From Candidatus Omnitrophota bacterium (GTDB taxonomy: Bacteria > Omnitrophota > Gorgyraeia > Gygaellales > Profunditerraquicolaceae), in assembly GCA_026387475.1 (NCBI GenBank), contig JAPLLN010000050.1, forward strand, positions 1-38,608: a DNA stretch of 38,608 nt, written 5' to 3'. A model generated the notes under the pieces. The model was not told the DNA's origin. It did no database searches and saw nothing but the letters and a program-made list of their open reading frames with translations. Position 1 is the stretch's first letter; each line of letters starts with the position of its first letter. Shown in pieces: positions 1-38,608 of this stretch. The position numbers were made by a program, and so were the translations under genes.

Positions 1-1650
1 GAAGTTCCATATCAATAACCCCAACATTCCCAGAAGTATCCAGACAAAATAAGTCGGTAGTACGCCGTTATGCAAAAAGCTTAGCGGCTTGGAAATAACG
101 GCTAATTTCTTCCCCTGCTCATATATATCAAAAACACCTTTCTCCGCCGACTTATAAATGCCTTTTAACAATCCGTACTCGCTAATCGTATTGTAAAATT
201 CCCCCCCGCTTACCGCGTTAGGGGTAAAATCTATCGGCTCTCCGCCCACGAAGACTTTATCCTGACGGTAGCGCGGCCGGAAGAAATTAAAATGGAATAT
301 AAAGAAACCTATGATCAAAGCAAGAATTATCAACGCGGTGGATGCCCCCGCATACCAGATACCCGTAAATTCTACCCCGGGGACTGCCGGAAGGATAAAA
401 TATTTAAGCGGGAGTTGAAAAGCGAACACGCCGAAAACGACGCAGATACCGGCTAAGATAAGGCACGGGAGCCACATCGCAAAAGGGACTTCTTCGCTTT
501 TTGATTTTACTTCCTGATTATTGCGCTGGCCTAAGAATACGGAATGGATCAGTTTCATAAATGAAGCCAGGGTCAACCCCGAGCCGAAGAGCGCCACCAC
601 AAGGCATAAAGCGACTAAGAAACGTTCCGGGCCTGATGCGCCTAATTTCTGGATCAACCCCTGATAGATCATCCATTTAGAGACAAAACCGTTAAACGGA
701 GGAACGCCGGAAATAGAGAGGCTGGCGATAAGGCATGATATATAGGTAATAGGCATTAACCGGCCCAAGCCGCCTAGTTCATCCAATTCCGTAGTCTTAG
801 CGCGGTATTCCACGTTTCCCGCGGTTAAGAATAAACATGATTTATACACCGCGTGGTTTAACATATGGAAAATTCCCCCGGCTATTCCGATGGGATTTCC
901 TGTAGCAATTCCCAGGACCATGTAACCTACCTGCGAAACCGCATGATAACCCAAGAGCTTTTTCATGTTATGCTGCACTAAAGCCATCATTACCGCCGCC
1001 AGCACCGTAAAGGCGCCGATGAGCATCAAGAAAATACTCATAGCCGTGTTCATCTCAAAAATATTAAGCGAGATCCTGGCCAACAGATAAACCCCTAATA
1101 ATTTGTCCAACGACGCCGGAAGATACGCTACCACCGGGACTGGCGCGTCTTTTGCGCAAGGAGGGATCCAGGAATGAAGCGGCATTGCTCCGGCCTTGGC
1201 AAAACACGCTAAGGCAATACAGACATAAGCTAACGCAGGCAAATAATAACTGCTGGATAAACGCAGGCGGATGCTATCCATCTGAAACGTCCCGGTAAGA
1301 TAAAAAAGTATGCCCACTCCCAGGATCATCAGGGCGTCTGTCCCGCCGACGATAATCAGCGTTTTCTTAGCCACCTCGCCGGTATTGTCGGCCCCGAAGT
1401 TTATCAAAAGATACAAAAGGAATCCTAAGAAACCCCAGAAAATAAGCAGAATGGCAAGATTGTTAGTAAGCACTACCCCTACTGCCGAGGCGGCAGTCAA
1501 TATAATATAGGCATAATATTGCAAAAGGCGTTTCTTCCCTCGCATGAACTTCAATGAATATATAAAAGTCAGGATAAAAAATAACCCTATGGCCGGGACC
1601 AAAAATCCGTTTAAGGCATCAATCTTAAAATAAGGATAGTGCAGGCTCAT
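1..1650 (-). CDS. Proton-conducting antiporter-like membrane subunit of group 4 hydrogenase (NuoL/HyfB/MbhH family), 3' end beyond window
   Basis: Reading the minus strand from the ATG at 1650 gives an open frame of 550 codons that runs off the window edge. The protein is very hydrophobic, with many membrane segments, and resembles the Mrp/NuoL/NuoM/HyfB antiporter family. It contains an AKAGAMPLHSWIP-like stretch and an NGFVSKW segment after SGVPP, both typical of the family, and lysines within helices that could carry protons. The start overlaps the stop of the PhoU-domain gene as ATGA, so the two are translationally coupled. Its place after the hydrogenase core suggests it translocates ions when the hydrogenase turns over. 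Which antiporter subtype it is cannot be fixed without the missing C-terminus. Confidence 0.88.
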   Translation of the reverse strand, partial: MSLHYPYFKIDALNGFLVPAIGLFFILTFIYSLKFMRGKKRLLQYYAYIILTAASAVGVVLTNNLAILLIFWGFLGFLLYLLINFGADNTGEVAKKTLIIVGGTDALMILGVGILFYLTGTFQMDSIRLRLSSSYYLPALAYVCIALACFAKAGAMPLHSWIPPCAKDAPVPVVAYLPASLDKLLGVYLLARISLNIFEMNTAMSIFLMLIGAFTVLAAVMMALVQHNMKKLLGYHAVSQVGYMVLGIATGNPIGIAGGIFHMLNHAVYKSCLFLTAGNVEYRAKTTELDELGGLGRLMPITYISCLIASLSISGVPPFNGFVSKWMIYQGLIQKLGASGPERFLVALCLVVALFGSGLTLASFMKLIHSVFLGQRNNQEVKSKSEEVPFAMWLPCLILAGICVVFGVFAFQLPLKYFILPAVPGVEFTGIWYAGASTALIILALIIGFFIFHFNFFRPRYRQDKVFVGGEPIDFTPNAVSGGEFYNTISEYGLLKGIYKSAEKGVFDIYEQGKKLAVISKPLSFLHNGVLPTYFVWILLGMLGLLIWNF

Positions 1651-2264
1651 TTTATCTTAAGCAAGTTACGCGCGATCTTCTTGGCGTGGTAATAGACCGC
1701 AGCGGTAAAATCCAGCATATTTAAAAACATATTGCAGGCCATAGGCGTGCAGACGCCCTGGATCATCCTCTCGTTGTGTTTTTTGCGGTACTCATCGACC
1801 ATATTATCTATATGCTCTTCTTTCCTTAATACTATTTTGACTAGACTCAAATCCCCTCTTTCGAAAGCAAAAGCGATCTCATCAAGCGCTTCCAGCGTCT
1901 TATTATAAAGGGCCTCGTATTCCTTAACCGCGTCTTCCGTGAAAAGCAGCCTCTCTTCTATTTTGATCTGCACCCTCTCCAGGATATCTTTGCAGTAATC
2001 GCCGATAAGTTCAAAGTCCTCGACCACTTCGGCGAATAATACGGCTACTTCGCGCATATGCGCATCCTGATTACCTTTTCCCAATTTAACCAGGTCTGCG
2101 GCGATGTCCTTCTCCATATTGTTAAGATTGTTTTCATCCTCGAGGATCCCCGGGATAAGGTCGGCATTGTGCTCCATAAAGGTGCGATGGGTCATCTGCC
2201 ACATCTTCAAGGCCAGCTTGGACATATCCTTTAATTTATTCTTGATACTATTCAGGTCGTCCAT
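1647..2264 (-). CDS. PhoU-domain protein within hydrogenase operon
   Basis: This 205-residue, all-helical protein has two PhoU-type repeats. The first carries the signature-like segment EDFELIGDYCKDILE near residue 83. The second, near residue 185, is degenerate (LDFTAAVYYHAKKIA). PhoU and DUF47 proteins normally partner phosphate transporters or sensor kinases and bind metal clusters. Here there is no phosphate gene nearby: the gene lies between the hydrogenase large subunit (17-base overlap) and an antiporter subunit (ATGA overlap). That placement suggests a structural or regulatory role in the hydrogenase complex, which is inference. The family assignment is firm in the first repeat and weaker in the second. 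Confidence 0.8.
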   Translation of the reverse strand: MDDLNSIKNKLKDMSKLALKMWQMTHRTFMEHNADLIPGILEDENNLNNMEKDIAADLVKLGKGNQDAHMREVAVLFAEVVEDFELIGDYCKDILERVQIKIEERLLFTEDAVKEYEALYNKTLEALDEIAFAFERGDLSLVKIVLRKEEHIDNMVDEYRKKHNERMIQGVCTPMACNMFLNMLDFTAAVYYHAKKIARNLLKIK

Positions 2265-3462
2265 TCGGCCATCCCTCCTTTATCTTATTCGTTTTCTCTT
2301 GAGATAACCTGACCAGATCCCAACCGTTCATAATCTTTTTATTATCCGCCTTGTTGATAACAGCTACCCTCTCCGTGCAGCAATAACAGGGGTCGACCGC
2401 TGCCAGGGTAAGCGTGGCGTCTGAAATAGTCCCGCCAACGGCAGCGACTTTATCGGAAGCAACGTTCATAAAGCTGGGCGCGCGTATCTTATGCCTTACC
2501 GGACGGTTCGTCCCGTCGCTTTTAATATAATGGATGCATTCTCCGCGCGGCGCCTCCACCCTGCCAATACCTTCGCCGGGAGGAACATCTTTGACGTTAG
2601 CGTCGATCTCGCCTTTTGGCATCTTATTCAAGGCCTGATTGATAATATTGATGGAATCCTCCATCTCCAAAATCCTGACCATAGTCTTAGCAAAGATATC
2701 TCCGTCTTTCTCCAGGACCACATTCCAATCGATGGTGTTCATCAAGAATGCGCCATACGGCTCATCCCTTCTTATGTCAATATTTACCCCCGATGCCCGG
2801 GCAGTGGGGCCGACCACGCACCAGTCAATGGCCTGCTCTTTGGTGAGTGTCCCGGCAATTTTAAGCCGCGCTTTGATCACCGGGTCATCGTTAATAGCGC
2901 CGTAAAACATTTTTATAGACGGCGCAAGGTTATCCAGCATTTTCTTCAGCTCCGGGATATCTTCGTCTTTGATGTCGCGGCGGACCCCACCGATTTTAAA
3001 CATGGCGTAATTATTCCGGTTACCGGTGACCATTTCAAACATATCCAAAACCGGCTCGCGGTATTTCCAGGCCCACATCCAGACCGTGTTGTAGCCTATA
3101 AAATGCCCGGCGAGCCCCAGCCAGAGCAGATGAGAATGTATCCTCTGCAGCTCGTCGATAATGGTGCGGATATATAAAGCGCGCTCGGGGACGATGTTCG
3201 CTTCGCCTCCGAATAAATCTTCGACTGCCAGCACATAAGCGTAGGGGTGGCTTGAAGAACATATCCCGCAAATGCGCTCCACCAGAAAAGCGATCTGGTC
3301 ATAGTGTTTTGATTCCGCGAGCTTTTCAATACCCCTGTGATTATAACCGATTATAATATCTATATCGACGACCTTCTCTCCTTCCACATATAGCTGGAAA
3401 AATTCCGGCTCTTCCTGCATAGGGTGATACGGCCCGATAGGAACGATTACCTTATGACTCAT
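2248..3462 (-). CDS. Group 4 [NiFe] hydrogenase large (catalytic) subunit, NuoD-related
   Basis: The 404-residue protein belongs to the 49-kDa/NuoD family and keeps both nickel-binding pairs of true hydrogenases. The N-terminal motif RICGICSSSH lies near residue 63 and the C-terminal motif DPCYCCTER near residue 358. Complex I NuoD proteins have lost these cysteines, so this is a catalytic H2-evolving or H2-oxidising subunit of the energy-converting Ech/Mbh/Hyc type. About 40 residues follow the last cysteine pair, so whether an endopeptidase matures it is unclear. It overlaps the NuoC-like gene upstream by 11 bases and the PhoU gene downstream. The assigned reaction is 2H+ + 2e- to H2 with ferredoxin or the beta/gamma module as partner. 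Confidence 0.93.
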   Translation of the reverse strand: MSHKVIVPIGPYHPMQEEPEFFQLYVEGEKVVDIDIIIGYNHRGIEKLAESKHYDQIAFLVERICGICSSSHPYAYVLAVEDLFGGEANIVPERALYIRTIIDELQRIHSHLLWLGLAGHFIGYNTVWMWAWKYREPVLDMFEMVTGNRNNYAMFKIGGVRRDIKDEDIPELKKMLDNLAPSIKMFYGAINDDPVIKARLKIAGTLTKEQAIDWCVVGPTARASGVNIDIRRDEPYGAFLMNTIDWNVVLEKDGDIFAKTMVRILEMEDSINIINQALNKMPKGEIDANVKDVPPGEGIGRVEAPRGECIHYIKSDGTNRPVRHKIRAPSFMNVASDKVAAVGGTISDATLTLAAVDPCYCCTERVAVINKADNKKIMNGWDLVRLSQEKTNKIKEGWPNGRPE

Positions 3463-3886
3463 TTTTTCTCCTTAAAGGAAATTCTCCCTCCGGCCAATCT
3501 TCAGCCAAGAGGAGGCGTTTTAAATTCGGATGCCCCTTAAAATTTATCCCGAGCATCTCCCAGATCTCCCTCTCTACCCACTCCGCGCCCCTGAATATCG
3601 GCGCTATGGAATCGATCTCGGGCCGTTTTTTGTCTTTGATCAGAGCGCGTAAAGAATAGACCTCACCCGCTTTGTCAAAACTGAAATGATAGAGCATTTC
3701 AAAACCTTCAGGCAGGTCAATGCCGGATGCGGTCGAGAACCGCAACCCCAAACCCTTAAAGATAAACTCTACCGATTTATACACATCATTGGGCTCGACC
3801 GTAAAATAAATCCTGCGCGCCGAGCGCTCATCCCAGACCTTGATCTTATTACCTAAACCGTCTTTTATCTTGTCACGCATATTCAT
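3452..3886 (-). CDS. Hydrogenase subunit of the NuoC/30-kDa family
   Basis: This 144-residue protein resembles the 30-kDa subunit of complex I and EchD-like hydrogenase subunits. The C-terminal half holds the family pattern in which a RGAEWVEREIWEMLGI segment is followed by GHPNLKRLLL and WPEGEFPLR. It has no cofactor-binding cysteines and serves as a scaffold that contacts the large subunit. It begins two bases after the small subunit gene stops and overlaps the large subunit start by 11 bases. In formate hydrogenlyase this domain is fused to the large subunit, whereas here it is separate, as in Ech and Mbh complexes. Confidence 0.88.
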   Translation of the reverse strand: MNMRDKIKDGLGNKIKVWDERSARRIYFTVEPNDVYKSVEFIFKGLGLRFSTASGIDLPEGFEMLYHFSFDKAGEVYSLRALIKDKKRPEIDSIAPIFRGAEWVEREIWEMLGINFKGHPNLKRLLLAEDWPEGEFPLRRKNES

Positions 3887-3888
3887 GA

Positions 3889-4314
3889 TTATTTACCTTT
3901 TCTTATCTTGGTTACCAGCTTCACAATACCGTCTATCATCGCCTCCGGACGGGGTGGACAACCCGGGATATAGAGATCGACCGGTAAAATTTTATCTAAC
4001 GGTTCGCATACATTGTAACTATCCCTGAACATGTGGCGGGATAACGCGCACTGGCCCACCGCTACTACCACGCAGGGTTTAGGCGCCTGTTCGTATATTT
4101 TTTTCATACGCGGCACGCTCTTTCTATTCATCGCCCCGGTGATCAAAATGGCGTCGGCGTGGCGCACGGAACCTATCAATTGGATCCCGAATCTCTCTAC
4201 ATCAAAGCGGGGAGTAAATAGATCGAGTATCTCGATATCGCAGTTATTGCAGGAACCCGCGCTTACGTGAAAGACCCAGATCGATTTAGTCAGTGCTTTT
4301 ATTTTTAAACTCAT
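3889..4314 (-). CDS. Hydrogenase small subunit, NuoB/EchC family, [4Fe-4S] protein
   Basis: The 141-residue protein has the NuoB/20-kDa fold signature. The proximal cluster ligands are visible as CNNC near residue 22, a cysteine in VGQCALS near residue 88 and PGCPPRPEA near residue 118. This subunit carries the proximal [4Fe-4S] cluster (N2 equivalent) and passes electrons to the NiFe centre. The ATG shares its first base with the end of the NuoH-like gene stop. The order NuoH, NuoB, NuoC, NuoD matches the core of Ech and Mbh-type hydrogenases. Confidence 0.92.
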   Translation of the reverse strand: MSLKIKALTKSIWVFHVSAGSCNNCDIEILDLFTPRFDVERFGIQLIGSVRHADAILITGAMNRKSVPRMKKIYEQAPKPCVVVAVGQCALSRHMFRDSYNVCEPLDKILPVDLYIPGCPPRPEAMIDGIVKLVTKIRKGK

Positions 4315-5225
4315 TATTGCCCCACCAGCGCTAAAATCACGGAAGCAACCGCCATAAAGGTCGGGACCTTCCAGAAAAATCCCAGTGCCTGGTCTATTCT
4401 CACCCGCGGGTTGGTATTTTTTACTAAAACGATAAAAAACAGTAATCCGATATATTTTAAGACCATAAAAAGCAAACTCGTGTCCTTGCCCATAAACAGG
4501 ATGATCAAAAATACCGGCAAGATATAAAGCATAACCGCCTTGGTAAGCTTAAAAACAGCCAGAGGCAGGCCAGAATATTCTATCAGCGTTCCGCACATCA
4601 ATTCCTGGTCTGCTTCCGCGATATCAAAAGGCGGATAACCTAATTTTGCCTGCATACAGAAAAAACAGACTATGAAAGCCAGGGCCCCGGACCAGGAGGC
4701 TATGTTAGAGGCGCCGAGCGCCTGCAGCTCTAATATCTTTCCCAGCTGAATAGAGCCCCCGCATTTGATGATCAAGGCCACAATGGAGAGTACGAACGGG
4801 AGTTCGTAAGCTAAAATAAGTTTTAATTCCCGCGACGCGCCTACCGAGGCCAGAGGATTGCGCGAAGCAGAGGCGCCCAGGATCATGGCAATAGCCGGAA
4901 TCAGCATCAAATAAATCACCACGATCAAGTCTCCGTTAAATCCCGAGGCGCTGGATCTTAAATTCATCCCCAATATCGTAGCCACCAACCCGGCGCTTAA
5001 GAACCCCAGATAAGGAGAAAAAAGAAAAGTAAATTTGGATTGAGCCGGATAGATCGTCTCTTTACCCAGAAGTTTTATTATATCGGTAAAATTCTGGTGC
5101 CAGGGGGGGCCGACGCGGAATTGAACGCGGGCAGAAAGCTTCCGGTCAAACCAACCTGCAAGCAGGCCGATTACGGCGCTAAACAATAAACCCGGAAAGA
5201 TCAAATAATTAAATAATAGCGTCAT
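4314..5225 (-). CDS. Hydrogenase membrane anchor subunit, NuoH/HycD/EchB family
   Basis: This 303-residue integral membrane protein has about eight hydrophobic segments. It contains the hallmark cytoplasmic loop near residue 25, with RKLSARVQFRVGPP, and the acidic loop segment AEADQELMCGT near residue 203. NuoH-type subunits anchor the soluble hydrogenase arm and form the start of the ion channel. The gene overlaps the upstream polyferredoxin gene by four bases (ATGA) and abuts the small subunit gene. Length and topology agree with EchB and HycD. Confidence 0.92.
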   Translation of the reverse strand: MTLLFNYLIFPGLLFSAVIGLLAGWFDRKLSARVQFRVGPPWHQNFTDIIKLLGKETIYPAQSKFTFLFSPYLGFLSAGLVATILGMNLRSSASGFNGDLIVVIYLMLIPAIAMILGASASRNPLASVGASRELKLILAYELPFVLSIVALIIKCGGSIQLGKILELQALGASNIASWSGALAFIVCFFCMQAKLGYPPFDIAEADQELMCGTLIEYSGLPLAVFKLTKAVMLYILPVFLIILFMGKDTSLLFMVLKYIGLLFFIVLVKNTNPRVRIDQALGFFWKVPTFMAVASVILALVGQ

Positions 5226-5713
5226 TTCTTTTTAGGCTGAATATCATCTCTCGACCACTTCAGCGTATGTACCGCTAAATGCTCTCCGACAAAATAAATA
5301 TTCTTTTCCGCATCCTCTTCGACTTCCCGCACTTCTACGGCATGTTCCGGACAACTCCCTGCGCACTTGGGTAAGACCGTATTCAACCCCAAGCAAAAAT
5401 CGCATCTTGAATCAAGATACGGGATAAAATCCTGGAAGATTATCCCAAAGGGGCAAGCTATGGAACAGGTCTTACAGCTCGTGCAGCGCATCTTATAGCG
5501 CTTGATGTGCCCGTCGGCTGCTCGCTCCAGCGCGTTGTGATAGCATGAATTCACGCAAGGCGCTTCTTCGCAGTGCCTGCAGATAGTGGCGAAGGTCGCG
5601 TATTCGCGCAGCGAACTTAACCCGTTATTCTGCGGGTGGTAAAAATAATCGCAGGCGGCCCTGCACTCCTTGCATTTGTTGCAAACGTCTAAATCGATAA
5701 ATAATCTCTTCAT
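5222..5713 (-). CDS. Polyferredoxin-type 4Fe-4S protein (HycB/CooF-like)
   Basis: The 163-residue protein has 16 cysteines arranged as four clusters in the DMSO reductase B/HycB/CooF style. CNKCKECRAAC lies near residue 11, CRHCEEAPC and its following SC near residue 45, CTSCKTCSIACP near residue 77, and CDFC with CAGSCP near residues 104 to 120. It should move electrons between the flavin module encoded just upstream and the membrane hydrogenase. It starts three bases after the gamma-like subunit ends and overlaps the NuoH-like gene. HycB and CooF are equally good models, so no symbol is given. Confidence 0.88.
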   Translation of the reverse strand: MKRLFIDLDVCNKCKECRAACDYFYHPQNNGLSSLREYATFATICRHCEEAPCVNSCYHNALERAADGHIKRYKMRCTSCKTCSIACPFGIIFQDFIPYLDSRCDFCLGLNTVLPKCAGSCPEHAVEVREVEEDAEKNIYFVGEHLAVHTLKWSRDDIQPKKK

Positions 5714-5716
5714 AGA

Positions 5717-6535
5717 TCAATCCCAAATATCGCGTATGTCTTTCAATTCTTCATAAGTAAATACCGGACCATCTTTGCAGGCGTAATATTTACCGACGCG
5801 GCAGTGCCCGCATTTACCCAGGCCGCAGGACATATTATTCTCCATGGATAAATAAATATCCGGCGGCTTGAATCCCAGATCCAGAAGCTTGAGGGTCACA
5901 AATTTCATCATTACCGGCGGGCCGCAGACAATTGCTACGGCCTTATTCATATCCAAAGGCAGGTCTTTTAATATAGTAGTGACCAGGCCGACGTTCCCCT
6001 GCCACGCCTCGTCGCCTACGTCAACGCTGGTTACGATATCCACTTTCTCTTTTTGCGCCCATTGGGGGAGCGCGTCTTTATAGATTATATCCTGCGAGGT
6101 GCGCGCGCCGTAGCGCAAGAGCACCTTATTATAATCCTCTATTTTGGCGAATAAACTAAAGAGGAGCGAGCGCAAAGGCGCCAACCCCACCCCGCCGCCG
6201 ATGATGAGGATATCCTTGCCCTTAAACTTTTCTAAAGGATAGCCTTTGCCGTAAGGGCCGCGGATACCAACTGTCGCGCCCTTCCCAATACTATTAAGTT
6301 TTCCGGTGATCGTTCCGGCCTTCATGATGGTGAAATCGATCTTATCTTTTACCTGCGGGTCAGAAGAAGGAGTGAAAGGCGCTTCGCCGACTCCCGGGAG
6401 AGTAAGTTCGACAAATTGGCCGGTAGCAAAAGAAAACGCAGCCTTCGGCCGCAAGACAAAAGTCTTGATATTGGCGGTCTCCTGAATTATCTCCTCTACC
6501 TGGGCCTCAAGCGGCTGGTATATATTTTTCTTCAT
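5717..6535 (-). CDS. FAD/NAD(P)-binding oxidoreductase, sulfhydrogenase gamma-like (HydG/AsrB/PyrK family)
   Basis: The 272-residue protein has a ferredoxin-reductase fold. An FAD-binding beta-barrel occupies roughly residues 1 to 100, with RPKAAFSFATGQFVEL. A nucleotide-binding domain follows, with IIGGGVGLAPLRSLL near residue 112. A C-terminal [2Fe-2S] ligand set, CGLGKCGHC and a later cysteine, lies near residues 238 to 254. Homologues are gamma subunits of group 3b sulfhydrogenases, anaerobic sulfite reductase B and PyrK. It would exchange electrons with NAD(P)H. It overlaps the beta-like subunit gene by 29 bases and precedes the polyferredoxin gene, so it probably docks a pyridine nucleotide input or output onto the group 4 hydrogenase. 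Confidence 0.88.
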   Translation of the reverse strand: MKKNIYQPLEAQVEEIIQETANIKTFVLRPKAAFSFATGQFVELTLPGVGEAPFTPSSDPQVKDKIDFTIMKAGTITGKLNSIGKGATVGIRGPYGKGYPLEKFKGKDILIIGGGVGLAPLRSLLFSLFAKIEDYNKVLLRYGARTSQDIIYKDALPQWAQKEKVDIVTSVDVGDEAWQGNVGLVTTILKDLPLDMNKAVAIVCGPPVMMKFVTLKLLDLGFKPPDIYLSMENNMSCGLGKCGHCRVGKYYACKDGPVFTYEELKDIRDIWD

Positions 6536-7601
6536 ATAGCCTTCTTAAAATATGGCGGATGTCGATCTTACCCGGGCAGACGTCGATGCAGCGGCCGCAT
6601 CCGCAGCACGCCTGAAATCCCAGATTATCGATAAAGAAATCGAATTTTTTCATATAACGGTTCCTCAACCGCATATAGCGCATGCGCAGAGGATTAGCCC
6701 CTCCGGCAACACGGCTGAAATTTTTAAGAAGGCAGCCGTCCCAGCTGCGCGCCTTCTTTGCTCCTCCCTCAGCCGGTTCATCGGAGAGCAGAAAACAATG
6801 GCACGTATCGCAGATAAAAATGCAACCTCCGCACTCTACACAGGTCTTCATCTGCTCCTGCCAGACGCCGGAATTAAATCCGGATGTCACTATATCTTTA
6901 AGCGTCTCTTTCTTGGGTATCTTATGCGGGGCTAAATGCTCTTCCATACGCTTGATCACGGTCTCTCTTTTAGCGGAACGGCCGGAGATCTGGCCAAAGG
7001 TGGCGGGTGTAAATAATTTCCTAATGCCGTCTATAGCCTTGCTCCCCTTGGAAGTAGCTATATCTACCAGGAAGCCATTACCCGTCGGAGAGAGATTAAG
7101 GTCAAACCCTGCTGTTGCGTGCGGATTTATATCAAAGGCGCGGCAAAAACAAGACTCTTTAAAAGACGGACAGTCTCCGGCGATAATAAGCGTTTCTTCC
7201 CTTCTCTCTTTATAAAGAGGGTCGGCGTCAACACCCTGCAGAAATACGTAATCCATCACCTTTAAAGCAAAGATATCGCAATTTTTTATCCCGCAGATAG
7301 CCGCAGGCTTTCCTTTCACGCCTTTCGGAGTCTCCGGGAAATATCCGCAAAGGTCTTCTTTAAAATGGACGAAAAACGTGCGTGCCGGCTCAATCGCGCG
7401 GTACTCGCTGAAGACTGCGTCTTCAATCTTGATTTCGGAGTATTTTTTCAGGGTATAATCTTCGGAAGGGAGGTTAAAATTATGCTCGCACTTGATCTTA
7501 AACGGTGTCGCGGCTTTTACAGGCAGATAAAGCTCGTAATCCGAAGCTATGCGGTCGTAAAACTTAAAAATATCCTCGTTCTTAAGGAAGAGTGTATCCA
7601 T
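6507..7601 (-). CDS. 4Fe-4S dicluster protein, sulfhydrogenase beta-like (HydB/AsrA family)
   Basis: The 364-residue protein resembles beta subunits of sulfhydrogenases and anaerobic sulfite reductase subunit A. The N-terminal 230 residues form the characteristic iron-sulfur domain and include CGIKNCDIFAL near residue 97. Two cluster motifs follow near the C-terminus: CVECGGCIFICDTCHC near residue 245 and CCGCGRCIDVCPG near residue 336. It is the first gene of the hydrogenase operon. It forms an electron-transfer pair with the gamma-like subunit that overlaps its 3' end. In group 3b enzymes this pair joins a soluble hydrogenase, so its presence here beside a membrane-bound core is noteworthy. 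Confidence 0.87.
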   Translation of the reverse strand: MDTLFLKNEDIFKFYDRIASDYELYLPVKAATPFKIKCEHNFNLPSEDYTLKKYSEIKIEDAVFSEYRAIEPARTFFVHFKEDLCGYFPETPKGVKGKPAAICGIKNCDIFALKVMDYVFLQGVDADPLYKERREETLIIAGDCPSFKESCFCRAFDINPHATAGFDLNLSPTGNGFLVDIATSKGSKAIDGIRKLFTPATFGQISGRSAKRETVIKRMEEHLAPHKIPKKETLKDIVTSGFNSGVWQEQMKTCVECGGCIFICDTCHCFLLSDEPAEGGAKKARSWDGCLLKNFSRVAGGANPLRMRYMRLRNRYMKKFDFFIDNLGFQACCGCGRCIDVCPGKIDIRHILRRLYEEKYIPAA

Positions 7602-7647
7602 TAATAAAAACTCGGCTTAAAGGTTAAAAATATGGGCGAGGGATAGA

Positions 7648-7676
7648 ATATTATCATAATTAATTTCGCCTGTCTA
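7648..7676 (-). promoter_or_regulatory. Candidate sigma70 promoter of the hydrogenase operon
   Basis: On the minus strand TAGACA (7676-7671) and TAATAT (7653-7648) are separated by 17 bases, a reasonable vegetative promoter. It sits in the only sizeable gap (93 bases) between the efflux operon and the hydrogenase operon, and the start codon at 7601 lies about 40 bases beyond the predicted start site. The ribosome binding site there is weak. I see no hairpin terminator in the gap, so read-through from the efflux operon is possible. Confidence 0.45.
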
Positions 7677-7694
7677 TAAGTATTTAACGCCACC

Positions 7695-8822
7695 TTAACT
7701 CATCGACTTGCGGAACCTTAAAGTGCTGAAACCTATGACCATCAACCCCATAAAGAACAACGGGACCAGCTGGATCCAGAGGATATCGATGCCTGACCCC
7801 TTCAAGAATATACTGCGGATGACCACCATAAAATAACGCAGAGGATTAATGAACGTAAACCACTGGATGACCTGCGGCATATTCGCGATAGGGTAGGCAA
7901 ACCCCGATAAAAGCACGGTCGGCATGTAAAAAAGGAATACCGACATCATTGCTTCCTGCTGGGTCGATGATACCGTAGAGATAAACAACCCTATGCCTAA
8001 AGTAGTGAACAAATAAATGCAAGTCGAAAAAAGCAAAAGAAACAGGTTGCCTCTCAAGGGAAGATGGAACCAAAGAACGCCCAGAATGGTGATCAGGGTT
8101 ATCTGTATAAGGGCTATGACTCCGAAAGGCATAAGTTTTCCTATGATAAGTTCTATCGGTTTAATGGGGCTTACAGTCAACTGCTCCATTGTCCCGATCT
8201 CTTTCTCTTTTACTATAGCCATAGCCGAAAGCAATAAAGACATCATAGTCACGATGGTCGCGATGACCCCGGGTAGATAATAATTTCGCGAAATAAGGTT
8301 TCCGTTAAACCAGGCGCGATCCCGCAGATCAACGCTGGGCACGTTGCTGATCTTGCCGGTTGCCAGCGCTTCATTCTTACTAAGCTCCTGCTGGTAATTT
8401 TCTATAATTGTGCCGGCGTAACCCATGACGATCATCGCGGTGTTGGAGTCTGTGCCGTCAAAGGTAAGCTGAACCGCGGCGTCTTTGCCTGCCTCGAGGT
8501 TGCGGCCGAAACCGCGGTCGATGTGTATTACAACGCTGGTGACACCCCTATCAAGAAGCTTGGTCTGCTCTCTCTCGCTGCTGATGAAATGCTCGGGGAC
8601 AAAATACTTAGAATAGGTAAACCTGCGCAAGAGTTCCCTGCTCTCCGAGGTATTATCCCGGTCAAAGACCGCGGTCGGCACATAATTAATATCTTTATTC
8701 GCAGCATACCCAAAGAGGATTATCTGAAGCAGGGGTGTTATAAAGATGACCGTCTTCATCCTCGGGTCGCGGAAGATCTGCTTAAATTCCTTTATCAGAA
8801 TCGCCCTGATCCTTTCAAACAT
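7695..8822 (-). CDS. ABC-2 type efflux permease (second half-permease)
   Basis: The 375-residue protein has one N-terminal membrane helix (residues 22 to 40), a periplasmic domain of about 130 residues, and five to six C-terminal helices, the standard ABC-2/YhhJ-YbhS layout. The segment IVKEKEIGTMEQLTVSPIKP near residue 203 is the conserved coupling loop of the family. It pairs with the adjacent permease (one base apart) to make a heterodimeric exporter channel. With the two ATPases, HlyD and TolC genes upstream it forms a tripartite pump similar to YbhFGRS. The substrate is unknown. It is the last gene of the operon. Confidence 0.9.
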   Translation of the reverse strand: MFERIRAILIKEFKQIFRDPRMKTVIFITPLLQIILFGYAANKDINYVPTAVFDRDNTSESRELLRRFTYSKYFVPEHFISSEREQTKLLDRGVTSVVIHIDRGFGRNLEAGKDAAVQLTFDGTDSNTAMIVMGYAGTIIENYQQELSKNEALATGKISNVPSVDLRDRAWFNGNLISRNYYLPGVIATIVTMMSLLLSAMAIVKEKEIGTMEQLTVSPIKPIELIIGKLMPFGVIALIQITLITILGVLWFHLPLRGNLFLLLFSTCIYLFTTLGIGLFISTVSSTQQEAMMSVFLFYMPTVLLSGFAYPIANMPQVIQWFTFINPLRYFMVVIRSIFLKGSGIDILWIQLVPLFFMGLMVIGFSTLRFRKSMS

Positions 8823-8823
8823 C

Positions 8824-9966
8824 TTAAGCCACCCTCTTTTTGAATCTTTTTATCGCCAGGCCCAGCATAAGAAATGCGAAAAGGAAGAGAAAAAGCGTCT
8901 CATCCCACATAGCGCTCATCCCCGCGCCCTTTAAGAAACAATTCCGCAAGATCACGATATAATAGCGCGCCGGGATAAAATAAGTAACGGCCTGGACGAA
9001 TTTAGGCATATTAAATATCGGATAAATAAACCCGGAGAGAAGAATGGTCGGTATCATCGTAGTCAGGCTTGCCAGCTGGCTTGCCATCAATTGGGAGCGG
9101 GCTACTACGGAGATATATATGCCCTGGCTCAATGCGCCGGTTAAGAAAAGCGCGCTTAAAAATAAAAGCATCAGATAGCTGCCCCTGAAAGGCACTCCAA
9201 AAAGAAATCTGGCCATTATCAAACCGACGATGAGATCAAAAAATCCGATGGCAAAATAAGGAAGGAATTTACCGATTATCAACTCCGGGCCTTTTACCGG
9301 GGTGGAGATGAGTTGCTCCATCGTCCCCCTCTCCCACTCCCTGGCAATGCATATCGAAGAAAGAAGGGCTACGATGATCATAATGATCATGGCGATGACC
9401 CCGGGGATGATAAACCAGGTGCTCACCAGGCCCATGTTATACCAGATCCTGGAGCGCGCATCGATTGTAGGCGGCGGATTAAGTCCGTGACCGGCGAAAT
9501 CATTGTTTATCAGGTCAATATTGTACTTTGCGACTACCGACCTGACATAACCCATAGCGATAGTAGCGGTGTTGGCATCGCTTCCGTCTACGATCAGTTG
9601 CAGAGGCGCGGCCTTTCCGCTTTCGATATAATGCGAGAAGTCTTTAGGTATAATCATGGCCATCAAGACATCTCCCTTATTGATCTTTCTTTCTATATCC
9701 CGGTAATTATCCGTGTATGAAACGATATTGAAATATTTGGAGTTCTCGAAATTGCGCATAAAATCGCGGCTGATCTTTGATGAAGCGTCCTGATTCCAAA
9801 CTACGGTGCGCACATGGTCGATATCCAGCGAGAGCCCGTAACCGAAAATAAGGAGCAGAAATATGGGAATACCCAAAGCCAGCGCCAGCGACCGGGGGTC
9901 GCGCTTGATCTGGATGAATTCTTTTAAGGCTATTGCCTTAATTCTTTTTAAGCTCTGCGCGGTCAT
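8824..9966 (-). CDS. ABC-2 type efflux permease (first half-permease)
   Basis: The 380-residue protein shares its layout with the next gene. There is an N-terminal helix at residues 26 to 45, a periplasmic domain, and a cluster of helices from about residue 185. The coupling-loop segment IAREWERGTMEQLISTP lies near residue 208. Sequence similarity to the neighbouring permease indicates an old tandem duplication. It overlaps the end of the second ATPase gene by 29 bases and precedes the other permease by one base. It should form half of the membrane channel of the efflux pump. Confidence 0.9.
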   Translation of the reverse strand: MTAQSLKRIKAIALKEFIQIKRDPRSLALALGIPIFLLLIFGYGLSLDIDHVRTVVWNQDASSKISRDFMRNFENSKYFNIVSYTDNYRDIERKINKGDVLMAMIIPKDFSHYIESGKAAPLQLIVDGSDANTATIAMGYVRSVVAKYNIDLINNDFAGHGLNPPPTIDARSRIWYNMGLVSTWFIIPGVIAMIIMIIVALLSSICIAREWERGTMEQLISTPVKGPELIIGKFLPYFAIGFFDLIVGLIMARFLFGVPFRGSYLMLLFLSALFLTGALSQGIYISVVARSQLMASQLASLTTMIPTILLSGFIYPIFNMPKFVQAVTYFIPARYYIVILRNCFLKGAGMSAMWDETLFLFLFAFLMLGLAIKRFKKRVA

Positions 9967-10903
9967 ATTCTTCTATCGAAGAGACAAATACGTCTTCCAG
10001 TGAAGGAAGTATTTTATTTACGCTGAAATCCTTTGCCCCTTCTTTATTTAAAAAATCGCTTATAAGTGGGACTGCTTTTACGCTGTCATAAACTACGGCG
10101 TGGATATTCGCCCCGAATAACGCCGCTTCCTTTACGCCGTCGATCTTTCTTATCCTATCCAACCAGCTTTGGGCCTCGGCGAGTTGGATCTCCAACACCT
10201 GGTTCTTCATCCCCGTTGTCTTCATCTCCTGGGGCGTACCCTGGGCGATTATGGTGCCGTGATAGATCAGCACCATGCGGTTGCAGTTCTCCGCCTCATC
10301 CATATAATGCGTGGTCACAAATACCGTCACGCCTTGAGCCGCAAGGCCTTTGATGATACTCCAAAAGTTTTGCCGCGTGATCGGGTCTACGCCCGACGTA
10401 GGCTCATCAAGAAAGATTATCTTTGGTTTATGTAAGAGCGCGCAACCTAAAGCCAATCGCTGTTTCCAGCCTCCGGCCAGAGTGGCGGTAACCTTATCCC
10501 CCATCCCCTCTAAACCCGCGATCGTTAAAGTAGCTTCAAAGCGCTCTTTTCTCTCCTGACGCGGTATCTTGTATATCCCGCTGTAGAAATCAATATTCTC
10601 CCCGACCGTAAGGTCGTTATAGAGAGAAAACTTTTGCGACATATATCCGATATGCTCTTTTATCTTATGCTGCTCTTTGATAATATCAAAACCTCCGACT
10701 TTACCTTCCCCTGAAGTCGGCGGGATTATACCGCAAAGCATCCTGATAGTAGTGGATTTTCCCGCGCCGTTCGGCCCTAAGAAACCGAAGATCTCGCCTT
10801 GGGCCACCTGGAAATTTATTTTATTCACCGCGGTGAAATTCCCGAATTTCTTTTCCAGGCCCTGAACGCTTACCGCTATATTATTGACCGTCTCTACTGT
10901 CAT
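9938..10903 (-). CDS. ABC transporter ATPase (second)
   Basis: The 321-residue ATPase has Walker A GPNGAGKST near residue 43, the Q-loop SQKF near residue 89, and Walker B IIFLDEPTSGVDP near residue 161, followed by an H-loop histidine (TTHYMDEAE). The signature segment is LAGGWKQRL rather than the usual LSGGMKQRL, which is a visible deviation. A C-terminal accessory domain of about 90 residues follows. In E. coli YbhF two such ATPases are fused, whereas here they are separate genes overlapping by 23 bases. It energises the adjacent permease pair. Confidence 0.92.
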   Translation of the reverse strand: MTVETVNNIAVSVQGLEKKFGNFTAVNKINFQVAQGEIFGFLGPNGAGKSTTIRMLCGIIPPTSGEGKVGGFDIIKEQHKIKEHIGYMSQKFSLYNDLTVGENIDFYSGIYKIPRQERKERFEATLTIAGLEGMGDKVTATLAGGWKQRLALGCALLHKPKIIFLDEPTSGVDPITRQNFWSIIKGLAAQGVTVFVTTHYMDEAENCNRMVLIYHGTIIAQGTPQEMKTTGMKNQVLEIQLAEAQSWLDRIRKIDGVKEAALFGANIHAVVYDSVKAVPLISDFLNKEGAKDFSVNKILPSLEDVFVSSIEEYDRAELKKN

Positions 10904-11621
10904 ATTCTTTTATTATGGTAACAAATGCCTCTTCTAAAGTTTTAGCGTTGAATTCTTTCTTGATTTCACCAGGAGTGGCGCAACGCAGGAGTTTCCCTTT
11001 ATGAATAAGCCCCACCCTGCCGCAGCGCTCCGCCTCATCGAGATAACATGTGGAACAGAAAATAGTGACCTTTTCTTTAAGTAATTCGTAGAGTATTCCC
11101 CAGAAATCCCGGCGCGAGACCGGGTCAACGCCGTTAGTCGGCTCATCTAAAAATAAAACTTTGGGGGTATGTATCAACGCGCAGGCAAGGCCTAATTTCT
11201 GTTTCATCCCGCCGGAGAGTTTGCCCGCAAAACGCTCTTTAAACGGCAGAAGCCCGGAGAAACCCAGCAGCCGTTCGATAGCCTCGGGGCGCTTATCTTT
11301 TGCCACACCGTAAACATCGGCGTAGAAATTGATATTCTCTAAAACGCTTAATTCTTCATAGAGCCCGAAGCGCTGGGACATATAGGCAATATGTTCTTTC
11401 AGGGGTTCGGACTCTTTTACGGTGTGTTTATTGTAGACCCAGGCCTGGCCTGCGGTAGGATTCATTATTCCGGTCAAGAGGCGCATAGTGGTAGTCTTTC
11501 CCGCGCCGTCCGGCCCGACTAACCCGAAGATCTCCCCCTCCTGAACCTCAAGGTTAAGTTGGTCGAGGGCAGTCAATTCCCCGAATTTACGGGTAAGGTT
11601 CTCGGTCTTTATGGTAACCAT
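10881..11621 (-). CDS. ABC transporter ATPase (first)
   Basis: The 246-residue ATPase has Walker A GPDGAGKTT near residue 35, the signature LSGGMKQKL near residue 138 and Walker B VLFLDEPTNGVDP near residue 158. The H-loop position reads STCYLDEAERC, so the usual histidine before the tyrosine is replaced by cysteine. This suggests an asymmetric ATPase dimer in which one site is degenerate. It lacks the longer C-terminal accessory region of its partner. It lies nine bases after the HlyD-family gene and overlaps the second ATPase gene by 23 bases. Confidence 0.92.
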   Translation of the reverse strand: MVTIKTENLTRKFGELTALDQLNLEVQEGEIFGLVGPDGAGKTTTMRLLTGIMNPTAGQAWVYNKHTVKESEPLKEHIAYMSQRFGLYEELSVLENINFYADVYGVAKDKRPEAIERLLGFSGLLPFKERFAGKLSGGMKQKLGLACALIHTPKVLFLDEPTNGVDPVSRRDFWGILYELLKEKVTIFCSTCYLDEAERCGRVGLIHKGKLLRCATPGEIKKEFNAKTLEEAFVTIIKEYDSRDGQ

Positions 11622-11630
11622 GGAAATTAG

Positions 11631-12473
11631 TTATTCAATTTCTATGTAAGCGTCAGCGGGCATCCCGGGCTTTAAGTCCAGACTGGAATTATCAGCCCTG
11701 ACTTTTATTCTGTAGACGTACTTCACCCTCTCTTCGGTAGTCTGGATGTATTTGGGCGTGAATTCGGTTTCACTGGATATGAATGAGACCCGGCCTTTGT
11801 ATTTTTTGTGCGGGTAGGTATCGGTCATGATGTACGCCGGTTGGTTAAGTTTTACCCGGCCGAGGTCCTTTTCGTTGATATACGCGGTGACCCAGATATT
11901 ATTCAAATCCACCGCGGTAAATACCGGAGCGCCCGGCTGCACCACTTCTCCGGCGAGGGCACTCTTTACCAGAACAAAACCATTCAGTTGAGAAGTTAAA
12001 TCCGTAAAGCCTAAACGGGTCCTGGCCAGATCAAGAGAAGCCCTGGCCTGCTCCATATTCGCGCGGCTGGAATCAGCTTTAGTCTTGGCGGTATCGCGCT
12101 GCTGGGCGGATATAGCGCCTGCTTTATAAAGATTCTCGGCGCGCTCATAATCGACCTTATCCAGCGCGTACTGGTATTCATCCGCCCTTAACGCAGCCTC
12201 GTCTTCGGCCACGACCTTAGAGAGCTCGTCGGTATTAAGCCTTGCCACCACATCCCCGACCTTGATCACCTTTCCTTCATCGGTAAGAAGCTCGGTTATC
12301 TGGCCGTTGACCCGGAAAGAAAGGCGCACGTCATCCCCCTCCATATTGCCGGAGACCTTGATCACCTTTACGTTACGCCTCTCCTTCAGGATGATATACG
12401 CGGAAACACCCGCGGCGATCAGGGCTGCGATCACGATTAGAAATACGGGTTTAATTTTTAGCTTTATTTTCAT
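11631..12473 (-). CDS. HlyD/YbhG-family periplasmic adaptor protein
   Basis: The 280-residue protein has a single N-terminal membrane helix (residues 8 to 28) and a biotinyl-lipoyl-like half motif (VNGQITELLTDEGKVIKVGD). A helical hairpin rich in alanine, glutamate and aspartate follows at about residues 95 to 160. The second lipoyl half (LNGFVLVKSALAGEVVQPG) and beta-barrel domain occupy the C-terminal third. It links the inner-membrane ABC pump to the TolC channel. Its start overlaps the 3' end of the winged-helix/TolC gene by 23 bases, so the two are co-translated. Confidence 0.92.
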   Translation of the reverse strand: MKIKLKIKPVFLIVIAALIAAGVSAYIILKERRNVKVIKVSGNMEGDDVRLSFRVNGQITELLTDEGKVIKVGDVVARLNTDELSKVVAEDEAALRADEYQYALDKVDYERAENLYKAGAISAQQRDTAKTKADSSRANMEQARASLDLARTRLGFTDLTSQLNGFVLVKSALAGEVVQPGAPVFTAVDLNNIWVTAYINEKDLGRVKLNQPAYIMTDTYPHKKYKGRVSFISSETEFTPKYIQTTEERVKYVYRIKVRADNSSLDLKPGMPADAYIEIE

Positions 12474-14049
12474 TTTTATTCTCCTTTAAGACTTGCGTGC
12501 CCATGCTCCGTTCAAGACTGGCTCTAGCCATGATATAATCGTAAGTCCCCGACGCCAGATTCTGCTCTACCTGCGCCAAGGCTACCTCCGAATCCAAGAC
12601 ATCAAGATTTATTCCTACCCCGCTGATATACCTGACCTCGGAGATCTTTAACGCCTCTTTTGCCTCCGCGATATTATCTTTCTGGGAATCGATCACCGTC
12701 TGCGCTTCTTTCATATTAAGCACTGCCTGTTTTACGTCTACGGCGACCTGGTCGGAAACATTGTCTTTGCTGATGAGCGCCTGGGAATACCTGGCCTTGG
12801 CCGCGTCTACCCTGGATTTGGTCAAGAATCCGTCGAATATAGGCACTGTCACCGCTACCCCGACATCCCAATTATTGTGCCGGTTATTAAATATATTTGC
12901 CAGATTGCCCGATCTGTAAGAAAAATCCGCGCTACCCTCAACTTGAGGGAGCCATCCCGAGCGCGCGTACTTGATCCCCCATTTGCTGATGTCTATGCCC
13001 AAAGACTTAACTATCATTTCCGGCTTGTTAAGGTAGGCTACTTTCAGGAATTCGCTTTCTTTTATTTCTATCGGAATATGGCGCAACCGGTCTTCTATCC
13101 TTAAATCCGCGCTCTGTTTAAAGGCAAGTAGTTTCTTTAATTCGGCTTTGATCAGATCAACCGCGTTATCCGCCTGGATCAATTGCGGCATTAATAATGA
13201 TACCTGCACCTTGGACTGTAAAAGGTCGAACCTTGAAGATGTGCCGCGTTCGTACCTGTTCTTTACTTCCAGGAAATGGGCCTTAGCCTGGCCTAAAAGT
13301 TGTTGGGCAATGCGTTGATTCTCATACGCAAATAGGAGGCCGTAATAAAGCCTCTTGGTCTCGAATTCCACATCCAGCTTTTTGGCGCGCAGGCCTTCTT
13401 CCTGGCTCTTAAAGGTAAGTTGTTTCTGCCTAAGGCTAGAGATATTTGCCCCGCCGCTGTAAATCGTTTGCGTTGCGTTTACACCGACCTGGTTATCGTT
13501 CTTGTACCCGGCGAAGACTCCGTAATCTTTACTCGAACTTAACGCTGAAGTGGCAGTAGGTACAGCGGCCCGGCGGGTATAGCTTGCCTGGGCATTTACA
13601 TCCGGCAGGAAGGCGCTGCGCGCGCCTATTATGTCAGCCCGGGCTGCCTCCACTTCTTTCTCCTGGATCTGGATATCTTTATTATTTTTGTAGGCGACGC
13701 GCACGGCATCGGTAAGGGAAGTAAAGACTAAAGACTCGGAAGCATTCTCGGCGCAGAAAGCGATTTGCGCAAAGAAACAGATAAGGAATAAGATTAAAGC
13801 GGATTGTTTTGAGATGATGCTTTTTAATTCGTTGTAAATGGGATAGGATTTGTTGACTTTGAAAAATCTGGCGTTGGCCCGGTACTCGCTAGTCAAGACC
13901 CCTTCCTTTTCAAGGTTGTTCAGGGTCTTTTGGAATACTCCGGGTTTTTTTCTTAAGAGGCGGCCGAGCTCCTGCATATAAAAAGCGCGCTCGCTTTGAG
14001 TAAAGAAGAGCTTTAAAAGGCGGGTCTTGTTTTTAGTCAGCTGCAGCAT
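12451..14049 (-). CDS. Winged-helix DNA-binding domain fused to TolC-family outer membrane efflux protein
   Basis: The 532-residue frame has two parts that do not normally occur together. Residues 1 to about 82 form a winged helix-turn-helix of the ArsR-like type, with FYMQELGRLLRKKPGVFQKTL as the recognition region and a wing around ARFFKVNKS. Residues 83 to 104 are a Sec signal peptide (SALILFLICFFAQIAFC), and the rest is a TolC channel subunit with two coiled-coil repeats. No ATG, GTG or TTG lies in frame between the two parts, so they are read as one. The ATG at 14049 follows the purine-rich AGAGGG. Phased palindromes upstream suggest the winged helix represses its own operon. A fusion caused by a small deletion or a sequencing error remains possible. 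Confidence 0.85.
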   Translation of the reverse strand: MLQLTKNKTRLLKLFFTQSERAFYMQELGRLLRKKPGVFQKTLNNLEKEGVLTSEYRANARFFKVNKSYPIYNELKSIISKQSALILFLICFFAQIAFCAENASESLVFTSLTDAVRVAYKNNKDIQIQEKEVEAARADIIGARSAFLPDVNAQASYTRRAAVPTATSALSSSKDYGVFAGYKNDNQVGVNATQTIYSGGANISSLRQKQLTFKSQEEGLRAKKLDVEFETKRLYYGLLFAYENQRIAQQLLGQAKAHFLEVKNRYERGTSSRFDLLQSKVQVSLLMPQLIQADNAVDLIKAELKKLLAFKQSADLRIEDRLRHIPIEIKESEFLKVAYLNKPEMIVKSLGIDISKWGIKYARSGWLPQVEGSADFSYRSGNLANIFNNRHNNWDVGVAVTVPIFDGFLTKSRVDAAKARYSQALISKDNVSDQVAVDVKQAVLNMKEAQTVIDSQKDNIAEAKEALKISEVRYISGVGINLDVLDSEVALAQVEQNLASGTYDYIMARASLERSMGTQVLKENKNENKAKN

Positions 14050-14057
14050 ATCCCTCT

Positions 14058-14116
14058 GTATGTTTTAAGCATACAATCGTATGTTTTACGGATACAATTA
14101 TATGCTTAAGGCATAC
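14058..14116. promoter_or_regulatory. Three operator-like palindromes at 21-bp spacing
   Basis: Three 17-bp imperfect palindromes start at 14058, 14079 and 14100, exactly 21 bp apart. They read GTATGTTTTAAGCATAC, GTATGTTTTACGGATAC and ATATGCTTAAGGCATAC. Half-sites are GTATG and CATAC with seven bases between. The third lies in the spacer between -35 and -10, the second spans the start site, and the first covers the leader up to the ribosome binding site. Two helical turns of spacing place all three on one face of the DNA. The winged-helix domain encoded by the next gene is the obvious candidate binder. Confidence 0.8.
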
Positions 14117-14125
14117 AGAAGTCAA
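14097..14125 (-). promoter_or_regulatory. Consensus sigma70 promoter of the efflux operon
   Basis: On the minus strand TTGACT (14125-14120) and a perfect TATAAT (14102-14097) are separated by exactly 17 bases. Transcription should begin near 14090, giving a leader of about 40 bases before the ATG at 14049. The promoter begins eight bases after the yqeY stop codon and is covered by operator-like palindromes, so it is probably strong and repressed. Confidence 0.85.
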
Positions 14126-14132
14126 GGATTAT

Positions 14133-14579
14133 TTAAGCCCCCAGCTTGGCCCTGACTAAATCGCTGACTAACTTACCGCCTGCCTGGCCGGCGATCTTAG
14201 AGTTTACTTCCTTCATCACCTTGCCCATGTCTTTGATACCCTGGGCTCCGGTTGCGGCTACGGCTTCCTCTATTACTTTCTTGATCTGCTCTTCGGAAAG
14301 TTCAGGAGGCAGGTACGTCTTTAGTATTTCGGCTTCTTTTTTCTCTTTATCCGCCATTTCGAGGCGGTTGCCCTTGGTAAACTGCTCAATGGAGTCCTGA
14401 CGCTGCTTGATCTGCTTTTTGATGACCACTACTACTTCGCTGTCGTCAAGTTTTGCCTTCTTTTTATTAGTCGCGGCATTTATCATGTCAGCGCGTAAAA
14501 AGCTCAAAACAGAGCTTTTTAAGGTGTCGCGCGCCTTCATCGCATCCTTATAATCATTCATGATCTTTTCTTCCAGCAT
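14133..14579 (-). CDS. yqeY: GatB/YqeY domain-containing protein
   Basis: The 148-residue protein matches YqeY along its whole length. It is helical and rich in lysine and glutamate, with LKSSVLSFLRADMINAA near the N-terminus, ILKTYLPPELSE near residue 87 and a C-terminal GxxG-type QAGGKLVSDLVRAKL. YqeY resembles the tail domain of the amidotransferase subunit GatB, which contacts tRNA, but its cellular role is not settled. A strong ribosome binding site (AGGGGGG) precedes the start. It is the last gene of the run that begins at the fluoride riboswitch. Confidence 0.92.
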   Translation of the reverse strand: MLEEKIMNDYKDAMKARDTLKSSVLSFLRADMINAATNKKKAKLDDSEVVVVIKKQIKQRQDSIEQFTKGNRLEMADKEKKEAEILKTYLPPELSEEQIKKVIEEAVAATGAQGIKDMGKVMKEVNSKIAGQAGGKLVSDLVRAKLGA

Positions 14580-14593
14580 AAGCCCCCCTTGTT

Positions 14594-15490
14594 CTATAGG
14601 ACTATCTTTTTAAATTGTTTAAGCCTGGCCGTCAGATCCCCAAGACTTAATCCGGCGGTCCTATCCAGCCCGAAATCTTCGATATTAAAAGACGCGGCGA
14701 TCGTTCCGTATGCCAGGGCGTTTTTGATGCTTGCAGCATCAACTTTACCCGTTCTGGCGAGGTAACCCATAAATCCTCCGGCAAAGGTGTCCCCTGCTCC
14801 GGTAGGGTCGATGACTTTTTCGCAAGGGTAAGCCGGGAGCGCAAAAATAAATTTACGGCTATAAAACAAAACCCCGTGCTCGCCTTTTTTTATCAGGATC
14901 ATCTCCGGGCCCAGGGCGCGCAGACGCTTAGCCGCCTTGAGCAGATTATTCTCGCCTGAAAGGCTGCGCGCCTCCTGGTCATTAGCCACAAAAATATCCA
15001 CCCTTTTAAGCATTTTCAATAAGGCCCGGCGCTGGGTATCTATCCAGAAGTTCATCGTATCCATTGCCACTAACCGCGGCGCGCGAATCTGATCGAGCAA
15101 TTTCCTTTGAATATGCGGGTCGATATTCGCCAGAAAAACGTATTTGATATTCTTCTGTTGCGCGGTGATCTTAGGATCAAAGGTAAGCAAGACCCCTAAT
15201 TCAGTCTTCCGGGTGATCGCCGTGTTTAGATCTCCCTCGTATTCTCCTGTCCAGCTGAAAGATTTTCCTTTCTCGCGGGTGAGCGCGTCTAAGATCACCC
15301 CTCTCTGTTTGAGAAGATTTATATACTTGGCAGGAAAATCTTCTCCCACCGCTGCCACAATATTGACCGGAGTAAAAAGCCGGGCAGACATCGAGAAATG
15401 CGCTGCTGACCCGCCCAAGATATTCTTACGCAGGCCAAAAGGCGTCTTTACCGTATCGGTTGCTACCGTTCCCAGGACGATTAGGCTCAT
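14594..15490 (-). CDS. PfkB-family sugar/nucleoside kinase
   Basis: The protein, about 298 residues from the ATG at 15490, has the ribokinase/PfkB fold. The second PfkB signature is clear as DPTGAGDTFAGGF near residue 240, where the aspartate is the catalytic base. An N-terminal GGSAAHFSMSARLF segment matches the first signature. I chose the ATG at 15490, which overlaps the uppP stop as ATGA. The longer frame from 15529 would add 13 residues from inside uppP. The substrate cannot be told from sequence: ribose, adenosine and other sugars are all possible. Confidence 0.88.
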   Translation of the reverse strand: MSLIVLGTVATDTVKTPFGLRKNILGGSAAHFSMSARLFTPVNIVAAVGEDFPAKYINLLKQRGVILDALTREKGKSFSWTGEYEGDLNTAITRKTELGVLLTFDPKITAQQKNIKYVFLANIDPHIQRKLLDQIRAPRLVAMDTMNFWIDTQRRALLKMLKRVDIFVANDQEARSLSGENNLLKAAKRLRALGPEMILIKKGEHGVLFYSRKFIFALPAYPCEKVIDPTGAGDTFAGGFMGYLARTGKVDAASIKNALAYGTIAASFNIEDFGLDRTAGLSLGDLTARLKQFKKIVL

Positions 15491-16230
15491 TTTATGAATA
15501 TCAAGGTTAATACCGCTATTATCGCGCAATAATACCCGAAATAATACAACTTAGCTTTCTTTAACACCTGCTGCAGGAGCCGGAGCGCGAGCAATCCGAC
15601 TAAAAAGCTTACCACGGCACCCAAAGCTAGTTCAAGAGGATTTAATTTAAGAGAAAAATCGATTTTCCTTGCCTCCAGAATGGCGGCTGCGAATATCGCC
15701 GGGATGCTTGCCAGAAATGAAAAGCGGAAAGCGATATTCCTGTCGATCTTCCTGAATAACAGGCTGGATACCGTCATACCGGAACGGGATACTCCCGGAA
15801 TAATAGCAAGCCCTTGAGCCAGGCCCAGGAACGAAGCATCCTTAAAATTCAGGTCCTCTCTTTTTGCGTCCATAAATCTTTGGGCGGCAAAAAGAATTGC
15901 GGCGGTGATCAACCAGCCAAAGGCTACTGCCCGCGGAGAAGAAAATAGCGCTTCAAAGAAATCTTTCCCCGATAAACCTATGACGCCGGTGATGGCCGTT
16001 ACAATGATCACCAGGGTAATCAATTTCAGGCTGCGTAATAATTTCAGGATATCCTTGAAAAAGAAAACCAGGAGAGATAAACATGTGCCCAGGTGCAGTA
16101 TCACGGTTATGGCAATGGCTTCTTGCGATAAACCGAATAGTCTTTCCAAGACTACCAGATGCCCGGAGCTGCTTACCGGCAAGAACTCGGTCAACCCCTG
16201 GACAATTCCTAGAATAATTAATTTAAGCAT
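15487..16230 (-). CDS. uppP: Undecaprenyl-diphosphatase UppP/BacA
   Basis: The 247-residue integral membrane protein carries the two conserved UppP motifs. QGLTEFLPVSSSGHLVV occurs near residue 10, with the catalytic glutamate and serine-rich segment, and GVSRSGMT near residue 145. The enzyme dephosphorylates undecaprenyl pyrophosphate to recycle the lipid carrier for peptidoglycan and surface polysaccharides. About seven or eight hydrophobic segments are visible. The gene overlaps the pseudouridine synthase stop by eight bases and the kinase start by four bases. Confidence 0.95.
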   Translation of the reverse strand: MLKLIILGIVQGLTEFLPVSSSGHLVVLERLFGLSQEAIAITVILHLGTCLSLLVFFFKDILKLLRSLKLITLVIIVTAITGVIGLSGKDFFEALFSSPRAVAFGWLITAAILFAAQRFMDAKREDLNFKDASFLGLAQGLAIIPGVSRSGMTVSSLLFRKIDRNIAFRFSFLASIPAIFAAAILEARKIDFSLKLNPLELALGAVVSFLVGLLALRLLQQVLKKAKLYYFGYYCAIIAVLTLIFIK

Positions 16231-16849
16231 GGTTTTTTAAGAATCCTTCCATAAATTCCGGCAGAGGCGCGCGTAATTTTACGTTCTTTCCGGTTTGCGG
16301 ATGCAAAAATTCAAGGCCCTCGGCATGCAGACATAACCTCTTGGCCCTTAATTTAAAATCCCTGCGAAAAGCAAAACGGTCATCCCCGACAATAGGATGC
16401 CCGAGATGTTTAAAGTGTATCCTGATCTGATTAGTCCGTCCGGTCTTCGGCTCTGCCTTGATAACCGTAAAATCTTTTTTTCTCTCTATTACTTTATAAC
16501 CCGTAAGGGCGTTCTTACCTTCAATAGGCGCCTTTATTTCCCCGGAATCAGCAGAAACCTGCCCTTGTGTAAAGGCTATGTATGATTTCTTTACCCTTCT
16601 CTGCTTAAACTCCTCCATCATTTTCTCTTCAATAGCCTTACCCTTGGCGTAGATCATCAGGCCGGAGGTCTCTCTATCCAGCCGGTGGCAGGGATGGAGA
16701 CGGTATGCCAAGCCCCTCTCCTTTAAATCATCATTCAGGATGCTTGTCAAAGTGCGCGATTCGTTTTTAGGCGTGGGCACGCTTAATAATCCCGCCGGCT
16801 TATCCACTACGACCAGATAATCGTCCTCGTAAACAATGGGGTTATTCAC
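16223..16849 (-). CDS. RluA-family pseudouridine synthase
   Basis: The 208-residue protein has the RluA catalytic motif HRLDRETSGLMIYAK near residue 54, whose aspartate is the nucleophile. The conserved GRTNQIRIHFKHLGHPIVGD segment lies near residue 137. It lacks an N-terminal S4 RNA-binding domain, so it resembles the short RluA or TruC-like forms. The target uridine in rRNA or tRNA cannot be deduced. The start is a GTG at 16849 overlapping the nadA stop codon by one base. Confidence 0.92.
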   Translation of the reverse strand: MNNPIVYEDDYLVVVDKPAGLLSVPTPKNESRTLTSILNDDLKERGLAYRLHPCHRLDRETSGLMIYAKGKAIEEKMMEEFKQRRVKKSYIAFTQGQVSADSGEIKAPIEGKNALTGYKVIERKKDFTVIKAEPKTGRTNQIRIHFKHLGHPIVGDDRFAFRRDFKLRAKRLCLHAEGLEFLHPQTGKNVKLRAPLPEFMEGFLKNHA

Positions 16850-17772
16850 TATATTATTTCAAGCATCCGGTCAAGCGCGTGTCTTGCGCGCTGGCGGATT
16901 TCATCGGAGACCCTTACCTCTTCCTTCATCTCCTCCAGGGCCCAGAGGATCTTCTCCTGGGTGGTGCGTTTCATATTCGGGCATATCGCCCGCTCGCTTG
17001 CCGCGTAAAATTCTTTAGTCGGATTATCCTTTTTGAGCCGGTAGATAAGGCCGACCTCGGTGCCGACAATAAATTCTTTGGCTTCCGATTCTTTGGCGAA
17101 TTTACCCATCAGGCTCGTCGATAAGACTACATCAGCTAAAGCCACTACCGCAGACAAACATTCAGGATGCACCATTACCTTGGCAAAGGGATGGAACTTT
17201 CTCTCGCGGTTGATATCCTCGGGGAGGATCTTGACGTGCGTAGGGCAATATCCGTTCCAGCTGATGAGTTTTCTGCCGGTTTGTTTCGATGTATAGTCAG
17301 CCAGATATTTATCCGGTATAAAAATAATCTCTTTTTTATCTTTTAAGGCGTTGACCACGGCTACGGCATTGGTAGAAGTGCAGCAGTAATCCAGTTCCGC
17401 TTTTACATCAGCAGATGTATTCACATAACCGACGACTACCGCCTCGGGGTGCTCTTTTTTCAGCTTTCTCACGTCGGCAGCGGTGATCATATTCGCCATG
17501 GGGCATCCGGCGTGGACATCGGGGACGATCACCTTTTTATCCGGCGAGAGTATAGAGGCTGTTTCAGCCATAAAATGCACCCCGCAAAAGACTATGACCT
17601 TAGCGTCGGTCTTGGAGGCAATGCGGCTTAACTCCAAAGAATCGCCGCGGAAATCCGCCACATCCTGGACCTCGGGGAGCTGGTAATTGTGCGCCAGAAT
17701 AACGGCATTGCGCTTCTTCTTAAGCTCTTTGATCTTCTTCTCTAAATCATCGCGGAATATCTTTTTCAACAT
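16849..17772 (-). CDS. nadA: Quinolinate synthase
   Basis: The 307-residue protein is NadA, which condenses iminoaspartate with dihydroxyacetone phosphate to make quinolinate for NAD synthesis. Three cysteines that bind the catalytic [4Fe-4S] cluster are in family positions: FCGVHFMAETA near residue 83, DYCCTSTNA near residue 128 and VHPECLSAV near residue 213. The N-terminal HNYQLPEVQD segment binds substrate. The cluster is oxygen sensitive, which fits an anaerobe. No nadB or nadC lies nearby. The start is one base after the mnmA stop. Confidence 0.96.
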   Translation of the reverse strand: MLKKIFRDDLEKKIKELKKKRNAVILAHNYQLPEVQDVADFRGDSLELSRIASKTDAKVIVFCGVHFMAETASILSPDKKVIVPDVHAGCPMANMITAADVRKLKKEHPEAVVVGYVNTSADVKAELDYCCTSTNAVAVVNALKDKKEIIFIPDKYLADYTSKQTGRKLISWNGYCPTHVKILPEDINRERKFHPFAKVMVHPECLSAVVALADVVLSTSLMGKFAKESEAKEFIVGTEVGLIYRLKKDNPTKEFYAASERAICPNMKRTTQEKILWALEEMKEEVRVSDEIRQRARHALDRMLEII

Positions 17773-17773
17773 C

Positions 17774-18844
17774 TTAATCTAACGCCCTTTCTATTATTCC
17801 TCCGCCTAATACCTTATCCCTGGAGTAGAATACTGCGGACTGGCCCGGGGTAATAGCAAACTGCGGATGCTTAAAGGTTATTTTTAGTTTATTTTTAAAA
17901 GCAACAACCTCTGCGGCTGCTTCTTTGTGATTATACCTTATGCGCACCTTTAAAACAACTTTCTTTTTTATAGGTTTTGCAATAAAATGCGCGTCTTTGA
18001 CCAGGAGTTGTTTCTTTAGAACATCTTCTTTGGCGCCCAGGGTCAATTCATCAGTCTTAGGATCTATCTTGGTTATATAAACCGGATAACCCAAAGCAAC
18101 CCCCAGGCCTTCGCGCTGACCGATGGTATAAAATGCGACACCTTTATGCGAACCGAGCACATTCCCTTTTTTATCCACAATCTCCCCGGGCCTGATTTTA
18201 TCCTTCAGATAGCTTTTGATAAACGGACGGTAATCTACTTCGGGCAAGAAGCATATCTCCTGGCTTCCTACCTTATCCGCCACTGCCAGGCCGAATTTCC
18301 TGGCTAATTCCCTGACTTGTGTCTTAGTGTATCCGCCGAGAGGAAAGATCAAATGTTTAAGCTGATTTTGGCTTAGGCGATAAAGGAAATACGATTGGTC
18401 TTTATGTAAATCTTTGGCTTTCTTGAGTTGGAGGCCGTCTTTGATTTTAGCGATCCTTACATAGTGGCCGGTAGCCAGATATTTAGCATCCAGAGAGAGC
18501 GCTTTTTTAAGCAAATGGTCGAATTTCAGATATTGATTGCAGCGCACGCAAGGGTTAGGCGTGCGGCCGCTGGCGTATTCCGCCAGAAAATCCTTGATCA
18601 CATACTCATTAAGGGCCTTCTGCATATTCAGCACATAATGCTTGATCCCTAATTTATGACAGACACGCCGGGCATCCTCAATTCCCTGAATGCCGCAACA
18701 GGCAGGCTTTTTTCTATCGGCGTCTTTCAGGTTAAAACACATAGTAATACCGATAACCTCATAGCCCTGCTCCTTTAAGAGAGCTGCCGCCACCGAGGAA
18801 TCCACCCCCCCGCTCATCGCCACAACTACACGAATCTTTTTCAT
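17774..18844 (-). CDS. mnmA: tRNA-specific 2-thiouridylase
   Basis: The 356-residue protein is MnmA, which makes 2-thiouridine at the wobble base of Lys, Glu and Gln tRNAs using sulfur from a cysteine desulfurase. The PP-loop SGGVDSSVAA is at residue 10. The catalytic cysteines are in NPCVRCN near residue 97 and SQEICFLPE near residue 193. The C-terminal beta-barrel domain ends in DKVLGGGIIE. The sulfur donor may be the desulfurase encoded at 24068-25246, although that gene is in a different transcription unit. It is five bases downstream of the DUF190 gene. Confidence 0.96.
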   Translation of the reverse strand: MKKIRVVVAMSGGVDSSVAAALLKEQGYEVIGITMCFNLKDADRKKPACCGIQGIEDARRVCHKLGIKHYVLNMQKALNEYVIKDFLAEYASGRTPNPCVRCNQYLKFDHLLKKALSLDAKYLATGHYVRIAKIKDGLQLKKAKDLHKDQSYFLYRLSQNQLKHLIFPLGGYTKTQVRELARKFGLAVADKVGSQEICFLPEVDYRPFIKSYLKDKIRPGEIVDKKGNVLGSHKGVAFYTIGQREGLGVALGYPVYITKIDPKTDELTLGAKEDVLKKQLLVKDAHFIAKPIKKKVVLKVRIRYNHKEAAAEVVAFKNKLKITFKHPQFAITPGQSAVFYSRDKVLGGGIIERALD

Positions 18845-18849
18845 ATAAT

Positions 18850-19179
18850 TTAAGCTCGGTACATAATTACGTTAGCTTTCTCCAACGTAATTAAGCCTTC
18901 TTTTACCATCTTGTCAAACTCGGGGAGGATTTGATTGATCTTTTCTTCGCTATCGACTATCTCTATGACTATGGGCAGATCCTCCGAGAGGCGCAATAAT
19001 TTAGCCGTATGCATATGGCTCTTGCAGCCAAAACCCATAAATCCTTTAATCACGGTTGCTCCCGCCATCCCCCGCTTTTTAGCGAGCAGGACAATTTCTT
19101 CATAAAGCGGCTTCCCATTCCATTTATCGGCTTCTCCGATAAAAATCCTCAACAATTTCCCGTCTGCCGGAATCTTCAT
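18850..19179 (-). CDS. DUF190 family protein
   Basis: The 109-residue protein matches DUF190, a small ferredoxin-like alpha-beta family related to PII proteins. Recognisable segments are RIFIGEADKWNGKPLYEEIV near the N-terminus and AGATVIKGFMGFG near residue 40. DUF190 genes are often found with crcB, and here it lies 16 bases after crcB, under the same fluoride riboswitch, with a good ribosome binding site (GGAGG). A regulatory or accessory role in fluoride export is the natural inference; the biochemical activity is not known to me. Confidence 0.9.
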   Translation of the reverse strand: MKIPADGKLLRIFIGEADKWNGKPLYEEIVLLAKKRGMAGATVIKGFMGFGCKSHMHTAKLLRLSEDLPIVIEIVDSEEKINQILPEFDKMVKEGLITLEKANVIMYRA

Positions 19180-19195
19180 ATTGCCTCCTTTAATA

Positions 19196-19570
19196 TTATA
19201 TTACTTCGCCCAATATTACGCCGATCCTAAAAACTAAAAAACCTACTACCACGCTACTTAATATATTCGCGAATGCCCTAATGGATTCTCCGTCTTTTAT
19301 TAGGTTATTAGTCTCCAGGATAATGGTCGAGAACGTGGTGAAGGCCCCGCAAAACCCGATCATCAACAGAAGCTTTGCGTTAGAATCAAGCAAGAACTTG
19401 TTTTCAGAGACCGACACTAAGAAACCGATTATAAAACAACCGGACAGATTAACCGCCAGAGTCCCGTATGGGAAACTTGTTCCGAAGACCCTGTAGATAA
19501 ACCCGGACAATAAATAACGGGCTAATGTACCTATTGTACCACCGATAACCAGATTAATAAACTTTATCAT
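19196..19570 (-). CDS. crcB: Fluoride ion channel CrcB/Fluc
   Basis: From the ATG at 19570 the protein is 124 residues with four membrane helices. The family motifs are GGTIGTLARYLLSG near residue 9, a FGTSFPYGTLAVNLSGCFIIG segment with the conserved asparagine near residue 40, and GFCGAFTTFST near residue 75. Fluc channels are antiparallel dimers that let fluoride leave the cell. The start at 19570 is nine bases after AAGGAGG, whereas the longer frame from 19624 would translate the riboswitch, so it is rejected. The riboswitch directly upstream confirms the function. Confidence 0.96.
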   Translation of the reverse strand: MIKFINLVIGGTIGTLARYLLSGFIYRVFGTSFPYGTLAVNLSGCFIIGFLVSVSENKFLLDSNAKLLLMIGFCGAFTTFSTIILETNNLIKDGESIRAFANILSSVVVGFLVFRIGVILGEVI

Positions 19571-19585
19571 AAGATCTTCCCTCCT

Positions 19586-19620
19586 TAAAAATAAAAAACC
19601 CCTACTTTTATAAGTAGAGG
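19586..19620 (-). terminator. Intrinsic terminator of the fluoride riboswitch expression platform
   Basis: On the minus strand CCTCTACTT and AAGTAGGGG form a nine-pair stem with a four-base loop, followed by a run of six T and further T-rich sequence. The 5' arm of this stem is the 3' strand of the fluoride aptamer, so aptamer and terminator are mutually exclusive. Fluoride binding should favour read-through into crcB. Confidence 0.85.
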
Positions 19621-19675
19621 TCATCAGCCGGAATTTTTACGGCGGTTCCCTTAGGCGAACCTCATCGCCCTCCCA
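19614..19675 (-). ncRNA. Fluoride riboswitch (crcB motif)
   Basis: The minus strand reads GGCGATGAGGTTCGCC at 19669-19654, then a GC-rich hairpin, then GGCTGATGACCTCTAC ending at 19614. This matches the crcB-motif consensus: the P1 helix with GGCGATG, the GCTGATGACCTC segment, and GAGG in the first loop able to pair with CCTC to make the pseudoknot. Its location directly before crcB and the overlapping terminator support a transcriptional ON switch that responds to fluoride. Confidence 0.93.
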
Positions 19676-19686
19676 AATGTTAATCT

Positions 19687-19714
19687 ATTATATCAAAAAT
19701 TAATTAACGGACAA
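19687..19714 (-). promoter_or_regulatory. Promoter of the fluoride riboswitch operon
   Basis: A perfect TATAAT (19692-19687) lies 16 bases after TTGTCC (19714-19709) on the minus strand. The expected start site is near 19680, just ahead of the aptamer. The promoter falls in the short gap after the ORF6N gene. Confidence 0.7.
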
Positions 19715-19732
19715 GGTAAATTAATGGCTTGA

Positions 19733-20248
19733 TTATGAAGGTTTCTCTATATAGAAGCCCAACGGCCCTTTCTTTTTAATCGGCGGCGGCTCTATTAGTT
19801 CCTTGAGCGCCTTGAAGACTATAAGGAATTGTTTATCGTATTTCTTCTCCAGCTCTTCAATCTTGCGCTTCAGGTTTACGCTGGTCAAAAGCACCCTGCG
19901 CAGCTGAATAAACGCCCGCATAATCTGGATGTTCACGCGTATTGCCCTCTTGCTGCGCAATACGCTGGAAAGCATAGCAACACCTTGTTCGGTGAAAACG
20001 TACGGCAACTTACGCGTACCGCCCCAGCTTGATATGCCATTTTGGCACATCAAGTTCTCGAATTCCTCCCTGGTTAATTGAAACATAAAGTCTTCGGGAA
20101 ACCTGTCAATATTGCGCCTAACCTGACGAGTCAATTGGCCCGTATCTACCTCATACAGTTTCGATAGGTCCCGATCTAACATAACCCTTTTACCTCTGAT
20201 TAATAGAATCTTTGCTGCGACTATATCCACCAAAATACCGTTAGCCAT
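19733..20248 (-). CDS. ORF6N domain-containing protein
   Basis: The 171-residue protein has an N-terminal ORF6N domain over about residues 8 to 95, with the typical RGKRVMLDRDLSKLYEVDTG and FMFQLTREEFENL segments and a TEQGVAMLSSVLRSKRA stretch. The C-terminal third is helical (ELEKKYDKQFLIVFKAL) and likely a coiled coil. ORF6N and KilA-N domains are common in phage antirepressors and in chromosomal genes of unknown role, and probably bind DNA. It has a good ribosome binding site (AGGAGAGG) and stands alone between the structured element and the fluoride operon. Confidence 0.9.
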   Translation of the reverse strand: MANGILVDIVAAKILLIRGKRVMLDRDLSKLYEVDTGQLTRQVRRNIDRFPEDFMFQLTREEFENLMCQNGISSWGGTRKLPYVFTEQGVAMLSSVLRSKRAIRVNIQIMRAFIQLRRVLLTSVNLKRKIEELEKKYDKQFLIVFKALKELIEPPPIKKKGPLGFYIEKPS

Positions 20249-20355
20249 ATTCCCCTCTCCTTTCTACATCAATAGACGAAGAGGATGGCAAAATCTAACG
20301 CAGAAAAACTGTATTAGCGGACTGACGCGGCGCGATTTCGAGCGAATAGATGCTT

Positions 20356-20434
20356 AGTTTTACGGGAGACGCCGGTGAAGCCTCGAGGAGCATATAGCGA
20401 CGAGAGGCAAACCGGCGGCAGGACCCGTAAAACT
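20356..20434. repeat. 79-bp multi-stem palindromic element
   Basis: Three nested inverted repeats share one axis. The outer arms AGTTTTACGGG (20356-20366) and CCCGTAAAACT (20424-20434) match over 11 bases. Inside are GCCGGT (20371-20376) with ACCGGC (20411-20416), and GCCTC (20380-20384) with GAGGC (20404-20408). RNA from either strand would fold into one long hairpin with two internal loops and a loop of about 19 bases. It lies between the cold-shock gene terminator and the ORF6N gene. No frame or T-run explains it. A small RNA, a palindromic intergenic repeat and a mobile-element end are all possible. I saw no second copy in the window. Confidence 0.6.
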
Positions 20435-20436
20435 CC

Positions 20437-20476
20437 CACAAAACAAAGAGGCCCGGAAATTCCTTCCCGAGCCTCT
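20437..20476 (-). terminator. Terminator of the cold-shock gene
   Basis: On the minus strand AGAGGCTCGG and CCGGGCCTCT pair over ten positions with one mismatch around a ten-base loop, followed by the T-rich TTTGTTTTGT. It begins 24 bases after the cold-shock protein stop codon. Confidence 0.8.
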
Positions 20477-20500
20477 AATGTTTGTCTCAACTACCAGGTC

Positions 20501-20701
20501 TTATAGCTTCACTACGTTCTTAGCTTGCTCACCTTTGGGGCCTTTTTCGATCTCGAACTCGACTTCCTGGCCTTCCTCTAAGGTCTTATAGCCATCACCC
20601 GTGATCGCTGTGTGATGCACAAATACATCAGCACCCGATTCAGGAGTAATAAACCCATAACCCTTCTGGTTTGAGAACCACTTTACTTTACCTTTTGCCA
20701 T
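20501..20701 (-). CDS. Cold-shock domain protein, CspA family
   Basis: The 66-residue protein is a single cold-shock domain that binds single-stranded RNA and DNA. RNP1 is present as KGYGFI at residue 14 and RNP2 as VFVHH at residue 26. Length and the aromatic surface match CspA-type proteins, which act as RNA chaperones. It has a strong ribosome binding site (AGGAGG) and its own promoter about 120 bases upstream, with a long structured leader as in many csp genes. Whether it is induced by cold cannot be told from sequence. Confidence 0.95.
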
Positions 20702-20750
20702 TACTTACTACCTCCTTTCCTACTATATTTGCAATAGTAAATAACGGCGA

Positions 20751-20787
20751 AAAAAAACCGCAAGGCGGACAACTTATTACCTTACGG
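20751..20787 (-). terminator. Intrinsic terminator inside the cold-shock gene leader
   Basis: In the 5' leader the minus strand has CCGTAAGG (20787-20780) pairing with CCTTGCGG (20765-20758) over eight positions with one G-U pair. Seven T follow (20757-20751), and the start codon lies 50 bases further on. This has the form of an attenuator ahead of the gene rather than an end-of-gene terminator. Confidence 0.6.
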
Positions 20788-20825
20788 CTAAAGCCCTTCC
20801 ACTCCTTATTTACTACTTCTGAAAA

Positions 20826-20853
20826 AGTATACAACAATTATTATATTAGTCAA
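20826..20853 (-). promoter_or_regulatory. Promoter of the cold-shock gene
   Basis: TTGACT (20853-20848) and TATACT (20831-20826) are separated by 16 bases on the minus strand. The predicted start near 20819 gives a 5' leader of about 118 bases. A further small hairpin (TACTAT/ATAGTA, 20719-20739) lies just ahead of the ribosome binding site. Confidence 0.75.
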
Positions 20854-20868
20854 GCGATTATTTGACTT

Positions 20869-21162
20869 TTAAGCCCTGACCTGGTCGACTTTGCTAAGGT
20901 TAAAGTACCCTAACACCTTGACCCGCGCCTTGGATTTACCCACCAGCCAATCATGGTATTTGCCCATAAAACGGTCATGCCGGGCCTTCGCCTTCCATTC
21001 GTAAACCGAAGCGTATTGATCCTTAAAACCATGGCGCTTCATCGTGTAGTAGGCGATAAAACCCTTAGCCTTTTTGGCATAAGCTGCCCACATCCTGGAG
21101 TCTTTGCGGTATTGAGCTACTTCTTTAGGCTTGATCTCGAATAATACTGAATGAATGAACAT
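20869..21162 (-). CDS. Small dimeric alpha-beta barrel protein (ABM-like)
   Basis: The 97-residue protein starts FIHSVLFEIKPKEVAQY and has the pattern of antibiotic biosynthesis monooxygenase/stress-responsive alpha-beta barrel proteins, with GFIAYYTMKRHG in the middle and YEWKAKARHDRFM later. Such proteins are dimers that act on heme, quinones or unknown substrates. It is rich in lysine, arginine and aromatic residues. No catalytic set is clear enough to name a reaction. It is likely monocistronic, with GGGAGGA before the start and a candidate promoter at 21184-21211. Confidence 0.65.
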   Translation of the reverse strand: MFIHSVLFEIKPKEVAQYRKDSRMWAAYAKKAKGFIAYYTMKRHGFKDQYASVYEWKAKARHDRFMGKYHDWLVGKSKARVKVLGYFNLSKVDQVRA

Positions 21163-21163
21163 T

Positions 21164-21180
21164 TATCCTCCCGTAGGATA
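21164..21180 (-). promoter_or_regulatory. Hairpin that could sequester the ribosome binding site
   Basis: The plus strand TATCCTCCCGTAGGATA has six-base arms and a five-base loop. On the transcript the 3' arm contains part of GGGAGGATA just ahead of the ATG at 21162. The ribosome binding site would be partly closed when the hairpin forms. Confidence 0.4.
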
Positions 21181-21183
21181 ATT

Positions 21184-21211
21184 ATTATATACGCGAAAAC
21201 CGTATTTCCAA
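21184..21211 (-). promoter_or_regulatory. Candidate promoter of the alpha-beta barrel gene
   Basis: A perfect TATAAT (21189-21184) lies 16 bases after TTGGAA (21211-21206) on the minus strand. The -35 match is four of six. The start site would be near 21177, so the leader is very short and consists mostly of the hairpin at 21164-21180. Confidence 0.45.
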
Positions 21212-21218
21212 GACAAAT

Positions 21219-23018
21219 TTACCACTGCAGCCTTACTCCGCCTTCAAGCCACCTGCCGGGCTGGGGTATACCCTCGATCTCTTCGTAATCAACGTTGCCT
21301 AAATTAGTCCCTTCAAAAAACACCTGCGAATTCCTGTTAATGTCATAGCTTAGGCGCATGCTAAGCAGAAACCATCCTCCTCTGCCGGGTTTTTTCTTAT
21401 AAACAAAACCCAGCTCCTGCGCCCCGAAAGGAAGATGGAAGATCAGCGCGCTGTTAAACAGATGCTTAGTGTAGTTCGGGCCGTATTTATAGATAAGCCC
21501 CGACTCGTTGATATTCTTATTAACGTAAGTATACCCGGCGTTAAGATCAGCGATCTTATTCAATTTTAGCTTTATGTTGTTTTCAAACCCGAGCACCTTA
21601 TCGCTGGTGATATTCTCCACCTGCCATTTGGCCTGGGACGGAGAATGTTTTACCCAGTCGATCACATCTTTCTCTTGTCTGAAGAAGAATGTCCCGTTAT
21701 AAGCGACACGGGAAGACTTAAAATCATATCCGGCCTGATAATTTAAGGCGCTCTCCGCGCTCAAATTCGCATCACCCAGGGTAGTCGGATCGCTGTAATA
21801 AAGTTCGGTAAACGACGGTATGCGCATACTGCGGGAAACCCCTAGATTAAAAGAATTAAAATCATTCAAGGAATATTTTAACGCGAGCGATCCGGTATTA
21901 ACACCGTCGAATGTGGAAAAATCGTCAAACCTGAACGATGCGCCCAAAGAAAGATTACCCGGCAGGTCCTTGGAATCATCCAGAAATATGCTCTGGTGCT
22001 CGCGAATATGTTTCCCCAGGTTGGAAGAGCGTATTAGTTCCTGCCCGTATTCAAGCCCCAGCCCCGCCTTACCTATAATACCGGCGTCCTTCTGAAAATA
22101 AATATTCGGGGTGAACATATCCGTGCGGTGGTCATTGCGGTAGGTTGAGCGCTGCAGGGTCTTATCCAAAAGGAATTTATCAAAGTGCCTGCGCCAGAGA
22201 AAATTAGGCTTAATAGTAAGGCCTTCTTTTTCCAGGACCAAACCGGTATTTAACAAGAAGGTCTTAGTCCACTCTTTTGATTCGTATTTACTGCCGGGAG
22301 TGTAAAAATCAAACGCGCCGAATTCTTTCTCCTGGTAACCGAAATTCAGATTAAATGCGCCGTTGGGAAGATCGACGCTCGAAGTTAAATTAGAAGTAAA
22401 CTTCCTGAAATCCGTATCCGGCTTAAAACCTCCGGACTGGGCGTTTTCAACCGAAATACGCGCGCCGATATTATTTATCTTATCGCTGGCGCTAAACAGG
22501 ACCGATCCGGTGCGATACTCTCCTCCTTTAAGCTCAAGGAAGAGTTTTCTCTCCTGCGGCTTCTTGACCTGAAAGTTTATAGCGCCCCCCATAGCATCCG
22601 GGCCGAAGACCGATGACCCGGCTCCGGGGATCACTTCAATACGCTCTAGATCCTGGCTGGTAAACGGCAGGTCGGAATTGTGATGCGCGGTCTGCGGGTC
22701 ATTGATGCGCTGGCCCGACAAAAGCATAAGCACGCCCTGAAAGGTCGAGCCTCGCAGAGAGAAATCCGTCTGGATACCTTCCTTTAACGAACGGCTCTGC
22801 AGGTCAACCGGAGTAATGCCCAGGGTCTCGACAGGCGAATCCGCGGGGAGGTCCCCGGCAGTATCGTATCTTACGCTATAGGCGCTGCTTAAATGCACCT
22901 TGGCCTTGCTTACGACAATGGGTTCGAGCTTAAATCCGGAATTATCTTCAGCCGCGACCGGGCCGCAGACAAGGAAGATCAAAATAAAAAATAAACCGTA
23001 TACCCTGTTTTTCAGCAT
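21219..23018 (-). CDS. TonB-dependent outer membrane receptor, probable biotin receptor
   Basis: The 599-residue protein has a signal peptide (residues 1 to about 23), a TonB-box-like EPIVVSK near residue 32, a plug domain with FSLRGSTFQGVLMLLSGQRIND and VFGPDAMGGAINF, and a 22-strand-type barrel ending in an aromatic residue (LQW). Its size is like BtuB. The ligand cannot be told from the protein. However, the promoter is overlapped by a BirA-type operator and birA is the adjacent upstream gene, so biotin or a precursor is the best inference. The ATG at 23018 lacks a ribosome binding site and lies at the predicted transcription start. Confidence 0.9.
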   Translation of the reverse strand: MLKNRVYGLFFILIFLVCGPVAAEDNSGFKLEPIVVSKAKVHLSSAYSVRYDTAGDLPADSPVETLGITPVDLQSRSLKEGIQTDFSLRGSTFQGVLMLLSGQRINDPQTAHHNSDLPFTSQDLERIEVIPGAGSSVFGPDAMGGAINFQVKKPQERKLFLELKGGEYRTGSVLFSASDKINNIGARISVENAQSGGFKPDTDFRKFTSNLTSSVDLPNGAFNLNFGYQEKEFGAFDFYTPGSKYESKEWTKTFLLNTGLVLEKEGLTIKPNFLWRRHFDKFLLDKTLQRSTYRNDHRTDMFTPNIYFQKDAGIIGKAGLGLEYGQELIRSSNLGKHIREHQSIFLDDSKDLPGNLSLGASFRFDDFSTFDGVNTGSLALKYSLNDFNSFNLGVSRSMRIPSFTELYYSDPTTLGDANLSAESALNYQAGYDFKSSRVAYNGTFFFRQEKDVIDWVKHSPSQAKWQVENITSDKVLGFENNIKLKLNKIADLNAGYTYVNKNINESGLIYKYGPNYTKHLFNSALIFHLPFGAQELGFVYKKKPGRGGWFLLSMRLSYDINRNSQVFFEGTNLGNVDYEEIEGIPQPGRWLEGGVRLQW

Positions 23019-23024
23019 ACGGTT

Positions 23025-23052
23025 ATTATAAAAGTTTAGAGCTAATTGTCAA
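23025..23052 (-). promoter_or_regulatory. Consensus promoter of the TonB-dependent receptor
   Basis: Perfect TTGACA (23052-23047) and TATAAT (23030-23025) boxes are separated by 16 bases on the minus strand. Only six bases lie between the -10 box and the ATG at 23018, so transcription should start at or next to the start codon. The -35 box is inside one arm of the BirA-like operator. Confidence 0.85.
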
Positions 23053-23077
23053 CCAATTATTTATTACTGGTTGACAT
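23046..23077. promoter_or_regulatory. BirA-type biotin operator
   Basis: TTGTCAACC (23046-23054) and GGTTGACAT (23069-23077) are inverted half-sites separated by 14 bases. This fits the described BirA operator architecture of TTGTnAACC-like half-sites in inverted orientation with a spacer of about 14 to 16. It overlaps the -35 box of the receptor promoter and the stop codon of birA, whose product has a DNA-binding domain. An alternative reading as a birA terminator is weaker because no T-run follows. Confidence 0.75.
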
Positions 23078-24033
23078 TACCTCGCATGCACCACGTCCCC
23101 GGCCATCACCTTCTTGATGACCCCCGAGTCTTTGCGGATGAGGAGCCCGCCGTCAATATCGATATTTACCGCCTCCCCCTCAATATGCTCCCTCTGGCAA
23201 TAGACCTTGACCCTTTTGCCCAAAGTCAGGCTGTATTCGCGCCATTTTTCCAGAACACCCTTGACTCCTTTTTGCTGCCAGGCCAGATAGTTATACTCCA
23301 TGCGGCGCAAGATTTCTTGCAAAAGCCCCACGCGGTTTAACTCCTCTTTTTTCTGCTCTTTTAATGAAGTAGCGCCGCTGATCAATGCCAATTTACCGTT
23401 ATTGACGTTCAATCCGATACCGATGACCACAAAATTTACCTTATCCATCTCGGCGTTAAGCTCCGTAAGTATCCCGCCGATCTTTTTATGGTGAATGAAT
23501 ATATCATTTGGCCATTTGATCTCACAGGAGATGCCCGTGAATTCCTTAATCGCCTCGACAATACTCACCCCCGCAAGAATGGTAAGTATCGAGGCCGAGT
23601 TAGGCAGGACCTTGGGCCTTAAGATCAAAGAGAAATATAATCCTTTATATTTAGGAGAAAACCAGTTTCGCCCCATCCTTCCCCTGCCCTTGGTCTGCGA
23701 TTCCGTCAAAACCAGCGTCCCGTCAACAGCGCCCTTCAAGCCGAGTTGCCCCGCGGCATCCATAGTCGAAGAGACGCTGTCAAAATATATTATCTTCTTC
23801 CCCAGTATCTGGGTATTCAGGCCGCGCAGGACTTCAAATTCAAATAATCTGTCCGGGGCTGACTCCAGGCGGTAGCCTAAATGCGGGACAGCCACGATAT
23901 CGTAGCCGTTATCGCGTAATTCCTGGATATGTTTCCAGAGCGCCTGACGGCTTACACCTAACCGTGAGCTTATCTGGTCGCCGGAAACATAATCCTGTTT
24001 CTTTCTAAGGGCTTCTAAGATTTTTTCTTGCAT
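23077..24033 (-). CDS. birA: Bifunctional biotin-protein ligase and biotin repressor
   Basis: The 318-residue protein has the full bifunctional layout. A winged helix occupies residues 1 to about 60, with SSRLGVSRQALWKHI as the recognition region. The ligase domain follows, with GRGRMGRNWFSP near residue 117, which binds biotinyl-AMP, and KWPNDIF near residue 175. A C-terminal SH3-like domain starts near residue 265. It attaches biotin to carboxylases and, when loaded with biotinyl-AMP, represses biotin genes. The operator beyond its stop codon shows a probable target. It lies 34 bases after the cysteine desulfurase gene. Confidence 0.95.
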   Translation of the reverse strand: MQEKILEALRKKQDYVSGDQISSRLGVSRQALWKHIQELRDNGYDIVAVPHLGYRLESAPDRLFEFEVLRGLNTQILGKKIIYFDSVSSTMDAAGQLGLKGAVDGTLVLTESQTKGRGRMGRNWFSPKYKGLYFSLILRPKVLPNSASILTILAGVSIVEAIKEFTGISCEIKWPNDIFIHHKKIGGILTELNAEMDKVNFVVIGIGLNVNNGKLALISGATSLKEQKKEELNRVGLLQEILRRMEYNYLAWQQKGVKGVLEKWREYSLTLGKRVKVYCQREHIEGEAVNIDIDGGLLIRKDSGVIKKVMAGDVVHAR

Positions 24034-24067
24034 GATTATTTTTTATCGCCTGCCCCGTGAAGAAGGC

Positions 24068-25246
24068 TTATTTACCGGGTTTATTTACGGGGTAGAGCGG
24101 AGACATGGCGCGTAATTTGCTTACGATCTTAGGCAGGTTATCCATAAAATAATTTATATCGTCCTCTGTCGTCCAGCGGCCCATACTTATCCTTAACGAT
24201 CCGTGGGCGACTTCATGAGTAAGGCCGATAGCCAAGAGTACATGCGACGGCTCAAGAGACGACGAGGTACAGGCTGAACCGGTGGAACAAGCGATACCCA
24301 ACATATCCAGATTCAATAGTATTGATTCCCCTTCGATATATTTTATGGAGAAATTAACGTTATTAGGGAGCCTCTTAATAGGATGCCCGTTAAGGATCAC
24401 ATCCGGGATCTTCTCGGGTATCTCTTTGATCATCCTGTCGCGCAAGGCGCTCTGGAATTTCGCTTCTTTTTCCAGGTTCTGGCGGCATAATTCCACGGCC
24501 TTACCCAAGCCGACTATACCCGTGGTATTATAAGTAGATGCGCGCCTGCCTTTTTCCTGATCCCCGCCGTGCAGAAATCTTTCCACGCGCGTGCCTTTTC
24601 TGATATACAGAGCGCCTACGCCTTTAGGCCCGTAAAATTTATGCACCGAAAGCGATAAAAGATCGACATTCAAGTCGTCCACATTCACGGGAATGTGGCC
24701 TACGGTCTGCACCGCGTCGGTATGAAAATATACGCCCTTTTCGTGAGCGATCGATCCTATCTCGGCGACGGGTTGAATAGTGCCGATCTCATTATTAGCG
24801 TGCATTACCGATATAAGAATTGTCTTATCGGTAATAGCCTTCTTGATATCACCCGGATCGACTAATCCGAATTTATCTACTCCGATAAAGGTGACCTTAA
24901 AACCTCTTTTTTCTAAAAATTTGCAGGGCTCGCTCACCGCGTGATGTTCGATAGCGGTTGTAATAATATGATTGCCTTTCTTTTCCATTGCCCTGGCCAC
25001 ACCTTCGACAGCAGTGTTATCCGACTCTGTGCCGCCGGAAGTAAAAACGATCTCTTCCGGTTTAGCCCCTAAAAATGAGGCGAGGCTTTCGCGCGCATCC
25101 TCTATACCCTTTTTGGCATCTTGACCGAACGAATGCAGGCTAGAGGCATTTCCGGACAACTCAAAAAAATACGGCTCCATTGCCTTAAGCACCTCGGGGT
25201 CGCAAGGCGTAGTAGCGGCGTAATCTAAATATACTTTTTTCATCAT
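24068..25246 (-). CDS. Cysteine desulfurase, NifS/IscS family
   Basis: The 392-residue PLP enzyme takes sulfur from cysteine as an enzyme persulfide. It starts KVYLDYAATTPCDPEVL, has HANNEIG and HTDAVQTVGH in the middle, and the PLP lysine in SVHKFYGPKGVGALY near residue 209. The catalytic cysteine is in ACSTGSACTSSSLEPSHVL near residue 333. This is the group I NifS/IscS type. The ATG overlaps the larE stop. It is placed to feed nfu, larE, thiF and perhaps mnmA. NifS and IscS cannot be told apart here. Confidence 0.95.
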   Translation of the reverse strand: MMKKVYLDYAATTPCDPEVLKAMEPYFFELSGNASSLHSFGQDAKKGIEDARESLASFLGAKPEEIVFTSGGTESDNTAVEGVARAMEKKGNHIITTAIEHHAVSEPCKFLEKRGFKVTFIGVDKFGLVDPGDIKKAITDKTILISVMHANNEIGTIQPVAEIGSIAHEKGVYFHTDAVQTVGHIPVNVDDLNVDLLSLSVHKFYGPKGVGALYIRKGTRVERFLHGGDQEKGRRASTYNTTGIVGLGKAVELCRQNLEKEAKFQSALRDRMIKEIPEKIPDVILNGHPIKRLPNNVNFSIKYIEGESILLNLDMLGIACSTGSACTSSSLEPSHVLLAIGLTHEVAHGSLRISMGRWTTEDDINYFMDNLPKIVSKLRAMSPLYPVNKPGK

Positions 25247-26043
25247 ATTACCTCGTTCAAGCTCCCCGTGCGGTAACCTTCCAGATCCACGGTTATATAA
25301 TTATAACCCAATTTTTTTAATTTGTCGACTAGGGCTTTGCGTTTGGCGATCAAAAGCGGGACGTCGTTTTTATCGACTTCGATGCGGCATAATCCGTTGT
25401 AATGGCGTAAACGCACCTGGCTAAACCCGAGTTTTCTTAAGAATACTTCGCCCTTATTAATGCGCTCCAGTATCCGGCTGGAGATCGCTGTCCCGTAAGG
25501 GATGCGCGAGGCAAGGCAGGCAAGGCTGGGCTTATCCGCCGTAGGAAGCCATAAACGCTTGCTCATTTTGCGGATATCATCCTTGGTAAATCCCGCTTCC
25601 ACTAACGGAGAGCGCACCCCCATCTCTTTCTTTGCCCGGTTCCCGGGACGGAAGTCCGCTTTATCGCTGCAATTGCTGGCATCTAATACATATTTTAATT
25701 TATTGCGGTGAGCAATCGCCTTAAGTTTGCTGAAAAGCTCTTTTTTGCAGTAGTAGCAGCGTTGAGTAGGATTGGATATGAATTTTTTGTCTTTTACTTC
25801 ATCGGTGCGGATTATTTTATGGCGCGCGCCTACAAGCTTGGCGATCTTTTTAGCGTAGAGTAACTCTTCTTTCGGGTAAGTCGGGGAGGTCGCAGTGACG
25901 GCGAGCAGGCTTTCTTTGGGTAAAAGTGTGGCAGCTACTTTAAGCAGGAACGCGCTGTCAACTCCTCCGGAGAAAGCGATAAGGCAAGATCTATATTTTA
26001 AGATAAGTTTTTTAAGCTTATCCTGCTTACTATAAAGCGACAA
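25243..26043 (-). CDS. larE: LarE-type ATP-dependent sulfur transferase
   Basis: The 266-residue protein has a PP-loop (AFSGGVDSAFLL) near residue 23 and the family segment PSLACLASRIPYGT near residue 172, whose cysteine matches the sulfur-donating residue of LarE. LarE builds the sulfur groups of the nickel-pincer cofactor of lactate racemase. An additional CYYC pair near residue 95 gives three cysteines in total. As I recall this is a feature of LarE forms that carry a [4Fe-4S] cluster and act catalytically. No larA, larB or larC is in the window. It lies between nfu (14-base overlap) and the cysteine desulfurase. Confidence 0.85.
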   Translation of the reverse strand: MSLYSKQDKLKKLILKYRSCLIAFSGGVDSAFLLKVAATLLPKESLLAVTATSPTYPKEELLYAKKIAKLVGARHKIIRTDEVKDKKFISNPTQRCYYCKKELFSKLKAIAHRNKLKYVLDASNCSDKADFRPGNRAKKEMGVRSPLVEAGFTKDDIRKMSKRLWLPTADKPSLACLASRIPYGTAISSRILERINKGEVFLRKLGFSQVRLRHYNGLCRIEVDKNDVPLLIAKRKALVDKLKKLGYNYITVDLEGYRTGSLNEVI

Positions 26044-26251
26044 CCTCTTTAACCTCGGGGACTTCCTGTTTTAAGATCTTTTCAACGCCGTTCTTTAAAG
26101 TCATCTGGGACATGGGACAACAACCGCAGGTGCCGGTAAGCCTTAATTTTACTACCCCGTCTTTGCTTACATCGACTAATTCCACATTGCCTCCGTCAGC
26201 CATAAGCATGGGGCGTATCTTATCTAATGCCTTCTCGACTTTGTCTTTCAT
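26030..26251 (-). CDS. NifU C-terminal domain (Nfu-type) iron-sulfur carrier
   Basis: The 73-residue protein is a stand-alone NifU C-terminal domain. It contains ALDKIRPMLMADGGNVELV at the N-terminus and the cluster-binding CGCCPMS motif near residue 42, where the CxxC pair holds a [4Fe-4S] cluster bridged in a dimer. It carries clusters or sulfur from the desulfurase to target proteins. It has a clear ribosome binding site (AAAGGAG) 12 bases after thiF ends and overlaps larE by 14 bases. Confidence 0.93.
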   Translation of the reverse strand: MKDKVEKALDKIRPMLMADGGNVELVDVSKDGVVKLRLTGTCGCCPMSQMTLKNGVEKILKQEVPEVKEVVAL

Positions 26252-26262
26252 GTTGGTCTCCT

Positions 26263-26880
26263 TTATTTGATTATACCATTATTAAGCACATATTCCAGTA
26301 TTACATCCGCCTGCTTGGCCGCGGCAATGCTTACGCGCGGCGCCAGCGGAGGATTCTTGGCAACATCCGATTTAAGGTCGCCGATCAAAACCAGGTTTTT
26401 CTTAAGCCTGTGCACCATGATCTCGTCGCTTGAGCCGACTCCGCCTAAACCCGAGACCCCGACGATAAATTTACCCGTACCCAGGAGCTCCTGCACCAGC
26501 ATACTCTTGTACTCCGCCTTATCAAAACACTCGGCGATGATACCGCAATCTTTAAATAAATCCCTGATATTGGCATCTTCAATACGCTCCTGCCTAGCAT
26601 CGATCTCTAAGCCCGAATTAATTCTGCATAGATTATCCCTAAGCGCCAGGACCTTAGCCATCCCTACCTGATTAGCGAAGTAAAACTGTCTATCCAGATT
26701 AGCCGGAGAAACCACATCAAAATCAATTATGGTCAGGCGCTTAAAACCCACCCTTACCAGAGTTAGCGCGCAGTTTGAACCCAGGCCGCCTGCCCCGGCA
26801 ATACCGACGCGCGTATTCTGGAGGCGCCTGAAATTATCTTCTCCGAATTTCTTGATTAAGTTCTCGATCAATGTTTCCAT
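26263..26880 (-). CDS. thiF: Sulfur carrier protein ThiS adenylyltransferase
   Basis: The 205-residue protein is a short E1-like enzyme. The nucleotide-binding GIAGAGGLGSNCAL lies near residue 26, followed by IDFDVVSPANLDRQFYF near residue 53, with the conserved arginine that contacts ATP. It activates the C-terminal glycine of ThiS for thiocarboxylation. The zinc-binding cysteine pairs of longer ThiF proteins are absent, which fits the short anaerobe-type family. It is one base downstream of thiH. Confidence 0.9.
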   Translation of the reverse strand: METLIENLIKKFGEDNFRRLQNTRVGIAGAGGLGSNCALTLVRVGFKRLTIIDFDVVSPANLDRQFYFANQVGMAKVLALRDNLCRINSGLEIDARQERIEDANIRDLFKDCGIIAECFDKAEYKSMLVQELLGTGKFIVGVSGLGGVGSSDEIMVHRLKKNLVLIGDLKSDVAKNPPLAPRVSIAAAKQADVILEYVLNNGIIK

Positions 26881-26881
26881 T

Positions 26882-27898
26882 TTAAATCGGCATCCAATCC
26901 TTTAAAACCGGCTGATAGCCTAATTTATAAAGCATGGTCTTTATTTCTTCGATTGACCTTTGGTCCTGGATCTTGAATTGCGCCGACTCCGGCGCTCCTT
27001 CCAGGGTATGCCCTCCCACCAGAGTGCTTGAACCTGCTGAAATGCGCGTTATCCCCAAAGGAATAAGATTCTCGCGCAGACTGGCGCTCTCTCTCGTCGA
27101 TAGGCTTATACTTAAGCGCGGCAACTTCAGGCGCAGATATATAATGATCTGGGCCAAGTCCCTGTCGTTTACCGCGTAAGCCGGTTTAAATCCGGATACC
27201 TGCGGCCGGATGCGCGGGAGGGAAACTCCGATCTCAACATCGGGGAATTTATCCTGTAAATATTGCGCATGCAGGCCGAGCATGAAAGCCTCGGTTTTCC
27301 AGTCATTCAGCCCCAGAAGCGCGCCGATATTAACTGACCTCATCCCTGCCCGAGCCCCCCGCTCCGGAGCATCTAACCGGAAAAGGTAATCCTTTTTCGG
27401 CCCCGCGGGATGCACTTTGGAATAGATCTCTTCATCATAAACTTCCTGATAAATAGTCAGGCCGTCTACTCCGGCAGCTACAAGCGAGGCATATTCAGGT
27501 TCGCTTAGAGGATAGATCTCAACGGAAATAGAAGAAAAGTAACCCTTGAGAACCTTGATGCAATCCTTGATATATTCAAGGGGGCTCTCTGACCTATCTT
27601 CTCCGGTTAAAATAAGTATATGCTTTAATCCGGTGGAACTTATAAAGCGCGCTTCCGCTGCAACCTCATCAAGAGATAATTTCCTTCTTTCGATATTATT
27701 CTTTATATTAAATCCGCAGTAAACACAGGAGTTATCGCAATAATTAGCCAGATACATCGGAGTATAAAGCTGGATGGCGCGGCCGAAAAATCTCAAGGTC
27801 AGGTCTCTGGCCAGAACCGCTTTTGTTTCAAGGCCATTTTCATCGTCAGGCTCAAGCCTCTTACCTTTATTTTGGGAATAGACCTGATAAAAACCCAT
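26882..27898 (-). CDS. thiH: 2-iminoacetate synthase, radical SAM
   Basis: The 338-residue radical SAM enzyme splits tyrosine into dehydroglycine (2-iminoacetate) and p-cresol for the thiazole ring of thiamin. The CxxxCxxC motif is in YCDNSCVYCGFN near residue 53. The GEDRSESPLEYI and VEIYPLSEPEY segments match ThiH. It replaces the oxygen-dependent ThiO, as expected in an anaerobe. It lies between thiG and thiF. HydG is the close relative, but the thi context and length favour ThiH. Confidence 0.94.
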   Translation of the reverse strand: MGFYQVYSQNKGKRLEPDDENGLETKAVLARDLTLRFFGRAIQLYTPMYLANYCDNSCVYCGFNIKNNIERRKLSLDEVAAEARFISSTGLKHILILTGEDRSESPLEYIKDCIKVLKGYFSSISVEIYPLSEPEYASLVAAGVDGLTIYQEVYDEEIYSKVHPAGPKKDYLFRLDAPERGARAGMRSVNIGALLGLNDWKTEAFMLGLHAQYLQDKFPDVEIGVSLPRIRPQVSGFKPAYAVNDRDLAQIIIYLRLKLPRLSISLSTRESASLRENLIPLGITRISAGSSTLVGGHTLEGAPESAQFKIQDQRSIEEIKTMLYKLGYQPVLKDWMPI

Positions 27899-27901
27899 CT
27901 C

Positions 27902-28678
27902 TTAACTTTCTTCTCTTAAGAATCCGGTAAGCGGAGAGGAAGGCTCAGGATTATCGCGGCTTGAGGGTATCCCCGTAACATAGGCCAACCGCCCTGCTTC
28001 AACCGCTTTGCTGAAAGCAACCGCATATCCGACGGGGTCACGGCTGACGGCAATAGCAGTATTCACCAGAACCGCAGCGCACCCTAATTCCATGCATGTG
28101 CAGGCATCCGATGGCCGGCCAAGCCCGGCATCAACAATAACCGGGATGCTAAGTTCTTTAACCAAGATCTCGACAAGTTCCTTAGTCCTTAAACCGCGGT
28201 TAGTGCCTATTGGTGAGCCTAAAGGCATTACCGCAGCAGCGCCCGCTTCCAACATCCTGCGGGCAATTGATAGGTCCGGGTTCATGTAAGGAAAAACCAC
28301 AAAACCCTCTTTAGCTAGAATCTCCGTAGCCTTAAGAGTTTCGATATTATCCGGAAGCAAATATTTATTATCTTTGACTACTTCTATTTTAATCCAGTTT
28401 CCGCTCCCTGCTGCTTTTGCTAGGCGGGCAATACGCACTGCCTCATCGGCATTGCGCGCTCCCGACGTATTGATCATCACATTGCAGCCTTTAGGAATAT
28501 AATCCAGGATGTTTTCCTCTTTAGAGCGGGTATCGACCCTACGCAAGGCGACTGTTGCTACATCGACCTTGGATGCCGCCAGGGCCTTTTTCATTACCTC
28601 ATAGCTGGAAAATTTTCCAGTACCTATAAAAAACCTGTTGGCAATGGACTTCCCCGCTATTTTAAGCGAATCTTCCAT
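27902..28678 (-). CDS. thiG: Thiazole synthase
   Basis: The 258-residue TIM-barrel protein is ThiG, which joins deoxyxylulose phosphate, 2-iminoacetate and sulfur from ThiS thiocarboxylate. The Schiff-base lysine is in [17 protein letters not shown] near residue 95. The [12 protein letters not shown] and [14 protein letters not shown] segments bind phosphate. The order thiS, thiG, thiH, thiF is the usual anaerobic thiazole operon. It starts two bases after thiS ends. Confidence 0.96.
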
Positions 28679-28680
28679 AA

Positions 28681-28881
28681 TTATCCCCCTCCGACGAAAC
28701 TGACTATTTCTATACTATCAAGTTCGCGCAAATCAACCCCTCCCCACTCTTCCTTAGGGATAATGCGCAAGTTATGCTCGACCACGATATGTTGCGCGCA
28801 GAGCCCAATCTCTGAAATAAGCTGGGCAAGATTCAATTTCTTTTCGATATCCTCGCTTTTTCCGTTAATTTTAATCTTCAT
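28681..28881 (-). CDS. thiS: Sulfur carrier protein ThiS
   Basis: From the ATG at 28881 the protein is 66 residues with the ubiquitin-like fold and ends in VSFVGGG, the glycine tail that becomes a thiocarboxylate. A longer frame from a TTG at 28926 would add 15 residues from inside the metW end and does not fit the family. The ribosome binding site before 28881 is poor, so coupling to metW translation (29-base gap) is likely. It lies immediately before thiG. Confidence 0.9.
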
Positions 28882-28909
28882 AATAATGGAAGGTGGCTTC
28901 CGGAAGGAA

Positions 28910-29500
28910 TTATTTTTGAATAACAAAAATCGCGTTCAAGGCAAAAAGGTTCGGCCAGAAACCGACCTCTCTCTTCTTACCTAAATAACGCACATGCAAG
29001 ATCTTAAAACCCTTGACCGCGCAATAGTACTTGAAATCGCTGATACTTAAGAACCGCACGTTAGGCGTATCAAACCAGTGATAAGGCAGCGATTTAGTGA
29101 TCGGCGCCTTCCCCCGGAAGAACATCATGAGGCGCGCCCTTATGTGGGCGAAATTGGAAAACCCGATTATAGCTTTGTTGCCTACGCGCAATGTTTCATC
29201 CATGACCAGGTCGATCTTCTTTACCTCTTGTAAGCTCTGATTGAGTATCACATAATCAAAAGACTTATCCGGATAATCCGTCAGCCCGGAATCGATATCG
29301 CTGTGGAATACGCTTAAGCCTTTCTCAACACACTGATACACCGCCTCTTCGCTGATCTCAATACCCTGAACCAGGGCGCTTCTTTCTTTGGCCAAAAGGT
29401 ACAAAAGATCTCCATTGCCGCAGCCTAAATCCAAAACTCTGGATCCCTGCTCGACGATATCGGTAATAATCCTGTAATCCAGGCTTACATTTTCGCTCAA
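28910..29500 (-). CDS. metW: MetW-family methyltransferase-like protein
   Basis: The 196-residue protein is MetW. The SAM-binding VLDLGCGNGDLL lies near residue 23 and GIEISEEAVYQCVEKGLSV near residue 46. DYVILNQSLQEV occurs near residue 82 and the KSLPYHWFDTPNVRFLSI segment, diagnostic for the family, near residue 135. MetW is nearly always encoded after metX and is thought to assist homoserine acylation in methionine synthesis. Here it starts four bases after metX ends. Confidence 0.95.
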   Translation of the reverse strand: MSENVSLDYRIITDIVEQGSRVLDLGCGNGDLLYLLAKERSALVQGIEISEEAVYQCVEKGLSVFHSDIDSGLTDYPDKSFDYVILNQSLQEVKKIDLVMDETLRVGNKAIIGFSNFAHIRARLMMFFRGKAPITKSLPYHWFDTPNVRFLSISDFKYYCAVKGFKILHVRYLGKKREVGFWPNLFALNAIFVIQK

Positions 29501-29504
29501 CTTG

Positions 29505-30641
29505 CTACCTCGCTATATTGTACCCGTGAAAAGTCTTTTTCAGGAAATGCTTGATCAGGCGCGTCTCTTCTTCGACCTCTAGAAGAAATGCGTCATGCCC
29601 GTAAGTGGAATTTATTTCGCAATAAGTAGCATCCACCCCGCGGATCTTTAACTGGCGCACGATATCCTGCGACTGGTACGACGGATAGAGCCAGTCAGAC
29701 TTAAAAGAGATCACCAGGAAACGCACATCAATAGCCTTGGGGATCAATTTAGCTCCCGACAGATCGAAATAATCCATGGCCTTAGTCACATACAGATAAG
29801 AGTTGGCATCAAAGCGCTTCACGAAATTATCTCCGCGGTAACGCAAATAGCCCTCGACTTCAAAATCCGTAGTAAACTTAAAGCTGTAATCTTTATCTTT
29901 CAGTTTGCGGGAGAATTTTTCCTCCATGGACTTATCGCTCATATAAGTGATATGCCCGATCATGCGCGCAACAGCTAGGCCCCGTTCGGGCTTATCGGAA
30001 TCATAATAATTGCCTTCATTCCAGGCAGGGTCAGCCATTACCGCCTGCCTCCCGACTTCATCAAAAGCGATCTGTTGCGGGGAGTGCTTCAAGGCGCAAG
30101 CTATGGGTATTGCGCTTTGCATATTCTTAGGAAAACTCGCCACCCACTGCAGAACCTGCATTCCGCCCATTGATCCGCCGATGACACAAAGTAATTTCTT
30201 TATACCGAGGTTATCGATCAAATGTTTCTGCGCCCGGACCATATCCGCTATAGTAATTACGGGAAAACTTAACCCGTAGGGCTTATTGGTCTGGGGATTT
30301 ATCGACGACGGGCCGGTCGAACCGCGGCATCCTCCCAGGCAATTAGAACAGATTACAAAATATTTATCAGTATCTAACGCCTTGTCCGGGCCGATCATAT
30401 CGTTCCACCACCCCGGGTCTTTATCTCCTTCGTGAAAACCCGCAGCGTGCGCATCTCCGGATAAAGCATGCACCACAAGAATGGCATTGGTCTTCTCCGG
30501 ATTTAGTTCACCGTAAGTCTCATAAGCGAGCGTAATAGGGCCCAAGGCCTTCCCTGAATCAAGTTTCAATTCATCGGGAGACTCTCCGAATGTAAAATAC
30601 TGCTGTTTAACCAGCCCTATATTCTCTGCTTTTAAAGTCAT
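29505..30641 (-). CDS. metX: Homoserine O-acetyltransferase
   Basis: The 378-residue alpha/beta hydrolase makes O-acetylhomoserine for methionine synthesis. The nucleophile is in [12 protein letters not shown] near residue 158 and the catalytic histidine is in YGHDAFLLE near residue 348, with SLNPSTNKPYG-like substrate segments between. With metY it gives direct sulfhydrylation to homocysteine. The start overlaps the cysK stop by four bases. Succinyl-CoA use is possible in some members of the family, so acetyl specificity is inferred. Confidence 0.94.
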
Positions 30642-31573
30642 GCTAAATACTCCTGAAATAGCCAGGTGGAAAGATATCTCTCGCCTGTATCCGGGAGAAC
30701 TACTACTATGGTTTTACCTTTTGATTCTGCTCTTTTGGCAACTTCCATGGCTGCCCACATGGCTGCTCCGCTGGAAATCCCTACAAAAATGCCTTCCTGA
30801 CGCGCTAACTTCCGGGCTGTTGCCCCGGCATCATCATTACTGACCTTGATGATCTCGTCGATGACCTTGAGATCTAATATCTGCGGCACAAAACCCGCGC
30901 CTATGCCTTGAATCTTATGCGGGCCGGGTTTTCCTCCGGACAAGACCGGTGAATCCGCCGGTTCAACGCCGATGACTTTCAAAGCGGGATTTTTTTTCTT
31001 AATAGCTTCCCCTACTCCGGTTATTGTACCACCCGTCCCGATTCCGGCAATAAAAATATCGACTAAGCCGCCCGTATCTTTCCAAATCTCTTCGGCAGTA
31101 GTCTTACGGTGTATCTCGGGATTAGCCGGGTTATTAAACTGCTGCGGGACAAAACTATTCGGGGTTTTCTCAGCCAGCTCTTCGGCTTTTTCAACTGCTC
31201 CCTTCATTCCTTTAGCGCCTTCGGTCAAAACAAGCTCTGCCCCGAAGATCTTCAAAAGCTGTCTGCGCTCGACACTCATAGTATCAGGCATGGTCAGGAT
31301 CAATTTATAACCTTTTGCCGCAGCCACAAATGCCAGGGCAATCCCGGTGTTACCGCTGGTCGGCTCAATGATCACCGAATTCTTATTTAATAGCCCTTTT
31401 TTCTCGGCATCCTCGATCATAGCCACGCCGATCCTGTCCTTGACGCTCGAGAGCGGGTTAAAAAACTCTAATTTTGCTAATACCGTTCCTCCCATACCCT
31501 GGGTCAGCTTGTTTATTTTAACCAGAGGCGTATGGCCGACGGTTTTAGTTATATCGCTGTATATACCAGACAT
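30638..31573 (-). CDS. cysK: Cysteine synthase (O-acetylserine sulfhydrylase)
   Basis: The 311-residue PLP enzyme makes cysteine from O-acetylserine and sulfide. The PLP lysine is in [14 protein letters not shown] near residue 44. [12 protein letters not shown] lies near residue 69, [10 protein letters not shown] near residue 179 and the C-terminal [10 protein letters not shown] near residue 266. It uses sulfide from the sulfite reductase encoded upstream. It has a GGAGG ribosome binding site. A second, partial cysK-like gene is at the right end of the window. Confidence 0.96.
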
Positions 31574-31597
31574 TTAATCCTCCTTGCCCACAGGGGC

Positions 31598-31629
31598 ACA
31601 CCGGCGCAATTCCGATTAGCGCCGGGTGT
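31598..31629 (-). repeat. Intercistronic GC-rich hairpin between metY and cysK
   Basis: ACACCGGCGC (31598-31607) pairs with GCGCCGGGTGT (31619-31629), with one bulged G and an 11-base loop. It fills the 60-base gap between the two genes. No T-run follows on the minus strand, so it is more likely an mRNA-stabilising or processing hairpin than a terminator. Confidence 0.5.
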
Positions 31630-31633
31630 AACG

Positions 31634-32968
<1,335 letters not shown>

Positions 32969-33000
32969 TTACTGATTTAATTATTATCCGTCAGTTTCAA

Positions 33001-33741
33001 TTATTGCACAACAGAAATCTTACTCAGACCCACCTCCTTTAGGAAATTCTCCCTGGATATCTGCTCGATCAACAGGGCAAGCCGCTGTTTGGGCTTAGCG
33101 TTATTTTTAAAGAATTTAACCACTGCATCGATTATCTTTAAAACTTCATCCTCAGTGAAAACCCGGTTTAGTTTAAAACCTATGCACGGGGTCTTTCCGC
33201 CGCACCCCCCCAGATATACTGCATAACCTACCCGCTTTTCTCCTCCCTGAATATCCACGGCCCCGTGTATCCCTATTTCAGACTGCTGCGCGCGGGTGCA
33301 AGAATTAGGGCATCCGGAAATAGCGATCTTAAATTTATGCGGCAAGTCCATCGCGCATTTTATATGCAACTCATTTTCTATACGGTCGTAAAGCGCGAAG
33401 GTATTTATTAGGCCGGATTTACACCAGTTATTCCCCGGGCAAGTAGTAGTAGTACGCAGGCGCGCGCCCGATGTCCCGGTCTCAATACCGGCAGACTTAA
33501 CCCGTGCCTCGGTTTTCTCAATATCCTCAAATTTAATAAAAGGTATTTCCACGCCCTGCCGCGCAGTCAAGTGTAGAAAGCCATTACCGAACTCCTCGGA
33601 AATCTTGGCCAGTTCATTCATCGCCTTTTTATCATAATTCCCATGGGGCATTCTGGCCCGCAAGAGAAAGAGCCCTTCTTGTTTTTGTTTCAGGAACCCG
33701 CGTTTCTTTAAAGCATCATAATCTAAATTTTCGGGTATCAT
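33001..33741 (-). CDS. Small siroheme sulfite (or nitrite) reductase
   Basis: The 246-residue protein has one copy of the nitrite/sulfite reductase repeat. Siroheme-[4Fe-4S] cysteines are in CPGNNWC near residue 105 and GCPNSC near residue 143. An N-terminal half domain contains HLTARQGVEIPFI. It is far shorter than CysI and resembles the low molecular weight assimilatory enzyme of anaerobes or AsrC without the extra ferredoxin domain. Surrounding siroheme and cysteine/methionine genes point to sulfite reduction for assimilation. The electron donor gene is not adjacent. It abuts hemL, with a one-base overlap. Confidence 0.85.
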   Translation of the reverse strand: MIPENLDYDALKKRGFLKQKQEGLFLLRARMPHGNYDKKAMNELAKISEEFGNGFLHLTARQGVEIPFIKFEDIEKTEARVKSAGIETGTSGARLRTTTTCPGNNWCKSGLINTFALYDRIENELHIKCAMDLPHKFKIAISGCPNSCTRAQQSEIGIHGAVDIQGGEKRVGYAVYLGGCGGKTPCIGFKLNRVFTEDEVLKIIDAVVKFFKNNAKPKQRLALLIEQISRENFLKEVGLSKISVVQ

Positions 33742-35000
33742 TAGTCTTTCTCCTTTTTTGCCATCTGTTTAAACGCAAGCCTGGCAGCATCGATCGTGCG
33801 GATAATATCGCTTTTTTTGTGGCTAAAAGAAATGAAGTTAGCCTCAAATTCGGAAGGAGCAAGAAATATCCCCTTCCCAAGCATCAAACGGTAGAACGCA
33901 ACAAAATCTGCTTTCTTTTTGAATCTTAGGCTGAACATACTTTCATAGCTTGCCACATTTAAATCTATGCCGGATAAACCTGCCTCTCTGATCAGATTTG
34001 ATTTCAGATGATCAACAAGCTTCTTAAGCTGCGGATAACTGTTTTTAAGTTTGCGCAAAGCTCTTAATGTGCTTAAGCCTGACTGCATAACAACAGGGTT
34101 TCCGGAAAATGTGGATGCCTGGTAAACCTTACCCAAAGGGGCGAGATTATCCATAATTTTAGCTCTCCCTCCAAAAGCTCCGACAGGCAACCCTCCGCCG
34201 ATGATCTTGCCAAAGGTTATCAGATCAGGCGTGATCCCAAATTTTCCGGCAGCAGTCCCGTAATGGAACCTGAAACCCGTAATTACTTCATCAAAGATCA
34301 ATATCGCGCCGTGTTTTTTGGTGATCGCCCGGATTCTTTTCAAGAATTTAATATCCGGTGATATAACTCCGTAATTTCCTCCTACCGGTTCGACTATTAC
34401 CGCGGCAATTTGAGAGCCGAATTTGGCAAAAACCTTTTCTAAATATTTGCTATCTCCAAAAGGCGCAACTAAAGTATGCTTAATAAAATCTTTCGGCACT
34501 CCGGAGCTCGCAGGTATCTGTAATGTGGCTAAGCCCGAGCCGCTTTTGGCTAAAAGATAATCCGCGGAGCCGTGATAAGAATGTTCAAACTTTAAGATCT
34601 TGAGCCTACCGGTGTAGCCGCGGGCCAGGCGCACCGCCCCCATCACTGCTTCTGTTCCGGAATTAACAAATCGGATCTTATCAATAGACTTTACGGCCTT
34701 TTTTATCTCCTGGGATAATTCTATCTCTGTCTCACAGGTCAAACCAAAACTTAAACCCGCACCTATTTTTGCTCTTATATCCTTGACAACCCGGGGATGA
34801 GCATGGCCAAGAATAGCCGAGCCCCAGGAAAGGACATAATCGATGTATTTTCGGCCGTCGAGACCATAGAGGCCCGCGCCTTGGCCGCTTTTGATCAAAA
34901 TCGGCTCTCCGCCCACATAATTAAAACTGCGCACCGGGCTATCTACTCCGCCGACCAGGTTTTTATCGGCAACTTGCAATAAATCTTTCACTTTTGCCAT
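33741..35000 (-). CDS. hemL: Glutamate-1-semialdehyde 2,1-aminomutase
   Basis: The 419-residue PLP enzyme converts glutamate-1-semialdehyde to 5-aminolevulinate, the second step of the C5 tetrapyrrole route. Family segments are GGVDSPVRSFNYVGG near the N-terminus, SWGSAILGHAHP near residue 59, FDEVITGFRFHYG near residue 233 and the PLP lysine in ITFGKIIGGGLPVGAFGG near residue 263. It works with hemA in the same cluster. It overlaps the hemB remnant by 13 bases. Confidence 0.96.
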   Translation of the reverse strand: MAKVKDLLQVADKNLVGGVDSPVRSFNYVGGEPILIKSGQGAGLYGLDGRKYIDYVLSWGSAILGHAHPRVVKDIRAKIGAGLSFGLTCETEIELSQEIKKAVKSIDKIRFVNSGTEAVMGAVRLARGYTGRLKILKFEHSYHGSADYLLAKSGSGLATLQIPASSGVPKDFIKHTLVAPFGDSKYLEKVFAKFGSQIAAVIVEPVGGNYGVISPDIKFLKRIRAITKKHGAILIFDEVITGFRFHYGTAAGKFGITPDLITFGKIIGGGLPVGAFGGRAKIMDNLAPLGKVYQASTFSGNPVVMQSGLSTLRALRKLKNSYPQLKKLVDHLKSNLIREAGLSGIDLNVASYESMFSLRFKKKADFVAFYRLMLGKGIFLAPSEFEANFISFSHKKSDIIRTIDAARLAFKQMAKKEKD

Positions 35001-35658
35001 TTTGCGATATCCTTAGCGTGGTAGCTGATAATAAAATCAGCTCCCGCGCGCTTTATTGAAGTTATAATTTCCTTCACCATTTCTCTCTCATTCCACAAAC
35101 CCTGTTTTGCTCCGTATTTTACGAACGCGTATTCACCGCTTACATTATATGCAGCTGTCGGATAATCAAATTTGGTTTTTGCCTCCTTGATTATATCCAG
35201 ATAGCTAAGCGCAGGCTTGACCATCACCATATCCGCGCCCTCTTTGATATCCGTCTCGATCTCATCAAGCGCCTGCGAGGCCTTAGAATAATCTAACTGG
35301 TAAGCCGATCTATCCCCGAATGCCGGAGCGGAATTTGCGGCATTACGAAAGGGGCCGTAAAAATTAGAAGCGAACTTTGCGGAGTACCCTAATATCTTCA
35401 CCTTAGGTAACCCGTTTTTATCCAACGCCTTTCTTATTGCCTTAACCTGGCCTTTGGCTATAGCCGAAGGCGCTACCCAATCTACCCCTGCTTCAGCATG
35501 CCTCAATTATTTATCCCTAATGCGCGCGCCTCTTTGACATCGCTTAGCAGGCGATCAGGAGAAAATACGAAAACCCCGGGGAAATTATTAATTTCCTTCT
35601 TTAAATTTCTCCCGCTTTTTACAAAATAGGGATATATGAGCTTATTTAAACTTATCAT
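34988..35658 (-). pseudogene. hemB: Damaged porphobilinogen synthase (hemB)
   Basis: The gene is split into two frames. From an ATG at 35658 inside cobA, a 51-residue frame (with LIYPYFVKSGRNLKKEI and FSPDRLLSDVKEARALGI) matches the HemB N-terminal region and stops at 35503. The C-terminal frame, 172 residues from a TTG at 35506, carries RHAEAGVDWVAPSA, SAKFASNFYGPFRN and the catalytic MVKPALSYLD. Normal HemB is about 320 residues, so roughly 85 residues are missing at the junction. These include the CxCxxxxxGHC-type zinc cysteines. A frame change lies at the same point. Both catalytic lysine regions remain. It is either a deletion pseudogene or an assembly error. Confidence 0.85.
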
Positions 35659-36373
35659 CGCGTATCTTCTTCCCGTAATTGACTACTTCTCCTACAATAA
35701 AAACCGCCGGAGACTTAACTCTATATTGCTTTGTTTTATCAACGATATCTTTTAATGTACCCGGGATAATCCTCTCCTCCGGCGATGTCCCGCGCTCAAT
35801 GAATGCGCAGGGAGTATTTTTGCTTTTCCCGGAAGCGAGTATGGCCTCGACTACGTTCCTTATATTAGCTACTGCCATCAAATAGACCAGCGTGTCGCAA
35901 TCAGGTGCGTCGAGCTTATCCCCATTGCTTTTCCTTCCGGTAAGTACCGCTATTGATGAATACTTTCCTTTTCTGGTCAATGGGATACCAAAACTTTCCG
36001 GAGCGGAAAAAGCAGAGGTTATCCCCTGGATGATCTCAAAATCAATGCCTTTATTCTTTAAGTATAAAACTTCTTCGATACCGCGGCTAAAAACCAGAGG
36101 GTCTCCCCCCTTTAATCTTGCTACTATCTTGCCCTGCTTGGCAAATTTAGAAAGCAGTTTATTTATCTGCGCCTGCTCCAATAAATGCAGGCCGTCTGCC
36201 TTGCCGCAGCAGATGAGCTGCGCTTTTTTCTTGGCAAAACGCAAAAATTCAGCCGACGCCAGGAAGTCGTAAAGAATGACGTCTGCTTCTTTTATCTTTT
36301 TAAGGCCCTTGACGCTGATTAATTCCCAGTCCCCGGGCCCTGCTCCAATAATATAGACTTTACCTCTTGCCAT
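35642..36373 (-). CDS. cobA: Uroporphyrinogen-III C-methyltransferase
   Basis: The 243-residue SAM-dependent enzyme makes precorrin-2 from uroporphyrinogen III. The N-terminal VYIIGAGPGDWELISVKG and the central RLKGGDPLVFSRGIEE motif near residue 84 are diagnostic, with GITSAFSAPESFGIPLT near residue 116. It has no fused HemD domain. It precedes hemB (17-base overlap) and follows hemC (55-base overlap). In this cluster it serves siroheme synthesis for the sulfite reductase. Confidence 0.95.
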   Translation of the reverse strand: MARGKVYIIGAGPGDWELISVKGLKKIKEADVILYDFLASAEFLRFAKKKAQLICCGKADGLHLLEQAQINKLLSKFAKQGKIVARLKGGDPLVFSRGIEEVLYLKNKGIDFEIIQGITSAFSAPESFGIPLTRKGKYSSIAVLTGRKSNGDKLDAPDCDTLVYLMAVANIRNVVEAILASGKSKNTPCAFIERGTSPEERIIPGTLKDIVDKTKQYRVKSPAVFIVGEVVNYGKKIRDDKFK

Positions 36374-36984
36374 CTCTCCCTTTTTGCTACCAACGATAAA
36401 CTCCCTTGCCTTGGATGGGTCGGGAAATCATTTAAATTAAGGACTTCGGTTATTCTGTGCTCCAGCCCCAGCCGGATCAAGGCAGCGTGAGCAACGATCA
36501 AGCCGTCGAACTTACCGGCATCCATCAGGGCCAGGCGCTCCTGGACATTGCCCCTTACGTCTACGATCAACAAATCCGGGCGTATTTTGCGTAACTGCTC
36601 TTTCCTTCTTATGCTGCTGGTGCCGATCCGGCTATTCTTACTAATTCCGGACAACGGTAGATTAACTCTTGAAATAAAGCAATCATTGGGAGCAATAGAG
36701 GGCGTCTGGAAAACAACGTTCAATCCGCAAGGGGTAACTTCAGGCAGATCCTTGCTGGAATGTACCGCCAGGTCTATCTCATCTCTTAAAAGCGCCTCGT
36801 CTAATTCCCGGGTAAAAAAATCCAACCCCTCAACATCGGATAGCGGAGTAATGCGGTCTTTATCCCCCAGCGTAAGATAGGTCTTAACCTGAAATTCCGC
36901 ATGAGGAAACAACCTGCTTATTTCAGCGGCCTGACGTAAGGCTAACGGACTCGGCCGGCTCCCCAGTTTCAATACTCTTTTCAT
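36319..36984 (-). CDS. hemC: Short hydroxymethylbilane synthase
   Basis: From the ATG at 36984 the protein is 221 residues. It keeps LKLGSRPSPLALRQAAEI at the start, HSSKDLPEV near residue 74 and IGTSSIRRKEQL near residue 115, which bind the substrate and cofactor. The frame ends after HPRQGSLSLVAKRE, so the third domain with the cysteine that holds the dipyrromethane cofactor is missing (about 300 residues is usual). Short forms exist, to my recollection, in Chlamydiae. It overlaps hemA by 62 bases and cobA by 55 bases. The longer frame from 37080 reads inside hemA and is rejected. Confidence 0.85.
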   Translation of the reverse strand: MKRVLKLGSRPSPLALRQAAEISRLFPHAEFQVKTYLTLGDKDRITPLSDVEGLDFFTRELDEALLRDEIDLAVHSSKDLPEVTPCGLNVVFQTPSIAPNDCFISRVNLPLSGISKNSRIGTSSIRRKEQLRKIRPDLLIVDVRGNVQERLALMDAGKFDGLIVAHAALIRLGLEHRITEVLNLNDFPTHPRQGSLSLVAKRERWQEVKSILLEQGPGTGN

Positions 36985-37894
36985 ATATCTTAACCCTCTC
37001 CTCAACAAGGTATCCTGCCAAACAAAGCTTTTCCTGCATTGATTTATTATGCGCTTCAAAATACACAGTAAGATCGTCAAGATTTTTTAAGATAATCCCG
37101 TTTATATCTTTTGCCTGCGGCTCGATATCCCGGGGAACGGCTAAATCATAGATATAGAGCGGCTTCTCTCTTTTTAGAACGATCTGATTGAGCTGGTCTT
37201 TTCTTAAAATATAGTGCGGGCTGGCAGTAGCGCTGATCAAAATATCGACGCTGTCTAAGCCCTGCGTCAAATCCTCGAAACTTATAGTATTACTTTGCGA
37301 GGAAGCCGCTAATTCTAAAGCGCGCCCCCTATTCTTACGGGAGACAAAGAACAGCTCAATATTACCCGGTTTATCTTTTGCCAGAAGTTCGGCGATCTTT
37401 CCCGTACCTACAACGATTGCTTTTAAATTGCCGTTTTCAGGAACGTATTTTTCTATATCTTTATACAAGAAGCTAGCTACATTATTAAAATCCATGTTCA
37501 ATCCGGCCTGCTCACGAATATTTAAGGCTTCCGAATAAGCCCTCTCCCAAATAGCTGATAAACCTGCGGGCAAATTACTAATCCATGCATTAAGCTGACC
37601 TAGGATCTGGGTTTCGCCCCTTAATTGAGATTCAAGTCCGGATGCTAAACGCAGGGCATGGCGGAAAACTTCAGCATTACCTGAAATAAAATGCCAGCCT
37701 TGCGGTATTTTAGGGAATGCGGAAACTTTTTTACCTGCACCGTAAATCTCAATACGGTTGCAGGTCGAAAGTAACGCTGTTTCCCGGAAAATTACGCCTA
37801 AAGAAAAAAATATATCCTTACGCTTCTTATAAGACTCTTCGCGTAAAGCTATATCAGCCCTTTGATGGTCTAAACCGACAAGATAAAAACCCAT
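36923..37894 (-). CDS. hemA: Glutamyl-tRNA reductase, short form
   Basis: The 323-residue protein reduces glutamyl-tRNA to glutamate-1-semialdehyde. The catalytic cysteine is in LLSTCNRIEIY near residue 42, RGETQILGQL lies near residue 92 and the NADPH-binding VVGTGKIAELL near residue 163. It stops near the end of the NADPH domain plus a short helix, so most of the C-terminal dimerisation domain of 420-residue enzymes is absent. It overlaps the SirC-like gene by 41 bases and hemC by 62 bases. The core active site is intact, so function is likely. Confidence 0.9.
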   Translation of the reverse strand: MGFYLVGLDHQRADIALREESYKKRKDIFFSLGVIFRETALLSTCNRIEIYGAGKKVSAFPKIPQGWHFISGNAEVFRHALRLASGLESQLRGETQILGQLNAWISNLPAGLSAIWERAYSEALNIREQAGLNMDFNNVASFLYKDIEKYVPENGNLKAIVVGTGKIAELLAKDKPGNIELFFVSRKNRGRALELAASSQSNTISFEDLTQGLDSVDILISATASPHYILRKDQLNQIVLKREKPLYIYDLAVPRDIEPQAKDINGIILKNLDDLTVYFEAHNKSMQEKLCLAGYLVEERVKIYEKSIETGEPAESVSLTSGR

Positions 37895-38339
37895 TCCAAT
37901 TCCCCTTAATATAATTTTTTAAATCCCGCGACAATACCGGATCGCGTCCATCAGTATAAACAGCAACAATGGCCTTCCCGCTCTTAAACACCGCCGGAGA
38001 AATAAACGTGCTCAAAGCTGGCTTATCCACTACGTTCACCAATATCCCCTTAGCCTTCGCCCACTGACTTACTTTACTATTCACAATAAGGTCATCCGTA
38101 GCCGCGATCACTAAGCCACTCCCTGATAGATCCGATCTACGTACTTTCCGGCATATCCATTTTATTTTCCTGCTCTTAGCTAACCGTTTTAAGTTGGACG
38201 TGAGAGAGGGAGATACAATTTTTACCGCTCCACCTGCTTGAAGCAGGCTTAATGCCTTACGCTGCGCGACTAATCCTCCACCTACAATAAGTGTTTTGCT
38301 GCCGCTGATATTCAACGCAACAGGATAATATCTTTTCAT
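37854..38339 (-). CDS. Precorrin-2 dehydrogenase, SirC/CysG N-terminal type
   Basis: The protein, 161 residues from the ATG at 38339, oxidises precorrin-2 to sirohydrochlorin and may chelate iron. The NAD-binding TLIVGGGLVAQRKALSLL lies near residue 16, and the conserved aspartate segment NVVDKPALSTFISPAVF near residue 107, followed by DPVLSRDLK. It is shorter than usual (about 200), lacking the end of the dimerisation region. The ATG overlaps the cysK stop as TGATG; a GTG at 38342 is an alternative. Confidence 0.88.
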   Translation of the reverse strand: MKRYYPVALNISGSKTLIVGGGLVAQRKALSLLQAGGAVKIVSPSLTSNLKRLAKSRKIKWICRKVRRSDLSGSGLVIAATDDLIVNSKVSQWAKAKGILVNVVDKPALSTFISPAVFKSGKAIVAVYTDGRDPVLSRDLKNYIKGNWNGFLSCRFRPSKG

Positions 38340-38608
38340 CACGCCTCAAAATACTGCTGAACGGAGAAATATCTTTCTCCGGTGTCAGGAAGCACTGTGA
38401 CTACGGTTTTACCTTTTCCCAGGCCTTGTCCAACCTTCAGTGCCGCCCAGACTGCCGCGCCGCTTGATATACCCACAAATAGCCCTTCTTCTTTTGCTAA
38501 ACGGCGGGCATACGCGAACGCATCCCTGTCTTCTACCGTAATTACCTCATCTATGATCGAACGATTTAAGATTTCCGGGATAAAACCCGCTCCGATCCCT
38601 TGTATTTT
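38339..38608 (-). CDS. Second cysteine synthase, C-terminal part (5' end outside window)
   Basis: Reading from the right edge to the stop at 38339 gives about 89 residues closely similar to the C-terminus of the cysK at 30638-31573. Shared segments include [14 protein letters not shown], the PLP-phosphate region [14 protein letters not shown] and the terminal [12 protein letters not shown]. It is the first gene seen in the supercluster. Specificity for O-acetylserine or another acceptor cannot be judged without the N-terminal part. The stop overlaps the SirC-like start. Confidence 0.9.

Follow-up and report, generated by a model that had tools for sequence, protein, structure and literature searches.

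The window, by which we mean the whole stretch of 38,608 nucleotides from a Candidatus Omnitrophota bacterium whose genome of 1.26 Mb is 82% complete, carries on its minus strand, in this order, a cysteine desulfurase gene, birA, a gap of 58 bp and a gene for a TonB-dependent receptor. The birA product (23077..24033, minus strand; 318 aa) is a biotin-protein ligase in which profile searches recovered an N-terminal winged-helix DNA-binding domain (HTH_11, PF08279, 4e-17) together with the ligase and C-terminal domains. The receptor (21219..23018, minus strand; 599 aa) has a signal peptide, plug and barrel domains that both score above cut-off (PF07715 and PF00593) and, as recognized by eye, a TonB-box-like LEPIVV motif. 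Its AlphaFold2 model is a plugged barrel (pLDDT 85), and it is the only PF00593 match in the 82%-complete genome, which also encodes two ExbD homologues.

The gap between the two genes contains an inverted repeat (23046..23077), TTGTCAACC (23046-23054) and GGTTGACAT (23069-23077) separated by 14 nt, which begins on the last base of the birA stop codon. Strictly counted it is a perfect 8+8 palindrome, TGTCAACC-N14-GGTTGACA, with its perfect core at 23047-23076 and the outermost pair (T/T) mismatched. The half-sites are close to those of the published BirA consensus, TTGTAAACC-N14/15-GGTTTACAA, and are the same variant as the Geobacter bioB and bioF sites, TTGTcAACC-N14-aGTTgACAA and TTGTcAACC-N14-GGTTgACgA (PMC545781); the 14-nt spacer also lies within the range of about 14-16 nt that marks BirA operators. 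On the minus strand the receptor-side half-site supplies the -35 box TTGACA (23052-23047), such that operator and -35 box overlap, and the -10 box TATAAT (23025..23030) follows at a distance of 16 nt, with the receptor ATG at 23018, 6 nt past it. An earlier note on this DNA had described a 9-N14-9 inverted site overlapping TTGACA, called it a BirA-type operator and assigned the gene upstream to a bifunctional BirA with a DNA-binding domain. All three points hold, the first exactly as to sequence save that the palindrome is 8+8 when strictly counted, the second by agreement with the published consensus and by conservation at receptor and bioB loci, and the third by the HTH_11 and ligase domains. 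Judged from these features, the palindrome is very probably the operator of the adjoining bifunctional BirA.

Given that TTGACA is common at promoters, a palindrome might fall across a -35 box by chance, but we regard this as hardly credible: 0.04 matches would be expected in the window at up to 3 mismatches, the sole match found is perfect, and the operator is conserved in dozens of genera. A search of the whole 1.26-Mb genome with the 8-base core pattern showed the perfect match to be unique, the strict 9-N-9 pattern giving no match in this genome because the outer base pair is unmatched. Five other matches in the genome have 3 mismatches each, hardly more than the two obtained with a reversed control pattern, and were set aside.

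A second element, absent from the earlier note, is nested with the promoter. A terminator-like hairpin, AACCGTATGCT / GGTATACGGTT (22994..23024, minus strand), sits astride the receptor start codon and is followed by a T-rich tract (22993-22983, minus strand). The minus-strand RNA 23026-22985 forms an 11-bp stem with a U-rich tract behind it, at -13.7 kcal/mol (shuffled sequences, -4.8; z -5.1), while an RNA starting at the receptor ATG cannot form the hairpin and folds at -2.6. The element thus has the make-up of a terminator, a stable hairpin with a T run, whose 5' arm lies upstream of the predicted start site. Equivalents are found in most relatives, with arms that vary in sequence and yet pair: arms from the same locus score 22.1 as against 14.5 when arms are swapped between loci (Wilcoxon p 1e-7, related genomes being included unthinned), and at 28 of 54 receptor loci the hairpin is equalled by no more than 1 of 60 shuffles. 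The -35/-10 spacer is 16 nt at 40 of these 54 loci and the ATG lies 6-7 nt past the -10 box at 35 of them. At most loci the -10 box and the start codon fall within or next to the hairpin. The 5' arm mostly lies ahead of the -10 box or around it, the exceptions being the window and seven other loci, where a hairpin starting after this box scores better. Several bioB loci show the same arrangement of promoter and hairpin. Furthermore, since there is no Shine-Dalgarno sequence between the -10 box and the receptor ATG, the receptor mRNA is probably leaderless. A transcript reading through from birA would include both arms and the T tract, whereas one initiated at the receptor promoter lacks the 5' arm and hence should pass. 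We therefore infer that the hairpin could stop read-through from birA and spare transcripts from the receptor promoter; nesting a promoter with a terminator-like hairpin in this way would compactly separate two adjacent co-oriented genes.

The region downstream of birA was read in 101 genomes of the order, in which the next gene is the receptor in 57, bioB in 18 and neither in 15, the contig ending first in the remaining 11. With at most two mismatches allowed, the operator is present at 54 of the 57 birA-receptor loci and at 15 of the 18 birA-bioB loci, and in all 69 of these sites the spacer is exactly 14 nt; at the other three receptor loci no clear site was seen within the scanned sequence. 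A looser palindrome gave seven matches in 128 genomes of the order, every one directly after birA. When a strict pattern combining operator and -10 box was run against 384 genomes of the phylum, it occurred at 29 places, 26 within the order and three outside, each before a receptor of this kind or bioB, with the exception of one before a receptor relic within the order. Individual genomes show the site before a receptor with no birA adjoining (G317), between birA and bioB (G392) and between birA and a receptor (G396). The bioB genes of relatives that lie far from birA also carry the operator. The earlier note had offered two checks on its claim: conservation before receptor orthologues, which is borne out by the 54 of 57 loci with their uniform 14-nt spacer, and recurrence at biotin genes, which is found before bioB in relatives, including a genome of the same genus (G042), with no second site in the window's own genome.

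These distributions also bear on whether the palindrome might serve birA itself, as a terminator or in autoregulation, and be unrelated to the receptor. Its start within the birA stop codon would fit such a role. However, it accompanies the receptor or bioB in six genomes in which birA sits elsewhere (G317, G084, G052, G026, G059, G116), it lies downstream of birA and so cannot repress the birA promoter, and the terminator-like hairpin is an element distinct from it. A role confined to birA is hence highly improbable, and an operator for the gene that follows is the preferred reading. Three loci show about 1-1.9 kb of other sequence separating birA from bioB, with the operator staying with bioB (L132 in G104, L140 in G109, L147 in G103); in G109 an operator-like piece also remains after birA. 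On the chromosome of Candidatus Velamenicoccus archaeovorus (L275), a receptor relative at the same locus follows the same larE-nifS gene pair with neither birA nor the operator beside it.

Among 30 bioB loci the site is present in 23 and absent from seven. All 23 loci outside one family (f7) have it, and BirA matches there generally include the winged helix; none of the seven f7 loci has it, and in that family the BirA alignment comes from the ligase part only (four genomes) or BirA was not found (three). The association of the site with a DNA-binding BirA at bioB loci gives a Fisher p of 5e-7, on counts entered by hand and from related genomes. As all seven siteless loci fall in f7, where a DNA-binding BirA was not found, the presence of the operator, as read from these sequences, follows the DNA-binding form of BirA.

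The genes behind the operator divide the genomes by how biotin is obtained. Where birA is followed by the receptor, bioB is absent from 56 of 57 genomes (present in one) and BioY is present in 52 of 57, which is the company expected of an outer-membrane biotin receptor; where birA is followed by bioB, all 18 genomes have bioB and one has BioY. The two genes occur together in just 2 genomes (Fisher p 1e-17, a value overstated since the genomes are related). On the BirA tree the neighbouring gene switches at least about 12 times, and supported independent pairs run in the same direction in nearly every draw, there being only 4 pairs (sign test p 0.125). The window's genome fits the first group: BioY is present on another contig, and profile searches of this 82%-complete genome found no bioB above cut-off and no bioF, the one weak bioB match probably corresponding to the ThiH-type gene of the window.

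The exchange is displayed most directly by the genome of the same genus, G042, whose BirA is 94% identical to that of the window over the first 193 residues. Behind birA and the site, at the exact position of the receptor, it has a complete bio operon in the order bioB, bioF, alpha/beta hydrolase, bioC, bioD and bioA, in which bioB and bioF were identified by search and the remaining genes were named from their translations. The birA gene of this genome (L186, 554-1457) is split across two frames, by either an assembly error or a real frameshift. A further genome, G116, has downstream of birA a receptor from which most of the interior has been deleted, with operator, promoter and signal sequence kept (L127); bioB is present in it with a BirA-type site of its own. 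That an entire set of biosynthetic genes has given way to a single importer gene, with the operator left as it was, is a clear instance of a lineage that shifts between synthesis and uptake of a vitamin.

Direct linkage of the receptor to BioY further supports a role in biotin import. BioY lies directly behind the receptor in G048, a receptor-BioY operon with the site is seen at L113, and three loci (L283, L286, L289) have a perfect BirA-type site before the receptor and BioY after it. BioY is also behind the receptor at L292, where the site is displaced onto the start of the reading frame. The order is reversed at L272-L274, where BioY comes first, with a perfect site (13-nt spacer) upstream of it and the receptor after it. 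No other perfect site occurs in 342 kb of comparison loci, bar one at L270, a birA-receptor locus that did not belong in this set. None of 30 loci with a stand-alone BioY gene has a BirA site there, and neither does BioY of the window's own genome.

The receptor itself is related by sequence and by fold to BtuB, Cir and FepA, the nearest solved relatives; BtuB, the TonB-dependent receptor for B12, is the closest solved structure to the model (TM-score 0.84, 16% identity). Such a fold is compatible with a substrate other than biotin, and BirA could control a receptor for cobalamin, heme or a siderophore, the demand for which follows biotin status. The BirA regulons of Desulfovibrionales, which take in fatty-acid genes (PMC5343134), agree with a reach of this regulator beyond biotin. 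Nevertheless, the receptor scores 77 bits against the 600-bit cut-off of the B12-receptor model TIGR01779 and so falls outside that family, no cobalamin riboswitch precedes it or eight paralogous receptors within the stretches scanned, and the sole riboswitch match in the window is a fluoride riboswitch. Moreover, the receptor replaces bioB, tracks biotin auxotrophy and shares operons with BioY. Together these observations make another cargo distinctly unlikely, and single out the receptor as a strong candidate for an importer dedicated to biotin in the outer membrane.

In light of the above contextual connections, we propose that a single import receptor of the outer membrane very probably stands under the control of BirA, and think it quite likely that the whole is best explained by a receptor that takes up biotin or one of its conjugates and is repressed by holo-BirA. 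When biotin is plentiful, biotinoyl-AMP-BirA would dimerise on both half-sites, a step modelled on known BirA biochemistry, cover the -35 box and shut the receptor promoter. Under biotin shortage BirA would be used as ligase, the promoter would open and the receptor mRNA, probably leaderless, would be made. The receptor, powered by TonB-ExbB-ExbD, could then carry biotin or a small biotin conjugate over the outer membrane, after which BioY might move the cargo across the inner membrane. With birA transcripts presumably halted by the hairpin around the start codon, receptor expression would hinge solely on the promoter that BirA controls. The comparative sequence evidence shows the operator, the promoter boxes, the hairpin, their conservation and the replacement of the receptor by the bio operon, and speaks for common regulation and a common function.

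In bacteria that have been studied well, porins let biotin (244 Da) through, so the need for a TonB-dependent receptor is not obvious. A variant in which the cargo is biotinylated peptides, biocytin or another biotin conjugate, and not free biotin, would account for an energised receptor acting on such a small vitamin, and could suit the host-dependent lifestyles proposed for Omnitrophota (PMC10066038). Against it, free biotin is what BioY, the partner in the inner membrane, is so far known to handle, and we hold this variant to be possible, though on the whole unlikely. The earlier note had the receptor importing biotin or a precursor; the former, or a conjugate, is favoured here, and a precursor is unlikely because neither bioB nor bioF was found.

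Comparison with described systems helps separate the familiar from the new. BirA operators, TonB-dependent receptors and BioY have each been described before, and the locus shares with the BirA biotin regulon (PMC545781) its half-sites, the 14-15 nt spacer, a bifunctional BirA and biotin-gene targets in relatives; it differs in that the sole target found in its own genome is an outer-membrane receptor, whereas the BirA regulons described in the papers covered hold biosynthesis and fatty-acid genes. The receptor resembles BtuB in structure, but is preceded by a BirA-type operator and associated with biotin genes. Like operons of the ECF biotin importer BioY, several Omnitrophota loci and L272-L274 have receptor and BioY adjoining, unlike the window's genome with BioY on another contig. 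Repression of a TonB-dependent receptor by its vitamin is known from the riboswitch-controlled outer-membrane receptors for B12 and thiamin, the difference being that the sensor here would be a DNA-binding ligase. What appears new is a receptor under a BirA operator: our partial coverage of the literature, which is weak evidence of absence, brought up no TonB-dependent receptor described as belonging to a BirA regulon or as serving biotin.

The receptor tree places the receptors under BirA-type operators in at least two divergent subfamilies that are about 31% identical. On the available sequences we consider it moderately probable that they constitute a dedicated family of biotin TonB-dependent receptors, repressed by BirA, repeatedly exchanged with the bio operon behind the same operator, comprising at least two subfamilies and transcribed from a promoter nested in the birA terminator. 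If so, a BirA-controlled receptor would provide a dedicated biotin route through the outer membrane, usually credited to porins, and a testable substrate for receptors of many uncultured phyla. A perfect BirA-type site occurs just 5' of a related receptor in another phylum, in Candidatus Firestonebacteria (L288). The motifs NDPQT-[AG]H, GA-[YDF]-DFY and PSFTELYY are the signature of a receptor family spread over many phyla (Elusimicrobia, Ignavibacteria, Calditrichota and others); its members mostly have no BirA-type site and are possibly further biotin receptors.

Elsewhere in the window, the fluoride riboswitch (RF01734, 52 bits; 19608-19678, minus strand) lies immediately before crcB (19196-19624) and a DUF190 gene. 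A porphobilinogen synthase gene (34988-35506, minus strand) matches positions 155-324 of a 327-position model, that is its second half only, and the uroporphyrinogen-III methyltransferase gene next to it leaves scant room for the first half, the partial match reflecting either a truncated gene or an assembly fault.
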